In this document: positions 1-64,000 of the stretch, piece after piece | Position numbering within the stretch: position 1 is the first letter of the stretch | How the letters are laid out: every line of letters begins with the position of its first letter | NCBI RefSeq assembly: GCF_004327285.1 | Contig: NZ_QJUI01000006.1 | Location: 1-64,000 of the forward strand | Origin: Phytopseudomonas daroniae | Lineage (GTDB): Bacteria > Pseudomonadota > Gammaproteobacteria > Pseudomonadales > Pseudomonadaceae | DNA: 64,000 nt | Reading direction: 5' to 3' | Notes under the pieces: model-generated | The model's input: the letters and a program-made list of their open reading frames with translations, nothing else | Databases searched by the model: none | Told to the model about the DNA's origin: nothing | Made by a program: the position numbers and the translations under genes

Positions 1-46
1 CCCCAGAAACCCCCACCAACCTCCGACAAGTGACAGGGAAGTGCTT

Positions 47-1141
47 ATGGCTGGCAACAAAGACTGCTCGGATAAGATGACCAAGGTTCAGGATCAACTC
101 AGAATGGCCAGCTCGCCACGCATGCATGCGTTGCAAGAGCAAATCGACCGGATCACCAGCGCCGCCAACACGCCAGGCCTTCGTGCGTTTCAAGAGCAAG
201 TTGACCGAATAACCAGCGCCGCCGGCACACCAGGCATGCGTGCGCTTCAAGACCAAATCGACCGGATCACCAGCGCCGCCAACACGCCAGGCATCCGTGC
301 GTTTCAAGAGCAAGTTGACCGAATAACCAGTGCCGCCAGCACACCAGGCATGCGTGCGCTTCAAGACCAAATCGACCGGATCACCAGCGCCGCCAACACG
401 CCAGGTATCCGTGCGTTTCAGGAACAGATTGAGCGCATGGTCGCAGCGGCGAACGACAGCAGGATGACCAACTTGTTGGCTCAGACTGTTGCCTCGTATC
501 AAGGACTGACTGCTGACTCAGTATTGGCAAGCTACCTCGTATCAGAGTCGGATTCCGCCGAACCAACTACACAAACCGTCGAAGTAGAAGGTTTCGATAG
601 TCTAGAGGTTGGTGACTGGGCAGAGCTTGAGGTCACCGGTTACAGCGACATTGATCACCAGATTGTTGAGGCGATCCAGAACGGAAAGGTAGAACAGTTA
701 CCGGAGCCAGCCACCCAGCGATTACAACTGGTCATCGCACGCATAGTGGTGGCCTGGGACATGCTGTTGAGGATATTCAATACCTGCATGGCTGTGGTTT
801 ATCTATCGGCCTTGATGTCTAGCACCACTGCCCCTTTAGATATCCCTAAACAAGCAGAACAGCTTTCCAACGAGCAGCGCGAACTGCTGGCCGATTATCG
901 TGTTGTGAACCGTGAAGGTGCCAGGCTTAGAGCTGAGGCGACCACTAACAGTCAGGTGATTAGCTCACTCAAACTAGGCACGCTCGTAGAGGTCATCGAG
1001 TACAACGACAAGGGGTGGTATCGCGTTGCTACAGAGATCGATGGCCAGTCCGTACAAGGCTGGATGTACGTCACAATCACCACACCAGTGCCAAAGCCCA
1101 AGTACCCACGTGGACACTTTGTGGTCGCTGAGATCGAGTAA
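47..1141 (+). CDS. SH3-domain membrane protein with 19-residue tandem repeats
   Basis: Function unknown. The ATG at 47 is preferred over the GTG at 41 because AGGGAA lies seven bases upstream of it. Residues about 26-139 are six 19-residue repeats with the core ALQ-QIDRITSAANTPG, probably helical. A hydrophobic stretch at about 228-257 is a likely membrane anchor, and residues about 281-345 resemble a bacterial SH3 domain (the RLRAEATTNSQVISSL type, ending GWMYV). That layout suggests a membrane protein with a ligand-binding SH3b module, but no catalytic motif is visible. It lies at the 3' side of a tRNA gene, where islands usually integrate, so it is probably accessory. Neighbours to the left are outside the window. 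Confidence 0.7.
   Translation: MAGNKDCSDKMTKVQDQLRMASSPRMHALQEQIDRITSAANTPGLRAFQEQVDRITSAAGTPGMRALQDQIDRITSAANTPGIRAFQEQVDRITSAASTPGMRALQDQIDRITSAANTPGIRAFQEQIERMVAAANDSRMTNLLAQTVASYQGLTADSVLASYLVSESDSAEPTTQTVEVEGFDSLEVGDWAELEVTGYSDIDHQIVEAIQNGKVEQLPEPATQRLQLVIARIVVAWDMLLRIFNTCMAVVYLSALMSSTTAPLDIPKQAEQLSNEQRELLADYRVVNREGARLRAEATTNSQVISSLKLGTLVEVIEYNDKGWYRVATEIDGQSVQGWMYVTITTPVPKPKYPRGHFVVAEIE
122..463 (+). repeat. Six in-frame 57-bp tandem repeats
   Basis: Six consecutive 57-bp units inside the SH3 protein gene encode 19 residues each. Units 2/4 and 3/5 are nearly identical in DNA, giving a higher-order 114-bp period that points to recent duplication of a two-unit block. Confidence 0.9.
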
Positions 1142-1171
1142 AAAGACAAGTTCACTCACCCTTAAACGACA

Positions 1172-1194
1172 AAAGCCGCGCAATGCGCGGCTTT
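1172..1194 (-). terminator. Rho-independent terminator of the tRNA
   Basis: A perfect 10-bp stem (AAAGCCGCGC / GCGCGGCTTT) with a 3-base loop lies six bases past the tRNA 3' end and is followed on the minus strand by a T-rich run. Confidence 0.8.
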
Positions 1195-1199
1195 GAAGA

Positions 1200-1276
1200 T
1201 GGTGGGCCCACACGGACTCGAACCGTGGACCAAAGGATTATGAGTCCTCTGCTCTAACCAACTGAGCTATAGGCCC
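1200..1276 (-). tRNA. tRNA with CAT anticodon (Met, or Ile2 if lysidine-modified)
   Basis: The minus strand folds as a 77-nt cloverleaf. Acceptor GGGCCTA pairs with TGGGCCC, the D arm has AGCTCAGTTGGTTAGAGC, the anticodon loop is CTCATAA, the T loop is TTCGAGT, and CCA is encoded at 1200-1202. The CAT anticodon reads AUG, or AUA if C34 is lysidinylated; the two isotypes cannot be separated with certainty from sequence alone. Accessory genes lie on both sides. Confidence 0.93.
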
Positions 1277-1466
1277 TCAGAGGCCGGCGGATTATACCGA
1301 TGCGCCTGGCCGAGCGCCAATCTCATGCGCAGACTGCCTGGCAACATCGAAACGACACTGTACGGTGCGCCATTCCTAGAAAAGTACTGAGGCTGCTGCA
1401 GGAGCGCGACCTACAACCCTGAACAGGCGCGAATATCTTAAGCAGCCTGACCTGAGGATTCGACAG

Positions 1467-1512
1467 TGAGCCGAATAGCCGACATTATCAGCTCACGTAA
1501 TGAGCCGAATAG
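1467..1512 (+). promoter_or_regulatory. Direct-repeat operator upstream of the Fic gene
   Basis: The 12-mer TGAGCCGAATAG occurs at 1467-1478 and again at 1501-1512, 34 bp (about three helical turns) apart, just ahead of the likely Fic start. The Fic protein has its own C-terminal winged helix, so autoregulation through these repeats is a reasonable inference. Confidence 0.5.
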
Positions 1513-1544
1513 GCTCGCTAATCGACTCACAGATGAGCAAGCCC

Positions 1545-2699
1545 ATGAATGCCCCCTTGTGGATCTGGCAGCAGCACGATTGGCCTCACTTCAGTTGGCA
1601 AGCCGAACCACTTGCCCCACTGCTGCGTGCCTGCACCCAGACCCAGGGGCGCTTGCTTGGTATGCTCGGTGCCGTGGGTAACGATGCCGAAGCGCAGAGC
1701 AGCCTGGATGCCATGCTGCAGAACATCGTCACCTCATCAGCTATTGAGGGCGAGCAGTTGAATGTCGGCTCAGTGCGCTCCTCCCTGGCAAGGCGTTTGG
1801 GGATAAACGAAGAAGGACGTACCACGGCACGATCAGAGGGACTGGCAGAACTGCTACTCGATGCCACCCGTGCACATCAGCATCCGATGGATCTGCAGCG
1901 GCTGTATGGCTGGCACCGCTGGCTGTTCCCAAGCGACGACAACCTGTTGGCTCGCCCACTACGTATTGGCACGCTACGCGACGAAGAGCCTATGCAGGTT
2001 GTTTCCGGCCGACTCGACCGCCCCACAGTACACTTTGAAGCCCCACCACGCGCCGGGCTGGAAGAACAACTGGCCGACTTCCTCACTTGGTTCGAGAGCA
2101 GCCGCAGAGATACCAGTCTCGATCCGTTGCTGCGCGCCGGCATTGCCCATTTCTGGTTCGTTACCCTGCACCCATTCGATGATGGCAACGGCCGCCTTAC
2201 TCGCGCTATTACCGACTTGGCACTGGCTCAGGGCGAGCAGCAGGCCATCCGCTTCTACGCCATATCAGCGAGCATCTTCGACGACCGTGCTGGCTATTAC
2301 CGCATACTAGAATCTAGTCAGAAGGGCCCGCTGGATATCACCGCCTGGCTGCAATGGTTTCTCGGCACACTGCTCAAGAGTCTGGAGCAGGCCCTCGCCC
2401 GCATCGACAGAGTGCTAGCCAAGGCGCGATTCTGGCAGACACACCGCAGCCAGATCCTGTCTGCCGAGCAAATCAAAGTGCTTAACCGCCTACTCGATGG
2501 CGGTGAACGCGGGTTTGAGGCCGGTATCAGCGCCGCTCAATACCAAGCAGTGGTCAAGGTTTCCAAAGCCACTGCCACTCGCCACTTGAGAGACCTCCTT
2601 GGAAAAGGCTGCATCGTGCGACTGCCTGGCGGCGGGCGCAGCACCCACTATCAGATTAATTTCGCGGCGAATGGGCAAGGCAGCGAATCCCCTAATTGA
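1545..2699 (+). CDS. Fic family AMPylase with C-terminal winged helix
   Basis: Fic proteins transfer AMP (or another phosphonucleotide) to hydroxyl side chains of target proteins. The core motif HPFDDGNGR is intact, with the catalytic His at about residue 209 counted from this start. The N-terminal segment WIWQQHDWPHF is typical of the DUF4172 domain that precedes many bacterial Fic domains. The inhibitory helix motif SxxxEG (SSAIEG, about residues 64-69) is also present, so this looks like a self-inhibited class II Fic protein. The C-terminus (about 325-375) resembles a winged helix. In-frame ATGs exist at 1500, 1533 and 1545. I chose 1545 because the family starts close to the WIWQ motif and the 1500 codon lies in the repeated operator. 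The start remains uncertain. Confidence 0.85.
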   Translation: MNAPLWIWQQHDWPHFSWQAEPLAPLLRACTQTQGRLLGMLGAVGNDAEAQSSLDAMLQNIVTSSAIEGEQLNVGSVRSSLARRLGINEEGRTTARSEGLAELLLDATRAHQHPMDLQRLYGWHRWLFPSDDNLLARPLRIGTLRDEEPMQVVSGRLDRPTVHFEAPPRAGLEEQLADFLTWFESSRRDTSLDPLLRAGIAHFWFVTLHPFDDGNGRLTRAITDLALAQGEQQAIRFYAISASIFDDRAGYYRILESSQKGPLDITAWLQWFLGTLLKSLEQALARIDRVLAKARFWQTHRSQILSAEQIKVLNRLLDGGERGFEAGISAAQYQAVVKVSKATATRHLRDLLGKGCIVRLPGGGRSTHYQINFAANGQGSESPN

Positions 2700-2888
2700 G
2701 CAACGCAGAATATTCCAAAGCAGCCGGTCGACCATTGATTGCTATTAGCAATTAGTCATTAAGCCCTTGAGCTACCCAAGGCAATTGGCCATTATCCGAT
2801 TCTGTGCCTGGTATTCGAATTTTTAGGCACGCCTGCTCGCTCAGATAACGAGCGTCACTCTAGCGGCTTTGTTCAAGGAAGAAAGCGC

Positions 2889-4571
2889 ATGGAAATGCTC
2901 TTATCCGTTGCTCTTGTTGCGGTCACAGCGTTGTGTGTACGGGCGTTCCTAGCAGCGAAGACAGCTCGCAAAGTTCATGCTGGCGAGCTTGCACTGCGTG
3001 ATTTACGCATTCACGAACACGAGCAACGCATTACTCAGCAAGATTCACAGATCAAGCTGTTGCAGCTCGAAATATCCTTACTCTCCGAGGAACGCGAAGA
3101 GCTGCTGAAACGGGTTGGAGCTCTCGCACGCTACACCCATATCGTTGATGTTGAAGCTGAAGCCAGGAGCATCGCAGCCAAAGCCGAGAACTTACTGGAA
3201 AAGGCCAGGCTAGAAGCCAACCACTTACGTCAGCAGGCAGAACAATCGGCCAGAAACACCCTTGACCAAGCTAACCAGAGATCAAGGGCCACCCTTGAGC
3301 AAGCGGAGCAACGGATTGGACGCGCGGGGCAGGAGGCGAGCAACATAATTGCTGCCGCCCAGCAGCGCGCTGAAGAGATTGCCGGTGATGCCTACACGGC
3401 AATGAGCCGTGCCAAAGAATTCACCAATACCGTTCAGGCGATGAAAAACCTCATTAAGGGCTACGGCGATGCCTACATCGTGCCCACCTATAACCTGCTC
3501 GACGATTTAGCTGATGAATTCAGTTTTACGGAAGCAGGGCAAAAGCTGAAAGATGCTCGTGATACTAGCCGCATGATGGTCAAAAGTGGCCTGGCTGCTA
3601 CCTGTGACTATGTTGAAGCGAATCGTAAGGAAACCGCCATTCGCTTCGTGACCGATGCATTCAATGGCAAGGTCGACTCGATCCTTTCGCGTAGCAAAAC
3701 CGATAACCACGGCAAGCTGGAGCAAGAGATCCGCGATGCCTTCGCGCTGGTTAATCACAATGGTGCCGCCTTCCGCAGTACGCGCATTACAGACAGCTAT
3801 CTGACTGTGCGACTTGAAGAGCTCAGGTGGGCAGTGACAGCCAAAGCGCTCAAAGACGAAGAGAAAGAAGAGCAACGCCGACTGCGCGAGCAGATACGTG
3901 AAGAAGAAAAAGCACGCCGCGAATATGAACGGGCCATCAAGGATGCAGCGAAAGAAGAAGATACGCTGCGCAAGGCCATGGAGAAAGTGCAACGGCAAGT
4001 GGAAGCAGCCAATGAAGTACAGCGAGCCGAATTTGAGGCCAAGCTGTTTGAGTTGGAGTCGAAGCTGCGTCAGGCCGAGGAGAAAAACCAGCGCGCCCTC
4101 TCCATGGCCCAGCAGACCCGATCCGGCCATGTCTATGTGATTTCTAACATCGGCTCGTTTGGAGAGGAAATATTCAAGATCGGTATGACCCGCCGACTGG
4201 AACCGCAAGATCGTATACGTGAGCTGGGTGATGCCAGTGTGCCGTTTGAATTCGACGTACATGCCATGATCTTCAGCGACGACGCACCTGGCCTGGAGAA
4301 AAGCCTGCATCGCCACTTCCTTCGTCAGCAGGTCAACAAGGTGAACCCTCGCAAGGAGTTTTTCCGGTCAGGACTGGAGGCTATTCGCCAGGAGCTGGAG
4401 ACTTTGGGGGTCGAAACACACTGGACAATGACAGCTCGCGCCCATGAATACCGCGAGAGCCTGCGCATCGAACAGCAGATACTTGAGAACCCCGAGGTCG
4501 AGCGCGAATGGACGAAGCATCAGCTTGAGGTCGAGGCGGAAATTGAAGAAGAAATCGAGGCGATTAGCTGA
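2889..4571 (+). CDS. DUF4041 / T5orf172 GIY-YIG family protein, membrane-anchored
   Basis: Residues 1-20 form a hydrophobic N-terminal anchor, about 25-170 are coiled coil rich in Glu, Gln and Ala, and about 180-320 match the DUF4041 type. A second charged coiled coil follows (about 320-410). Residues about 413-500 carry the T5orf172 branch of the GIY-YIG nuclease fold, with GHVYVIS, then FKIGMT, then a conserved His/Arg segment (LEKSLHRHF). The family is common in phages, prophages and islands. Its cellular role is not established; nuclease activity is inferred from the fold. GGAAG lies seven bases before the ATG. It sits between a Fic gene and a decayed NERD gene, a setting typical of defence or prophage-derived loci. 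Confidence 0.8.
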   Translation: MEMLLSVALVAVTALCVRAFLAAKTARKVHAGELALRDLRIHEHEQRITQQDSQIKLLQLEISLLSEEREELLKRVGALARYTHIVDVEAEARSIAAKAENLLEKARLEANHLRQQAEQSARNTLDQANQRSRATLEQAEQRIGRAGQEASNIIAAAQQRAEEIAGDAYTAMSRAKEFTNTVQAMKNLIKGYGDAYIVPTYNLLDDLADEFSFTEAGQKLKDARDTSRMMVKSGLAATCDYVEANRKETAIRFVTDAFNGKVDSILSRSKTDNHGKLEQEIRDAFALVNHNGAAFRSTRITDSYLTVRLEELRWAVTAKALKDEEKEEQRRLREQIREEEKARREYERAIKDAAKEEDTLRKAMEKVQRQVEAANEVQRAEFEAKLFELESKLRQAEEKNQRALSMAQQTRSGHVYVISNIGSFGEEIFKIGMTRRLEPQDRIRELGDASVPFEFDVHAMIFSDDAPGLEKSLHRHFLRQQVNKVNPRKEFFRSGLEAIRQELETLGVETHWTMTARAHEYRESLRIEQQILENPEVEREWTKHQLEVEAEIEEEIEAIS

Positions 4572-4640
4572 CTCAACGACCACTGGGTGCCGCCCTGAGG
4601 AAGCATGGCGCTAGGCCTACAACAACATAAAGGACTGCAC

Positions 4641-5392
4641 ATGGACTACAGCGTCATCCTCCGGCCCGTCATTGACACAATGATCTGGCTAATTCCGGCC
4701 ATGCTGCTGATTGGCCTGCTCAAGTCTCCTTGGGCCAAGGGCCATATTGGTGAACTCCTAGTGCGATTTTTCGCCCATTGGCAACTGGACAAGCAGACCT
4801 ACCGCTGCCTGCACAATGTCACCCTGAACACGCCCGACGGCACTACGCAGATCGACCATGTATTCCTTTCGCCCTACGGCATCTTCGTGCTGGAAACGAA
4901 GAACATGAGCGGCTGGATCTTCGGTAGCGAGAAGCAGCCAGAGTGGACGCAGAAGCTCTACAAGCGCACCTTCAAATTGCAGAACCCACTGCGGCAGAAC
5001 TACAAGCACCTCAAAGCACTGGAAGCCACCCTTGGCGTTAACCCCGAGCACCTTCATTGGCGGCAGCACCTTCAAAACCGAAGTACCAACCAACGTCACC
5101 CTGGGCATTGGCTTGATCCGCTATATCCAGTTATCCCAGCAGCCGGTATTCAGCGAGGCTGAAGTCGATGCCATGCTGAAAACCTTACAAACCGGCCGCC
5201 ATGCACCGACCTTCGCCACACACCGCAAGCATGTGCAGAACCTCAAGCGGTGGGGTGATCCGACAGCTGAGCGACATTGTCCGAATACGGCAGTGCTCTG
5301 CGGATCAGAACCGTAAAATCAGGTGAAAAAGTGGGGTAGCAGTTTCAGCCTGTTATGGTTTCCCCAAATGCAGAATGATTCAAGGTTTTTAG
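4641..5392 (+). pseudogene. Decayed NERD-domain / zinc-ribbon protein gene
   Basis: An N-terminal membrane segment is followed by a nuclease-related (NERD) domain with GHIGELLV, TQIDHVFLSPYGIFVLETKN and a WTQ motif. After LGVNPEHLH (near 5058) the frame changes, and the family sequence resumes one frame over as GGSTFKTEVPTNVTLGIG. The second frame ends at 5316, but another shift near 5285 restores a zinc-ribbon start (YGSALRIRTVKSGEKVG), then a TAG at 5330 and a further shift expose CYGFPKCRMIQGF up to a stop at 5392. The intact ancestor was therefore a NERD protein with a C-terminal topoisomerase-type zinc finger, broken by at least three frame changes and one stop. Confidence 0.8.
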
Positions 5393-5483
5393 AAAAATCA
5401 AGAAGATGCACCAGGGTATCTTCATATTTGAAATGAACTTAATGACCTCTGGGCTTATTAAATATTAAGTATTGGAGAACACG

Positions 5484-7958
5484 ATGCAGGATACAATAAG
5501 AGAAATATTAGAAGCAGCCAAAAAAATTGACTTCGAAAATGCAAACGAAGCTGAAACCAGACTAAAGGTAATTGACAAGATACTTTTCGACATCCTAGGC
5601 TGGACTCACAATGATGTCCAAGTCGAAGAAAGAGTATCGGAGGATGGGAGCACCACATATGCGGATTATGTAATACGCACGGCAAGCACAGCCCTAATAG
5701 TTGAAGCAAAAAAAGGCGGCTCAGTATTTAAAACTCAAGCAAAAGAGCGGAGACTGAAACTTTCTAAATCAAATTTACAGGGAGAGCTTGAGAGTGCAGT
5801 ACTACAGGCTCGCGAATATTGCAGGAAGCTAGGGGTACAGTTCGCAGTTGTGACTAACGGTAATCAGTGGATTATATTCCCAGCCAACAGGATAGACCAA
5901 GTTACCTTTCATAATTCTTATGCGCTAGTCTTCAACTCCCTACAATCAATCTTGGTGGATGACTACGCTGAGTTCACAGATATCCTATCAAGGCATTCCG
6001 TAGTCAATTCAAGCTTGGAAAACTTCCTGCTCGGATATACCGAAGATCAAATTGAAGGGCGTCGACTGAGAAACTATTTTCAAAGCCCAAGATCGGAAAT
6101 GCGAAATCCTATCTATCCATTGATAGAGCAAGCAATAACCACATCCTTTTCTGATACGATGATAGAAATGGATCCCGAACTGTTCGAGCGCTGCTACGTT
6201 AACTCGCCGGAGAAAATAAAATTTGATCGGCGAATAAATATGCACATCTCAAAAAGCCAGCACTTGTTTAGTTCTCAGCCTGCACGTCCAATGCAGAAAA
6301 AAGACTCAAATTTTTTTCGTGACAAAATAAAGAATCTGAAAAACGCTTCCAAACCCCTTGCGATAGTAATTTTAGGAAGCGTAGGGGCTGGCAAAACTAC
6401 TTTCCTTCACTACACAAGGCATGTAACGGCTGCGTCTGTTTTTGAAAAAAAGCCGAATGAGGTATACCCACATTGGATACCTGTAAATTTTATAAATTAC
6501 ACCAAGGATCAAACTCCAGTTGACTTCATATATGAATCAATAAAGGAGTATATTATCGGCGACCAATATTTTTCCAACTTCAACCTCTGCATTGAAAAGG
6601 CATACAGCAAAGAACTTGAGGCTATAAGAAAAGGCCCGGCATTTCTAATTTCAAAAAACCAAGACCAGATAGACCAACTAATAACAAAGAAGCTTACCGA
6701 GGATTATGATAAGACCAAGCCGTATGTGGACAAGCTACTGAGACATGGGGCTTCTCAGGCGCCCATCTTTGTAGTTATCGACAATATAGACCAGATTGAA
6801 GAGAAACTTCAGTCTAATATATTTACAGAAGCCGTTGCTTTTTCGTCTAAACTCCACCTCAATTTAGTCATTGCTCTAAGAAGCTCTACATATGTTGAGC
6901 ACCGTAATTCCCCCGCATTCAATGCATTCGATTTTGATCCAATACTCATCGAGCCACCTAAGGTTGAAGCAGTACTGTCAAAAAGATTCTTTTTGGCAAA
7001 GAATTTGCTTTCAGGCCAGTCTGGAGATTTCACGTCTGAAAATGGAATGAAGGTGCATGTTTCTGACCTTGCTGTTCTTATTGAGCTAATACAAAGTTCA
7101 GTTTTGGGGACTGACGTTGGTGGGCTGCTTGAAGTTCTAGCTTCAGGTGACGTTCGTAATGCATTACGCATGACTCGAGAGTTTGTCGAGCACGGCTACT
7201 CCAATCCTGGCAAGGCATATAGCATTCATGTTTCTGGTGAAAAGTACACGCTTCCCAAACATGAGGCGTTACGAGCGATTCTTCTCGGTAATCAGTCTGT
7301 ATATAGTGAAGCATTCTCCCTCATAGGAAATCCTTACGATTCTCATCTGGGTCGCACGACACTACAGATGACTCGTATTTTTCTCTTATCTGCTTTAGTG
7401 CAATATTCTTCTGATGCAGCATTCCAATACCTAGATGGTATTGAAATTAATAAATCCCTGAGAAGTGTTGGTATTGGGGATGATGCAGCCTTGAAACTCC
7501 TCAGTGACCTTTGTCGTTTCCGCTTTTGCTATACTGGCGGCCATGGTGAGGCCGACTTCAAATCAAGCTATTACCCTAGCCGTCTTGGTGGGTATGTCGT
7601 CAGAGACCTTATGTCAAATTTCATGTTTGTTGAGAACATGATGATGGATACGTTTGTTGCGGACGAAAAAGTATGGACGAACCTAAACCAGCTCGGTCGA
7701 GATATATCTAACAGTCATAACAGTAGAACCATTAGGGTTGCATATCGGATCGAGAGAGTGAAGACTTTTCACTCCTACATGGCTGAGTTATATTCAGTGC
7801 TTTGCGACGAAGCAATCAGGAGGGCTCTCCCTAAAGAGTGGCATATCAATGTGCTTAAGGAAACTTACCCATTACTGGAGGTTAACATGCGAACTGCTCT
7901 GGAGTCAGCAGAGCGAAACTACGGGCGTTTGCCAAGTACACTTGATAGACCTGTATAG
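5484..7958 (+). CDS. HsdR-N-like nuclease fused to P-loop NTPase (candidate defence protein)
   Basis: The 824-residue protein begins with a PD-(D/E)xK nuclease resembling the HsdR N-terminal domain: D61 in YADYVI, then E74 and K76 in LIVEAKK, then the AREYCRKLGVQFAVVTNG segment. A P-loop NTPase follows, with Walker A GSVGAGKTT at about 299-306 and Walker B FVVIDNIDQ at about 429-437. The remaining 380 residues have no motif I recognise and could be a sensor. The ATG at 5484 has GGAG six bases upstream; a TTG at 5472 is less likely. The coding region is AT-rich compared with its surroundings, indicating recent transfer. A terminator follows. Defence against phage is inferred from architecture and island context only. 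Confidence 0.75.
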   Translation: MQDTIREILEAAKKIDFENANEAETRLKVIDKILFDILGWTHNDVQVEERVSEDGSTTYADYVIRTASTALIVEAKKGGSVFKTQAKERRLKLSKSNLQGELESAVLQAREYCRKLGVQFAVVTNGNQWIIFPANRIDQVTFHNSYALVFNSLQSILVDDYAEFTDILSRHSVVNSSLENFLLGYTEDQIEGRRLRNYFQSPRSEMRNPIYPLIEQAITTSFSDTMIEMDPELFERCYVNSPEKIKFDRRINMHISKSQHLFSSQPARPMQKKDSNFFRDKIKNLKNASKPLAIVILGSVGAGKTTFLHYTRHVTAASVFEKKPNEVYPHWIPVNFINYTKDQTPVDFIYESIKEYIIGDQYFSNFNLCIEKAYSKELEAIRKGPAFLISKNQDQIDQLITKKLTEDYDKTKPYVDKLLRHGASQAPIFVVIDNIDQIEEKLQSNIFTEAVAFSSKLHLNLVIALRSSTYVEHRNSPAFNAFDFDPILIEPPKVEAVLSKRFFLAKNLLSGQSGDFTSENGMKVHVSDLAVLIELIQSSVLGTDVGGLLEVLASGDVRNALRMTREFVEHGYSNPGKAYSIHVSGEKYTLPKHEALRAILLGNQSVYSEAFSLIGNPYDSHLGRTTLQMTRIFLLSALVQYSSDAAFQYLDGIEINKSLRSVGIGDDAALKLLSDLCRFRFCYTGGHGEADFKSSYYPSRLGGYVVRDLMSNFMFVENMMMDTFVADEKVWTNLNQLGRDISNSHNSRTIRVAYRIERVKTFHSYMAELYSVLCDEAIRRALPKEWHINVLKETYPLLEVNMRTALESAERNYGRLPSTLDRPV

Positions 7959-8004
7959 TAATTGAGCTTCTTGGCCAGGCAGCTTAGCCAAAATCCAAGT
8001 AAAA

Positions 8005-8044
8005 GGAAAAGACTACAATTTAAATAGGGAATTGTAGTTTTTCC
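8005..8044. terminator. Bidirectional hairpin terminator
   Basis: GGAAAAgACTACAATT at 8005-8020 pairs with AATTGTAGTTTTTCC at 8030-8044 across a 9-base loop, with one bulged G. It starts 46 bases after the nuclease-NTPase stop and includes a T run; on the other strand it would serve the decayed XRE gene. Confidence 0.7.
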
Positions 8045-8056
8045 TGTTCAGCGTAA

Positions 8057-8282
8057 TCAGTAGAAAACACTTTGAATTTCATCTAGTGTGGGTACGATCG
8101 CGAACTCACATTCCAGCTCGCGCGGTAGTTACACCTACTGAAAGATCACCCTTTTCGATTGCGATGATCTTTTTCCGGATGACAGCGGCCAATGCCGCAA
8201 GCCTGGCTTGCGTCAGCCCTCAATTGAAGCGGCGCTGCCGGGCCTGCTCGCCAAGGCGTGTCCTGATGAGGGAATAATCCAT
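8057..8282 (-). pseudogene. Decayed XRE/HipB-like antitoxin or regulator gene
   Basis: The minus strand reads MDYSLIRTRLGEQARQRRFN, an in-frame TGA at codon 21, then GLTQARLAALAAVIRKKIIAIEKGDLSVGV, which is a helix-turn-helix of the XRE type. The frame then shifts within GCGCGAGCTGGAATG, and the expected tail LECEFAIVPTLDEIQSVFY is found in another frame, ending with TGA at 8057-8059. The full ancestor would be about 75 residues, the size of HipB- or HigA-like regulators. No toxin partner is visible, so the gene is a broken, orphan remnant. A near-palindrome lies immediately upstream of its start. Confidence 0.75.
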
Positions 8283-8288
8283 GTTCTA

Positions 8289-8322
8289 TATACGTAACAA
8301 ATTAGAATCAATGTAACGTATA
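8289..8322. promoter_or_regulatory. Inverted-repeat operator of the decayed XRE gene
   Basis: TATACGTAAC (8289-8298) and GTAACGTATA (8313-8322) form an inverted repeat with one mismatch and a 14-base spacer, directly upstream of the pseudogene start on the minus strand. This is the usual place for an autorepressor site. The remaining stretch from 8323 to 8608 holds nothing I can identify. Confidence 0.5.
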
Positions 8323-8608
8323 CCTAACTCTTGAAAAATCAAAGCAGATGAGGCAACCGAGCAACAACAGAGGTGAGACGGATTAGCGGATTTTTAAATC
8401 TTTCATCTGACAGGAAGTAAACCTGATCGATTGGAGGTAAAAACGATACGCTAGCAGTACAGTACCCAGAGCCTGAAGCTTTCGTAATTACGCCAATACT
8501 AGTAACCATGCTACTTACAGCTCATAGTACCTACGCTCAGCTACTCATAACTTCACTAGGTTTGTCCTTTCTAGGCAATTCATAATCCTTTACTCTACCG
8601 GGCAATGG

Positions 8609-8881
8609 TCAAATCGGACTAACCTGACCACACTCTGGAGCCGTCTCTCCCGTAGCCAGCCAAAGCGCATACTTTTTAAAACGAGGATGGTTGGCGACCT
8701 TGAGGAACGGTACCAATCCCATGTCAGTGATCGAGGCCTCGTACTTCTTCCAGCTACTCAGGCTGATATCCACCTCCCGGCAAAACTCTCCCTGAGTCAG
8801 GTTCTCCCTGGCGCGTATCGCCTTCATTTTTGCCGGCAAATCCAATGCAACCCCCTTGACAGGTTCCAACAATGGAACCAT
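8609..8881 (-). CDS. XRE/CI-like phage repressor-type regulator
   Basis: A small helix-turn-helix DNA-binding protein: LTQGEFCREVDISLSSWKKYE is the XRE-type HTH, followed by a short C-terminal part (FKKYALWLATGE) common in phage-like regulators. It is transcribed divergently from a BRO-type antirepressor gene. Two copies of GTTCCA-N4-TGGAAC overlap its 5' end. The start is unclear: ATG at 8881 has GGAA seven bases upstream, but a TTG at 8845 has a much stronger Shine-Dalgarno (AAGGGGG, five bases away) and would place both operators outside the coding region. Likely a prophage remnant switch retained in the chromosome. Confidence 0.75.
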   Translation of the reverse strand: MVPLLEPVKGVALDLPAKMKAIRARENLTQGEFCREVDISLSSWKKYEASITDMGLVPFLKVANHPRFKKYALWLATGETAPECGQVSPI

Positions 8882-8902
8882 GATTAGTTCCAAGATTGGA
8901 AC
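8863..8902. promoter_or_regulatory. Twin 16-bp operators between repressor and antirepressor
   Basis: GTTCCAacaaTGGAAC (8863-8878) and GTTCCAagatTGGAAC (8887-8902) share the dyad GTTCCA-N4-TGGAAC, with centres exactly 24 bp apart. They fit cooperative binding by the adjacent CI-like protein. Confidence 0.75.
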
Positions 8903-9021
8903 CTTAAGAAAACAAGCTTCGGCAGGTTATCAAAAGCAGTACGTCCTCGACACGCTATGCGTGCGCGATGTCGTGCCCCTGCAGAAAAGCACACTAATCC
9001 ATACCTGTCTCAGGAGGTCTT

Positions 9022-9543
9022 ATGGATAAAGCCTTTACTCCTCTCGTATTGATGCGCCATCGCCAATCGTTGCGCGGGGTGATGATCGATCGGCAGCCCT
9101 GGGTTGGTGCTCGGGAGTTTGCGCGCTTGCTTGGCCATCGCCGCCCGGAGCGGGTCTGCCGGCTGATGGATGCCGACCAGTTGCGCCTGGTGCATTTCCA
9201 ACTCGCCAGCGGGCAACTGGAGGCCGTGGAGGTACTCAGTGAATCGGGGATGTACCGGGCGCTGTGCCGCTTCTCGCACCCGGAGAACCGCCACCTGCGT
9301 CGCTGGCTCAGCCATGTGGCCCTGCCTGCGCTGCGTGATAGTGACGTTACCGAGGGATATGAGCCGTCACGCCGCCTGATGGCCTGGGGCAACGGGCAGG
9401 TCAATCTGCTGGAATGGCAGGGTGAGCTGTGGGTTGCCCTGGATGAACTGCCGCGCTTCCATGGGCAGGCCCAGGCTGCACCCTCCCCGGCCGGCTCATG
9501 GTTCGCGCGCTGGTGGCGGGGCCGGTTGCAGGCGGGGCGGTAA
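9022..9543 (+). CDS. BRO-N domain antirepressor-like protein
   Basis: 173 residues. The first ~105 match the BRO-N/prophage antirepressor type: an RGVMIDRQPWVGAREFARLLG opening, a central hydrophilic helix, and SESGMYRALCRFSHPE..RWL near residues 72-95. BRO-N proteins bind DNA or repressors and are typical of phages, although many Pseudomonas carry stand-alone chromosomal copies. The C-terminal ~60 residues are basic and rich in Trp and Arg, with no domain I know. AGGAGG lies 7 bases before the ATG. It is divergent from the CI-like regulator, so the two probably form a repressor/antirepressor pair. Confidence 0.75.
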   Translation: MDKAFTPLVLMRHRQSLRGVMIDRQPWVGAREFARLLGHRRPERVCRLMDADQLRLVHFQLASGQLEAVEVLSESGMYRALCRFSHPENRHLRRWLSHVALPALRDSDVTEGYEPSRRLMAWGNGQVNLLEWQGELWVALDELPRFHGQAQAAPSPAGSWFARWWRGRLQAGR

Positions 9544-9742
9544 TCCATGACAGGCAACGCGCCAATGTTATGAGGCTGCCCTGGGGCATGCAGACATCAC
9601 CATACAGGGGCATGGCCATTCATAATTGCCGCACCAGCCTCTATCATTGGATAAGTCAGCGTCCTCATCCAACGTCTCTTATCCCGCCAAGCGCTCCAAT
9701 GGCGCAGGGCGATACGAGCACAACACCGCCTAAGCCAGGCCT

Positions 9743-11287
9743 GTGAACTTGACGAGTCAGACTTCAAAAATAGGTCACCTCAGACGCCTGGTCGCGATCA
9801 TGACCAGTGTCGTGGGCGTGGCCTTTTTGCTGCTTACCTACCTGCAGGTCGAGTGGGACAAGCGCGAGGCGCTGAAGCAGCATGTCGACGATATGCAGAA
9901 CCTGTCGACGGCGCTTACCCGGCAGGCCGAGTCGACGATTCGCGATGCGCACACGGTGCTGATCGGTATCGAGCGCAAACTCGAGATTTCCGGTTATGGC
10001 CCGGAGAGCCTGCACGAGGTACTGGAGGTATCTCGGGCCCAGTTGGGTGCGCTGCGTGATGTCGAGGGGTTTACCGTGATCGGCTCGGATGGCCGGCCGC
10101 TGATCACCACGATCGCCGAACCCAACGCGACCTATAACGCCACCGACCGGGATTACTTCGCTCTTCATCGCGTCGATAGGAATCACGGCCTGTTTATAGG
10201 TACGCCCATTGAGAGCCGCATGACCGGTGAGCGAGTAATCTCACTGTCCTTGCGTCTGAACGGTGCCAACGGCGAATTCCGCGGCGTGGTACTGGCGACG
10301 CTGCTGATCAAGCGCTTCCTCGATTTTTATCGAACCATCGACCTGGGTAGCGAGGGTGTTATCAGCCTGGTCAAACGGGATGGGACGATCCTCGCCAGGT
10401 CGCAGGTGATGACCCAGGGTTTCGCGCTCAATGTGGCGAAGAGCCCCGTGTTGCACATGGTCAACGACGAGGGCGTGACGCGCGGCAGCATGGTACTGAC
10501 GGCGATGCTCGATGGCATCAGGCGCATCTATGGCTTCGACTCCAGTGCCGAGTATCCGATTCTGGTGGCGGCGGCGGTATCTGAAGAGCAGGCGATGCAG
10601 TCCTGGAAAAACCGCGCACGACAGACCTGGGGGCTGAGCAGCATCGTGCTGCTGTTGCTCGTTTCGATGGCCTGGCTGATCTGGCGCGCGCTGGTTCGCC
10701 AGGGTCTGATGGAGGCCAGCCTGAAGGGCATGCATCGTGACCTGGCAGAAGCCAACCATGCGTTGGAAATCATCGCTGGCGAAGATGCGCTCACTGGCCT
10801 GGCTACCCGCCGCCGCCTGGATGAAGCCCTGCAGGCCGCCTTCAGTTCCGCGCCCGCCCAGGATCAGCCATTGTCCTTCGTGCTGGTCGATGTGGACTAC
10901 TTCAAACGCTTCAACGATCAGTACGGCCACCCGGCCGGCGACGAAGCGCTCAAACAGGTGGCCGCGGTGCTCAAGCGGCATGCCAAACGCAGTGTGGACA
11001 CCACCGCACGCTATGGTGGTGAGGAAATGGCGCTGGTTCTTCCCGGTGCGGAAAGCACGCCTGCGCTGGTCGTCGCCGAGCGGATCCGCGCGGATGTCGA
11101 GGCCCTGGCGATTGCCAACGAGGGCTCGCCCTACGGCAAGCTGACCCTGAGCATCGGTGTCGCGTCCTGCGTTCCGGGGCGGGATATGCCGACGCCTGCC
11201 GCACTGGTCGCTGCTGCGGATGTCGCCCTGTATGCCGCCAAAGGTGCCGGCCGCAACCGGGTGACACGCGCCGAGAACCCCGCCTGA
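9743..11287 (+). CDS. Cache-domain diguanylate cyclase
   Basis: Synthesises cyclic di-GMP from GTP at the inner membrane in response to a periplasmic signal. A first membrane helix (about 20-36) precedes a periplasmic double-Cache sensor (about 45-290, with NATYNATDRDYFALHR and GLFIGTPIESRMTGE, typical of the family). A second helix (about 298-318, LSSIVLLLLVSMAWLIW) leads to a GGDEF domain. The active-site loop is GGEEM at residues 425-429, an active-type variant. An RSVD inhibitory I-site lies five residues upstream, so product inhibition is likely. The start is GTG with only a weak Shine-Dalgarno, and the gene appears monocistronic. The 200 bases before it show no feature. Confidence 0.92.
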   Translation: MNLTSQTSKIGHLRRLVAIMTSVVGVAFLLLTYLQVEWDKREALKQHVDDMQNLSTALTRQAESTIRDAHTVLIGIERKLEISGYGPESLHEVLEVSRAQLGALRDVEGFTVIGSDGRPLITTIAEPNATYNATDRDYFALHRVDRNHGLFIGTPIESRMTGERVISLSLRLNGANGEFRGVVLATLLIKRFLDFYRTIDLGSEGVISLVKRDGTILARSQVMTQGFALNVAKSPVLHMVNDEGVTRGSMVLTAMLDGIRRIYGFDSSAEYPILVAAAVSEEQAMQSWKNRARQTWGLSSIVLLLLVSMAWLIWRALVRQGLMEASLKGMHRDLAEANHALEIIAGEDALTGLATRRRLDEALQAAFSSAPAQDQPLSFVLVDVDYFKRFNDQYGHPAGDEALKQVAAVLKRHAKRSVDTTARYGGEEMALVLPGAESTPALVVAERIRADVEALAIANEGSPYGKLTLSIGVASCVPGRDMPTPAALVAAADVALYAAKGAGRNRVTRAENPA

Positions 11288-11455
11288 TTCATCCACCGAA
11301 GAGCCATTCCCCCGGCCGCGGCTTCGGTGCCCAGCTTTTTGCTGGTCAACGACTACAAAAACGCTAATTTCGCTATCCCCCTCCTCTGAACACAATGCCC
11401 TCAACGCACGAGCGGCTTGCGCAAAACGCCCGGCCTCCTTCAGAGGGACATAGAA

Positions 11456-12757
11456 ATGACTGTCGAGAAAATCGAAATAGATACCCTGGTGGTTGGCGCA
11501 GGCCAGGCCGGGGTAGCGATGAGCGAGCACCTGAGCAAGTTGGGTGTGCCGCACCTGGTGCTGGAGCGCGACCGCATCGCCGAGCGCTGGCGCACCATGC
11601 GCTGGGATTCGCTGGTGGCCAACGGGCCGGCCTGGCACGACCGCTTTCCCGGCCTGGAATTCGACATCGACGACGATGCCTTTCCCGCCAAGGAGCAGGT
11701 AGCCGCCTATTTCGAAGCCTATGCGCGCACCTTCAACGCGCCGATTCGCACCGGTGTGGAAGTGAAGAAGGTACGCCGCAATGCCAATCGCCCCGGCTTC
11801 ACCATCGAAACCTCGGAGGGCGTGATCGAGGCCAACCGTGTTGTCGCTGCCACCGGGCCATTCCAGCGCCCGGTGATTCCGGCCATCGCGCCGAAGGACG
11901 AACGCCTGACGCAGATCCACTCCGCCGAATACCGCAACCCGCAGCAGTTGCCAGCCGGCGCGGTGCTGGTGGTGGGCGCTGGCTCCTCGGGCACACAGAT
12001 CGCCGATGAGCTGATGCAGGCCGGCCGCCAGGTATATTTGTCGGTCGGCGCTCACGACCGCCCGCCACGCGCCTACCGCAACCGCGATTTCTGCTGGTGG
12101 CTGGGTGTGCTCGGCGAGTGGGACGCGGAGATCGCCAAGCCCGGTCGCGAGCACGTGACCATTGCCGTCAGCGGCGCCAATGGCGGCAAGACCATCGATT
12201 TCCGCCGTCTGGCCCATGAAGGCATGACGCTGGTTGGCCTGACCCAATCCTTCGAAAACGGTGTGGTGCGCTTCGCCGACGACCTGGCCGACAACATCCG
12301 CCGTGGCGACGAGAATTACCTGGCACTGCTCGATGCAGCGGATGCCTATATCGCCCGCAACGGTCTCGATCTGCCGGAAGAACCAGAAGCGCGACGTATA
12401 CCTGCCGACCCGGCCTGCATGGCCGAGCCATTGCGCGAGCTCGACCTGATCGGGGCTGGCGTGACCTCGATCATCTGGGCCACCGGTTTCGCCACCGACT
12501 TCAGCTGGCTGGAAGCCGATACCTTCGATGCCAACGGCAAGCCGCAGCATCAGCGCGGCGTGTCCCGTGAACCGGGCATCTATTTCCTCGGCCTGCCGTG
12601 GCTGTCGCGCCGTGGTTCGTCGTTCATCTGGGGCGTGTGGCACGACGCCAAGCATGTCGCCGATCACATCGCCACCCAACGCAAATACACCGCCTATCGC
12701 GATGCCGAGCAGCGCCAGGCAGATGCCCCCATCACTCGTCTGCAGGGAGTCAAATGA
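11456..12757 (+). CDS. Flavin-containing monooxygenase (FAD/NADPH)
   Basis: A class B-type flavoprotein monooxygenase of 433 residues. The FAD Rossmann motif VVGAGQAGVAMSEHL is at the N-terminus, the NADPH motif VVGAGSSGTQIADEL is near residue 172, and ATGFATDFSWL is the typical C-terminal motif. It probably oxygenates a nitrogen-containing substrate, with the chemistry inferred from the neighbours. AGAGGG lies 8 bases before the ATG at 11456. Its stop overlaps the ridA-like start, and the next two genes are also tightly packed, so this is the first gene of a four-gene operon with RidA, DUF1028 and an ArgE-like deacylase. Confidence 0.85.
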   Translation: MTVEKIEIDTLVVGAGQAGVAMSEHLSKLGVPHLVLERDRIAERWRTMRWDSLVANGPAWHDRFPGLEFDIDDDAFPAKEQVAAYFEAYARTFNAPIRTGVEVKKVRRNANRPGFTIETSEGVIEANRVVAATGPFQRPVIPAIAPKDERLTQIHSAEYRNPQQLPAGAVLVVGAGSSGTQIADELMQAGRQVYLSVGAHDRPPRAYRNRDFCWWLGVLGEWDAEIAKPGREHVTIAVSGANGGKTIDFRRLAHEGMTLVGLTQSFENGVVRFADDLADNIRRGDENYLALLDAADAYIARNGLDLPEEPEARRIPADPACMAEPLRELDLIGAGVTSIIWATGFATDFSWLEADTFDANGKPQHQRGVSREPGIYFLGLPWLSRRGSSFIWGVWHDAKHVADHIATQRKYTAYRDAEQRQADAPITRLQGVK

Positions 12758-13182
12758 TGCCCACTCATACCCGTATCCGCATGTTCAACACCAAGGACAC
12801 CTACCCCAACCAGTCCCTGGACAATGACCTCTGCCAGGCCGTGCGCGCCGGCAACACGGTGTACGTGCGCGGCCAGGTCGGCACCGACTTCGAGGGCAAC
12901 CTGGTCGGCCTCGGCGACCCGCAGGCGCAGACCGAGCAGGCGATGAAGAACCTCAAGCAACTGCTGGAAGAGGCCGGCAGCGACCTCTCGCACATCGTCA
13001 AGACCACCACCTACCTGACCGACCCGCGCTACCGCGAGCCGGTGTACAAGGAAGTCGGCAAATGGCTGAAGGGGGTCTTCCCCATCTCCACCGGCCTGGT
13101 GGTGTCCGCCCTCGGCCAGCCGCAGTGGCTGATGGAAATCGACGTGATCGCGGTGATCCCGGACGATTGGCAAGCCAAATAG
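12757..13182 (+). CDS. RidA/YjgF family protein (imine deaminase-like)
   Basis: 141 residues. Rid proteins hydrolyse reactive enamines and imines to ketones and ammonia. Visible features are GNTVYVRGQVGTDFEGN, an EQAMKNLKQLLEEAGSDLSHIVKTTTYLTD segment broken here only for brevity, and a GQPQWLMEIDVIAV C-terminus. The canonical RidA catalytic Arg position near residue 105 is not obvious (FPISTGLVVSALGQP), so it may belong to a non-archetypal Rid subgroup. The start A is shared with the monooxygenase TGA, indicating translational coupling. In this operon it would process an imine made by the flavoenzyme. Confidence 0.88.
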   Translation: MPTHTRIRMFNTKDTYPNQSLDNDLCQAVRAGNTVYVRGQVGTDFEGNLVGLGDPQAQTEQAMKNLKQLLEEAGSDLSHIVKTTTYLTDPRYREPVYKEVGKWLKGVFPISTGLVVSALGQPQWLMEIDVIAVIPDDWQAK

Positions 13183-13191
13183 GAGGCAGGC

Positions 13192-13869
13192 ATGACCTTT
13201 TCCATCGTCGGGCGTTGCCCGGAAACCGGCCAGTTGGGCATCGCCATCAGCTCGTCGAGCATCGCGGTCGGTGCACGCTGCCCCTGGCTGCGTGCCGGCG
13301 TCGGCGCGGTGGCCACGCAGAACGTCACCCTGCCCGCCCTCGGCCCGCAAATTCTCGACCTGCTGGAACAACAGACGCTGGAACCGGGCGAAGCATTGCA
13401 GCGCGCCCTGAGCGCCAATGGCTGGAGCCAGTATCGCCAGGTCACGGTGATCGACAGCCACGGCCGCACCGCGCTGTTCAGCGGTAAAGAGGCGCTGGGG
13501 CTGTACAACGCGATGGCCGGTGAACAGTGCGTGGCGGCGGGTAATCTGCTGTCGAGCGAAGCGATCATCCAGACCATGGTTCAGGCATTCGAGAATGCCA
13601 GCGGGCAACTGGCCGACCGCCTGCTCGCCGCCATGCATGCGGCGATGGCCGCCGGTGGCGAAGCCGGCCCGGTGCATTCGGCCGCGCTCAAGGTGGTGGG
13701 CGACCTGATCTGGCCGATCATCGACCTGCGGGTCGACTGGGCGGATAGCGACCCCATTGGCCAACTGGATGGGCTGTGGCAGGCCTACCGATCACAGATG
13801 CAGGATTACCTGACTCGCGCCCTCGACCCCACGGCCGCGCCGAGCTACGGAGTGCCGGGTGATGAATGA
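13192..13869 (+). CDS. DUF1028 family protein (Ntn-hydrolase-like)
   Basis: 225 residues matching DUF1028. It opens MTFSIVGRCPETGQLGIAISSSS and has a CPWLRAGVGAVATQN segment and a GEAGPVHSAAL region. Members are thought to have an N-terminal-nucleophile hydrolase-like fold and often sit next to Rid proteins and amidohydrolases, but no activity has been firmly assigned to my knowledge. AGGAGG lies about seven bases upstream of the ATG. The gene lies 9 bases after ridA and overlaps the next gene by 8 bases. Confidence 0.88.
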   Translation: MTFSIVGRCPETGQLGIAISSSSIAVGARCPWLRAGVGAVATQNVTLPALGPQILDLLEQQTLEPGEALQRALSANGWSQYRQVTVIDSHGRTALFSGKEALGLYNAMAGEQCVAAGNLLSSEAIIQTMVQAFENASGQLADRLLAAMHAAMAAGGEAGPVHSAALKVVGDLIWPIIDLRVDWADSDPIGQLDGLWQAYRSQMQDYLTRALDPTAAPSYGVPGDE

Positions 13870-15025
13870 GCCCAGCAGCCGCGCCCTGCTCGAGCGGCTG
13901 ATCGGCTTTGCCACGGTCAGCCGTGATTCCAATCTGCAGTTGATCGAATTCATCCGCGATTACCTGGCGGGGTTAGGCGTCGACAGTGAGCTGTTCCACA
14001 ACGCCGAAGGCACCAAGGCCAATCTGTTCGCCACCATCGGCCCCCGTGATCGAGGCGGTGTGGTGCTGTCCGGCCACACCGACGTGGTGCCGGTGGACGG
14101 CCAGGCCTGGACGGTCGACCCGTTCCACCTGACGGAGCAAAACGGTCGCCTGTATGGCCGAGGCACGGCGGACATGAAAGGTTTCATCGCCTGCGTGCTG
14201 GCGGCGGTGCCGGGTTTTCTGCAACGCCCACTGCAGGTGCCGGTGCACCTGGCCTTTTCCTACGATGAAGAGGTGGGCTGCCTCGGCGTGCGCTCCATGC
14301 TCGCCGAACTGGAAAAGCGCCCGCACAAACCGACCCTGTGCCTTATTGGCGAACCCACCGAACTGAAGCCGGTGCTCGGCCACAAGGGCAAGCTGGCGAT
14401 GCGCTGTGAAGTGCATGGCGCAGCCTGCCATTCGGCGTATGCGCCCTACGGCGTGAACGCCATCGAATATGCGGCGCGCCTGATCGGCCATCTGAGTGAT
14501 ATCGGCGCGCGGCTGGCGCAGCCCGAGCATCACGACGCGCGCTTCGACCCGCCCTTCTCCACCGTGCAGGCCGGCCTGATCAAGGGTGGCCGTGCACTGA
14601 ACATCGTGCCCGCGGAATGCGAGTTCGATTTCGAGGTGCGCGCGTTACCGGGTTTCGATGCGCAGAGCGTGGCGGATGAATTGCAGAGCTACGCCGCCCA
14701 GCAACTGCTGCCGAAGATGCAGGCGGTGAGCGCCGATAGCGACATTCGTCTGCAACCGCTGAGCGCCTACCCCGGCCTCGCCACGCCGCCCGACAGCGAG
14801 GCTGCACGTTTGCTGGCGAGGCTCTGCGGGTCGAGTGATTTCGGCACCGTGGCCTTCGGCACCGAAGGCGGGCTGTTCGACGGAGCCGGCATCCCCACCG
14901 TGGTCTGCGGCCCCGGCAGCATGGATCAGGGTCACAAGCCCGACGAGTTCGTCAGCGTGGAGCAGCTGCAAGGGTGTGATGCGATGCTCTCGAGACTGGC
15001 GGATTACCTACGCGAGCCGGTTTGA
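13862..15025 (+). CDS. M20 family deacylase, acetylornithine deacetylase-like
   Basis: A zinc-dependent M20 amidohydrolase of 387 residues, most like ArgE. Metal and catalytic motifs are SGHTDVVPVDG (about 70), GRGTADMKGF (about 100), DEEVGCLG (about 135) and GEPTELKP (about 163), with EGGLFDGAGIPTVVCGPG near the C-terminus. It would remove an acyl group from an amino acid or amine. The operon context (monooxygenase, RidA, DUF1028) suggests a catabolic role rather than arginine synthesis. The ATG at 13862 overlaps the upstream gene by eight bases; a GTG at 13859 is the alternative. REP-type repeats follow the gene. Confidence 0.88.
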   Translation: MNEPSSRALLERLIGFATVSRDSNLQLIEFIRDYLAGLGVDSELFHNAEGTKANLFATIGPRDRGGVVLSGHTDVVPVDGQAWTVDPFHLTEQNGRLYGRGTADMKGFIACVLAAVPGFLQRPLQVPVHLAFSYDEEVGCLGVRSMLAELEKRPHKPTLCLIGEPTELKPVLGHKGKLAMRCEVHGAACHSAYAPYGVNAIEYAARLIGHLSDIGARLAQPEHHDARFDPPFSTVQAGLIKGGRALNIVPAECEFDFEVRALPGFDAQSVADELQSYAAQQLLPKMQAVSADSDIRLQPLSAYPGLATPPDSEAARLLARLCGSSDFGTVAFGTEGGLFDGAGIPTVVCGPGSMDQGHKPDEFVSVEQLQGCDAMLSRLADYLREPV

Positions 15026-15116
15026 GATTCGGTTGTTTGGTGGGCTAAAGCGACTCGCCGCCCGGCCCACGAATCGTAGGGTGATCCTGCGACAAGTCGC
15101 GTTATCGGTCGGGTAG

Positions 15117-15163
15117 CGTAGGTGAAACCCATCTAAATCTGATGGGTTGCACCCATCCTACGG
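15117..15163. repeat. REPIN family A (degenerate copy)
   Basis: GTAGGTGAAACCCATC and its inverted partner ending CCCATCCTACGG flank a short A/T spacer. This is the same family as the copies near 34.5, 48.1, 49.0, 49.2 and 63.6 kb. Confidence 0.75.
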
Positions 15164-15219
15164 GCTGCTGAGATTGGCAGGTTACCTACGCGAGCCATTG
15201 TGAAATCCGGCTACGTGGT

Positions 15220-15284
15220 GGTGGATGAAAAGAGCGTCATCCACCCTACGTAGCGCACGGACGTAGGGTGGGGTCCGGCCCACC
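15220..15284. repeat. REP family B, two partial copies
   Basis: GGTGGATGAAAAGAGCGTC followed by ATCCACCCTACG, then a second inverted unit beginning CGTAGGGTGGGG. It lies between the ArgE-like gene and the convergent LysR gene, with no other content in the 260-base gap. Confidence 0.7.
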
Positions 15285-15286
15285 AA

Positions 15287-16225
15287 TTACGATTGCCGGC
15301 CCCCTGCGACCGCCTGCTCACTCAATTCCCCCAACCGTTCGCGGCAGAAGTCCACGAACAATTGCGCCGGTTTGGTGAGCTGGCCACGTTTGAGGCGTGC
15401 CGCCACCAGCCCGGAGGTGGCGACGGGTTCGGCGATATCCACGGTCACCACACGCTTGCCGTCGTAGGTGCATTCCGAATGCGGGCGGGTGACCAGCAGT
15501 GAGAAGCCGAAGCCCTGGCCAACCATGCCGCGCACCATCTCGATCGATGGCGAGCTGAACACGATGTTGGGCGTCAGCCCCAGCTCGTGGAACAGGCTGA
15601 CGAAATAAGTACGACTGGGCTGCACGTCGAGCAGAATCATCGGCTCCAGGCACAGGTCGCGCAGCGACACCTGGGCCTGGCCGGCGAAACGATGGTGTTC
15701 GGGCAACAGCACGTAGGGCTTCTGCGGTGGCATCAACGGCTCGGTGGCGATGGTGCCATCGAGGTCGTGTTCGTAGAGAAAGGCCAGGTCGAAGGAGCCG
15801 GCGGTCAGGCCTTGCACCAGTTCCTGCTGCTCGCCATCGCGAATGCGGATGTCTACACCCGGATAGCGCTCGCGAAAGCCGGCGATCAGTTGCGGCAGAT
15901 AGAGCGGCGCCACGGTTTCGAAACAACCGATGTCGATCTGCCCGGCGACGATGTCGTTGTCGGCCAGCGCGTTCTGCTCGAACTCCCGCGCCATGCGCAG
16001 CAGTTGTTGGGCCTTCTCATAGAAGCGCGCACCGCTCGGTGTCAGCGATACGCCCTGGGCGTGGTGGCGAATGAACAGCTGCACGCCGAAGCTTTCTTCC
16101 AGGCCCTTGATCGCCGTGGAGATGGACGGCTGGGCGATGTACAGCTGCCGCGAGGCCTCGGCCACGCTGCCTGCTTCCACCGTGGTGACGAAGTACTTGA
16201 GTTGCCTGAGGGTGTAGGTAGCCAC
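15287..16225 (-). CDS. LysR-type transcriptional regulator
   Basis: 312 residues. The N-terminal winged helix (LRQLKYFVTTVEAGSVAEAS, QPSISTAIKGLEE) is followed by a periplasmic-binding-protein-like effector domain from about residue 92 (VAGQIDIGCFETVAPLYLP). It starts at a GTG with GGTGAG upstream. It is convergent with the monooxygenase operon and divergent from the PotD-like binding protein gene across a 324-base gap. It most probably controls one or both, with a co-inducer related to the imported compound. Confidence 0.9.
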   Translation of the reverse strand: MATYTLRQLKYFVTTVEAGSVAEASRQLYIAQPSISTAIKGLEESFGVQLFIRHHAQGVSLTPSGARFYEKAQQLLRMAREFEQNALADNDIVAGQIDIGCFETVAPLYLPQLIAGFRERYPGVDIRIRDGEQQELVQGLTAGSFDLAFLYEHDLDGTIATEPLMPPQKPYVLLPEHHRFAGQAQVSLRDLCLEPMILLDVQPSRTYFVSLFHELGLTPNIVFSSPSIEMVRGMVGQGFGFSLLVTRPHSECTYDGKRVVTVDIAEPVATSGLVAARLKRGQLTKPAQLFVDFCRERLGELSEQAVAGGRQS

Positions 16226-16549
16226 GTGTCGATCTCACCACCATTACTGTCTGCACCTTACCCCAGTAATGCCTTGCTACGGAGCCGCCGCTTGCAAAGT
16301 TTTTTCGTATGTCTCGAGCATATTTTTACTAATTTTCCTCCTCGCCAGACTGACGCACCATATCCCTCACTCGAACAACGCACAGGTCGCGACGACGACC
16401 TGAACGGATTGCCGTTCACACTCACCAGGCGAGCGGACGCCCATAACAAGAACCATCCCCCTGACGCGTGGTACGACGCGCAGGTTCGCCGATTCGGCCA
16501 TTACTGCCTCAGACCTGACTACAACGTAAAAAACAGCGAGGGAGTTTCC
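16226..16549. other. Divergent intergenic region
   Basis: This 324-base gap separates divergent LysR and binding-protein genes, so it must hold both promoters. An AT-rich patch at 16296-16340 is the best promoter candidate. I see no clear LysR box, RNA gene or repeat. Confidence 0.4.
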
Positions 16550-17605
16550 ATGTTCAAGCACTTGCGTCCATGCATCCGGGCCGCCATCGGCCTGTCCATT
16601 CTGGCCGGCGCCAGCACCTCGGCCCTGGCCGATTCTTCCAGCCTGACGGTGATTTCCTTCGGCGGTGCCACCAAGGTCGCGCAGACCGCCGCCTACTTCA
16701 AACCCTTCGAGCAGAGCGGTGCCGCCAAGGTGATCGCTGGCGAATACAACGGCGAATTGTCCAGGGTGAAAGCCATGGTCGATGTCGGCCAGGTCACCTG
16801 GGACGTGGTCGAAGTGGAAAGCCCGGAGTTGCAGCGCGGCTGCGAGGAGGGCCTGTTCGAGCGCCTCGACCCGGCCATTCTCGGCGATACCGCCAACTTC
16901 ATTCCCGGCACGGTCAGCGAATGCGGCGTGGCCAGCTACGTCTGGTCGATGGTGCTGGCCTATAACGGCGACAAGCTGAAAACCGCCCCGAAATCCTGGC
17001 AGGACTTCTGGGATCTCAAGCAATTTCCCGGCAAGCGTGGCCTGCGCAAGGGTGCCAAATACACCCTGGAAGCCGCCCTGCTGGCCGATGGCGTGAGCCG
17101 CGAAGAGCTGTACAAGGTGCTGGCCACACCTGAAGGCGTCAACCGCGCCTTCAAGAAACTCGACGAGATCAAACCGTCCATTCAATGGTGGGAGGCCGGT
17201 GCCCAGCCGCCGCAGTGGCTGCTGGCCGGAGACGTCGCCATGTCCGCGGCCTACAACGGCCGTGTCGGTGTCGCACAGAAAGAAGGCGCCAACCTGGCCA
17301 TCGTCTGGAACGGCAGCCTGTACGACCCGGATCACTGGGCCATCGTAAGCGGCAGCCCGAACAAGGCCGTGGCCGAGCAGTTCATCAAGTTCGCCAGCCA
17401 GGCGGATACCCAGAAGGTGTTCTCCAGCCAGATCCCTTATGGCCCGGTACACAAGCAGGCCCTGGCCGAGCTGCCGGCAGAGGTTCGGGCGCAACTGCCG
17501 ACCGCCGAAGCCAACATGGCCGGCGCACAACTGGTGAACGCCGAGTTCTGGATCGACCACGGCGAAGAACTGGAAGAGCGCTTCAACGCCTGGGCTGCGC
17601 GCTGA
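16550..17605 (+). CDS. PotD-like ABC transporter substrate-binding protein
   Basis: 351 residues. A Sec signal peptide (MFKHLRPCIRAAIGL, cleaved near ALA-DSSS at about residue 26) precedes a family-1 extracellular solute-binding fold with SFGGATKVAQTAAYFKPFE and a WEAGAQPPQWLLAGDVAMSAAYNGR segment typical of spermidine/putrescine-type receptors. It binds a cationic or amine-containing ligand in the periplasm (inferred). GAGGGAG lies seven bases before the ATG. No permease or ATPase of the Pot type is next to it; the neighbouring ABC genes belong to the polar amino-acid family and have their own binding protein. A strong terminator follows. Confidence 0.88.
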   Translation: MFKHLRPCIRAAIGLSILAGASTSALADSSSLTVISFGGATKVAQTAAYFKPFEQSGAAKVIAGEYNGELSRVKAMVDVGQVTWDVVEVESPELQRGCEEGLFERLDPAILGDTANFIPGTVSECGVASYVWSMVLAYNGDKLKTAPKSWQDFWDLKQFPGKRGLRKGAKYTLEAALLADGVSREELYKVLATPEGVNRAFKKLDEIKPSIQWWEAGAQPPQWLLAGDVAMSAAYNGRVGVAQKEGANLAIVWNGSLYDPDHWAIVSGSPNKAVAEQFIKFASQADTQKVFSSQIPYGPVHKQALAELPAEVRAQLPTAEANMAGAQLVNAEFWIDHGEELEERFNAWAAR

Positions 17606-17619
17606 TCGGCTAGCAGCAG

Positions 17620-17655
17620 AAACGAAGACGCGGGCCTAGGCCCGCGTCTTCGTTT
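17620..17655. terminator. Perfect 17-bp stem terminator
   Basis: AAACGAAGACGCGGGCC and its exact complement are separated by TA, starting 15 bases after the binding-protein stop. The stem ends in TCGTTT on the plus strand; the mirror-image base composition allows it to act on both strands. Confidence 0.8.
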
Positions 17656-17789
17656 ACGGCACTCGCTCAACCATCGAGAAAGCCGTCGTCCTTCATCTTC
17701 TTCTCCGAGCTGTACTCGCACGTCATTCATAAGTGATGAGTTGAAGCATGATCCACTTCAAACGAGTCTGACGAAACGCGCCACAGATC

Positions 17790-18623
17790 TTAAGGCAGCG
17801 GTTCGAACTTGAGCTCGCTCAGGCTCTGTACCTTGTCTTCACGTACCATCTTGTACTCGGTGTTCGGGCCGATCCAGCGCTCCCAGATGGCGTCGATTTC
17901 ACCTGCCTCCTCCATCGCGTAGAGGGTCTCGTTGACCTTGGCGAGGAAGGCCGGTTCGCCCTTGCGCATACCTGCGCCGACGGGTTCCAGGGCCATGGGC
18001 TCCTTGGCGATGGCCAGCTCGATGCCGCTTTGCTTGGCCTGCCCGACCAGCTTGATGGCGGTCATGGTGTTAGTGACCAGGCCGATCACCTTGTTCTGCT
18101 GCAAGGCCATGTAGGCCGAACCGGTGTCCTGGAAAGTCACGGGCGTGGCATCAGCCAGTCGAATGGATTGCTCGGAGGTGGAGCCCTTGGTCGAGCTGAT
18201 GCGCTTGCCCTTGAAGAAGTCCTTGGGCTGATCGGCATTGGCGGCGCGCACCACCAGGGTTTCCTTGGCGATGTAGTACGGGTCGCTGAACTGGATCTGG
18301 TCGGCGCGGCTCTTGGTGTAGGCCAGATTGGCGAAAATCACATCGACGCGGCCCATCTTCACTTCCGGAATACGTGCCTCGACGGACAGTGGCTTGAGTT
18401 CCAGTTCCACGTCCAGGTGCTTGGCCAGTGCCTTGCACAGATCCACGTCCATGCCCACCAGTTCGCGGGTTTTCGGATCCGGCGCCGAGAACGGTGGCAC
18501 GTCGGCGTAGACGCCGCAGCTCAGACTCTTCTTGCTCATCACATCACTCAGCTGATCGGCCTGGGCCAGCGAAATCGCCAGCGGGGACAGCGCGAACACA
18601 GCCAACAAACGCTTCAAGCTCAT
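17790..18623 (-). CDS. Amino-acid ABC transporter substrate-binding protein (family 3)
   Basis: 277 residues. The signal peptide MSLKRLLAVFALSPLAISLAQA is followed by a family-3 solute-binding fold with SCGVYADVPPFSAPD, GMDVDLCKALAKHL, RVDVIFANLAYTKSRADQIQFSDPY and a C-terminal IDAIWERWIG. It captures an amino acid in the periplasm for the ABC transporter encoded upstream. The ATG at 18623 has GGAG eight bases upstream. It is the last gene of a four-gene minus-strand operon. The preceding 130 bases (17656-17789) carry nothing recognisable. Confidence 0.92.
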   Translation of the reverse strand: MSLKRLLAVFALSPLAISLAQADQLSDVMSKKSLSCGVYADVPPFSAPDPKTRELVGMDVDLCKALAKHLDVELELKPLSVEARIPEVKMGRVDVIFANLAYTKSRADQIQFSDPYYIAKETLVVRAANADQPKDFFKGKRISSTKGSTSEQSIRLADATPVTFQDTGSAYMALQQNKVIGLVTNTMTAIKLVGQAKQSGIELAIAKEPMALEPVGAGMRKGEPAFLAKVNETLYAMEEAGEIDAIWERWIGPNTEYKMVREDKVQSLSELKFEPLP

Positions 18624-18669
18624 GGGATTACTCCTGGACTCGTGATTGAATCGGTGGTGACTTGCGGCC

Positions 18670-19407
18670 TCAGTGGCTGCGCAGGTCGGAAATGAAGCGC
18701 TGAGCACGCGGGTGTTCAGGCTGTTGGAAAAACGCCTCGGGTTTGGACTTTTCCAGGATCTGGCCGGCGTCCATGAACCAGATGGTGTCGGCCACTTCCC
18801 GGGCAAAGTTCATCTCGTGGGTCACGCACATCATGGTCATCCCCTCCTTCGCCAGGCCCTTCATGACGCTGAGCACCTCGCCAACCATTTCCGGATCAAG
18901 GGCGCTGGTGGGCTCGTCGAACAGCATCACCGGTGGCTCCATTGCCAGGGCACGGGCAATCGCCACACGCTGCTGCTGACCGCCCGAGAGCTGGGCCGGA
19001 TAAGCACCAGCCTTGTGCGAGAGACCTACGCGGTCGAGCAACTGCATGGCCCGCGTCTTGGCTTCGGAGGCCTTGAGGCCCCGTACTTTGGTCGGGGTAA
19101 GAATGATGTTGTCCAGTGCCGACAGGTGCGGGAACAGGTTGAAGCTCTGGAACACGAACCCTACCCGGCTGCGCAGACGGTTGACGTTGGCATCGGTACC
19201 ATTGACGTCGTGGCCGTCGAACAGGATCTGGCCTTGCTGGATGTTCTCCAGGCGATTGACCGTACGGATCAGGGTCGACTTGCCGGAGCCTGAAGGCCCG
19301 CACAGCACCACCACTTCGCCGCGCTTCACGTCGGCACTGATATTGGTCAGCGCCTGGTACTCGCCGTACCACTTGTTGACCTGGGAAAACATGATCATCG
19401 GATGCAT
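18670..19407 (-). CDS. Amino-acid ABC transporter ATP-binding protein
   Basis: 245 residues of the GlnQ/GltL class. Walker A is GPSGSGKST (about 38-46), Q-loop [10 protein letters not shown], signature [15 protein letters not shown] (about 138), Walker [13 protein letters not shown], and the switch His is in VTHEM. It energises import by the two permeases immediately upstream and the binding protein downstream. A second ATG three codons in ([10 protein letters not shown]) is also possible. The gene is 10 bases after the second permease. Confidence 0.95.
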
Positions 19408-19417
19408 GGGCGCGCCC

Positions 19418-20161
19418 TCAATTATCGGTAGTCAGTACGGGGCTCTTGCTCGCCACGGCCGCCGAGGTGCCCAGACGCTTGCGGGCGATACGGCGCTCGA
19501 CTGCGTTGGCCACTCGGGTCAGGCCGTAGCACAGCACGTAGTAGGTGATCGCCAGGATGAAGAACACCTGGAACGGCTTGGTCAGCAGCTGGTTATTGAC
19601 CTGGTTGGCGGCAAAGGTGACTTCCTGGACGTTGATCACGTAGCCCAGGGAGGTCTCCTTGATGATCGAGATGAACTGGCTGATCAGGCTCGGCAGCGAG
19701 TTGTACAGCGCCTGCGGCAGGATTACCCACGCCGTGGTGCGCATATAACCCAGGCCCAGAGCCCGCGAGGCCTCGTACTGCCCCGGCGGCAACGCCTGGA
19801 TGCCACCACGCACGATCTCGCACAGATAGGCGCTCTGGTACAGCACCAGGGTGCAGAGCATGGTGGTGAAACCGGTGATGTTGTGACCGATGATCAGCGG
19901 CACCAGGAAGTAGGTCCAGAAGATCACCATCAGCAGCGGAATGCCGCGCATCACGTAGACCCAGACCGTGGCCGGGTAGCGCAGCCAGCGCCACGGCGAC
20001 ACCCGCGCCAGGGCCATCAGCACCCCCAGCGGAAAAGCCAGAATCAATGCCAGCGCAGCGAGAATCAGCGTGGTGGCGAGGCCGCCCAGGGCGCCATGGG
20101 GGTACTGGCCGACCAGGAACAACGTCCAGTTATCACGCAGGATCGTGAAGATATCGAACAT
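19418..20161 (-). CDS. Polar amino-acid ABC transporter permease
   Basis: 247 residues of the HisMQ/GltJK permease family, with five predicted membrane helices and the EAA loop [23 protein letters not shown], shortened here: EASRALGLG then ILPQAL. It pairs with the upstream permease to form the translocation channel. An N-terminal segment [19 protein letters not shown] is typical. The gene starts seven bases after the first permease gene. Confidence 0.93.
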
Positions 20162-20167
20162 CGCCGC

Positions 20168-20869
20168 TTACCTCGCCATCGCTTTGTTGAAATGACGAGC
20201 CAGCAAGGCGCCGAGCCCCATGAGTGCCAGGGAGAACCCCAGGTACACCAGGGTCGCGACCAGGTAGGCCTCGAAGGTACGGAAGGTGTAGTTCTCCACT
20301 TCCCGCGTGGCGTAAGTCAGCTCCACCACGCCAATGGCCATGACCAGGCTGGTGTTCTTGAACAACAGCACCGTGTGGTTGATCAGCGATGGCAGGCTGT
20401 TACGGATGCCTTGCGGCAGGATCACATAGCGCATCGAGCGGATATAGCCCAGGCCCATGGCCCGCGCGGCCTCGGTCTGCCCCGTGGGAATGGCCCGCAG
20501 GCCGCCACGGATGTCTTCGCTGAAATAGGCGGCCTGGCACAGGCCCAGGGCGATCAGCGAGAAGATGAATTCGGTGCTGTAGTTGGCCAGCCAGATCTGC
20601 GTGGATTCCGACAGCAGAGTCGGGATGCCGAAGTACCACAGCATCAGTTGCACCAGGGTAGGCACGTTGCGGTGGTAGGACACATAGGCTGCCACCGCGC
20701 CTTCGGCATAGCGGTTGCCGGTCAGGCGAATCGACACCAGCACCAGGGCCAGCGCCATGGCCAGACACCAGGCGAAGAAGGCCAGCTGCAGCGTCATGCC
20801 GATGCCCTTCAGGATCAGCTCGGCGTACTCGCCCTGCAGGATCGCGGAAAGATCGAAATCAGTCGTCAT
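20168..20869 (-). CDS. Polar amino-acid ABC transporter permease
   Basis: 233 residues of the same HisMQ/GltJK family. Its EAA loop is EAARAMGLGYIRSMRYVILP, and it has five membrane helices. It is the promoter-proximal gene of the transporter operon; the 114 bases upstream (20870-20983) separate it from a same-strand SDR gene and contain a short inverted repeat (GCCAGTCTGGGCTGGC). It could be co-transcribed with the SDR. Confidence 0.93.
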   Translation of the reverse strand: MTTDFDLSAILQGEYAELILKGIGMTLQLAFFAWCLAMALALVLVSIRLTGNRYAEGAVAAYVSYHRNVPTLVQLMLWYFGIPTLLSESTQIWLANYSTEFIFSLIALGLCQAAYFSEDIRGGLRAIPTGQTEAARAMGLGYIRSMRYVILPQGIRNSLPSLINHTVLLFKNTSLVMAIGVVELTYATREVENYTFRTFEAYLVATLVYLGFSLALMGLGALLARHFNKAMAR

Positions 20870-20983
20870 GGTCAGGTTCCAGTGACTTCAGCTTGGGGCA
20901 GGAGCAAGGCGCCAGTCTGGGCTGGCGCGAGTGAAGCAGGCGGCTTGGGCCGCTCTAGGGATAGAGCCTGACGAACTACAGCT

Positions 20984-21730
20984 TCAGATTTCTCCAGGGC
21001 GAGCGGTGGAAAGCCCACCGGGAACCTGCAGGGTCGGGGTGATTTCCATATGGCCGATGTTCACCGCCACCGGTGCTGCGATGGCGAAGGCGATGGCATC
21101 GGCGATGTCCTTCGCCTCAGGCAATTCGAAACCTTCCAGGAAACGCTTGCGCACTTCTTCGGAGTCGCCGTGCACATGGGCGAAGATGTCGGTAGCCACA
21201 CGCCCCGGACAGATCTCGGTGACCCGCACGCGCTTGCCGAAGGCATCCACCCGCAGCTGTTTGGAGAGCATGCTCACTGCGGCCTTGGTCGCGTGATAAG
21301 TCGCGTTGCCGCCGAAGTTGTAGGCGGCGGCGATGGAGCTGATGTTGACGATGTGCCCACGGTCGCGCTCGACCATGCCCGGCAAGGCCAGGCGAGCGAT
21401 CTGCAGCACCGCCCGCAGGTTGACGTCGACCAGCAGGTCGATGCCTTCGGCGTCGGCCTTGAGCAGCGAGCCGGGACGGTCGACCCCAGCATTGTTGATC
21501 ACCACATCGAAGACATTGCTACGGAACAACTCGGTCAGCCCGGCCAGGTCGGTGACGTCGATGGCGTGAGCGATGCATCCGGTGCGCTCGGCCAACTCGG
21601 CCAGCTTGTCGGCGCTACGGGCCAGGGCATGAACCTGCAGCCCCTCGGCACACAGACGCTCGACGACGGCAGCGCCGATCCCGGAGGAAGCGCCGGTGAC
21701 CAGCGCGGTTTGGTAGTCGGAAAATGGCAT
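20984..21730 (-). CDS. Short-chain dehydrogenase/reductase
   Basis: 248 residues, classical SDR. It has TGASSGIG (cofactor binding, about 12-19), NNAG (about 81), the catalytic Ser in ISSIAA, and YHATK (Tyr and Lys of the active site, about 147-151). The Asp in AIDVTD suggests NAD(P) handling as in oxidoreductases acting on 3-hydroxy acids or amino-acid derivatives; the YdfG-like subgroup acts on 3-hydroxy amino acids, but the substrate here is not proven. A Nac-type box lies 112 bases upstream, linking it to the lactam/5-oxoproline-type gene set. Confidence 0.9.
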   Translation of the reverse strand: MPFSDYQTALVTGASSGIGAAVVERLCAEGLQVHALARSADKLAELAERTGCIAHAIDVTDLAGLTELFRSNVFDVVINNAGVDRPGSLLKADAEGIDLLVDVNLRAVLQIARLALPGMVERDRGHIVNISSIAAAYNFGGNATYHATKAAVSMLSKQLRVDAFGKRVRVTEICPGRVATDIFAHVHGDSEEVRKRFLEGFELPEAKDIADAIAFAIAAPVAVNIGHMEITPTLQVPGGLSTARPGEI

Positions 21731-21841
21731 GACGTGTTCCTCTGATTCCTCTGCGATCGCCGGCCATGAGGGGGCGATTGCCTTTCACTGGACTGTAACC
21801 ACTGCCGTTCGGGTCGACCAAGACGCAATGATTGTGTGGCA

Positions 21842-21856
21842 ATAAGCTGCGCTTAT
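21842..21856. promoter_or_regulatory. Nac-type box (ATA-N9-TAT) upstream of the SDR
   Basis: ATAAGCTGCGCTTAT is a perfect dyad matching the ATA-N9-TAT pattern recognised by Nac. It overlaps the pxpA stop and lies 112 bases upstream of the SDR start. Confidence 0.6.
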
Positions 21857-22626
21857 GACCCAGCCAGCAGCTGTGTAATCGGGGTGATCAGCCCGCCCTG
21901 GCGCTCGATGCTGGCGCGGATGCTGCGGGCGAAGTCGACGGCGCCCGGCGTGTCGCCGTGCAGCAGGATCGAGCGCGCATTCACCGCCACGCGCTTGCCG
22001 GTGATGGTGGTCACCGTGCCGTCCTCGAGCAGTTGGGCGATGCGCGCCATCACCTGCCCGTGATCGCTGACTACCGCGCCGGGCGTACCGCGCGGCACCA
22101 GCAGGCAATCGTCGTCGTAGGCACGGTCGGCGAGGAAGGTGGTGGCCACGCGCAGGCCGCATTTGTCCGCCGCACGCTCGATGGCCTGGCTGCTCGACGA
22201 GCTGATGATGATGCCCGGGTCGAAGCTGGCCACCGCCCGCACCAGCGGCCCGGCCAGTTCGGCATCGGCCGCGGCCATATTGCCCAGGGCGCCATGGAAG
22301 CTCATATGGCTGACCCGGTGACCGGCTGCCCTGGCGATGCCACTGAGGGCGCCAAGCTGGTAGATCACCATGCAGCACAGCTCCTTGAGCTCGATATTCA
22401 TCCGCCGCCGGCCGAAGCCCTGCAGGTCGGGGAAGCCGACATGGGCGCCGAGGTCGATGCCCAGGGCCTTGGCCCGGCGCACCGTGGCATCCATGATCAG
22501 CGGGTCGCCGGCATGGAAACCACAGGCCACGTTGGCCGAGGAAATCAGCGCCATCAGCGCTTCGTCCTCACCCATTTTCCAGGGGCCGAAGCCCTCGCCC
22601 AGGTCGGCGTTCAGGTCGATCTTCAC
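21853..22626 (-). CDS. pxpA: 5-oxoprolinase subunit A (LamB/YcsF family)
   Basis: 257 residues matching LamB/YcsF: it opens MKIDLNADLGEGFGPWKMGED and has SANVACGFHAGDP and GAHVGFPDLQGFGRR. In PxpABC this subunit carries the ring-opening function on 5-oxoproline, with PxpB and PxpC handling ATP-dependent activation. Here the subunits are encoded with a biotin carboxylase and carriers, so the true substrate may be another lactam or amide. The start overlaps the carrier-like gene by four bases. It is the last gene of the operon. Confidence 0.92.
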   Translation of the reverse strand: MKIDLNADLGEGFGPWKMGEDEALMALISSANVACGFHAGDPLIMDATVRRAKALGIDLGAHVGFPDLQGFGRRRMNIELKELCCMVIYQLGALSGIARAAGHRVSHMSFHGALGNMAAADAELAGPLVRAVASFDPGIIISSSSSQAIERAADKCGLRVATTFLADRAYDDDCLLVPRGTPGAVVSDHGQVMARIAQLLEDGTVTTITGKRVAVNARSILLHGDTPGAVDFARSIRASIERQGGLITPITQLLAGS

Positions 22627-23039
22627 GATGCCAGCTCCTCGAGTTCGATCAATGTCTGGCCATAGCCAACGGTTTGGCCATCCGCCACCGATACCTGCCG
22701 CACGCGCCCTGCCACCGCGGCGCGCACCGGCAGAAACAGTGCGCCGACCCGCAGTACGCCAACCAGTTGACCCAGGCTGATCACGTCACCGCCTTGCACG
22801 TAGGCCGCCGTTTCGTCCGGGTGGGTGGCGAAGAACACACCAGGGCCGCTGGCCTTCACCGCACATGCGAGACGTTCTCTGCCGCGCGCAGGCGTTACGC
22901 TGGCCGATAGCGAAGCGCTCGGACTGATTCGCGCCGTACGCCGCAGCAGTACGCTCTCGTCGCCCCGTTTCAACTCGATGGCGGTCAACCCGGCCTCGCC
23001 AAGCCAGATCGCCAACTGGCGAATCTCGTCAATCTTCAT
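22623..23039 (-). CDS. Biotin-carrier-like (BCCP fold) protein without the biotinylation Lys
   Basis: 138 residues. It is organised like AccB, with an N-terminal helix (IRQLAIWLGEAGLTAIELKRG) and a C-terminal biotinyl/lipoyl fold (GDVISLGQLVGVLRVGALFLPV, AAVAGRVRQVSVADGQTV). At the place of the invariant AMKM it reads VGAL, so the lysine that accepts biotin is missing. It therefore cannot be a normal carrier; it may be structural, regulatory or a decoy for the genuine AccB encoded at 26.3-26.7 kb. GAGGAA lies seven bases before ATG 23039. It is coupled to pxpA by a four-base overlap. Confidence 0.85.
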   Translation of the reverse strand: MKIDEIRQLAIWLGEAGLTAIELKRGDESVLLRRTARISPSASLSASVTPARGRERLACAVKASGPGVFFATHPDETAAYVQGGDVISLGQLVGVLRVGALFLPVRAAVAGRVRQVSVADGQTVGYGQTLIELEELAS

Positions 23040-23050
23040 CAGGGGTTTCC

Positions 23051-24007
23051 TCAACTGCGCAGCGCCAGCTGCTGGCGGGTGCGTTCGATAAATGCCTGGT
23101 TGGCCTCGAGCGCATCCAGGGCCTGGTCATAACTGCAGGCGACGAAGCGCACCTTGCTGCCGATAGCGGCCTGGCCCAGCCGCCAGATATCCGCCTCGAT
23201 CACCGTGGCGAACTTCGGATAGCCACCGCTGGGTTGCGCATCGCGCATCTGCACGATGGGCTGGCCGCCGTGGGGCACCTGGATCACGCCCGGCACGATG
23301 CCGTGGGAGCGGATTTCCAACGGCCGCTCCGGCAACAGCGGCGTGCCCTCCAGGCGATAGCCGTAGCGGTTGCTCTGCGGGGTGATCTTCCACTCGCCGG
23401 CGAAGAACGCATCCCGCGCCTGGGCGCTGAAACACTCGAACTCCGCCGCCGGCAGCACCCGTATCGCCGGGCGGCCTTCCACCGTCAGCGGCAGGGCGGC
23501 GAACACCGACTCGACGCCGAAGTCGGCGGGCTGGTCGAGACCGGGACGCGCTGCGGAAATGCGGTCGCCGCGCTCCAGAGCGCGGCCCTGCCAGCCGCCG
23601 AACTCGCCGCGCAACTGGGTACTGCGCGAACCCAGCACCTCGGGAACGTCGACGCCGCCGGCCAGGCACAGGTAGACACGGCTGCCCGAAGTCGGATACG
23701 TCAGCGTCAGCACCTGGCCCTTGCGCCCGTGGGCCACCCAGTTGGGCGGCAGGCGCTGGCCATCGAGGCGCGCGGCGCAGGCGGCGCCGCTGACGGCGAA
23801 GGTGCAGTCCTCGACGAAGCGTGCCTCGAAGGGGAACAGCGGAATCTCGATGGCCGCCGCATTGAGGTCGTTGCCCAGCAGCAGGTTGCCGAGCTGCAGG
23901 GACAGCGCGTCCATCGCCCCGGAGGTGCCGACGCCGTAACCCAGGCTGCCGTGGCGACCGAGATCCTGCACGGTGGCCAGCGCCGTGGCGCTGATGATTT
24001 CGATCAT
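23051..24007 (-). CDS. pxpC: 5-oxoprolinase subunit C / biotin-dependent carboxyltransferase family (KipA)
   Basis: 318 residues of the KipA/AHS2 family, which also forms half of the carboxyltransferase domain of urea carboxylase. Typical segments are ATVQDLGRHGSLGYGVGTSGAMD, the GNDLNAAAIEI region and a C-terminal VPHGGQPIVQMRDAQPSGGYPK. With PxpB it couples ATP to activation of a lactam or amide. The start ATG (24007) overlaps the pxpB stop by four bases, so their stoichiometry is probably coupled. Confidence 0.92.
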   Translation of the reverse strand: MIEIISATALATVQDLGRHGSLGYGVGTSGAMDALSLQLGNLLLGNDLNAAAIEIPLFPFEARFVEDCTFAVSGAACAARLDGQRLPPNWVAHGRKGQVLTLTYPTSGSRVYLCLAGGVDVPEVLGSRSTQLRGEFGGWQGRALERGDRISAARPGLDQPADFGVESVFAALPLTVEGRPAIRVLPAAEFECFSAQARDAFFAGEWKITPQSNRYGYRLEGTPLLPERPLEIRSHGIVPGVIQVPHGGQPIVQMRDAQPSGGYPKFATVIEADIWRLGQAAIGSKVRFVACSYDQALDALEANQAFIERTRQQLALRS

Positions 24008-24654
24008 CGGATGATCCTCTCGATACGCAGACGCAGTCGATCGCCCGGCTGCAGGATCGCCGGCGGATTTCGTTGGGAGTCGAAGAACACCATCGAGGTA
24101 CGGCCGATGGTGTTCCAGCCGCTGGGGCCGGCCGACGCGGAGATGCCGGTCTGCACGCCACCGATGGACACCGCGCCGGCGCCGATGCTGAGCACCGGCA
24201 CCTGGCGCCGTGGCGTGGCCAGGCGCGGATCCATGCCGCCGAGGTAGCAGTAGCCCGGATGGCTGCCCAGGGCGTAGACCGGGTACAGCGGTTCGCAATG
24301 CAGGTTGGCGATGGTCTCGATATCCAGGCCGGTATGGGCGATGACATCGGCCATGTGCGGGCCGTCTTCGCCGCCGTAGACCACCGGCAGCTCGACGATG
24401 CGTCCCTCGATCGGCAACGGCTGACACTGCTCCCAACCTTCGAGCAGTTGCGTGCTCAGCCCAGCGATATCGCGCGGCGGCGTCTTGAAGGTCAGCATCA
24501 GGTTATTCATCCCCGGCACCGCCTCATGTACCGCCGGCCACTGCTGCGCCAGCCGGGCCAGGGCCCAGATGCGTTGCTGGGTGACCAGTTGCAGGTCACC
24601 GGGCGCTTCGAACAGCAGGGCCGTGGTGCCCAGCAGACTGATATGCGCGGTCAT
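24004..24654 (-). CDS. pxpB: 5-oxoprolinase subunit B / allophanate hydrolase subunit 1 family (KipI)
   Basis: 216 residues of the KipI/AHS1 family. Visible signatures are [51 protein letters not shown], then [22 protein letters not shown]. It is the partner of the KipA-type subunit encoded next, and in 5-oxoprolinase both support ATP-dependent lactam opening. Four-base overlaps with the biotin carboxylase gene upstream and pxpC downstream place it inside a tightly coupled operon. Confidence 0.92.
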
Positions 24655-26003
24655 GACGAAGCCCTCTGCTGCAACCAGCGTTCGAGATGGTGAATGTCCA
24701 CCGCGCCGGCGCAGAACGCCGGATCCTGGAGAATCTCGCGGTGCAATGCGAGGTTGCTGGCGATGCCGCCGATGGCCATCTCGCTCAGGGCCAGGCGCAT
24801 GCGCGCCAGCGCTTCGTCGCGAGTCGCGCCCTGGGTGATGACCTTGGCGATCATCGAGTCGTAGTACGGCGGCACCCGATAGCCCTGGCTGACGTGGGAG
24901 TCGACGCGCACGCCAATGCCACCGGGCAATTGCCACTCGCTGACCAGGCCCGGCGTGGGCATGAAGGTCTGCGGGTCTTCCGCGTTGATGCGGCATTCCA
25001 GCGAATGGCCGAGCGTGCGAATGTCCGCTTGGGTCAGACTCAAGCGCTCGCCCAAGGCCATGCGAATCTGCTGCTGGACGATGTCGATGCCGGTGGTCAC
25101 TTCCGTCACCGGGTGCTCGACCTGCAGCCGTGTGTTCATCTCGATGAAGTAGAAAGCGTCGTTCTCGAACAGAAACTCGAAGGTGCCGACCCCGCGATAG
25201 CCGATCTGCCGGCAGGCCTCGGCGCAACGTTCGCCGACCTGGGCGATCAGTGCCGGGTCGATACCGGGGGCGGGCGCTTCCTCCAGCACCTTCTGGTGCC
25301 GGCGCTGCATCGAGCAGTCCCGCGAACCCAGCCACAGCGCATTGCCATAAGCATCGCAGAGCACCTGGATTTCCACATGGCGCGGCTTGCCGAGGAACTT
25401 CTCGATATACAGCTCGGGGTTGCCGAACGCCCGCCGTGCTTCCTCGCCCGTTACCGCGATGGCATCGAGCAACTGCGAGGCCTCCTGCACCACACGCATG
25501 CCGCGACCGCCACCGCCGCCGGCGGCCTTGACGATCACCGGGTAGCCGATTTCCTCGGCAATCGCCAAGATCGCCGATGGCTCGGCCGGCAGAGCGGAGT
25601 CCGGCCCCGGCACGCAGGGCACCCCGGCCAGGCGCATGGCGCGCTTGGCCGCGACCTTGTCGCCCATGGTGCGAATGCATTCGGCGCTGGGGCCGATAAA
25701 GGTCATCCCGGCATGCTCGATACGCTCGGCAAAGGCCGCGTTCTCGGAGAGAAAGCCATAGCCGGGATGAATGGCCTGGGCTCCGCTCACCCGCGCGGCA
25801 TCCAGCAGGGCCAGCTGATTCAGGTAGCTCTGCCCGGGCGCCGCCGGGCCGATGCACAGCGCGTCATCGGCCAGCTGCACATAACGAGCATCGCGATCGG
25901 CCTCGGAATAGACCGCAACGGTCTTCAGCCCCAGGCCCTTGCAGGCGCGCTGGATACGCAGGGCGATCTCGCCACGGTTGGCGATCAATACCTTGTCAAA
26001 CAT
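24651..26003 (-). CDS. Biotin carboxylase (AccC family)
   Basis: 450 residues. ATP-grasp biotin carboxylase that carboxylates carrier-bound biotin with bicarbonate. Visible are [31 protein letters not shown], the glycine-rich ATP loop [22 protein letters not shown], and [16 protein letters not shown]. It is an AccC paralogue dedicated to this cluster, not the housekeeping accBC pair. The ATG at 26003 has GGAG seven bases upstream. Its 5' leader and first eleven codons have been tandemly duplicated, producing two overlapping mini-ORFs ahead of it. The next gene (pxpB) overlaps by four bases. Confidence 0.93.
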
Positions 26004-26239
26004 CGTGCTTCTCCGTGGCGAGATCGCCCACACGGGCTACGCCCGCCGGGCACTTTGGCTGCGCCGCTGCGCCGCGTTGCGGCTGGTCACCACAGTTGGC
26101 GATCAATACCTTGTCAAACATCGGGGTTCTCCGTGGCGAGGTCGCCCACACGGGCTGAGCCCGCCGGGCACTTTGGCTGCGCCGCTGCGCCGCGTTGCGG
26201 CTGGTCACCACGGTTGGCGATCAGAACTTTGTCGAACAT
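26004..26239 (-). repeat. Two 118-bp tandem leader repeats creating chained mini-ORFs
   Basis: The start region of the biotin carboxylase gene recurs at exact 118-bp intervals (ATGs at 26003, 26121 and 26239). Each extra unit copies the first ~10 codons (MFDKVLIAN), then continues into a GC-rich dispersed element (GCCGCAACGCGGCGCAGC...). Each encodes a 41-residue ORF (26114-26239 and 25996-26121) that stops 8 bases inside the next ATG. The last repeat supplies GGAG to the real gene. Translation through the chain by termination-reinitiation is plausible; the peptides themselves may have no function. Confidence 0.85.
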
Positions 26240-26258
26240 CAGAATTTTCCGCCCTTGC

Positions 26259-26690
26259 TTACGCGATGCGCACCAGCACCTGGCCCGCTTCGACCTCGCT
26301 ACCGCCCGCCACCAGAATCGCCTCGACCACGCCAGCGGCCTGCGCCTTGAGCGGGTGGAACATCTTCATCGCCTCGAGCACCGCCAGGGTCTGCCCGGCG
26401 CTGACCTGAGAGCCGACTTCGATGAACGGCGGCTGATCCGGCGCCGGGGTGAAGTGCACGATGCCATGCAGCGGCGCCTTGGCCTGGTAACCACTGACCT
26501 TCTCGCTTACCGCCTGCGACTCGGGCGTGGCAGGCTGGGAAACCGCTGCCGGCGCAGCGACTGAGGCGCACACAACCTGGCCGTGCTCACGCAGCAGACG
26601 CAGCTGCGCGCCCTCCTCGCTCAGGCTCAGCTCGCTCAGGTCGGAGTCGACCATCAGCTCGATCAATGCTTTTATGCGTTCGGGTTTCAT
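26259..26690 (-). CDS. Biotin carboxyl carrier protein (AccB family)
   Basis: 143 residues. An N-terminal helical region (IKALIELMVDSDLSELSLSE) and a Pro/Ala linker precede the biotinyl domain with the intact EAMKM motif (biotin on Lys, at about residue 108). It delivers carboxybiotin from the adjacent biotin carboxylase to a carboxyltransferase, here presumably the PxpB/PxpC pair. It is the first gene of the minus-strand operon. A palindromic Nac-type box lies 86 bases upstream. Confidence 0.92.
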   Translation of the reverse strand: MKPERIKALIELMVDSDLSELSLSEEGAQLRLLREHGQVVCASVAAPAAVSQPATPESQAVSEKVSGYQAKAPLHGIVHFTPAPDQPPFIEVGSQVSAGQTLAVLEAMKMFHPLKAQAAGVVEAILVAGGSEVEAGQVLVRIA

Positions 26691-26775
26691 CTACGGCCCC
26701 TGCCGATGAAAAATTGGCTGAGGGCAATGTATCGAGGCCATCCTGGAGCGGCCAAGACGGTTTGGCTGTGGGGTA

Positions 26776-26790
26776 ATAAGGCCTCCTTAT
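26776..26790. promoter_or_regulatory. Nac-type box upstream of the carboxylase/pxp operon
   Basis: ATAAGGCCTCCTTAT fits ATA-N9-TAT with near-perfect dyad symmetry. It overlaps the stop codon of the Nac-like gene and is 86 bases upstream of the accB-like start. Confidence 0.65.
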
Positions 26791-27713
26791 GACCCCCCGC
26801 CCTCTGCTGGCGGGCGGCTCGTGCGCATCTCGGCGACCAGCTCCAGCAGGATCGCCTTGACCGCCTGCGCCGGTACCGAAAGCGGCAAGTGGCCGGACAG
26901 GCACAGCGCCAGCGGCGCCTCGATATCCGGTTCGACGACGCGGCTCAGGTGCAGGTCATGGGCATCCGCCAGCACCCGGGCGGCCGACTCCGGGAGGATG
27001 GTCGAGCCGAAATGATCGGCCACGGCGGCGGCCAGGGTGGTGGACGACTCGATTTCCGCGACCACCTGAGCGCTCATCTCGATACGCAGAAAGGCCTCGT
27101 CGACCAGGCGACGCATGACGTTGTAGGTGCGCGGCAACAACAGCCCGTACGCCGCCACTTCGCTCAGGGCAATCCGTTCGCGCCCCTGCAATGCCGGTTC
27201 GGCGCTGACCAGGTAGAGCGGCTCGCGCATCAGTTGGATAAAGCTCAGGCCATGCACTTCGCGCCCACCATAGAGCACCGCCATGTCCATGCGGCCGTTC
27301 ATGATCAACTCACTGAGGGTGGTGCCGAAATTCTCGTTGAGGTACAGCAGGATGCCCGGATGCTTCTCGCGCACCCGCTTGAGCAACGGCAACGACAGGG
27401 TCGACGCCGCGGTGCCCGGCGCCAGCCCCACCGACACCGGCCCGGACAGCGCGAGGCCACTGGCGTTGACGTCGCTCTGCGCCTGCTCGCACTGGCGCAG
27501 GATCACCTGAGCGTGGCCATACAGCACCTTGCCGGCCTCGGTCGGCGTCACCCCGCGCTTGGTGCGGATCAGCAGTTGTTGCTGCAGTTCGGACTCCAAA
27601 GTGCTGAGTTGCTGGCTCAACGCAGGCTGGGCGATATGCAATACATCGGCGGCCTGGGTCAGGCTGCCGATGTCGACGATCTTGACGAAATATTTGAGGC
27701 GACGGAGGTTCAC
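26787..27713 (-). CDS. Nac-like LysR-type regulator
   Basis: 308 residues. Very close in pattern to the nitrogen assimilation control protein: NLRRLKYFVKIVDIGSLTQAA, HIAQPALSQQ, LLIRTKRGVTPTEAGKVLY, ILRQCEQAQ, then VSVGLAPGTAAS. Classical Nac acts without a co-inducer under nitrogen limitation; this protein may or may not. The GTG at 27713 is chosen because the family begins two residues before RRLKYF; a longer start at 27767 would add 18 residues. Four Nac-type boxes are found at the promoters in and around this cluster, one of them 82 bases upstream of this gene. Confidence 0.88.
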   Translation of the reverse strand: MNLRRLKYFVKIVDIGSLTQAADVLHIAQPALSQQLSTLESELQQQLLIRTKRGVTPTEAGKVLYGHAQVILRQCEQAQSDVNASGLALSGPVSVGLAPGTAASTLSLPLLKRVREKHPGILLYLNENFGTTLSELIMNGRMDMAVLYGGREVHGLSFIQLMREPLYLVSAEPALQGRERIALSEVAAYGLLLPRTYNVMRRLVDEAFLRIEMSAQVVAEIESSTTLAAAVADHFGSTILPESAARVLADAHDLHLSRVVEPDIEAPLALCLSGHLPLSVPAQAVKAILLELVAEMRTSRPPAEGGGS

Positions 27714-27794
27714 GGTGCGCTGCTCTGTACAGATGAATACTCCCTGGCAGAGCAATAGGCGGGCCAACGCATACGGAAAGCTGCGCCTGGATAC

Positions 27795-27809
27795 ATAAGC
27801 GTTTCATAT
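27795..27809. promoter_or_regulatory. Nac-type box upstream of the Nac-like gene
   Basis: ATAAGCGTTTCATAT matches ATA-N9-TAT, 82 bases upstream of the GTG start, consistent with autoregulation. Confidence 0.6.
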
Positions 27810-27899
27810 GACGACACATCGGCGACTGGCGATCCCTGTTCTGGAGCCTACGCCTTTGCTGTCGCACAACATTGGTGCGCAACATATCGAGCTCTATCC

Positions 27900-27914
27900 A
27901 TAAGCACTTCCTAT
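27900..27914. promoter_or_regulatory. Nac-type box upstream of the aminotransferase
   Basis: ATAAGCACTTCCTAT matches ATA-N9-TAT, 87 bases upstream of the aminotransferase start. Confidence 0.6.
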
Positions 27915-28000
27915 CAAACCAGAACGAACTCATCTTATGGCGCCCATGCGGCCGAGCCGTAACGTAATCCTCGTCAAGGCCCTAACCGAGGATCATTCCC

Positions 28001-29209
<1,209 letters not shown>

Positions 29210-29219
29210 GGAGCGCGCC

Positions 29220-30767
29220 GTGACGATGCCGAGCCAGCCTTCGATGACCTTCAAGCAGGCGCTGCTGGCGATGCTCGGCATCTCCCTGGTGCTGATGCTG
29301 TCGGCGCTCGACCAGACCGTGATCGGCAACGCGCTGCCAAGCATCGTCAACGAGCTGCAGGGCTTCGACCTCTATGCCTGGATCGCCACCGGCTACCTGC
29401 TCGCCTCCATCGTCACCATCCCGATCTTCGGCCGCCTGGGCGATTACTACGGGCGCAAGCCCTTCATCCTCGCCGCCACCCTGATCTTCACCCTGGCCTC
29501 GCTGCTCTGCGCCCTGACCGACAGCATGCGGGTACTGGTCATCGGTCGCATCCTGCAGGGCATCGGCGGCGGTATGCTGATCGGCACGGCCTTCGCCTGC
29601 GTGCCCGAACTGTTCCCCGACACCCGCCAGCGCCTGCGCTGGCAGATCCTGCTCAGCGCCATGTTCAGCGTGGTCAATGCCATCGGCCCGGGCCTGGGCG
29701 GCTACCTCACCGGCACGTTCGGCTGGCGTTCGGTGTTCTGGCTGAACATTCCCCTGGGGGCCCTGGCGCTGTTCTTCGCCTGGCGCTTCCTGCCCTGGTA
29801 TCGCCCGCAGTCTGCCGGGGCGATGAACCTCGACTGGTTCGGCGCGCTGCTGATCGTGCTGGTGCTGGGCAGCCTGCAACTGTTCGTCGAGCGCCTGGAA
29901 CAGGCCGATCTGGCGCTGTGCTCGCTGCTCGGCGCGCTGTTCTGCAGTGCCGCGTTCGCCCTGTGGCGCTGGGAACGGCGCTGCCGCTTCGCCCTGCTAC
30001 CGAAAGAACTCTTCACACAACCGAGCCTGCGTCTGCTGTTCGTGCTGTCGATGCTGGCCGGCGCGATCATGTTCACCCTGCTGTATTACCTGCCGCTACT
30101 GCTGCAAGGCAGTTATGGCTACTCGCCGCAGGACGCCGGCCTGCTGATCACGCCGCTGGCGTTGAGCATCACCCTCGGGGCGATCATCAACGGTCGCATC
30201 GTCACCCGCCTGGCCAATCCCAACCTGTTGCCGCTCGCTGGTTTCTGCGCGCTGCTGGTGGCGTGCCTGGGGCTCGCCTGGGCCGGCCTGTCGGCCAGTT
30301 TCAACCTGTTGCTTGGCCTGATCCTGCTGGCCGGGCTGGGGCTCGGTTTCATCCTGCTCAACCTCACGGTGTTCACCCAGACCCTCGCCGCACACCAGTT
30401 CCTCGGTATCGCCACCGCCCTGACTCAGTCATTGCGCCTGGTCGGCGGCCTGCTCGGCACAGCGATGATGGCCGTGCTGGTCAAGCTGCTCTACGCCAGC
30501 ACCTTGCAGCGCAGCCTGATCGCCGCAGGTGAAGGGGATGCCCTGGCGCAATTCGCCAATCCTCAAGTGCTGTTGCAACACGCGGCCAGCGACACACAGA
30601 CACCATTGCTGATGTTGGCGCGCAGCGCCCTTGCCCAGTCGATCGGCGTCGGCCTGCTGCTCTGCGCCGCCCTCGGTGTTCTGGCCCTGCTCATTCTTTA
30701 CCGTTTGCCGCCGGTGGTGTTACCGCGCGTGCGACCTCCCGTTGCTCCAGAAAAACAACAACCTTGA
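29220..30767 (+). CDS. MFS transporter, DHA2 (EmrB/QacA) family
   Basis: 515 residues with 14 predicted membrane helices. Visible family motifs are LDQTVIGNALPSI (motif D1), GRLGDYYGRKPF (motif A) and RILQGIGGGM (motif B). These transporters use proton antiport to export drugs or metabolites. The GTG start has GAGGAG six bases upstream, overlapping the end of the aminotransferase gene, so it is co-transcribed. Export of a pathway intermediate or toxic analogue is an inference from context. Confidence 0.92.
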   Translation: MTMPSQPSMTFKQALLAMLGISLVLMLSALDQTVIGNALPSIVNELQGFDLYAWIATGYLLASIVTIPIFGRLGDYYGRKPFILAATLIFTLASLLCALTDSMRVLVIGRILQGIGGGMLIGTAFACVPELFPDTRQRLRWQILLSAMFSVVNAIGPGLGGYLTGTFGWRSVFWLNIPLGALALFFAWRFLPWYRPQSAGAMNLDWFGALLIVLVLGSLQLFVERLEQADLALCSLLGALFCSAAFALWRWERRCRFALLPKELFTQPSLRLLFVLSMLAGAIMFTLLYYLPLLLQGSYGYSPQDAGLLITPLALSITLGAIINGRIVTRLANPNLLPLAGFCALLVACLGLAWAGLSASFNLLLGLILLAGLGLGFILLNLTVFTQTLAAHQFLGIATALTQSLRLVGGLLGTAMMAVLVKLLYASTLQRSLIAAGEGDALAQFANPQVLLQHAASDTQTPLLMLARSALAQSIGVGLLLCAALGVLALLILYRLPPVVLPRVRPPVAPEKQQP

Positions 30768-30823
30768 CTGCCGACATTTGACTGCCTCTCACAACACCCA
30801 ATGACAACCAGAGGATGAACACG

Positions 30824-32155
30824 ATGGAGCGTTTCAATCGCACCCCCATTCTAGCGACAGGCCTTTGTGGCCTGCTCATCGCGCAACAGGGCCATGCGGC
30901 AGGTTTCGTGGAGGACACCAAGGCCAGCATCCTGGCCCGTAACTTCTTCAGCAATGCGGACAACCGCAGTGGCAGCGCAGATCCGAGCTACACCCAGGAA
31001 TGGGGCCAGGGCTTCATGCTCAACGTGCAGTCAGGCTTCACCGAGGGCACGGTCGGCTTCGGCGTGGATCTCATCGGCCAATGGGGCATCCGCCTCGACT
31101 CGGGCAAAGGCCGCCACTACAACCCCGACAGCATCAACTTCAACGGCAATGTATTCCCCACCGACAGCGATGGTCGTGCGGTCGATCAGTTCGGCAGCCT
31201 GGGCGGCACACTGAAGGCGCGCTTCGCCGAAACCGAACTGCGCTACGGCACACTGATCCCCAAGCTGCCAGTGGTGGTTTCCACTGATCGCATGCTGCAG
31301 CAGACCTTCCGCGGCGGCCAGATCCAGTCCAGGGATCTGGATGGATTCACCTTCACCGCCGGCCAGCTCGAGCATGTCATGGGCCGTGGCTCGACCGATC
31401 AGATGGGCATGTCGATTCCCGGCGCGAACAATCCGCTAACCGGTGAGTTCGTCAACACGTTCTATTACGCCGGGGTCGACTACAAGGCGCTCGACAACCT
31501 CACCCTGCAGTACTACTACGGCAACCTCGAAGACTTCTACAAACAGCACTTCGTCGGCCTGCTGTACGATCTGAAACTGGGCGAAGGCACGCTGCGTAGC
31601 GACCTGCGCCACTTCAACAACCGCTCCGATGGTGCCAACGGCCATGACTCGGCCTTCTACACCAATGGCTACTACGGCAACGGAGTGACCAAGGGCAAGG
31701 TCGACAGCCGCATGAGCAGCGCCCTGTTCTCCTATCTGATCCAGGGCCACACCTTTGCGGCCGGCTACCAGGTAGTCAGCGGAGACAGCGATGCCGTGTG
31801 GCTGAACCAGGGTGACGGCTCTTCAGCCTACTTCATGACGGAGTCGATGATCGGCAAGTTCCAGCGTGCCGGTGAACGCACCTGGCAGGTGCGCTACGGT
31901 TATGACTTCGCTAACGTCGGCGTGCCTGGCCTGACCTTCGTCGGCATGTACGAAAGTGGCTCGCACATCAAGGCGGTCGATGGTGACAAGAAGGAGTGGG
32001 AGCGCAACGTGACCCTCGCCTATACCGTACAGTCCGGCCCGGCGAAGAACCTGAACATCCAGCTTCGTCATGCACAACTGCGCTCCACCGTGGGCAATCA
32101 GCGTGACGCGGACGAGCACCGGATCCTGATCAACTACCCGATCAATATCCTGTAA
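30824..32155 (+). CDS. OprD family outer-membrane porin
   Basis: 443 residues. A signal peptide (about 1-25, ending GHA-AGF) precedes an OprD-type barrel: FVEDTKASILARNFFSNADNR, QEWGQGFMLNVQSGFTEGTVGFG, LRYGTLIPKLPVVVSTDRMLQQTF cut here, and the terminal ILINYPI. OprD porins take up basic or carboxylic amino acids and small acids. The ATG at 30824 is preferred over 30815 because GAGG at 30811-30814 is too near the latter. It follows the MFS gene by 56 bases and likely supplies substrate for this cluster. Confidence 0.92.
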   Translation: MERFNRTPILATGLCGLLIAQQGHAAGFVEDTKASILARNFFSNADNRSGSADPSYTQEWGQGFMLNVQSGFTEGTVGFGVDLIGQWGIRLDSGKGRHYNPDSINFNGNVFPTDSDGRAVDQFGSLGGTLKARFAETELRYGTLIPKLPVVVSTDRMLQQTFRGGQIQSRDLDGFTFTAGQLEHVMGRGSTDQMGMSIPGANNPLTGEFVNTFYYAGVDYKALDNLTLQYYYGNLEDFYKQHFVGLLYDLKLGEGTLRSDLRHFNNRSDGANGHDSAFYTNGYYGNGVTKGKVDSRMSSALFSYLIQGHTFAAGYQVVSGDSDAVWLNQGDGSSAYFMTESMIGKFQRAGERTWQVRYGYDFANVGVPGLTFVGMYESGSHIKAVDGDKKEWERNVTLAYTVQSGPAKNLNIQLRHAQLRSTVGNQRDADEHRILINYPINIL

Positions 32156-32262
32156 GCCCCCACTTGGCAGCTGCTACAAGAGCCGCTGCCAAGCCCCGTG
32201 AAGGTCAGCCGCCGGTGTTCAACACTTGCGAGTACGTCCTCTTGCCGATCATACCGAAGTAA

Positions 32263-33675
32263 TCAGCGTGTCAGCCTCTTTGCCGCGCGCATGTGAACCC
32301 AGAGCCCCAACGCCACGACGACGGCCGCTGCCGCGCCGGTGGAGATGACTAGTACCTGATATTCCTCGACGAATGCCATGGTCACCAGGCAGCCGACGAT
32401 GAAGACGATCACCAGGTAGGTCAGCCAGGGGAACAGCCACATTTTCAGACGGATGTCCTTGCCCTCGGCTTCCAGCTTGCGGCGCATCTTCAGTTGCGAG
32501 AAGGCGATCACCAGGTAGACCAGCAGGGCGATCATGCCGGTGGTGTTCATCAGCGTGTCGAGCACGTCTTTCGGGCGCAGGGTTTCGCTGAAGTTGATCA
32601 TCGCCACGAAGATGGCCACCGAGCAGGAGGCGATGATCGCAAACACCGGCACACCGGTACCCGCACGAGTGATTTTCAGGAACGACGGCGCATCACCACG
32701 GGTGGACAGCGAGAACAGCATGCGCGAAGCGGTGTAGTGCGCCGAGATCATGCAGCTGCTCACCGAGGTCAGCACCACGAAGTTCATCAGCAGCTCGGCG
32801 CCCGGAATGCCCAGCAGTTCCAGGGTGCGGCGGTAGGAGCCATAGCCCGACTGAGCCATCAGCGGGTCGTTCCACGGCACCAGGCAGACGATCAGAAAGA
32901 TCGAGCCGATGTAGAACAGGCACACGCGCCAGACCACCGAATTGGTCGCCTTGACGATCTGCGTCGACGGATCCTTGGCTTCCGAGGCAGCGATGGTGAC
33001 GATTTCAGCGCCGAGGAAGGCGAACATCACCCCGAGGATGGCCACCACCACGGCTTCGATGCCATTGGGCATGAAGCCCTGAGCAGTCAGGTTGCCGAAG
33101 CCACGCACTTCGCCGGTCGGCCACAGGCTGAGCACGGCCATGCTGCAGACCACCAGGAAGCAGATGATCGCCACCACCTTGATCAGCGCGAACCAGAACT
33201 CGAACTCCCCGTAGTGTTTGACGTTGAAGAAGTTGATGCTGATCAGCAGCAGCGTGGTGGCCAGCACGAAGACGTTGACGCTGACTTCGGGGAACCAGCC
33301 ATTGAGGATGGTGCCCGCCACGTAGGCCTCCCAGGCCATGAGAATCACCCAGAACCACCAGTACAGCCAGCCGATGGTGAAGCCCGCCCAGCGGCCGATG
33401 GCGCGCTCGGCGTAAGTGGAAAAGGAGCCGGTATCCGGCGAAGAAGTCGCCATCTCGCCGAGCATGCGCATGATCAGCACCACCAGAATACCGCCGGCCA
33501 GGTAGGCCAGTATGGCTGCCGGGCCGGCGCTATGGATCACGCTGCCGGAACCGACGAACAGAGCGCCACCGATCACGCCGGCGATCGACATCATGGTCAG
33601 GTGCCGGGACTTCAATGACGCACTGAGCTTGCTCTCGTGCTCCTGCTTTGCCTTGTCGGTTGCTACAGCATCCAT
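32263..33675 (-). CDS. GABA/amino-acid permease (APC superfamily)
   Basis: 470 residues with 12 predicted membrane helices. The AAT-family N-terminus is intact (LKSRHLTMMSIAGVIGGALFVGSGS), followed by MRMLGEMATSSPDTGSFSTYA and GWLYWWFWV, a pattern closest to GabP. It imports a neutral or omega-amino acid with protons. The ATG at 33675 starts the conserved part; a longer frame to 33858 lacks support. It is convergent with the OprD gene. GABA-like omega-amino acids would be natural products of lactam opening, which fits the cluster but is inference. Confidence 0.88.
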   Translation of the reverse strand: MDAVATDKAKQEHESKLSASLKSRHLTMMSIAGVIGGALFVGSGSVIHSAGPAAILAYLAGGILVVLIMRMLGEMATSSPDTGSFSTYAERAIGRWAGFTIGWLYWWFWVILMAWEAYVAGTILNGWFPEVSVNVFVLATTLLLISINFFNVKHYGEFEFWFALIKVVAIICFLVVCSMAVLSLWPTGEVRGFGNLTAQGFMPNGIEAVVVAILGVMFAFLGAEIVTIAASEAKDPSTQIVKATNSVVWRVCLFYIGSIFLIVCLVPWNDPLMAQSGYGSYRRTLELLGIPGAELLMNFVVLTSVSSCMISAHYTASRMLFSLSTRGDAPSFLKITRAGTGVPVFAIIASCSVAIFVAMINFSETLRPKDVLDTLMNTTGMIALLVYLVIAFSQLKMRRKLEAEGKDIRLKMWLFPWLTYLVIVFIVGCLVTMAFVEEYQVLVISTGAAAAVVVALGLWVHMRAAKRLTR

Positions 33676-34388
33676 GGATGGATTACCTCTTATCGATCTT
33701 GCTGGAAACAGTTGAAGCCGGGCCGTCCTCGGACTGATCGACGCACGAAACGCGGCAACGGGTCTGCCACACGCAGGCGTTGTCGTGATTGCTTGCCATA
33801 TGAGCGTTTCCGGATCCGCCCTGGCCGGTCTCGGGCAACAGTCCTTGCCGAAATCCATCCGGTTGAATCAGAGGACGACCCAGCATCACTCGCGTGACGT
33901 TCTGAGCCATTACCGCAGCGGTGTAGCCAGGGAAACACCAGGCACACCGGCTTGAATGTTCGTTTTACTCCACAACCAGCTCAGCCCGAGGAGAGCTGAA
34001 CCCATATTTTCAATAAGGCCTTACGCACCGTTCTAGAGGGATTACCACTAGAAAATCCGACGACTGGAAGGGTAAGCCCAAGCGCGGAGCAGGCGAATGA
34101 AACCTGTTCATAAAATCAAACGCGCCGGATGGTAACGGAAAAATGAGTTTTGGGAAGACCTCGGGCCGAAGCATCGACCAAAGGTGGAGACGAACAATGG
34201 ATATTGCAGCGAGAGAAACAGCGTCGAATGACTGTTCTATTGACCAACGGCCTGGCCTGCAAACCAGGAACACGGCAACAGCGCTGCACGTTGAACAGAG
34301 AGGCCTGGAATCGGTTCACGATTCATGGCCCCAGGCCCTGCGGACACCTCCTCATTATTTACGACCGCCCAAAGGCGTAAGCGGCCGT
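33676..34388. other. Non-coding stretch between permease and repeats
   Basis: About 710 bases with no convincing gene. Short ORFs exist on both strands (for example 33683-33910 minus) but none has a ribosome site or a known domain. The permease promoter must lie here. Confidence 0.4.
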
Positions 34389-34493
34389 CGTAGGGTGGAT
34401 CGGGGCGCGTAGCTGACGCTTGCCTACGCGGCCCGATCCGTCCACCGCTCTGCAATCGCAATGGTGGATGAAAAGAGCGTCATCCACCCTACG
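34389..34493. repeat. REPIN family B
   Basis: CGTAGGGTGGATCGGGG ... GGTGGATGAAAAGAGCGTC ATCCACCCTACG: two inverted GTAG-headed hairpins with a TGCAATCGCAATGG spacer. Confidence 0.8.
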
Positions 34494-34513
34494 TCCACTC
34501 CCGCCTTGTAGGT

Positions 34514-34565
34514 CGTAGGATGGGTGAAACCCATCGGAAATTGATGGGTTTCACCCATCCTACGG
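34514..34565. repeat. REPIN family A
   Basis: CGTAGGATGGGTGAAACCC and its inverted copy flank ATCGGAAATTGAT, a 52-bp near-perfect palindrome. Confidence 0.85.
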
Positions 34566-34593
34566 GCTAATCCAACCTACAGGTCGTGGCCCG

Positions 34594-34630
34594 AACGTAG
34601 CCTGGATTAGCCGCAGGCGTAATCCGGGGC
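34594..34630. repeat. Single REP, family C
   Basis: ACGTAGCCTGGATTAGCCGC followed by AGGCGTAATCC, a GTAG tetranucleotide plus hairpin of the family C type. It is a single unit rather than an inverted pair. Confidence 0.7.
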
Positions 34631-34694
34631 CGAAGGCCGTGATCCATGGTTCAACGCGGGTCACCGACCGTCCACTCCCGCCTTGTAGCGCGAC

Positions 34695-36632
34695 TCAGCT
34701 CTTCGCCGGGGTTTTGCGGCCACGCTTGCCAGCCGTGCCCTTGCGGGCTGTCGCCTTGCGCTTGCCTTTCCAGGGTGCACGCCCTGCTGGTGCGGGGCCG
34801 CTGATGGTCAGTTGCAGGCCGAGACAGCGCTCGATCTGCTTGCCCATCCAGGCCGATTGCTTGGCGACGAACTCCTCCAGCGGCATCTCGCCGCTCTGCA
34901 CCATATCCAGCGCCTGTTCCCAGATCGCCGTGGTGCCAGGATCGGCGATGGCCCGCGGCACCGCATCGATCAGGCCGAAAGCCGCCGAGGTGGCGGCCAG
35001 GGTCTTGCCCTGCTTGATCAGGTAGCCGCGGTCGAGCAGACCCTGGATGATGCCGGCGCGGGTGGCTTCGGTACCGATTCCGGTGGTGTCCTTGAGTTTC
35101 TGCTTCAGGCGTGGATCCTCGACCAGCCGCGCCACGTTCTTCATGGCCTGGATCAGGTCGCCTTCGGTGAATGGCTTGGGCGGCTGGGTGTGCAGATCCT
35201 TGAGGGTCACCTCATGCACCGGGCACTGCTGCCCTTCGTGCAGAGCCGGCAATGCCTGGGGCGCCGGGGCTTCGCGCCCCTTGGCGGGCGTCAGGGCTTC
35301 CGGCAGGGCGCGCTTCCAGCCGGGCTCGACGATCTGTTTGCCAACCGCGCGCAGGCTATGGCCGGCACAGTCGAAATCGGCCTGGGTGCGGTCGTATTCG
35401 TGGTTGGCCAGAAACTGCGCCAGATAGCGGGCGCGAATCAGCTCGTAAACCGCTCGCGGCCGACCACTCAGGCGCGCCAACCCGCCTGCGGCCAGGGTTG
35501 GGATAATGCCGTGGTGCGCACTGACCTTGGCATCGTTCCAGGCCCGTGAGCGGCGCTGCGCCTGAGTATGTCCGAGCACCTCGCGCAGGCTCGGGTCAGC
35601 CTGCCCCAAAGCCGACAGGATTGCCGGTGCCTCGGCATGCTGGCTCAGCGGCAGGTAACCGCAATCGCTGCGCGGGTAAGTGATCAGTTTGTCGGTCTCG
35701 TAGAGCTTCTGGGCGATATCCAGGGTTTCCTGGGCGCCGAGGCCAAGCTTCTTCGAACAGACCTGCTGCAAGGTGCCGAGATCGAACAGCAAGGGCGGCG
35801 CTTCGCGCATGCGCTCGGTCTTCAAGTGCTGTAGCAGGGCCTGCTCGGCGCCCCGGATATCTTCGGCGGCGCGTTGCGCCACCTCCTGACGCAGGCAACG
35901 GCCCTGCTCGTCGCACTGCGCTTCGGGCGCTCGCCATTGCGCGGTGAATCGCGTGCCGTTGCCGTCGAGTCCTACGTCGATGGCCCAGAACGGCACCGGC
36001 ACGAAGGCCGCGATACTACGATCACGATCCACCACCAGGCGCAGGGTCGGCGTCTGCACGCGCCCGACCGGCAGCACGCCCTGATAACCGGACTTGCGGC
36101 CAAGCAGGGTGAACAGCCGGCTCATGTTCATGCCGATCAACCAGTCGGCCCGCGAACGACCGAGCGCCGACTGATAGAGGTTGTAGGTCATCGCGCCCGG
36201 CTTGAGCGCAGCCAGTGCCTTGCGGATCGAGGTATCGTCCAGCGCCGACAGCCACAGGCGCTGGATGGGCCCGCGGTAGCGGCAGTGGTCGAGCAACTCG
36301 CGAGCGATCATCTCGCCCTCACGATCCGCGTCGGTGGCGATCACCAACTCCGCGGCCTCACCCAGCAGCCGCTTGACCGCCTTGAACTGCGCGGCGGTCT
36401 TGGGTTTTACGCGCATCTTCCACTGCTGCGGCACGATGGGCAGGTCGTCCAGCACCCAGCGTTTGTAGCGCGCGTCGTAGGCATCCGGCGGCGCGGTTTC
36501 CAGGAGATGGCCGATGCACCAGGTAACCGTCACCCCGTTGCCCAGCCAGCAGCCATCGCCACGCCGTGTGGCACCGAGCACACTGGCGATATCCTTGGCT
36601 TGAGAGGGCTTTTCGCAGAGAAACAGACGCAT
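34695..36632 (-). CDS. topB: DNA topoisomerase III
   Basis: 645 residues. Type IA topoisomerase that relaxes negatively supercoiled DNA and resolves replication and recombination intermediates. The TOPRIM domain starts MRLFLCEKPSQAKDIASVLG and has ATDADREGEMIARE; the catalytic Tyr lies in LITYPRSDCGYLP; SRLFTLLGRKSGYQGVLPVGRVQTPT cut here is typical of TopB. The C-terminus is Lys/Arg/Gly-rich (KGKRKATARKG) as in many proteobacterial copies. The ATG at 36632 gives the conserved N-terminus; the longer frame to 36686 is not supported. REP elements lie downstream. Confidence 0.95.
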   Translation of the reverse strand: MRLFLCEKPSQAKDIASVLGATRRGDGCWLGNGVTVTWCIGHLLETAPPDAYDARYKRWVLDDLPIVPQQWKMRVKPKTAAQFKAVKRLLGEAAELVIATDADREGEMIARELLDHCRYRGPIQRLWLSALDDTSIRKALAALKPGAMTYNLYQSALGRSRADWLIGMNMSRLFTLLGRKSGYQGVLPVGRVQTPTLRLVVDRDRSIAAFVPVPFWAIDVGLDGNGTRFTAQWRAPEAQCDEQGRCLRQEVAQRAAEDIRGAEQALLQHLKTERMREAPPLLFDLGTLQQVCSKKLGLGAQETLDIAQKLYETDKLITYPRSDCGYLPLSQHAEAPAILSALGQADPSLREVLGHTQAQRRSRAWNDAKVSAHHGIIPTLAAGGLARLSGRPRAVYELIRARYLAQFLANHEYDRTQADFDCAGHSLRAVGKQIVEPGWKRALPEALTPAKGREAPAPQALPALHEGQQCPVHEVTLKDLHTQPPKPFTEGDLIQAMKNVARLVEDPRLKQKLKDTTGIGTEATRAGIIQGLLDRGYLIKQGKTLAATSAAFGLIDAVPRAIADPGTTAIWEQALDMVQSGEMPLEEFVAKQSAWMGKQIERCLGLQLTISGPAPAGRAPWKGKRKATARKGTAGKRGRKTPAKS

Positions 36633-36999
36633 GAGACATCGGCACGCTCGAATGAACAGGCGCCAGAATACTGTATATCCATACAATCCAGCTACGCCCG
36701 CACTGATTTGCCCATAGGCAGGGGCTCTGCTAGGGTCTGCTCCCGATTGAGCATGACGATGCCAGAGCGCGCTTTATCGCGAGCCGCGAAGTCTGGTTGC
36801 GCCAAATGAGTGGCGAGCAACGCGGCATTCGCGACAAAATGAGCCCGACCCGGAGGGTTGCGCGTAAAATCTCGCCACGCACTGCTCTTGGCCTGCCTGC
36901 CGTGTTGGCGAGTTTTTTCGCCGCAACGCGGCTGGTGCTGAATCGAGAACAAATCCTAATGTCGCGCCGAACCGCGAACCCCGCCTGAGAATTCCCGCC
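36633..36999. other. Divergent intergenic region topB / xseB
   Basis: 367 bases between divergent topB and the xseB-ispA genes. It must hold both promoters. I see no RNA gene, riboswitch or repeat in it. Confidence 0.4.
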
Positions 37000-37242
37000 A
37001 TGGCCCGTAAGAAAGCCTCGCTCGATTTCGAGCAGTCCCTCACCGACCTGCAAACCCTGGTCGAACGCCTGGAGAACGGCGAACTGTCGCTGGAGGAGTC
37101 GCTGAGCGCCTTCGAACAGGGCATCCGCCTGACCCGTGACTGCCAGGCGTCGCTGACCCAGGCCGAGCAGAAAGTACAGATCCTCCTGGAGCGCGATGGC
37201 GAACTGGAAGCGGCGCCGTTCGAAACGGACGAACCGATATGA
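37000..37242 (+). CDS. xseB: Exodeoxyribonuclease VII small subunit
   Basis: 80 residues, the usual length. [20 protein letters not shown] followed by [18 protein letters not shown] is the family signature. With XseA it forms exonuclease VII, which degrades single-stranded DNA to oligonucleotides. Its TGA overlaps the ispA start (ATGA), and the pair precedes dxs, the classic gammaproteobacterial xseB-ispA-dxs arrangement. Confidence 0.95.
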
Positions 37243-38126
37243 TCACCACGTACCAGGCCCGCTGCCAGAAGCAGGTCGACGCGGCTCTGGAGCTGCTGTT
37301 CGCAGCACCGCGTACCGAGCTCGAGCGCCTCTATGCGGCCATGCGCTACAGCGTGTTCAACGGCGGCAAACGCATTCGCCCGCTACTCGCCTACGCCGCC
37401 TGCGAAGCCCTGGGTGGGGATATCCGGCAAGCCGATGGTGCGGCCTGCGCGGTGGAGCTGATCCACGCTTACTCCCTGGTACACGACGACCTGCCGGCCA
37501 TGGACGATGACGACCTGCGCCGCGGGCAGCCGACCACCCACAAGGCCTTCGACGAGGCGACGGCGATCCTCGCCGGCGACGGCCTGCAGAGCCTGGCTTT
37601 CGCGGTGCTGGCCGACGAGCAGCGCAACCCGCAGAGCGCCGATGTTCGCCTGGCCATGTTCAGCGCATTGGCCAACGCCGCAGGCCCGGCGGGCATGGTT
37701 GGCGGTCAGGCCATCGACCTCGGCTCGGTCGGCCAGCAACTGCAACAGCAAGCCCTGGAGGTCATGCACCGTCACAAGACCGGTGCGCTGATCGAAGCCA
37801 GCGTGTGCCTCGGCGCCCTGGCCAGCGGCCGGGCCGATGAACGCACGCTGACGGCCCTGAGCACCTACGCTCGCGTCATCGGCCTGGCCTTCCAGGTGCA
37901 GGACGACATCCTCGACGTCGAAAGCGATACCGCCACCCTGGGCAAGACCCAGGGCAAGGATCAGGCGAACGACAAACCCACCTACCCGGCCCTGCTCGGC
38001 CTGGAGGCGGCGAAGCACTATGCCTGCGAACTGCGCGACCAGGCCCTGCAGGCGCTGCACCCGTTCGACAGCGCCGCCGAGCCACTGCGCGAACTGGCTC
38101 GCTATATCGTCGAAAGGCGCAACTGA
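37239..38126 (+). CDS. ispA: Farnesyl diphosphate synthase
   Basis: 295 residues. Condenses isopentenyl diphosphate with dimethylallyl and geranyl diphosphate to farnesyl diphosphate for quinone and undecaprenyl synthesis. The first Asp-rich motif is [14 protein letters not shown] (about 86-99) and the second is DDILDV (about 225); [10 protein letters not shown] near residue 45 binds isopentenyl diphosphate. Translationally coupled to xseB by a four-base overlap and followed 126 bases later by dxs, which makes the precursors. Confidence 0.95.
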
Positions 38127-38252
38127 AGTCACGCCCTCGCTGTCTCATCTGCCACGACCGCTGCGGCGATCCGCGCTCTTGCCCTGCTTGGGCTCGGATC
38201 GTCGCATCAGGTAAACTGCCCCATTCTTTGAATTCTTATAACGACTCGCCTG

Positions 38253-40163
38253 ATGCCGACGACTTTCCACGAGATTCCCCGCGAACGCCCGCTGACGCCG
38301 CTGCTCGACCGCGCCAACACGCCGGATGAGCTGCGCCGCCTCGGCGAGGCCGAGCTGGAGACCCTGGCGGACGAATTGCGCCAGTACCTGCTCTACACGG
38401 TCGGTCAGACCGGCGGGCATTTCGGCGCAGGCCTCGGGGTGATCGAACTGACCATCGCCCTGCACTACGTCTTCGATACCCCGGACGACCGCCTGGTGTG
38501 GGACGTCGGCCATCAGGCCTATCCGCACAAGATCCTCAGCGGCCGCCGCGAGCGCATGAGCAGCCTGCGCCAGAAGGACGGCATCGCCGCCTTTCCGCGT
38601 CGTTCGGAAAGTGAGTACGACACCTTTGGCGTCGGTCACTCCAGCACCTCGATCAGCGCCGCACTGGGCATGGCCATCGCTGCCCAGCGCCAGGGCAGCA
38701 AGCGCAAATCGGTTGCCGTGATCGGCGACGGCGCCCTGACTGCCGGCATGGCGTTCGAAGCGCTCAACCATGCGGCAGACGTCAAGGCCAACATGCTGGT
38801 GGTGCTCAACGACAACGACATGTCGATCTCCAAGAATGTCGGCGGCCTGTCCAACTACCTGGCCAAGATCCTCTCCAGCCGCACCTACGCCAACATGCGC
38901 GAAGGCAGCAAGAAAGTGCTGTCCAAGCTGCCCGGCGCCTGGGAAATCGCCCGCAAGACCGAAGAGCACGCCAAAGGTATGCTGGTCTCCGGCACGCTGT
39001 TCGAAGAGCTGGGCTGGAACTACATCGGCCCCATCGACGGCCATGATCTGCCGACCCTGCTGGCCACCCTGCGCAACATGCGCGACCTGGAAGGCCTGCA
39101 GTTCCTCCACGTGGTCACCAAGAAGGGCAAGGGCTTCGCGCCCGCCGAGGTCGACCCGATCGTCTACCACGCGATCACCAAACTGGAGCCGATCAACGCA
39201 CCAGCCAAAGCGAAAAAGCCGTCCGGGCCGAAGTACTCCAGCGTGTTCGGTCAGTGGCTGTGCGATATGGCGGCGAGCGACGAGCGCCTGATGGCCATCA
39301 CCCCGGCCATGAAGGAGGGCTCCGACCTGGTGACCTTCAGCGAGCGCCACGGGGATCGCTACTTCGACGTGGCCATCGCCGAACAACACGCGGTGACGCT
39401 CGCCGCCGGCATGGCCTGTGAAGGCGCCAAGCCGGTGGTGGCGATCTACTCGACGTTTCTGCAGCGCGCCTATGATCAACTGATCCACGACGTGGCCGTG
39501 CAGAACCTCGACGTGCTGTTCGCCATCGACCGCGCCGGCCTGGTCGGTGAAGACGGCCCCACTCACGCCGGCAGCTTCGACCTCTCCTACCTGCGTTGCA
39601 TTCCCGGCATGCTGATCATGACGCCGAGCGACGAGAACGAACTGCACCACATGCTCACCACCGGCTACCAGTTCGCCGGCCCGGCAGCGGTGCGCTACCC
39701 GCGTGGCAGCGGCCCGAATGCGCCGATTGACCGCGCACTGAGCGCTCTGCCGATTGGTAAAGGCGTGATCCGTCGCCAGGGCAGCGGCGTCGCCCTGCTG
39801 GTGTTCGGCGTGCAACTGGCCGAGGCCCTGCGCGTCGGCGAAACGCTGAACGCCACGGTGGTCGACATGCGCTTCGTCAAGCCCCTGGACGAAGCCCTGA
39901 TCAGCGAACTGGCCGCCAGCCATGAGCTGCTGGTGAGCATCGAGGAAAACAGCGTGATGGGCGGCGCCGGCAGCGCCGTCAGCGAATTCCTCGCCCAGAG
40001 TGGCGCGCTCAAACCGATGCTGCACCTGGGCCTGCCCGACAATTATGTCGAGCACGCCAGGCCCGAACAGATGCTCGCCGAGTGTGGCCTGGATGAAGCG
40101 GGGATCGAAGCGGCCGTGCGTAAACGCCTCGCTATTCTTGAGAAAAATTCAAGCAAAGACTGA
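38253..40163 (+). CDS. dxs: 1-deoxy-D-xylulose-5-phosphate synthase
   Basis: 636 residues. First enzyme of the MEP isoprenoid pathway, thiamine diphosphate-dependent, joining pyruvate and glyceraldehyde 3-phosphate. Visible are the His-containing [45 protein letters not shown] (thiamine diphosphate motif) and NDNDMSIS; the catalytic Glu lies in AIAEQHAVT and DGPTHAG is conserved. The ATG at 38253 lacks a strong ribosome site. It provides precursors for the ispA product just upstream. Confidence 0.96.
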
Positions 40164-40202
40164 GGTGCTTGCTTGTAATTCACTCAGGCGCACACTAAGG
40201 TA

Positions 40203-40410
40203 CGCGGCGTTCATATCCTGCAAGGTGCGCCCTGACGATCAGCCGTCGGGCGTTAAACGGGAAGCCGGTGCCCTCGCCCAGCGAGTCATCCCGGCGCTGC
40301 CCCCGCAACGGTAATCGACTGCAGTACTGCACAGCCGCTCAACAGCCACTGGGTTTCCCGGGAAGGCGAGTGACTGAGTCGAGAGCCCGGAGACCGGCCT
40401 CGCAGGATTC
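40203..40410 (+). ncRNA. Cobalamin riboswitch
   Basis: The leader between dxs and btuB contains the conserved elements of the adenosylcobalamin element in order: TTAAACGGGAAGCCGGTG, GCTGCCCCCGCAACGGTAA, then GCCACTGGG, GGGAAGGCGAG and GAGCCCGGAGACCGGCCT. It would repress btuB when cobalamin is abundant. The rest of the 346-base gap (40411-40509) is the expression platform leading to the ribosome site. Confidence 0.93.
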
Positions 40411-40509
40411 GACTGGTGTTGCGGAGGGCATCACCGTCAAGCGACGGCCTTCTGCGCCGCGCTTGCTTCTGCCCTCCTCGAAAGTCTGCCGACCTTTGAG
40501 GAAATACAT

Positions 40510-42363
40510 GTGAAATTGTCCCGCCTGATCCTTGCGACGTCTCTGGCTCCCGGCCTGGCTTTGGCCCAGGCCACCAGTTACGACGACGCCCTGAAGCTCT
40601 CGGAAACCGTCATCACCAGCAATCGCGAGGTACAGCCACGCGAGCAGAGCAGTACCGCCAGCACGGTATTCACCCGCGAAGATATCGACCGCTTGCAGCC
40701 CAGCAGCGTGCTCGATCTGCTGGCCCGCGCTCCCGGCGTACAGGTCACCCGTAGCGGTGGCAGAGGCAGCAACAGCGGCCTGTACATCCGTGGCACCAAA
40801 TCGGCGCAGAGCCTGGTACTGGTCGACGGTCAGCGCATCGGCTCGGCGTCCGCCGGTATCTCCCCACTGGAATACCTGAATATCGAACAGATCGAGCGCG
40901 TCGAGGTACTACGCGGTTCACGCTCGGCGATCCATGGTGCCGACGCGATCGGCGGCGTGGTGCAGATCTTCACCCGTCGGGCCACTGGCGAGGGGCTCAA
41001 TCCGCGCCTGCGTATCGGTTATGGCACGAACCACACCTGGGAGCGCAGTCTCGGCCTCTCCGGCGGCAACGCAGACACCCGCTTCAACCTCAGCATGAGT
41101 GCCGATGACACGCGCGGCATCAACCGCACCTATACCCGAGTGGCGCCGGATCATGACCGCGACGCCTATCGCAACAACGCTTTCAGCGCCAGCCTCAGCC
41201 ATCGTTTCAGCAACGAGCTGGAGGCCGGTTTCAGTGTGCTGGATCAACGTGGCGAGAGCGAATATGACCTGGGTTGGGATGGCGCCTACCCCTATGCCGA
41301 CTACCAGCTCACCAGCTACTCGGGCTTCGTCAGCGCCCAGTTGCTGCCGAACTGGAAAAGCCGCGTGGAACTGGGCCACAGCGAGAACCGCTCCGCCGAG
41401 CGTTTTGACGATGTTCCCGACAGCAGCCTGTTCAGCACCTACCGTGACAGCCTGGCCTGGCTCAACACACTCGATTTGGGCAATGGCAACAGCCTGCTCG
41501 TCGGTGCAGAAAGCTATCAGGAACAACTCAACAGCAACACTGACCATGCGCAGGACAGCCGCTGGAACCATGCGCTGCTCGCTCAGCACAGCTACCGCGG
41601 CGAAGTGTTCTTCACCGAGCTCGGCCTGCGCCACGAGAAGAACCAGCAGTTCGGCAGCGCCAATACCTTCAGCGGCGCGCTGGGCTACAAGCTGGATGCG
41701 CGCAACGAACTGATCCTCTCCTACGCCGAAGGCTTTCGCGCGCCAACCTTCAATGACCTGTACTGGCCGGGCGGCGGCAATCCGGATCTGCAGCCGGAGA
41801 CGTCCAAGTCCTACGAACTGCAGTGGCGCAGCCAACTGGCCGAGCGCACCACGTTGCAGGCCTCGGTCTACCGCACCGACCTGCGCGATGCGATCAATGG
41901 CTGGCCTGCCGAGAACGTAGACAAGGCGCGCATCAACGGCTTCGAGAGCAGCCTGCAACACGAGACGCTCGGCTGGCAGACGGCTCTCGGCCTGAGCGTG
42001 ATCGACCCACGTGATCGCACCACGGGCAAGCAACTCGATCGCCGCGCCAAACGAACCCTGAGCCTGGATGTGGATCGCCAGTTTGGCGACTGGTCGTTCG
42101 GCGCGACCTGGCAGGCAGTCAGCCGTACTTACGACGATGCTGCCAATCAGCGTGAGATCGCCGGCCACGGCCTGCTCGGCCTGCGCAGCAGTTGGCAGGC
42201 CACGCCAGAACTGGCACTCGGCCTGAAGGTGGATAACCTGTTGGACAAGCGTTACAGCCGTACGCAGTACAGTTATGGAAGCTGGCCGGTGACGAATTAC
42301 AGCGAGTACCGGGAAGAAGGTCGCACCGCTCTGCTGTCACTGACCTGGACACCGGCGTTCTGA
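40510..42363 (+). CDS. btuB: TonB-dependent vitamin B12 receptor
   Basis: 617 residues. Outer-membrane barrel that imports cobalamin with TonB energy. A signal peptide ends near LALAQA (about residue 20); a TonB-box-like ETVITSN follows, then the plug domain (EDIDRLQPSSVLDLLARAPGVQV, GTKSAQSLVLVDGQRIGSA, RVEVLRGSRSAIHGADAIGGVVQIFT cut here) and a barrel ending with an aromatic Phe. The start is GTG with GAGGAA 5 bases upstream. A cobalamin riboswitch lies immediately upstream, which settles the substrate. Confidence 0.95.
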   Translation: MKLSRLILATSLAPGLALAQATSYDDALKLSETVITSNREVQPREQSSTASTVFTREDIDRLQPSSVLDLLARAPGVQVTRSGGRGSNSGLYIRGTKSAQSLVLVDGQRIGSASAGISPLEYLNIEQIERVEVLRGSRSAIHGADAIGGVVQIFTRRATGEGLNPRLRIGYGTNHTWERSLGLSGGNADTRFNLSMSADDTRGINRTYTRVAPDHDRDAYRNNAFSASLSHRFSNELEAGFSVLDQRGESEYDLGWDGAYPYADYQLTSYSGFVSAQLLPNWKSRVELGHSENRSAERFDDVPDSSLFSTYRDSLAWLNTLDLGNGNSLLVGAESYQEQLNSNTDHAQDSRWNHALLAQHSYRGEVFFTELGLRHEKNQQFGSANTFSGALGYKLDARNELILSYAEGFRAPTFNDLYWPGGGNPDLQPETSKSYELQWRSQLAERTTLQASVYRTDLRDAINGWPAENVDKARINGFESSLQHETLGWQTALGLSVIDPRDRTTGKQLDRRAKRTLSLDVDRQFGDWSFGATWQAVSRTYDDAANQREIAGHGLLGLRSSWQATPELALGLKVDNLLDKRYSRTQYSYGSWPVTNYSEYREEGRTALLSLTWTPAF

Positions 42364-42598
42364 GAGCCTGTTCACGATCTTTGTGCACTTGGCAAACAGG
42401 AACCCGTATCCCTACAGATCGGCGGCAATAAGGCGCAAGCGGACGCTCACCCCGTAGGGTGGATGACGCTCTTTTCATCCACCATTACGATTGCAGAGCG
42501 GTGGACGGGTAAAGCGTCGTCCACCCTACGACAGACCGCTCTCGCCTTTTTGCTGTCCTTGCACGTGGAATCTCGTCGAAAGATCGTGAACAGGCTCT
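42363..42598. mobile_element. Putative 236-bp MITE-like element with 20-bp terminal inverted repeats
   Basis: AGAGCCTGTTCACGATCTTT at 42363-42382 is repeated exactly and inverted at 42579-42598. The interior carries a REPIN of family B and no gene. It starts at the last base of the btuB stop. No obvious target duplication is seen. It could be a non-autonomous transposable element or a chance composite. Confidence 0.5.
42453..42530. repeat. REPIN family B
   Basis: CGTAGGGTGGATGACGCTC...ATCCACC, spacer ATTACGATTGCAGAGC, then GGTGGACG...CGTCCACCCTACG. It lies inside the putative MITE. Confidence 0.85.
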
Positions 42599-42625
42599 GA
42601 GTCAGGAAATCGCCAGCCGACATGC

Positions 42626-43636
42626 TCACACCCAGCCCTGGGCTTTGAGCTCGCTCTTGAGGTAGGCGTAGTACACCGGCGCAGCGACCAGCCCGGCGAT
42701 GCCGAACGCCGCTTCGAACACCAGCATGACCAGCAACAGCTCCCAGGCACGCGCCTTGATCTGCCCACCGACGATGCGTGCGTTGAGGAAGTATTCGACC
42801 TTGTGGATGACGATCAGATAGGCCAGCGCACCGATCGCCACCCAGATCGACATCGACAACCCCACCACGAAGATCGCCGTATTGGAGATCAGGTTGCCAA
42901 CCACTGGCAGCAGCCCCGCCACGAAAGTGATCAGGATCAGCGTCTTGGTCAGTGGCAAGTGCACACCGAACAGCGGCAACACGCCAATCAGGAAAATGCT
43001 GGTAAAGGCGGTATTGAGCAGGGAAATCTTGATCTGCGCGAACACCACGTTGCGGAAGGCCTCGACGAAATGCCCGACACGCGTCAACAAGGCACCGGCC
43101 AATGGCTTGAGCTCACCCGGTTCCGGCACGTTCTGCAGGGCAATGACCGCACCGAGGATCATGCCGATCAGCACCGTGACGAACATGTGCACGGCCCCCT
43201 TGCCCAGCAGTTGCAGCTCGCTGATATGGCCGCGCAGCCAATCGTGCAGCGCGATGCGGATGTCGTCGACGCTGGCCGGCAGGTAGGCCACCAGCACCTC
43301 CGGCAACTGGGCGCGGGCACGGTCGATCACCTCGAACAACTTGCCCATCAGCCGCCCGGGGTTGTTCAGCTCGTGTATCACCAGCGAGAAGCTACCGGCG
43401 AACACCAGACCGAGCACGGCGATCACCAGCACGCTGAGCAGACCGACAGCCAGCAAGCGCCCGAGATGCCCGGCGAACATCCGTTGCATCGGGCGAGCCA
43501 GACGGTTGACCAGTTCGAACACCAGCAAACCGGCCAGCAGACTCGGCAGCAGTTTCAACGGGAAGACCAATAGTAGCGCGGCGCCAACGATCAATGCGCT
43601 GGCGGGGGAAAACCAAGGGGAGACAGGGGCTTTCAT
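42626..43636 (-). CDS. AI-2E family transporter (PerM-like)
   Basis: 336 residues with about 7-8 membrane helices. It is of the UPF0118/AI-2E type, with the conserved GHLGRLLAVGLL, a long amphipathic segment (about 100-165), VIALQNVPEPGE and the C-terminal PVVGNLISNTAIFVVGLS. The family includes AI-2 exporters and Na+/H+ antiporters, so the substrate here is open. The start ATG at 43636 (MKAPVSPW) is preferred over 43666 on length. It is on the minus strand, convergent with btuB. Confidence 0.85.
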   Translation of the reverse strand: MKAPVSPWFSPASALIVGAALLLVFPLKLLPSLLAGLLVFELVNRLARPMQRMFAGHLGRLLAVGLLSVLVIAVLGLVFAGSFSLVIHELNNPGRLMGKLFEVIDRARAQLPEVLVAYLPASVDDIRIALHDWLRGHISELQLLGKGAVHMFVTVLIGMILGAVIALQNVPEPGELKPLAGALLTRVGHFVEAFRNVVFAQIKISLLNTAFTSIFLIGVLPLFGVHLPLTKTLILITFVAGLLPVVGNLISNTAIFVVGLSMSIWVAIGALAYLIVIHKVEYFLNARIVGGQIKARAWELLLVMLVFEAAFGIAGLVAAPVYYAYLKSELKAQGWV

Positions 43637-43731
43637 AACATCTGCAACAAACGGGAAGGCATCCAATCTGCCAGTTGCCAGCGCGCTTTACCAGCGTCAT
43701 CGCATGTCGGCAGTGGGCGGTGCGACCGCCA

Positions 43732-44529
43732 TCACCGAGCGGGTGCCAACAGCTCGCAGAGTTTGGCGGTCGCATCGAGCATCTGGAAGCTCGCGCGCTC
43801 CAGGCCCTTGTTCGGCAACCCCCACAATTGCTCGCGCTGCACCGCCGTAAGCTGTGGCCAGCGGCGCCAGGCCTGCAGTTGCCTGATGTCGCCTGCGATG
43901 ATCACCGCAGGGTCGCGCTGCAGTACAGCCTCGACACTCACCTGCGGGGCCGGCAAATGCAGATCGGCAAATACATTGCGCGCACCGCAAACCTGCAAGG
44001 CATCGCTGATGATCTGCCCGCCACCCACGGTATACAACGGCGCATCCCACACCTGATAGAACACCGGCACGGGCCGCTCGCGGCGATAACGATCACGCAG
44101 CTCATCCAGTCCGGCCACGAAACGCTCATGCAGGCGCTGCCCCACCTCTGCCCGGCCAAGATGCTCGCCGATCTGCACGAACTGATGAGCCAGTTCGTGC
44201 AGCGAATGGGGCTCCAGCACCAGCAGAGGAATACCGAAGCGTTGCAGTTGCTCGCGCTGAGTGGCACTGACGCTGCCCGGCCACAACAGCACAAGGTCAG
44301 GTTGCAGGGCCAGCAGGGTTTCCATCTCCAACTGCCCGTAACGCCCGACTGAAGGTAGATGAGCCAGTGCTGCTGGACGTTCGCCGCCGTCGAGCACACC
44401 GACCAGCAGGTCGGCGGAATCCAGCTCGAGGACGATTTCGCTCAACGAAGGCGCGAGACTGACCACACGCTCGGCGGCCGACAACACCGTCACCTGCAAC
44501 ATCAATAACGCGAGTAAAGCGCGCCGCAT
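43732..44529 (-). CDS. BtuF-like cobalamin-binding periplasmic protein
   Basis: 265 residues. A signal peptide ([18 protein letters not shown], about 1-18) is followed by a helical-backbone metal-receptor fold: RVVSLAPSLSEIVLELDSADLLVG, PSVGRYGQLEMETLLALQPDLVL cut here, and QVWDAPLYTVGGGQIISDAL. It probably binds cobalamin after BtuB uptake; its position next to btuB supports this, though iron siderophore-binding relatives share the fold. The start codon overlaps the stop of the upstream membrane-protein gene by one base. No BtuCD is in the window. Confidence 0.85.
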   Translation of the reverse strand: MRRALLALLMLQVTVLSAAERVVSLAPSLSEIVLELDSADLLVGVLDGGERPAALAHLPSVGRYGQLEMETLLALQPDLVLLWPGSVSATQREQLQRFGIPLLVLEPHSLHELAHQFVQIGEHLGRAEVGQRLHERFVAGLDELRDRYRRERPVPVFYQVWDAPLYTVGGGQIISDALQVCGARNVFADLHLPAPQVSVEAVLQRDPAVIIAGDIRQLQAWRRWPQLTAVQREQLWGLPNKGLERASFQMLDATAKLCELLAPAR

Positions 44530-44942
44530 CAGAGCTGCCTGGGAATTCGATAGAGGTAAAGCAGCACGACACTGGCGAGCGCCAGCAACACCAGCGGCAC
44601 GGCTTCCAGACCTGCGAATACCGCCAGGGCGGCGATCCAGGCCGGCAGCCCGGCGCCGAGAAAGGCCGCACGTCGGCGCTCGGCCAACGTCAGCCAGGCA
44701 GCGGGCTCGTCAGCCGTATCCAGCGCCTTGACGGTGGCAAACAGCGCGCGCTTGTAAGCGCCGAATAGCGGCAGGCTGACGAACAGCGAGGCCAACCCTG
44801 CGACGAACAGCGGCATGGCCAGCACGCCAGGTTGGCGACCAGCCCCGAAAACGAAGTTGATCAGCAGCAGCGGAGCCAGGGTCAGTGCCAGTTGCCGCCA
44901 CCAGAGCAGGGCCAACCGGCGCTTGACCGCGGCGCGGGTCAA
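44529..44942 (-). CDS. Small membrane protein of unknown function
   Basis: 137 residues with about four hydrophobic helices ([62 protein letters not shown] trimmed). I do not recognise the family. It sits between ribA, which it overlaps by four bases, and the btuF-like gene, so it is expressed with them. A role in cobalamin or riboflavin transport is possible but has no direct support. Confidence 0.75.
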
Positions 44943-45556
44943 GGCCGCTCGACCTCGCCCTGGTGCAGCTTGCCGAGCATGTGCCCGAGCTTGCCGGCCT
45001 TGGTCGCCAGGTATTTGCTGTTGTGCGGATTCTGCCCAAGCTGCAGCGGCACGCGATTGGCCACGGGGATGCCCATGTCACCCAGCGCCTTGACCTTGCG
45101 CGGGTTGTTGGTCATCAGCTTGAGCGAGGAGATACCCAGGTGCTGCAGCATTGGTAGACAGATCGCGTAGTCGCGCATGTCCGCACCGAAACCCAGGCGC
45201 TCGTTGGCTTCGACGGTATCGGCGCCAGCGTCCTGCAGCTCGTACGCACGGATCTTGTTGAGCAGGCCGATGCCGCGACCTTCCTGACGCAGGTAGAGCA
45301 ACACGCCCCGGCCGGCTTCGGAGATGGCCCGTAGCGCACCTTCAAGCTGGAAGCCGCAATCACAGCGCAGGCTGAACAACGCATCGCCGGTCAGGCATTC
45401 GGAATGCAAGCGACCCAGCACCGGCTCGCCATCAGCCACGTTACCGAAGGTCAGAGCGACATGCTCTTTGCCGGTGGCCTCCTCGAGAAAGCCATGCATG
45501 GTGAACACGCCGAACGGGGTCGGCAGTTGGGAGGCGGCGACGAACACGACAGGCAC
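44939..45556 (-). CDS. ribA: GTP cyclohydrolase II
   Basis: 205 residues, full length. First step of riboflavin synthesis: GTP to diaminohydroxyribosylaminopyrimidine phosphate, formate and pyrophosphate. The zinc site is C-x10-C-x-C in [40 protein letters not shown] and [10 protein letters not shown] are the substrate-binding segments. It lies near ispA-dxs as in other Pseudomonas. It has a good start ATG at 45556 and is the first gene of a three-gene unit with the small membrane protein and btuF-like genes. Confidence 0.95.
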
Positions 45557-45678
45557 CGGATGCTCCTGGTATCGGAAAGGATGCGGATTTGCGAGGGGTG
45601 ATAGTGTAACAGCAGCGCCAATACCCGCGTCAGCCGAATTAGCAAATCAGCCACATGGTGCGGGATGGCCACTTTCGT

Positions 45679-45765
45679 GCAGGAGCCCGCTTGCGGGCGA
45701 TGCAATGGTGCCCGTTGTGAGAGTTTGTGTTGTGGCCGCCAATCGCCGCGGGGCACGACTGCTAC
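45679..45765. repeat. REP-like inverted repeat, family D
   Basis: GCAGGAGCCCGCTTGCGGGCGAT at one end and CGCCGCGGGGCACGACTGC at the other resemble inverted REP units. A related copy lies at 60344-60434. Confidence 0.6.
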
Positions 45766-45785
45766 ATGTATCGGCAAGCCCTCGC

Positions 45786-46223
45786 TCATCGGCCTTTCGC
45801 GCAATCGATCCCGACACGGCTCTCGACCGCCACGCCAAGTGCGCCGAAATCCCCTCTCCCCACCTCGATGATGTAACGCACCGGCTCCTTCGAGCCGTGC
45901 CGCTGCAGGCTGTAGGGCTGCATATCGACCACCTTGCGCACCACGCCGCCAGCATCGATAAAAGCTGCCGAAAGCGCCACACGCGTATCCTTCATCCACA
46001 GCTCGCGCATCCCCTCCTCCGGCCAGGCGAAGAGCATGCCGCTGCCGATATCGTCCCGCCCGGACAACCCCACCGCACGCGCCTCGGCGCTGGCGGCGAG
46101 CGGCAGATCCAATGTCTCGCCATTGGGAAAGCCGACCCTGCACTCGGACAATTGCGCCACGGCTGCAGAGGAAGCGAGCCCCAGGCCGCCGACCAGGATG
46201 CAGCGCAGAACCCAAGGTGCCAT
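45786..46223 (-). CDS. DUF192 family exported protein
   Basis: 145 residues. A signal peptide ([23 protein letters not shown], about 1-23) is followed by a DUF192 fold: [41 protein letters not shown] and [13 protein letters not shown]. The cellular function of DUF192 proteins is unknown to me; the fold is a small beta barrel. GAGGTT lies five bases before the ATG at 46223. It is divergent from prfC across 175 bases. Confidence 0.85.
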
Positions 46224-46398
46224 GGGTAACCTCGAACCTGAGAAAAAAGGTGATCCTACCGACAAGCGCCCGTTTTCGGCACTGCCGATACGATCAGCGC
46301 CTGACAGGAGACGCCCCAGCGACCCTGCATTTACCGCTATAATCGCGCATTTTTCCGGGCTCACAGGCCCGCCAACGCTTTCAAGCAGGCACGTATCC

Positions 46399-47982
<1,584 letters not shown>

Positions 47983-47992
47983 TACCCAAAAG

Positions 47993-48027
47993 CGTAGGGC
48001 GTATTAGCCGAAGGCGTAATCCGCCGC
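47993..48027. repeat. Single REP, family C
   Basis: CGTAGGGCGTATTAGCCGAA then GGCGTAATCCGCCGC. Half of the long REPIN seen around 55 and 61 kb; the inverted partner is missing. Confidence 0.8.
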
Positions 48028-48063
48028 AAGAAAGCGGCACCACCGCCCCCTCAAACAGCAGTT

Positions 48064-48115
48064 CGTAGGATGGGGGCAACCCATCGGCAATTGATGGGTT
48101 TCACCCATCCTACGG
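48064..48115. repeat. REPIN family A at the broken end of an IS110 gene
   Basis: CGTAGGATGGGGGCAACCC and its inverted copy flank ATCGGCAATTGAT. The IS110 reading frame starts immediately after it, so this is a rearrangement junction. Confidence 0.85.
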
Positions 48116-48117
48116 GC

Positions 48118-48740
48118 TGCTCGAGCATGGCCTGGCGATACCGCAAGGGGCTACGGCGCTCGCCGAGCGCGTGAACCGGATCCTGGAGGATGCCACGCTG
48201 CCACTGCCTGAGCTTCTACGCGAGCTGCTTGCCGACCTGCAGGCAGAATGGGCGTTCCTGGGAAGTCGCATCCTGCAGCAGACCAAGCGGTTGGAGCAAA
48301 GCGCGCGCAAAGACAAGACGGCGTCTCGGTTGATGACGGTACGAGGGATCGGGCCGATCATCGCCACCGCGCTGGTGGCCAAGCAGGTCGAGCCGCAACG
48401 TTTCCCCAATGCACGGCAGTTCGCCGCCTACATTGGCTTGGTGCCCGATCAGCACAGCAGTGGCCAGAAGATCCGGCTGGGCAAGATGAGCAAGCGTGGC
48501 GATGGTTACCTGCGCAGCTTGATGATCGAAGGCTCACACGCCGTGCTACGCATGCTCAAGCCGGACTCGGAGGAGGCGGACGACCGTCGGCTAAAGCGCT
48601 GGATGCAGCGTCATGGTCGCAAAGGCGCCGCCATACGCCTGGCCAACCGCAACCTGCGCATCGCCTGGGTGCTGCTGCAATCGAACGATGTCTACAGGCG
48701 TGATCCCCAGGCCCGGCAGGAGGCTGCGATGGCTGAGTAA
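48118..48740 (+). pseudogene. IS110 family transposase, C-terminal fragment
   Basis: An open frame reads LLEHGLAIPQGATALAERVN and continues to the stop at 48740. It matches the C-terminal part of IS110/IS1111 transposases: LMTVRGIGPIIATALVA, FPNARQFAAYIGLVPDQHSSGQK cut here, then LGKMSKRGDGYLRSLMIEGSHAV. The N-terminal DEDD catalytic half is missing, cut off at a REPIN. A GTG at 48171 could start a 189-residue peptide, but this would be inactive. About 200 bases of probable IS end sequence follow. Confidence 0.85.
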
Positions 48741-48991
48741 ACACAACGAGTTCCCGCCACCGGGGCGCTAAGCGTCTCCAACCGCTGCTCAAAACATTGA
48801 CCCCAGGTCAGACCGTCGCGCATTGATGCCTGCCATCCTACTGGCTGTTAAAGCCTCTTCGTAATCGGCACTGCGCGAGCTCAAACAATGGTGGCCCGGA
48901 GCACCTGATGCTCCCTTGCTGAGGCCTGATACATAGATGCAACCGGGTTTCTCTGTTCAAAGCGGGTTGACAGGTAAAGGCGAGTCCATAC
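48741..48991. other. Probable IS110 downstream end and junk
   Basis: No gene visible. The first part is probably the non-coding IS flank; the exact element boundary cannot be set without a full copy. Confidence 0.35.
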
Positions 48992-49043
48992 ATAGGATGG
49001 GTGCAACCCATCGGCAATTGATGGGTTTCACCCATCCTACGGG
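48992..49043. repeat. REPIN family A
   Basis: ATAGGATGGGTGCAACCCATCG followed by an inverted partner ending CCCATCCTACGG (spacer GCAATTG). Confidence 0.8.
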
Positions 49044-49064
49044 CTGCAAAGAGGCGCAAGCGGA

Positions 49065-49150
49065 CGTAGGGTGGACAACGCTCTTTTTGTCCACCATTGC
49101 GATTGCGGAGAGGTGGACGGGTCGGGCCGCGTAGGCAAGCGTCGTCCACG
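49065..49150. repeat. REPIN family B
   Basis: CGTAGGGTGGACAACGC, spacer ATTGCGATTGCGGAG, then GGTGGACGGG...CGTCCACG. The second arm has an inserted GCCGCGTAGGC segment. Confidence 0.75.
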
Positions 49151-49200
49151 AACGGCCGCTTCTGCCTTACTGCCCACTAGGAAATCTCTATCTGATAGCC

Positions 49201-49250
49201 CGTAGGATGGGTGAAACCCATGGCAACTGGTGGTTTCACCCATCCTACGT
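49201..49250. repeat. REPIN family A
   Basis: CGTAGGATGGGTGAAACCC and inverted GGTTTCACCCATCCTACG around a degenerate centre. Confidence 0.8.
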
Positions 49251-49308
49251 TCGTCCGCTACCGCCTTGTAGCGTCCTGTCAGGCGCCCTTTGATTTCGCA
49301 AGCCAGAG

Positions 49309-49339
49309 CGTAGGGTGGATGGCGCTTTATCCATCCACC
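49309..49339. repeat. Single REP, family B
   Basis: CGTAGGGTGGATGGCGC followed by ATCCATCCACC, one hairpin unit downstream of the gcd stop. Confidence 0.65.
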
Positions 49340-49407
49340 TTTGGGCCGCGATACGGGATGAAAGGAGCGCCAGCGATACGCACGACTCCTTCAAACCTCG
49401 CCATCGC

Positions 49408-51807
49408 TTACTGCTTATCCTCTGCCAACGTCCAGGCCGTTACCGAGTCACCGATTTTGGTGCCGAACGAGCCATGCCCGCCGGCCATCTGCACGACGAA
49501 CTGTTTGCCGGACTTCTCCGAGACATAGGTCATGGGCGTGGCCTGCCCGCCAGCTGGCAGACGCCCCTTCCAGAGTTCCTTGCCGGTCTGCAGGTCATAG
49601 GCGCGCAGGTAATAGTCCAGAGAGCCGCTCATGAATGCCACGCCACCCGCGGTGACGATCGGGCCACCCAGCGCTGGCGTGCCGACCGGGAACGCAAGCC
49701 CCAGCGGCGCACTGTCGCGACTGGTACCGTTCTTGTGCATCCAGACTTTCTTCATGGTGCGCAGATCGACAGCCGTCACATAGCCCCATGGCGGCGCCTG
49801 GCATGGCAAGCCGAGTACCGACAGGAAAGGCCCCAGGCGCACCATATACGGCGCGCCTAGATTAGGCTGCAGGCCGGTTTCACCACCGCCGCGGCGTTCT
49901 TCGGCATCGACCTCGCTACGCTTGACCATCTGCGAGATGAACGCCAGATAGTTCGGCGCCCCGAACAGCAGTTGCCGACTCGGGTCGACCGCCACCGACG
50001 GCCAGTTGAAGGTGCCGACGTTGCCCGGATAGATCAGCGAACCCTGCTGCGAAGGCGGCGTGAAATCACCTTCGTAACGCAGCTTGCGGAACTGGATACG
50101 GCACATCATCTGATCCAGCGGCGTGCCACCCCACATGTCCCGCTCGTGCAGCGGCTCCTCAGGCGCATAGCTGAGCGCCGAGGCCGGTTGAGTGGGCGCC
50201 GTGGTGTCGCCATAGTCGGTGCCCTGGGGAACCGGGAATTCATTTACCGGCACGATGGGCTCGCCGGTGCGGCGGTCGAGCACATAGAGATCGCCGCGCT
50301 TGGTCGGCTGGATGATCGCCGGCACCTTGCCTTGCGCCCCGTCGATATCGACCAGCGTCGGCTGAGACGGCAAGTCGCGATCCCAGAGGTCATGGTGCAC
50401 GGTTCTGAATTCCCAGCGCACCTTGCCGGTCGCCAGATCCAGCGCGACCAGGGCGGCGGTGAAGCGCTCAGCCAACTCGGTACGCGGGATCGACCATTGA
50501 TCCGGAGTCTGATTGCCAGTGGGGATGTAGACCAGCCCCAGCGCTTCGTCAGCCGTGGCGATCGTCCAGGAGTTGGGCGTGCTGCGCACGTAGGTGTCTC
50601 CCGGCGCAAGCGGCTCGGTGGCGTCGGGGTTACCCGGATCGAAATTCCACACCAGCTCGCCGGTTCGCACGTCGTAGGCACGGATTACGCCACCGGGAGA
50701 ATCCACCGAACCGTTATCGGTAATGGAGCCCCCCACGATCACCAGCTTGTCGGTAACCACCGGCGGCGAGGTAGGCAGGTAGACGCCCAGCGCATCATCA
50801 CCCAGACCGACCTTAAGATCGACCATGCCACCATCGCCGAAGTCCTCGCACGGTTTGCCATCCCCGACATCCAGCGCGATCAGGGTGCCGTCGTTGGTTG
50901 GCAGGAACAGACGACGCTCGCAGCGCGCCGCTGGTTGATCCGCCGCAGTGGCCGTCGCGGCGGATCGGCCGCCATCATGATAGGCAAGGCCGCGGCAGGT
51001 CATGTGCTGGTAATACTCGGCATCGCGATTGATGCTGGGATCGAAGCGCCAGCGCTCTTCCCCCGTGTCCGCATCCAGAGCGATCGCCATGCTATGGGGC
51101 GTACAGATAAACAGGTTGTCGCCGACTTTCAGCGGGGTGACCTGGTTGGTCAGCTCGTTGGGATCGCCCGGCCCCGGCAGATCCCCCGTGTGGAATTCCC
51201 ATGCTTTTTCCAGCTTGCCGGCGTTCTCTGGGGTGATCAGATCAGCCGTCGAGTAACGATCACCCTGCCTGGAACCGCCGTAGGCGGGCCATTCGCTCTG
51301 CGATCGTTCGGCCTGCCCTTGTGGATCCAGGCCTTGCATCTGCGCGTCGCTGAATTCGCCCTTGATGGAGTGGTAATCCTGAGTCAGCGAGTAGCCCGCC
51401 ATCAACGCACCGGCCAATACACCAAGCCCCAGAATCCCGCTGGCCCCGTCACGCCAGACTCGCTGATCGCTTACATGACGATTGACGAAAGGCAGAATCA
51501 GCCAAAGGCCCAGAATGCACCAGAGATCGATCCGCGGCGCCAACTGCCACCAGTCGAAGCGGACTTCATAAACCGTCCAGATCAAGGTTCCAAGCAGCAA
51601 CGCGCCGTACAACCCAATAGCCGCCCGGCGCCGAGCGATCAACAAGCCGGCCACCACCAACAGCCCAATGCCTGCCACAAGGTAATACCAGGAGCCCCCC
51701 AGTATCGCGAGATAACCCCCGCCTACGGCCATCACCACACCCAGCACCAGCATCGCCACTGCAGTCAGGGTGATCCGTAGGGGCCGACGGCCATATTCGA
51801 TGCTCAT
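49408..51807 (-). CDS. gcd: Membrane-bound PQQ-dependent glucose dehydrogenase
   Basis: 799 residues, typical length. Oxidises glucose (or quinate-family relatives) to gluconolactone at the periplasmic face and passes electrons to ubiquinone. Five N-terminal membrane helices (about 10-140) are followed by an eight-bladed PQQ propeller: WPAYGGSRQGDRYSTADLITP, ALDADTGEERWRFDP, YIPTGNQTPDQWS, and GTPALGGPIVTAGGVAFMSG near the C-terminus. PQQ synthesis genes are outside the window. GAGAGAG lies about 4 bases before the ATG at 51807. REP elements follow its stop. Confidence 0.94.
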   Translation of the reverse strand: MSIEYGRRPLRITLTAVAMLVLGVVMAVGGGYLAILGGSWYYLVAGIGLLVVAGLLIARRRAAIGLYGALLLGTLIWTVYEVRFDWWQLAPRIDLWCILGLWLILPFVNRHVSDQRVWRDGASGILGLGVLAGALMAGYSLTQDYHSIKGEFSDAQMQGLDPQGQAERSQSEWPAYGGSRQGDRYSTADLITPENAGKLEKAWEFHTGDLPGPGDPNELTNQVTPLKVGDNLFICTPHSMAIALDADTGEERWRFDPSINRDAEYYQHMTCRGLAYHDGGRSAATATAADQPAARCERRLFLPTNDGTLIALDVGDGKPCEDFGDGGMVDLKVGLGDDALGVYLPTSPPVVTDKLVIVGGSITDNGSVDSPGGVIRAYDVRTGELVWNFDPGNPDATEPLAPGDTYVRSTPNSWTIATADEALGLVYIPTGNQTPDQWSIPRTELAERFTAALVALDLATGKVRWEFRTVHHDLWDRDLPSQPTLVDIDGAQGKVPAIIQPTKRGDLYVLDRRTGEPIVPVNEFPVPQGTDYGDTTAPTQPASALSYAPEEPLHERDMWGGTPLDQMMCRIQFRKLRYEGDFTPPSQQGSLIYPGNVGTFNWPSVAVDPSRQLLFGAPNYLAFISQMVKRSEVDAEERRGGGETGLQPNLGAPYMVRLGPFLSVLGLPCQAPPWGYVTAVDLRTMKKVWMHKNGTSRDSAPLGLAFPVGTPALGGPIVTAGGVAFMSGSLDYYLRAYDLQTGKELWKGRLPAGGQATPMTYVSEKSGKQFVVQMAGGHGSFGTKIGDSVTAWTLAEDKQ

Positions 51808-52055
51808 GGGGCTCTCTCCGGTCGGTTCATTTCACAACAAGCGCCGACAAAACCTTCAGAAACAAAGGCTCAACAGCAGCCAGTTGAGAGAGGGGAAATA
51901 TCAGCTTTATTTACCAGCCTAGGATCGCCAGGAGATCTTCGCCGAGAATTTTCAGGTTCGCCCCGCCCCACGGCCCCGTCATACCGCGATCAAAGATTGA
52001 CAAAGATTGTAGAGACTTCCATCCTCACCACGACACCATCCCTACGGTGAAGCAC

Positions 52056-52313
52056 ATGCACGTTTCTCTTACCCCGGAACTCGAGTCTCGCATCAAGGCC
52101 AAGGTTGAAAGTGGGCTTTATAACAATGCCAGCGAAGTCATCCGCGAAGCTCTGCGCTTTATGGAAACTCATGCAGATTGGGTTCACGAACTCAAAGTTG
52201 CGCACCTGCGCGGGCAGTTGCAGGCAGGTAACGAGCAACTGGATCGCAATACCGGCATCGCCATCGAATCTCGCACGACATTGAATCGCCTGTTCGAAGA
52301 GATCAAGGGGTAA
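52056..52313 (+). CDS. parD: ParD family antitoxin
   Basis: 85 residues. The ribbon-helix-helix N-terminus is HVSLTPELESRIKAKVESGL then NNASEVIREALRFME; the C-terminal tail (about 50-85) would wrap the toxin. It neutralises the ParE toxin encoded ten bases downstream and likely represses the operon. A GTG at 52047 is an alternative start. The promoter must lie in the 248-base gap after the divergent gcd gene. Confidence 0.9.
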   Translation: MHVSLTPELESRIKAKVESGLYNNASEVIREALRFMETHADWVHELKVAHLRGQLQAGNEQLDRNTGIAIESRTTLNRLFEEIKG

Positions 52314-52323
52314 CGGATCACGG

Positions 52324-52626
52324 ATGACGACCTATACCCTGGCCATCTCACCGCTTGCGCGAGATGACCTGAAATACATCCATGCCTATGGCTCCAGCAG
52401 TTGGGGCACAACTCGGGCATCGACCTATCTCGACGCACTCAAAGAGCAACTCTGGAATCTACTTAGCCAACCCAGAATGGGCATTGAGCGCGATGAACTG
52501 CTACCTGGCATGCGCAGCCTACCCCTTGGCAGCCATGTGATCTTTTATCGCCTGCGAGACCAACAATTGGAAGTGTCACGCATCCTTCACCAGCGCCAGG
52601 ATCCACAACATCATCTCGACCGCTAG
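52324..52626 (+). CDS. parE: ParE family toxin
   Basis: 100 residues, RelE/ParE fold: LAISPLARDDLKYIHAYGSSSWG, YLDALKEQLWNLLSQPRMG and SHVIFYRLRDQQLEVSRILHQRQD cut here. ParE toxins generally poison DNA gyrase. It is encoded directly after its ParD partner. The tail HQRQDPQHHL is typical of the family. Confidence 0.92.
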   Translation: MTTYTLAISPLARDDLKYIHAYGSSSWGTTRASTYLDALKEQLWNLLSQPRMGIERDELLPGMRSLPLGSHVIFYRLRDQQLEVSRILHQRQDPQHHLDR

Positions 52627-52788
52627 GTGAAATTCGCAGAATCGCAGGGTGGATTAGGCTGCGCCCCCCCGATCCATCCTACAAATATGAATCCGCCTTA
52701 CCGCGTACGTGAGATGATCCGCCATACCATGGTTGTCGTCTTCCCGGGTTGGCGGCTAACATCGACCCAAGTCCAGCGGGAGCTAGCC

Positions 52789-53004
52789 ATGAGCATTACA
52801 CATGAGCAAATAGAGCAATTGGGCAAATTCGAGCGTCTGCAACTGGCGGAAGACCTATGGGATCGGTTCGCGACCGAGACCCAGCCCGAGACAGCACCAG
52901 AAATACTGGACGAGCTCGAGCGACGTGCCCGCTGGCGCGAGCAGAATCCGACTCAAGGCAAGACCCTGGCACAGATTGCACAAGGCCTTGGCATTCGCCT
53001 GTGA
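52789..53004 (+). CDS. Addiction-module antitoxin component (TIGR02574 type)
   Basis: 71 residues. LGKFERLQLAEDLWDRFATE and the Arg-rich ELERRARWREQNPTQGKT, shortened, match the putative addiction module component family (antitoxins paired with RelE/ParE toxins). GGGAG lies 6 bases before the ATG. Its TGA overlaps the GTG start of the toxin gene by four bases. A second, separate TA module directly after parDE. Confidence 0.85.
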   Translation: MSITHEQIEQLGKFERLQLAEDLWDRFATETQPETAPEILDELERRARWREQNPTQGKTLAQIAQGLGIRL

Positions 53005-53309
53005 GCTGGAGCGTTATATACGAGGCGCCGGCCCAGGCCGAAATAGTCGCGGCCTTCGAGTGGTATGAAGAACGCTCCTACGGACTGGGTGGGGAGTTTC
53101 TTCGCGCCGTAGCCTCGGCAACAGAGCGCTTGCAACGCTCTCCCGAGAGCTTTCCATCCAGTCGGGACCGTTTCAGACGAATACTGCTACGCCGCTTCCC
53201 TTATGCCTTGCATTTCGAAGTACTAGAGAACAAGCGAGTATCCGTGCTTGCCTGTATACACCACCGGCGCTCTCCTGAACGGTGGCCAGGCATAACCGAC
53301 AGTCCGTAG
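53001..53309 (+). CDS. RelE/ParE-type toxin
   Basis: 102 residues: VIYEAPAQAEIVAAFEWYEE, GGEFLRAVASATERLQRSPE and RRFPYALHFEVLENKRVSVLAC cut here, then IHHRRSPERW. This is the toxin branch with a Tyr-rich WYEERS helix seen in addiction modules of the TIGR02574 type. GTG start inside the antitoxin stop. Target (ribosome-bound mRNA or gyrase) cannot be told from sequence. Confidence 0.87.
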   Translation: MSWSVIYEAPAQAEIVAAFEWYEERSYGLGGEFLRAVASATERLQRSPESFPSSRDRFRRILLRRFPYALHFEVLENKRVSVLACIHHRRSPERWPGITDSP

Positions 53310-53464
53310 AAAGCGGCATCACCGTACCCCGAAGCACAACACACCCCGCACGAAGGCGAGGCGCTCAGGTGTATCAGCGGATACGGTCGATTCGCGGTAA
53401 ACGACGGATTACGCGTTATGAGGTTGACCCGCCTCACCGCGTTAGGAGTTATCCGCCTTACCGC
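53304..53464. repeat. REPIN family C, degenerate long copy
   Basis: It shares the characteristic interior (CACCCCGCACGAAGGCGAGGC, then TATCAGCGGATAC, then CGCGGTAAACGACGG) with the long REPINs near 55 and 61 kb, but its REP ends are eroded. Confidence 0.7.
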
Positions 53465-54137
53465 ATTGATGGGAGAGCGCCAACTCTGCGAGTGCGATCA
53501 TGCGATCCTGGCGAGCGCAGAGATGGTGTGCGATTACCGCTATGACGAAGAACACGGGAGTGGCGTAGGCAATGGCCAGAACCCAATCTGGTTGCCCTTC
53601 CAACTGCTTGAGCGTCACGAACATCGCCAGAACACCGGGGAACACACCGACTTTCTCGGCCGGCCCAACTACCAGCGCTATGCGCTGGGCCAGATCCTTG
53701 CGGTTGTTTTTCAGCGCTGAGATACCCAGTTGTAGGTCGGTTTTCGGTAACCCTACGAGCTGCTTTAGATGGGCTTCATCCACCTGAAGCGGCCGTACCA
53801 TATTGGCAATCAGGAAACTGGCGAACGGCGCACGATAGATAGCTCCTATTTCGCTGCGATATAGCCAAGCACCAAGTAGTGGGTAAACAAGGATGATCCC
53901 ATAAGAAAGCAACAACAGTACTATGCTTGCCTTTGCCAAGCTTGGCGCCCACCAGGCGAAGAAAGCCAATACCAGCGAAACCGCTAGCGAACCGACAAAA
54001 CCGCCCCAAAACACCCAGAACCCAACACGATAGGCCGAGGTGGATTTTTCACCGTCGCGTTTCTGCTTAATCAGCTTTCTGTCTTCCTGCTCAATGTCAG
54101 CCAGGATAGTGATGAATGGGTTGCTGCTGGGTTGCAT
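53442..54137 (-). CDS. Hypothetical membrane protein
   Basis: 231 residues, four predicted helices (about 37-62, 70-95, 105-125 is weak, 190-212). I do not recognise a family. The N-terminal ~35 residues are charged (EDRKLIKQKRDGEKS), as expected of a cytoplasmic tail. It lies between the toxin-antitoxin genes and the RAYT transposase, all accessory, and its own stop lies in the tail of a REPIN copy, so the C-terminus (ALSHQCGKADNS) may be repeat-derived. Confidence 0.6.
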   Translation of the reverse strand: MQPSSNPFITILADIEQEDRKLIKQKRDGEKSTSAYRVGFWVFWGGFVGSLAVSLVLAFFAWWAPSLAKASIVLLLLSYGIILVYPLLGAWLYRSEIGAIYRAPFASFLIANMVRPLQVDEAHLKQLVGLPKTDLQLGISALKNNRKDLAQRIALVVGPAEKVGVFPGVLAMFVTLKQLEGQPDWVLAIAYATPVFFVIAVIAHHLCARQDRMIALAELALSHQCGKADNS

Positions 54138-54240
54138 ATATACGCTCGAGGTAAATTGAGATTGATCCGACGGGCAGCGTTACGAAACCTCTCCGTCCCT
54201 GAGTAACCGCCGGAGGTCATCAAATCATATAACCAGAACT

Positions 54241-54401
54241 ATTCGCCGGATTATCTGCGGCGTAATCCGCCGAACGATATCCGTCACAACGAAGAGCCCG
54301 GACAGCAGAACGCCCCGGCGAAGGCGAGGCGTTCGGGTGTATCAGCGGATACAGCCGGTTCGCGGTAAACGACGGATTACGCTTCGCTAATCCATCCTAC
54401 G
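54241..54401. repeat. REPIN family C, downstream of the RAYT gene
   Basis: GCGGCGTAATCCGCCG at one end and GACGGATTACGCTTCGCTAATCCATCCTAC at the other (given in two parts), with the conserved interior GCGAAGGCGAGGCGTTCGGGTG. It abuts the 3' end of the RAYT gene. Confidence 0.85.
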
Positions 54402-54972
54402 AAGTTGCGCACCGCGATCCATCCAACGAAATTGATCTGTCTTGCCGCCCTGTCGTGCTCACCAATCCGGCATCGCCCGCCCAATCCAGCGGGTAGAGCC
54501 CTGCACCCACGTCGCGATGAAAGCTCGAATAGGGCCAGTCTCGTACTCGCCGCGCCAAGCCATGCTTGAGTGGGTTCACATAGACGTAATCGACATGCCG
54601 ACGAAAATCTTCATCGTCACGAATCTGATGCTCCCAGTAGCGCCGCTGCCAGATACCCCGCTCGCCACGCCGGAAACGAACCAAGGATCGGTGCTCGCCC
54701 ACCGGTAAGCCACGGCAGAAGAAGGTTTTGATCAGTCGCCAGCGCAGCGGATAATCCGTATCACTAGGCGGCAACGTCCAGACGCAGTGCATATGATCCG
54801 GCAATACCACCCACGCATCGATCACGAATGGATGCTGATGATGAACCTTGCGCACCGAATCACGGAGCAGGTCGATATGCTTCACCAGCAAATCGTTACC
54901 CCGGCGCTCCAGCAGGTTGACCGTAAAGAACCAAGTTGCCCCAGGCACAAAGACACGACGATAGTTTGGCAT
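54397..54972 (-). CDS. REP-associated tyrosine transposase (RAYT)
   Basis: 191 residues of the Y1/IS200-like transposase family. The HUH metal motif is HMH in VVLPDHMHCVWTLPPSD, and a conserved Tyr lies in HVDYVYVNPLKHGLARRV; MPNYRRVFVPGATWFFTVNLLERR, cut here, is the RAYT N-terminus. RAYTs bind and cleave single-stranded REP hairpins next to a GTAG tetranucleotide and are thought to have spread REPs. The start is ATG 54972 with AAGGTGG upstream; the longer frame to 55098 runs through the neighbouring REPIN. The gene lies between two long REPIN copies with the same GTAG-headed ends. It looks intact. Confidence 0.88.
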   Translation of the reverse strand: MPNYRRVFVPGATWFFTVNLLERRGNDLLVKHIDLLRDSVRKVHHQHPFVIDAWVVLPDHMHCVWTLPPSDTDYPLRWRLIKTFFCRGLPVGEHRSLVRFRRGERGIWQRRYWEHQIRDDEDFRRHVDYVYVNPLKHGLARRVRDWPYSSFHRDVGAGLYPLDWAGDAGLVSTTGRQDRSISLDGSRCATS

Positions 54973-55044
54973 CCATGCCACCTTTTCCCATGAAAAAGCG
55001 AAGCATAGACCAGCGATCCAAACATCCCCCCGGCGACGCAAACC

Positions 55045-55208
55045 CGTAGGGCGTATTAGCCGAAGGCGTAATCCGCCGCATGATTCGCAACAACGCAAAC
55101 CCCGGACAGCAAAACGCCTCGCACGAAAGCGAAGCGCTCAGGTGTATCAGCGGCTACAGCAGGTTCGCGGTAAACGACGGATTACGCCTGCGGCTAATCC
55201 AGGCTACG
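55045..55208. repeat. REPIN family C, upstream of the RAYT gene
   Basis: CGTAGGGCGTATTAGCCGAA opens the copy; the inverted end reads GGCTAATCCAGGCTACGG. Two hairpins flank about 100 bases of conserved spacer. Confidence 0.88.
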
Positions 55209-55277
55209 GTTATCCGTCATACCGCGATGCACGCCCGCCAGGAATATCCCTGATCACTACCGGGGTTCGTCCAAACC

Positions 55278-55440
55278 CGTAGGGCGTATTAGCCGAAGGC
55301 GTAATCCGCCGCAAGATTCGCAACAATGCAAATCCCGGACAGCAAAACTCCCCGCGCGAAGGCGAGGCGTTCTGGTATATCGCGGATGCAGCAGGTTCGC
55401 GGTAAACGACGGATTACGCCTTCGGCTAATCCATCTTACG
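55278..55440. repeat. REPIN family C
   Basis: Same structure and spacer as the copy just before it, with the spacer pattern CGCGCGAAGGCGAGGCGTTCTGG. Confidence 0.88.
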
Positions 55441-55455
55441 GATATGAATCCGCCT

Positions 55456-55613
55456 TACCGTGTTAGCCGAAGGCGTAATCCGCCGCAAGATTCGCAACAA
55501 CGCAAACCCCGGACAGCAGAACGCCCCGCACGAAGGCGAGGCGTTCTGGTATATCAGCGGATGCAGCCGGTTCGCGGTAAACGACGGATTACGCTTCGCT
55601 AATCCATCCTACG
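55456..55613. repeat. REPIN family C, 5' end eroded
   Basis: Third copy in direct succession; the opening CGTAGGGCGTA is replaced by TTACCGTGTTAGCC. It ends 47 bases before the pilA stop. Confidence 0.85.
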
Positions 55614-55660
55614 GAGTTAATCCGTCTTACCGAGTTACAAAGTCATCCACCATACAGCAA

Positions 55661-56137
55661 TTATAGCGGGCAACCAGTAGCAGTGTACTTGGTATCAATA
55701 GCCGCTGCCTGACAGGACCACGAACCATTTGCATCACGAGTCCAAGTAACAGTACCAGGACCAGAACTCAAAGCCACAGCAGCCTGATTACCAAAGGTAG
55801 CCACAATAGTAGCTAAGCCGGTATTTGGGATGGTTACCTGCGGTACACCAGTGTTTGCCGGAATAGCAGTACCTTGAGTAGCACCAGTCAAGATACTCGA
55901 ACCAGTGGCTTGAGGATCGCAGTTGCCTGCGGCGATACCAACCGTGAGCTTGCCTTCCAGGATGCAGGCTTCAACAGCAGTTTTGATCGCACCAGCCTCA
56001 GCAACAGCGCGCTGAACCTGCGATTTAGCCACATAAGTCTGATACTGAGGGATAGCGATAGCCGCCAGAATACCGATGATCGCAACCACGATCATCAGTT
56101 CGATAAGGGTAAAACCCTTTTGCAATTGAGCTTTCAT
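55661..56137 (-). CDS. pilA: Type IV major pilin
   Basis: 158 residues. The prepilin leader MKAQLQKG is followed by [20 protein letters not shown], the N-methylated N-terminus with Glu5 for subunit assembly. PilD (encoded in the adjacent operon) cleaves after Gly8. Two cysteines near the C-terminus (about 142 and 156) would form the D-region disulfide loop. Used for twitching, attachment and DNA uptake. GGAG lies six bases before the ATG at 56137. A sigma-54 type promoter is positioned about 50 bases upstream. The gene is divergent from pilBCD. Confidence 0.95.
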
Positions 56138-56186
56138 ATAACTCTCCATTTATTAAGTGTCAGGCAGACAAGCCTGTTGGAGATCA

Positions 56187-56203
56187 AGCAGGAGGCGTGC
56201 CAA
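56187..56203 (-). promoter_or_regulatory. Sigma-54 promoter of pilA
   Basis: The minus strand reads TTGGCACGCCTCCTGCT, a close match to TGGCAC-N5-TTGCT with the GG and GC elements ten bases apart. This is the promoter class used by PilS/PilR-controlled pilin genes. Confidence 0.8.
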
Positions 56204-56397
56204 TACGGCCCGACCTTGCAAATACAATGAAAACTGCAAGCCACCTCACAAAACGGAACCCTGTACGTCAATAATGCGAAACGCCCAGACCGCACTTCTC
56301 CGCACCTTGTGACGTTTTTCGTCACCACAATGCTGACCGTTTGGCAGCCCCTGCCATCTGCGTTATAACGCACCCATTCGATATATGTGAGGTGCCC

Positions 56398-58104
56398 ATG
56401 AGCGACAATATTCCCCTTTCCGGCTTGGCCAAGCAGGTGGTACTGGCTGAGCTGCTGGACGAGAAGGCCGCTCAGCAAGCGCAAGCGCAGGCCAAGCGCA
56501 ATAAGTTGTCGCTGGTCACCTATCTGGCACAGAACAAACTGGTAAAGAGTCGCGCCCTGGTTGAACTGGCGGCCGAGCAGTTCGGCGTCGCCTATTTCGA
56601 CCTCAGCGCCCTGGACAAGGAAAGTCAGCCCAAGGATCTGGTCAGCGAAAAGCTGGTGCGCCAACACCGGACGCTGCCTTTGTGGCGGCGTGGCAATAAG
56701 CTATTCGTTGGTATCTCCGACCCCTCCAATCACCAAGCGGTTACGGATATTCAGTTCAGCACCGGCCTTTCCACCGAGGCACTGCTGGTAGAAGACGACA
56801 AGCTGGGCGAGGCCATCGACAAATTCTTCGATACCGGCCATAGCGGCCTGGAGGATTTGGGCGATGTCGACCTGGATGGCCTGGAAACCGAATCCGTCGA
56901 TGATGACAAGAAGATCAATGATGGCAGCGGCCAGGATGCCGACGATGCGCCGGTGGTGCGCTTCGTCAACAAGATGCTGCTCGATGCGATCAAGGGCGGC
57001 TCGTCCGACCTGCACTTCGAGCCCTATGAAAAAGCCTACCGGGTACGCTTTCGTACCGACGGCATCCTGCATGAGACGGCACGCCCGCCCATCCAACTGG
57101 CGCCGCGTATCGCTGCACGCCTGAAGGTGATGGCCGGCCTGGATATCTCCGAGCGGCGCAAGCCGCAGGATGGCCGCATCAAGATGAAAATTTCCAAGAG
57201 CAAGGCCATCGATTTCCGGGTCAATACCCTGCCGACCCTGTGGGGCGAGAAGATCGTGATGCGAATTCTCGACTCTGCCAGCGCGCAGATGGGTATCGAT
57301 GCGCTGGGTTATGAGGAAAGCCAGAAGGATCTTTACCTGGCGGCGCTCAAACAACCGCAGGGAATGATCCTGGTCACCGGCCCGACAGGGTCGGGCAAAA
57401 CCGTATCTCTTTATACCGGCCTGAATATTCTCAATACCGCGGATGTGAATATCTCCACTGCGGAAGACCCGGTGGAGATCAACCTGGAGGGCATCAACCA
57501 GGTCAACGTCAACCCCAAACAGGGCATGGATTTCACCCAGGCCCTGCGCGCTTTCCTGCGCCAGGATCCGGACATCATCATGGTCGGCGAGATTCGCGAC
57601 CTGGACACTGCCTCCATCGCGATCAAGGCGGCGCAAACCGGGCATATGGTGATGTCCACCCTGCACACCAACAGCGCGGCAGAAACGCTGACGCGTTTGC
57701 GCAATATGGGCGTGCCCTCCTTCAATATCGCCACCTCGGTCAACCTGATCATCGCCCAGCGCCTGGCGCGCAAGCTTTGTAATAGCTGCAAGAAGGAAGT
57801 AGCGATTCCTAACGAGGCGTTGCTGGAGGAAGGTTTCCCCGAAAACAGGCTTGGCACCTTCAAGCTTTATGGCCCGGTTGGCTGCGAAAATTGCAAAGGC
57901 GGTTACAAAGGCCGTGTCGGTATTTATGAAGTGGTTAAAAACACGCCGAACCTGCAGCGGATTATCATGGAGGAAGGCAACTCCATCGATATTGCCACGC
58001 AAATGCGTAAAGACGGCTTCAACGACCTGCGTACCTCGGCCTTGCTGAAGGCCATGCAAGGCGTGACCAGCCTCGAGGAAGTCAACCGCGTGACCAAGGA
58101 TTAA
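56398..58104 (+). CDS. pilB: Type IV pilus assembly ATPase
   Basis: 568 residues. Hexameric cytoplasmic ATPase that powers pilus extension. N-terminal GSPII_E-type domain (about 1-160), Walker A GPTGSGKT (about 329-336), Asp box, Walker B VGEIRDLDTA, His box TGHMVMSTLHTNSA, and a C-terminal Cys4 zinc site (CNSC...CENC). The ATG at 56398 (MSDNIPL) has GAGGTG upstream; a longer frame to 56341 is unlikely. First gene of pilBCD, divergent from pilA. Confidence 0.96.
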   Translation: MSDNIPLSGLAKQVVLAELLDEKAAQQAQAQAKRNKLSLVTYLAQNKLVKSRALVELAAEQFGVAYFDLSALDKESQPKDLVSEKLVRQHRTLPLWRRGNKLFVGISDPSNHQAVTDIQFSTGLSTEALLVEDDKLGEAIDKFFDTGHSGLEDLGDVDLDGLETESVDDDKKINDGSGQDADDAPVVRFVNKMLLDAIKGGSSDLHFEPYEKAYRVRFRTDGILHETARPPIQLAPRIAARLKVMAGLDISERRKPQDGRIKMKISKSKAIDFRVNTLPTLWGEKIVMRILDSASAQMGIDALGYEESQKDLYLAALKQPQGMILVTGPTGSGKTVSLYTGLNILNTADVNISTAEDPVEINLEGINQVNVNPKQGMDFTQALRAFLRQDPDIIMVGEIRDLDTASIAIKAAQTGHMVMSTLHTNSAAETLTRLRNMGVPSFNIATSVNLIIAQRLARKLCNSCKKEVAIPNEALLEEGFPENRLGTFKLYGPVGCENCKGGYKGRVGIYEVVKNTPNLQRIIMEEGNSIDIATQMRKDGFNDLRTSALLKAMQGVTSLEEVNRVTKD

Positions 58105-58106
58105 CC

Positions 58107-59327
58107 ATGGCAGCAGCAAAAGCAGCGAAGACCAGCACGTTCGTCTGGGAAGGCAAGGATCGAAAAGGCTCCGTGGTCAAGGGCGAGCTCAATGGGCAGA
58201 ATCCTGCGCTGATCAAGGCGCATCTACGCAAGCAGGGCATCAACCCGACCAAAGTGCGCAAGAAGGGCATCTCGCTGTTTGGCGGCGGCAAGAAGATCAA
58301 GCCCATGGATATCGCCCTGTTCGCTCGGCAGATGGCGACCATGATGAAGGCCGGCGTACCGCTGCTGCAGTCCTTCGATATCATCGCTGACGGCTTGGAA
58401 AATCCGAATATGCGCAAGCTGGTCGATGACATTAAGCAGCATGTGGCGGCAGGTAATAGCTTCGCCGCGGCGCTGCGCACCAAGCCTCAATATTTTGATG
58501 ACCTGTTTTGCAACCTGGTGGAAGCCGGCGAACAGTCGGGGGCTCTGGAGACGCTGCTGGATCGGGTCGCGACCTATAAGGAAAAAACCGAGGCCCTGAA
58601 GGCCAAGATCAAAAAGGCCATGAACTACCCGATTGCGGTGATTGCAGTCGCGATAATAGTTTCCTGTATTCTGCTAATAAAAGTGGTGCCACAGTTTCAG
58701 AGTGTCTTCTCGAGCTTCGGCGCAGACTTGCCTGCATTTACTCTATTCGTGGTCGGTATATCTGAAGGGCTTCAGGAATGGTGGTTTATCTTCCTGATTG
58801 CACTCGTGGCCTCAGGTTATGCATTTGTGCAGGCGCATCGGCGCTCCGAAAAATTTCGGGACGGCTTGGATCGCACCGTGCTCAAGGCGCCGATTGTTGG
58901 CAATATCGTCTACAAATCATCGGTCGCACGCTACGCCCGTACGCTGTCTACCACTTTTTCCGCCGGTGTGCCCTTGGTCGAGGCACTGGATTCGGTCGCC
59001 GGCGCGACAGGCAACGTGGTGTTCCGCAATGCCGTTAACAAGGTCAAGCAGGACGTTACCAGCGGTATGCAATTGAACTTCTCCATGCGCTCCACCAATA
59101 CCTTTCCAGCAATGGCCGTACAGATGACTGCCATCGGCGAAGAATCTGGCGCACTGGATACCATGCTCGACAAGGTGGCCAGCTACTACGAGGCGGAAGT
59201 AGACAATGCCGTCGATGGCCTTACTGCTTTGATGGAGCCTTTGATCATGTCCGTGCTCGGCGTACTGGTCGGCGGCCTGATCATCGCCATGTACCTGCCA
59301 ATCTTCCAGCTGGGCAACGTCGTTTAA
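58107..59327 (+). CDS. pilC: Type IV pilus inner-membrane platform protein
   Basis: 406 residues, full length for the family. Two GspF domains (about 70-195 and 275-400) with three membrane helices; KPMDIALFARQMATMMKAGVPLLQS is trimmed from the first and TFSAGVPLVEALDSVA is from the second. It couples PilB to pilus subunits in the membrane. It starts two bases after the pilB stop. Confidence 0.96.
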   Translation: MAAAKAAKTSTFVWEGKDRKGSVVKGELNGQNPALIKAHLRKQGINPTKVRKKGISLFGGGKKIKPMDIALFARQMATMMKAGVPLLQSFDIIADGLENPNMRKLVDDIKQHVAAGNSFAAALRTKPQYFDDLFCNLVEAGEQSGALETLLDRVATYKEKTEALKAKIKKAMNYPIAVIAVAIIVSCILLIKVVPQFQSVFSSFGADLPAFTLFVVGISEGLQEWWFIFLIALVASGYAFVQAHRRSEKFRDGLDRTVLKAPIVGNIVYKSSVARYARTLSTTFSAGVPLVEALDSVAGATGNVVFRNAVNKVKQDVTSGMQLNFSMRSTNTFPAMAVQMTAIGEESGALDTMLDKVASYYEAEVDNAVDGLTALMEPLIMSVLGVLVGGLIIAMYLPIFQLGNVV

Positions 59328-59329
59328 AT

Positions 59330-60202
59330 ATGACCGTAATCGACTTTCTGGCCGGCAATACGCCGGCCTTTGTTTTCTGCGCGTTGGTACTTGGCTTGCT
59401 GGTCGGCAGCTTTCTTAACGTCGTGATCCACCGCCTGCCCAAGATGATGCACCGCGACTGGCGCACTCAAGCACGGGAAGTGCTGGAACTGCCGGCTGAA
59501 CCCGAGGGCGAACCCTACAACCTCGTACTGCCCCACTCCAGTTGCCCCCACTGCAAGCACGAGATTCGCCCCTGGGAAAATATCCCGGTTATCAGCTACC
59601 TCTTTCTGCGCGGCAAATGCTCTGGCTGCAAAGCGAAGATCAGCCTGCGCTACCCGCTGGTCGAGCTGAGCTGCGGACTGCTGTCGGCCTATATCGCCTG
59701 GCATTTCGGTTTCGGCTGGCAGACTGTAAGCATGCTGGTGCTGGCCTGGGGGCTGCTGGCCATGAGCCTGATCGATGCCGACCACCAGCTATTACCGGAC
59801 TCCCTGGTGCTGCCGCTTTTGTGGCTGGGCTTGATCGCCAACCACTTCGGCCTGTTCACCAACCTTGAGGATGCCTTGTGGGGCGCGGTCGCTGGCTACC
59901 TCAGCCTGTGGTCGGTGTTCTGGCTGTTCAAGCTGGTCACTGGCAAGGAAGGTATGGGTTATGGCGACTTCAAGCTGCTGGCCATGCTTGGCGCCTGGGG
60001 CGGCTGGCAGATTCTGCCGCTGACCATTCTGCTCTCTTCCCTGGTCGGCGCCGTGCTGGGTGTGATCATGCTGCGCTTGCGCGATGCGAACACCAGTACC
60101 CCGATTCCCTTCGGCCCTTACCTGGCCATCGCAGGGTTTATCGCGCTGCTCTGGGGCAAGCAGATCACTGACACATACCTGCAGTTCGCCGGGTTCAATT
60201 AA
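59330..60202 (+). CDS. pilD: Prepilin peptidase / N-methyltransferase
   Basis: 290 residues. Cleaves prepilins after the leader Gly and N-methylates the new N-terminal Phe. The zinc-binding Cys pairs are CPHC and CSGC (about 72 and 97), and the aspartyl-protease residues are in LIDADHQLLPD and GYGDFKLLAMLG. Eight membrane helices. It follows pilC by 2 bases. It also serves type II secretion pseudopilins where present. Confidence 0.96.
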   Translation: MTVIDFLAGNTPAFVFCALVLGLLVGSFLNVVIHRLPKMMHRDWRTQAREVLELPAEPEGEPYNLVLPHSSCPHCKHEIRPWENIPVISYLFLRGKCSGCKAKISLRYPLVELSCGLLSAYIAWHFGFGWQTVSMLVLAWGLLAMSLIDADHQLLPDSLVLPLLWLGLIANHFGLFTNLEDALWGAVAGYLSLWSVFWLFKLVTGKEGMGYGDFKLLAMLGAWGGWQILPLTILLSSLVGAVLGVIMLRLRDANTSTPIPFGPYLAIAGFIALLWGKQITDTYLQFAGFN

Positions 60203-60311
60203 ACTCGCAGGCGTAATCCGCCGTATGTCTGGTGGGCAACCTGTGCAGTTAAAATTGCCTCTGGTTTCGCGGTATACGACGGATTACGCCTTCGGCTAAT
60301 CCATCCTACGG
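60203..60311. repeat. REPIN family C, short-spacer variant
   Basis: GCAGGCGTAATCCGCCG, then CGCGGTATACGACGGATTACG and GGCTAATCCATCCTACGG. Most of the usual ~100-base spacer is absent. Confidence 0.75.
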
Positions 60312-60343
60312 AGCTGCGGTGGTTGAAGGTTTCACGCGACTCT

Positions 60344-60434
60344 GTAGGAGCCGTGCCCCGCGACGATTGGCATGGACGACGCCGATATTGCGGTAAGGCT
60401 GCAATCGTTTCGCGCCAGGGGGCGGCGCTCCTAC
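60344..60434. repeat. Inverted REP pair, family D
   Basis: GTAGGAGCCGTGCCCCGCG begins and GGGGGCGGCGCTCCTAC ends this element; it also starts with GTAG. A related copy lies at 45679-45765. Both repeats fill most of the 329-base gap between pilD and coaE. Confidence 0.7.
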
Positions 60435-60531
60435 ATGAGAGCGGCAGTTCACGCCCTGACCTGATTCGCCACACGCCGGGTGGCTCCTTTACAATCCGCC
60501 CCTGATTTTCCATAAGGGGCACGCGCACACC

Positions 60532-61140
60532 ATGAAACCCTGGACGCTCGGCCTTACCGGCGGTATCGGCAGCGGCAAGAGTGCCGTTGCTGAGCACTTC
60601 GTCGAATTGGGTGTGGATCTGATCGATGCCGATCAGGCGGCTCGCTGGGTCGTGGAGCCTGGTCGTCCTGCGCTGGCGGCTATCGTCGAGCATTTTGGCG
60701 AGCAGGTTTTGCAGGCCGATGGCCAGTTGAATCGCCCGGCACTGCGTGAGCGGATCTTCGCAGATCCCACACAAAGACGCTGGCTGGAAAGCCTGCTGCA
60801 CCCACTGATCGCTCAGGAGGTTGCGCAGTTCCTGGCCCGCGCACAATCGCCCTACGCGATTCTGGTATCGCCCCTGCTGATCGAGTCCGGGCAATACAAA
60901 TTGACGCAACGCGTGCTGGTGGTCGATGTACCCGAGCAGTTGCAAATCGAACGCACCATGCGCCGCGACCAGTTGTCGGTTGAACAGGTGCAGGCCATTC
61001 TGGCTGTCCAGGCAACACGCACGGAACGCCTGCGCCATGCCGATGATGTGCTGACCAACGACCGCGACCTGACCTGGATGAAAAGCGAAGTCGAGCGCCT
61101 GCATGCCTTTTACCTGACCTTGAATGGAGGCCAATCATGA
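60532..61140 (+). CDS. coaE: Dephospho-CoA kinase
   Basis: 202 residues. Last step of coenzyme A synthesis, phosphorylating the 3'-hydroxyl of dephospho-CoA. The P-loop is [10 protein letters not shown] (about 8-17), [13 protein letters not shown] binds substrate, and SPLLIESG and [10 protein letters not shown] are conserved. In the usual Pseudomonas place after pilD. It overlaps yacG by four bases. Confidence 0.96.
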
Positions 61141-61337
61141 GCACCCCCACCCTCGTCCCCTGCCCAACCTGCAACGCCCCCGTGGAATGGGGCCCGCAAA
61201 GCCCGAGTCGCCCCTTCTGCTCCGAGCGTTGCAAGCTGATCGATCTCGGCGCCTGGGCCTCGGAAGAACACGCGATCCCGGGAAACCCGCTGGAAGACGA
61301 CCTGTTTTCCGATGACCTGCCACCTCGCCAGCACTGA
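61137..61337 (+). CDS. yacG: DNA gyrase inhibitor YacG (zinc-binding)
   Basis: 66 residues. The Cys4 zinc site is CPTCNAP ... [15 protein letters not shown], the complete family motif. YacG binds GyrB and blocks DNA binding by gyrase. ATG overlaps the coaE stop; the two genes are co-expressed. Confidence 0.95.
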
Positions 61338-61396
61338 TCGAATCGAACGATAGGCCAGGCTGCGCGCCTCGATCCGTCCTGCGTATCCGCGACACC

Positions 61397-61554
61397 CGTA
61401 GGGCGTATTCGCCGAAGGCGTAATCCGCCGCAAGAAGTGGCATCACCGCCCCCAGACAGCAGAACGCCCCGCCCGGGGCAAGGCGTTCAGCTATATCAGT
61501 GGATACAACAGCCTCGCGGTGAACGACGGATTACGCTTCGCTAATCCACCCTAC
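61397..61554. repeat. REPIN family C
   Basis: CGTAGGGCGTATTCGCCGAA at the start and GGATTACGCTTCGCTAATCC at the end, with the spacer variant GGCAAGGCGTTCAGC. Confidence 0.85.
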
Positions 61555-61580
61555 CGATCTGTCCGGCGTATCCGCGAACC

Positions 61581-61867
61581 CGTAGGGCGTATTAGCCGAA
61601 GGCGTAATCCGCCGCAAAAAGCGGCATCACCGCCCCTCCAGACAGCTGCTTATCAAGAATTGATAAGCCGTCCGCCGCCTTACTGTCGTTTAGCCGATGA
61701 GACCTCGCTGATAACCACGTGACGTTTGCCACGTGACCCTCAGCGCTGAGCACATCGGGGTGACGACAGGTTGAGAACGCCCCGCACGAGGCAAGGCGTT
61801 CAGCTATATCAGTGGATACAGCAGCCTCGCGGTGAACGACGGATTACGCTTCGCTAATCCATCCTAC
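61581..61867. repeat. REPIN family C carrying a ~130-bp insertion
   Basis: It has both family-C ends, but between CCAGACAGC (61640s) and GAACGCCCCGCACGAGGC (61770s) there is unrelated DNA including a TTATCAAGAATTGATAA palindrome and CACGTGACGTTTGCCACGTG. Confidence 0.75.
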
Positions 61868-61893
61868 CGATCCGTCCTGCGTATCCGCATACC

Positions 61894-62053
61894 CGTAGGG
61901 CGTATTAGCCGAAGGCGTAATCCGCCGCAAGAAGGCGGCATCACCGCATCCCCAAACAGCAAAACGCCCCGCCTGAGGGCGAGGCACGGATGTATGCAGT
62001 AGCTGCATGGGCTCGCGGTGAACGGCGGATTACGCTTCGCTAATCCACCCTAC
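61894..62053. repeat. REPIN family C
   Basis: CGTAGGGCGTATTAGCCGAA opening and GGATTACGCTTCGCTAATCC closing arm. Third consecutive copy between yacG and ndh. Confidence 0.85.
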
Positions 62054-62228
62054 CTATCTAGAATGCCTACACACAGGAACCGGAGCTCGTCCGGTACGCG
62101 ACTACCGCAGATCATCTGCGCTCAGGCAATAGGCCTGAACTGATTGAGTGCCCCCTGAGTCGCCTGGTGCTATGAGCCTCTGCTCGCCCGGACTCACCAC
62201 AGATTTCTTAGCCTTGTGAGAAGCATCC

Positions 62229-63527
62229 ATGACCCATCGAATCGTAATCGTCGGCGGCGGTGCCGGCGGCCTGGAACTCGCTACCCGCCTGGGAAGAACA
62301 CTGGGCAAGCGCGGCAAGGCCCATATCACCCTCGCCGATGCCAACCTGACCCACATCTGGAAGCCACTGCTGCATGAAGTGGCGGCCGGCTCGCTGAACT
62401 CTACGGAGAACGAGCTGAACTACGTTGCTCAGGCGAAATGGAACCACTTTGAATTCCAGCTCGGCCGCATGAGTGGGCTGGATCGCGAACGCAAGACCAT
62501 CCAGCTCGCCGCGACGCTGGATGAGGACAACCGCGAACTGGTGCCAGCACGCGAACTCGCCTACGACACCCTGGTCATCGCGGTCGGCAGTACCACCAAT
62601 GACTTCGGCACCGAAGGCGCGGCCAACCACTGCATCTTCCTCGACACCCGCGAACAAGCCGAGCGTTTCCACCGCAAGATGCTCAGCCATTACCTGCGCG
62701 CCCATGCAGGTAACGGCGATAACGACCAGATCAGTGTCGCCATCGTCGGCGCGGGCGCCACAGGCGTGGAGCTGGCCGCCGAACTGCACCACGCGGCCCA
62801 TCAGCTGGCGGCCTACGGACTGGATCGCATTCGCCCCGAGAACATGCGCATCACCCTGATCGAAGCAGGGCCGCGTGTACTGCCGGCATTGCCGGAACGC
62901 ATCAGCGCACCGGTGCACAAAACCCTGCAGAAGCTGGGCGTGAACGTGCTGACCAACGCTGCGGTGAAGGAAGTCACTGCCGACGGTTTGCTGACCGCCA
63001 GCGGCGAACAGATCCCGGCGAGCCTCAAGGTGTGGGCGGCCGGTATCCGCGCACCAGCATTCCTCAAGGATCTGGACGGTCTGGAAAACAATCGCATCAA
63101 TCAGCTGGTGGTCACACCGACCCTGCAAACGACCCGCGACGAGAACATCTTCGCTTTCGGTGACTGCGCCGCCTGCCCGCTCGGCGATGGCAGCGAGCGC
63201 AACGTGCCGCCACGCGCGCAGGCCGCTCACCAGCAAGCCTCGCTGCTGGTCAAATCGCTCGCGCTACGCCTGCAGAACCAGCCGCTGCCCACATACACCT
63301 ACAAGGACTACGGCTCTCTGATCTCGCTGTCGAGCTTTAGCGCCGTTGGCAACCTGATGGGTAATCTGATGGGCAGCGTGAAACTGGAAGGCTGGCTTGC
63401 TCGCATGTTCTACATATCGCTGTATCGCATGCACCAGATGGCGCTCTATGGGAGCTTCCGCACCTTGCTGCTGATGCTCAGCGACCGCATCGGCCGCAGC
63501 ACCGATCCACGGCTCAAGCTGCATTGA
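62229..63527 (+). CDS. ndh: Type II NADH dehydrogenase
   Basis: 432 residues. A single-subunit, non-proton-pumping NADH:ubiquinone oxidoreductase at the inner face of the membrane. The FAD motif IVGGGAGGLELATRLG is at the N-terminus, the NADH motif IVGAGATGVELAAEL is near residue 176, ENIFAFGDCAAC binds FAD, and a C-terminal amphipathic segment (about 380-420, LARMFYISLYRMHQMALYG) attaches to the membrane. ATG preceded by GAGAAG. It follows three REPIN copies. Confidence 0.95.
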   Translation: MTHRIVIVGGGAGGLELATRLGRTLGKRGKAHITLADANLTHIWKPLLHEVAAGSLNSTENELNYVAQAKWNHFEFQLGRMSGLDRERKTIQLAATLDEDNRELVPARELAYDTLVIAVGSTTNDFGTEGAANHCIFLDTREQAERFHRKMLSHYLRAHAGNGDNDQISVAIVGAGATGVELAAELHHAAHQLAAYGLDRIRPENMRITLIEAGPRVLPALPERISAPVHKTLQKLGVNVLTNAAVKEVTADGLLTASGEQIPASLKVWAAGIRAPAFLKDLDGLENNRINQLVVTPTLQTTRDENIFAFGDCAACPLGDGSERNVPPRAQAAHQQASLLVKSLALRLQNQPLPTYTYKDYGSLISLSSFSAVGNLMGNLMGSVKLEGWLARMFYISLYRMHQMALYGSFRTLLLMLSDRIGRSTDPRLKLH

Positions 63528-63610
63528 TCCTGAGGGGGCGCCGGGCAGTATGCTCGGCGTCATGAAGGCGGGAGCGGCCTCTCGTAGATCGCAGGATAGG
63601 TCGGGCCACG

Positions 63611-63654
63611 CGGTGAAACCCACCGGCAATTGATGGGTTTCACCCATCCTACGG
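63611..63654. repeat. REPIN family A, left arm eroded
   Basis: CGGTGAAACCCACCGGCAATTG then GGGTTTCACCCATCCTACGG. The GTAGGATGG head is missing. Confidence 0.75.
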
Positions 63655-63680
63655 CTGCATTAATCCTGAGAGCGGCCTGT

Positions 63681-63772
63681 CGTAGGGTGGACGACGCTTC
63701 ATCCGTCCACCGCTCCGCAATCGCAATGGTGGATGAAAAGAGCGTCAGCTACGCGCCCCGATCCACCCTACG
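63681..63772. repeat. REPIN family B
   Basis: CGTAGGGTGGACGACGC, spacer GCTCCGCAATCGCAATGG, then TGGATGAAAAGAGCGTC and ATCCACCCTACG. Confidence 0.8.
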
Positions 63773-63832
63773 TCCCTGCATTGATCCTGAGGGGGCGTTG
63801 GGCACCATCAAGACAAGAGCGGACGCTTACCC

Positions 63833-63924
63833 CGTAGGGTGGACGACGCTTCACCTGCGCGGCCCGATCCGTCCACCGCTCCGCAATCGCGATGGTGGAT
63901 GAAAAGAGCGTCATCCACCCTACG
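63833..63924. repeat. REPIN family B
   Basis: Second copy, almost identical to the one 150 bases before it. The window then ends in a rearranged family C end (GGATTACGCTTCGCTAGGC). Confidence 0.8.
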
Positions 63925-64000
63925 TCCCTGTATTGGATGTGCCGGCCAAATGTCGGATTACGCTTCGCTAGGCTACGCGCCCCGATCCAGCCTACGGGAT

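Follow-up and report, generated by a model that had tools for sequence, protein, structure and literature searches.

The window analyzed here is a stretch of 64,000 nucleotides of Phytopseudomonas daroniae DNA, and its minus strand carries six genes: accB, accC, pxpB, pxpC, a carrier-like gene, and pxpA. AccB (26259..26690; Biotin_lipoyl, E = 6e-17) is a biotin carboxyl carrier protein (BCCP) with an EAMKM biotinylation site and a lysine in the biotin column of the alignment. AccC (24651..26003; TIGR00514, 672.3 bits versus a cut-off of 626.5) is a biotin carboxylase in which every catalytic position checked is intact; it is a second copy, with another AccC found beside an AccB elsewhere in the genome (C4). 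PxpB, of the KipI type (24004..24654; PF02682, 204.4 bits; TIGR00370, 182.3 bits versus a cut-off of 145.55), comprises carboxyltransferase subdomains C and D, and PxpC, of the KipA type (23051..24007; PF02626, 301.2 bits), comprises subdomains A and B. The carrier-like gene (22623..23039; Biotin_lipoyl, 29.7 bits) encodes a BCCP paralogue with no lysine at the biotin position, and PxpA, a LamB/YcsF hydrolase (21853..22626; PF03746, 308.6 bits), is a Ser109/Gly115/Thr163/Leu221 variant. Thus, homologues of PxpA, PxpB, and PxpC are encoded together at this locus.

A previous, sequence-only reading had named the same six genes, including a genuine biotin carrier, and the strand, coordinates, and families bear it out. 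The span given there (22623-26690) encloses five of the genes but leaves out pxpA (21853-22626). The four-base overlaps it described are present at accC/pxpB, pxpB/pxpC, and carrier/pxpA but not at accB/accC, and the overlap between pxpC and the carrier-like gene exists only if the latter begins at a listed TTG start, which would move its start from 23039, the position of the ATG, to 23054. The accB-accC spacing is 255 bp because two tandem repeats of ~118 bp (26004..26239, minus strand) sit between the genes, each a copy of the accC 5' end terminating in a Shine-Dalgarno-like GGAG and a new ATG. Scans for promoters, terminators, and sigma-54-like sites returned no more matches than in shuffled sequence.

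The families of PxpB and PxpC are the carboxyltransferase (CT) domain families of urea carboxylase, with a carboxyltransferase fold. A structure model of PxpC (pLDDT, 96.2) has E. coli YbgK as its best PDB match (5dud_A; TMq, 0.89), and PxpC scores 321.2 bits against the equivalog model NF045499, below the cut-off of 500 bits. The model of the carrier-like protein (pLDDT, 85.6) best matches the biotinyl domain 1bdo (TMt, 0.89), and this protein has both the fold of BCCPs and similarity to them.

The wider conserved cluster consists of a divergent aminotransferase, a NAC-type regulator, the six genes, a short-chain dehydrogenase/reductase (SDR), and an ABC importer. On one side lie the NAC-type (nitrogen assimilation control) LysR regulator (26787..27767, minus strand; NF008410, 484.8 bits versus a cut-off of 309) and, divergent from it, a class I/II aminotransferase of the PRK06107 type (28001..29209, plus strand; NF004769, 737.7 bits versus a cut-off of 617). 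On the other side, all on the minus strand, lie the SDR oxidoreductase (20984..21730; PF00106, 147.2 bits), with TGASSGIG, NNAG, and YHATK motifs, and the importer, made up of two permeases of the polar amino acid type (20168..20869 and 19418..20161; TIGR01726, 59.6 and 89.1 bits, respectively, versus a cut-off of 42.2), an ATPase (18670..19407; PF00005, 133 bits), and a family-3 substrate-binding protein (17790..18623; PF00497, 116.1 bits). The binding protein retains the carboxylate Arg and has Asn in place of the ammonium Asp. Among the 46 named loci, the SDR occurs in 45, the first importer permease (20168..20869) in 42, and a NAC homologue in 42. An aminotransferase homologue (>300 bits) is found in 59 of 64 loci of the present context versus 2 of 79 others, which secures the place that the sequence-only reading had given it; the GABA-type permease also named there, for handling the product, is found in 0 of the 46 named loci and is no part of the cluster.

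Recurrence of the gene set and of AccBC

All six genes occur together in 41 of the 46 named loci, the conserved co-occurrence that the earlier reading had put forward as a check on its proposal, although this count is no census because the loci were collected with the window's own PxpC. As for the other five, two are incomplete because the contig ends inside accC (L180 and L199); the two Erwinia loci, L185 and L189, lack accBC, and L197, a metagenome-assembled genome, lacks accC. The gene set is also found far from Pseudomonas, in Variovorax, Cupriavidus, Bradyrhizobium, and Roseomonas, among others.

Could AccBC be merely a spare half of an acetyl-CoA carboxylase? The NCBIfam label for AccC is indeed that of an acetyl-CoA carboxylase subunit. 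However, AccA and AccD are absent among the annotated proteins of the cluster, the genome has its other AccC elsewhere, and the linkage to the pxp genes is conserved; we regard this explanation as highly improbable.

A more serious question is whether carboxybiotin plays any role in ring opening. Alternatively, the cluster would encode an ATP-dependent lactamase of the PxpABC type that acts on a new substrate, and AccBC would be passengers or would serve some other reaction. Four relatives (L095, L099, L185, and L189) keep PxpBC, PxpA, the SDR, the importer, the aminotransferase, and the biotinless protein in the absence of a dedicated AccBC; at E <= 1e-80, a single separate AccC and fused urea carboxylases are all that a search of their genomes shows. 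On a PxpC tree of 141 rows (3 identical rows removed; L216, with its accC cut by a contig end, labelled "AccBC only"; L197 and L111 labelled apart), the presence of AccBC changes 9 times, consistent with repeated gain or loss; one Pseudomonas subclade contains 10 loci without AccBC and 5 with it, and the nearest outside rows are AccBC-free. Based on these label changes and this mixed subclade, AccBC may be dispensable, or a housekeeping pair may substitute for it. Against the ATP-dependent alternative, AccBC with intact sites stands beside the pxp genes in those 41 loci, the KipI/KipA-type proteins have a carboxyltransferase fold, and PDB entry 9yx5 has a homologous pair in association with a biotin carboxylase complex. 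We consider this alternative unlikely, and the carboxybiotin-linked reading proposed from the sequence survives in part: AccC, AccB, the KipI/KipA pair, and PxpA are conserved as a unit, with the AccC sites intact, but the four loci above retain the rest without dedicated AccBC. Loci L146 and L148 carry both AccBC and the biotinless gene, and AccBC-PxpABC operons of other kinds occur as well.

Residue swaps and the likely substrate

Class-wise residue contrasts revealed swaps that track gene context. At PxpA position 109, Ser is found in 62 of 62 rows of the present context and Lys in 67 of 67 others, where ten loci yielded no PxpA row and the others include L111, which lies at a contig end and has Lys109 as well as genes resembling those of the importer. 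More broadly, Lys109, Glu163, and Cys221 are each present in 67/67 of the other rows, AccBC-linked ones included, and in 0/62 rows of the present context. In PxpB, Arg154 is found in none of the 62 context rows versus 75 of 76 others. Together, the PxpA swaps and that at PxpB Arg154 suggest a substrate differing from that of other pxpABC sets, and K109, E163, and C221 of PxpA and R154 of PxpB may mark 5-oxoproline specificity.

The same genome also encodes a separate pxpABC set, without AccBC, and given this second set and the Ser109/Lys109 split, 5-oxoproline is an unlikely substrate of the cluster. These two observations favor a substrate other than 5-oxoproline, as the sequence-only reading had envisaged. 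A biotin-dependent 5-oxoprolinase, with the substrate of PxpABC and a different energy coupling, would agree with the homology to PxpABC and with an importer whose binding protein suits a carboxylate without a free ammonium group; nonetheless, with an AccBC-free pxpABC set elsewhere in the genome and the three PxpA residues gone from all 62 context rows, it is very unlikely. More probably, the cluster acts on a compound that bears a carboxylate but has no free alpha-ammonium group. A 2-hydroxyacid dehydrogenase-like frame in some loci, named by inspection rather than by family search, was also considered and gives no firm substrate.

Is there a comparable signature of biotin dependence? Where urea carboxylase has its general base, Lys1605, the aligned residue in the PxpB rows shown is invariably Arg, whether AccBC is present or not; the alignment is loose in this region, and as a marker this position fails to split AccBC-linked from AccBC-free sets. 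In a direct contrast of these sets, no column by itself gives a clean split; position 58 of PxpC comes closest, placing 91% of rows correctly (baseline, 58%), with kinship as a confounder.

The swaps also bear on whether the enzyme opens an amide at all. If it were a true carboxylase with a stable carboxylated product, PxpA would hydrolyze that product later or at another bond, and the complex would be part of a carboxylase pathway, not a lactamase. Biotin carboxylase, BCCP, and CT are all in place, PxpA and PxpB lack residues that are (nearly) invariant in other sets, and the SDR is nearby in nearly all named loci. However, PxpA retains residues invariant across 54 PxpA rows, including N6, D8, E11, H38, H62, D67, R73, H111, D167, H223, and D225, and NAC, the aminotransferase, and the importer suggest the handling of amino acids and nitrogen. 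On balance, we find a true carboxylase distinctly unlikely, somewhat more so than the ATP-dependent lactamase.

A proposed mechanism and a biotinless carrier

We favor, at a probability only slightly above even (roughly 0.52), a split, dedicated, biotin-dependent enzyme that opens amides or lactams for nitrogen scavenging, with both the biotin dependence and the nature of the substrate drawn from gene content and residues. In this model, AccC would use ATP and bicarbonate to carboxylate the biotin on AccB, and PxpB/PxpC, acting as the carboxyltransferase, would place the carboxyl group on the N (or O) of an imported cyclic amide, much as urea carboxylase does with urea. The activated amide would then be opened by the PxpA hydrolase and the carbamate would shed CO2, with the SDR and the aminotransferase processing the compound before or after opening. 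If this is true, biotin-dependent amide opening would join the chemistry of nitrogen acquisition.

The biotinless protein raises a further question. What had been described as a carrier-like protein does belong to the carrier family and can now be refined to a conserved BCCP paralogue, the biotin lysine being missing at this position in 46 of 46 named loci. It is under purifying selection (dN/dS, 0.15-0.32), and its presence changes only 2 times on the 141-row PxpC tree. By analogy, we liken it to the plant BADC subunits, which reportedly aid the assembly of plant acetyl-CoA carboxylase; it may likewise be a noncatalytic subunit that holds AccBC and PxpBC together. We speculate further, and tentatively, with the odds well against us, that this protein is an adaptor between KipI/KipA-type carboxyltransferases and a pair of biotin carboxylase and carrier (in most of the bacteria the dedicated AccBC, but in Erwinia and two further genomes without dedicated copies the cell's own AccBC for fatty acids), that the resulting complex is a biotin-dependent lactamase, and that some "ATP-dependent" PxpABC enzymes might tap housekeeping carboxybiotin too. 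The biotinless BCCP offers a bacterial system for probing the role of carrier look-alikes.

Comparison with known systems

Precedents for parts of this arrangement are already known, namely, urea carboxylase and the KipI/KipA-type pair on a biotin carboxylase complex in PDB 9yx5. Urea carboxylase/urea amidolyase (KlUC, 3va7; KlUA, 5i8i), in which a nitrogen compound is carboxylated and then hydrolyzed (PMC5770610), has a biotin carboxylase, a BCCP, and both CT domains in common with the cluster. In contrast, the cluster splits these parts into separate proteins, replaces allophanate hydrolase with PxpA, adds a second, biotinless carrier, and has an Arg in PxpB at the position loosely aligned to Lys1605. 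Matches to the urea carboxylase model TIGR02712 are partial and fall short of its cut-off of 1303.85 bits (AccC, 481.9; PxpC, 175.2; AccB, 35.3); PxpB, the carrier-like protein, and PxpA are not among the listed matches.

In 9yx5, judged by its title and molecule names, MSMEG_0435-MSMEG_0436 of M. smegmatis are bound to a long-chain acyl-CoA carboxylase complex that includes AccA3, and thus a KipI/KipA-type pair is complexed with a separate biotin-dependent subunit, as proposed here. No PxpA or biotinless carrier chain came up for the entry, and no paper on it was found in the open-access literature. Plant BADC, to which we liken the biotinless protein, is also BCCP-like and without a biotinylation motif; BADC is part of a plastid lipid enzyme, the heteromeric acetyl-CoA carboxylase, and PMC11926652 reports it as a "glue" for BC-BCCP and cites other work in which BADC proteins are inhibitors.

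The other AccBC-PxpABC operons, e.g., L153, L201, and L117, have the order pxpA-accB-accC-pxpB-pxpC, and they differ from the cluster in that their PxpA retains Lys109 and that no biotinless BCCP, NAC, or SDR of the cluster's type was seen within the fetched stretch. The nearest solved structures are those of the PxpABC 5-oxoprolinases (E. coli YbgJK, 5dud; C. glutamicum pxpTABC, PMC13274462), which comprise the same three families; the cluster has AccB, AccC, and the biotinless BCCP in addition and has replaced PxpA and PxpB residues common to other sets. How do PxpB and PxpC, with their carboxyltransferase fold, use ATP? In the available portion of the C. glutamicum study, the phosphorylation of 5-oxoproline by PxpBC with ATP is given only as an assumption (PMC13274462), and a natural version of PxpBC that comes with a biotin carboxylase of its own allows a direct test of whether the mechanism is one of carboxylation.

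Extent and conservation of the cluster

The genes accB (26259-26690), accC (24651-26003), pxpB (24004-24654), pxpC (23051-24007), a carrier-like gene (22623-23039) and pxpA (21853-22626) all lie on the minus strand. The sequence-only reading had this composition right, although the interval it gave, 22623-26690, leaves out pxpA; the four-base overlaps it described through most of the chain are present at three junctions. The unit also extends past that interval, with a NAC-type regulator gene upstream (NF008410, 484.8 bits, cut-off 309), a divergent aminotransferase gene beyond it (28001-29209), and an SDR gene and an amino-acid-type ABC importer downstream. A 397-aa open frame (16367-17560, minus strand) that matches no Pfam or NCBIfam family at the cut-offs applied separates the importer from a LysR gene, and past the importer is a gene for an acetylornithine deacetylase-family protein (13859-15025, plus strand; NF005710, 595 bits, cut-off 412).

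Named genomes scanned with the window's PxpC yielded 46 loci, spanning Pseudomonas, Variovorax, Cupriavidus, Bradyrhizobium, Roseomonas, Erwinia and others; the conservation figures depend on this query and are no census. The nearest locus is that of P. dryadis (95% PxpC identity), and 12 of 249 genomes of the sampled genus, the window's own genome counted, hold a PxpC of at least 71% identity. The genome search proposed earlier found all six genes together in 41 of the 46 loci. The five incomplete sets comprise two at a contig edge (L180 and L199), two from Erwinia with no accBC (L185 and L189) and one in which accC was not seen (L197). NAC (42/46), SDR (45/46) and the first importer permease (42/46) recur as well. 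The aminotransferase was rightly named as a partner, scoring above 300 bits in 59 of 64 loci with the NAC/SDR/importer context versus 2 of 79 other pxpC loci, on the strand opposite pxpC in all 59 except L096, L102 and L103. The GABA-type permease named with it occurs in none of the 46, an MFS gene in 13 and an OprD gene in 12.

Residues bearing on the substrate

In a PxpA comparison of 129 rows (window included; 10 further loci had no PxpA row), position 109 is Ser wherever the NAC/SDR/importer context is present (62/62) and Lys in all 67 others. Glu163 and Cys221 are each present in 67/67 of the others and 0/62 of this context, and PxpB Arg154 in 75 of 76 others (Lys in one) versus 0/62. Because the others include AccBC-bearing sets, the swap tracks gene context and not biotin. 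A second pxpABC set, without AccBC, is found elsewhere in this genome, on contig C44. In the binding protein of the importer, the Arg with which this family binds the alpha-carboxylate is conserved, but Asn replaces the Asp that binds the alpha-ammonium in amino-acid binders. From these observations we infer that the substrate would be a carboxylate compound with its ammonium blocked or absent, and not 5-oxoproline. The aminotransferase is consistent with an amino-acid product.

AccBC and a proposed carboxybiotin mechanism

AccC has the expected residue at each catalytic position checked, positions that we take from E. coli biotin carboxylase, and AccB carries the biotin site EAMKM. The same genome holds another AccC adjoining an AccB (contig C4) and two fused urea carboxylases; therefore, the cluster's AccBC is an extra copy.

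Just within the start of biotin-carboxylase-type genes, we observed a unit of ~118 bp, in two tandem copies at this accC (26004-26239, minus strand) and in one at a fused urea carboxylase gene on contig C11 (G000:C11:65550-65702). Each unit starts after the ATCGCCAACCG (LIANRG) motif, bears an SD-like GGAG and provides the gene with a new start, so that a short leader frame remains. It occurs in 7 of 249 sampled genomes of the genus, and all ten copies examined lie at such gene starts.

The predicted structure of PxpC (pLDDT 96.2) has structural matches in E. coli YbgK, in the CT domain of urea carboxylase and in the Msmeg0435-Msmeg0436 complex of M. smegmatis. PDB entry 9yx5, by its title and molecule names, is an M. 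smegmatis long-chain acyl-CoA carboxylase complex, AccA3 included, with MSMEG_0435-MSMEG_0436 bound, which suggests that a KipI/KipA-type pair can dock on a biotin carboxylase complex; this is evidence on the binding and not on the reaction. We favor a mechanism in which the substrate would be activated in a carboxybiotin-dependent step and then hydrolyzed by PxpA.

Several observations count against this mechanism. Four loci (L185 and L189 from Erwinia, L095 and L099 from two other genomes of the same class) keep the biotinless BCCP and the rest of the set with no dedicated AccBC; at E <= 1e-80, their genomes have a single AccC encoded apart, along with fused urea carboxylases. On a PxpC tree of 141 rows (144 minus three duplicates), AccBC presence requires nine changes. 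The residue aligned to the urea carboxylase general base, Lys1605 in PMC5770610, is Arg, in a loosely aligned stretch. No column cleanly divides AccBC-linked from AccBC-free sets, the best being PxpC position 58 (91% versus a 58% baseline, confounded by kinship). In PMC13274462, PxpBC is taken, by assumption, to phosphorylate 5-oxoproline. A natural comparison on biotin dependence is offered by one Pseudomonas PxpC subclade with pxpA-pxpB-pxpC, in which accB-accC lies between pxpA and pxpB in 5 loci (L153, L201, L205, L206 and L211) and is absent from 10 (L154, L202-L204, L207-L210, L212 and L213).

The biotinless carrier-like protein

The least expected part of the cluster is the carrier-like protein, which, judged by its sequence, is a paralogue of BCCP that has no lysine at the biotin position. 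In an alignment of 151 carrier rows (frames >700 aa excluded), the biotin column has K in 80 and no K in 71. Because rows sorted on K make this count circular, we prefer a count by position: the gene adjoining pxpA has no K at this column in 46/46 loci. The 71 non-K rows share a G-x-LLLPV-type hairpin and a VGYG-like motif, with few columns near invariant. In a tree of 145 distinct rows with the hairpin columns removed, one branch divides K from non-K rows (1 change; shuffled mean, 48), with weak branch support (SH-aLRT 13). On the PxpC tree, presence of the biotinless protein takes two changes, and 70 rows fall inside a 72-row clade whose border is not firm, given its SH-aLRT of 86. AccBC and PxpABC also occur in other arrangements, 15 rows of that tree having AccBC without the biotinless protein.

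The dN/dS values of the carrier-like gene against four relatives (0.15, 0.24, 0.27 and 0.32) are well below 1 and, in three of the four comparisons, the highest among ten genes. For the AlphaFold model of the encoded protein (pLDDT 85.6, pTM 0.57), the biotinyl domain of E. coli (1bdo) is a structural match, with a TMt of 0.89. In an open-access literature search on the cluster and on BADC, we recognized no paper describing the cluster. According to PMC11926652, plant BADC proteins are BCCP-like with the biotinylation motif absent; they are reported to act as "glue" for BC-BCCP, although other authors regard them as inhibitors. Being likewise BCCP-like without that motif, the carrier-like protein may find in BADC its nearest functional analogy.
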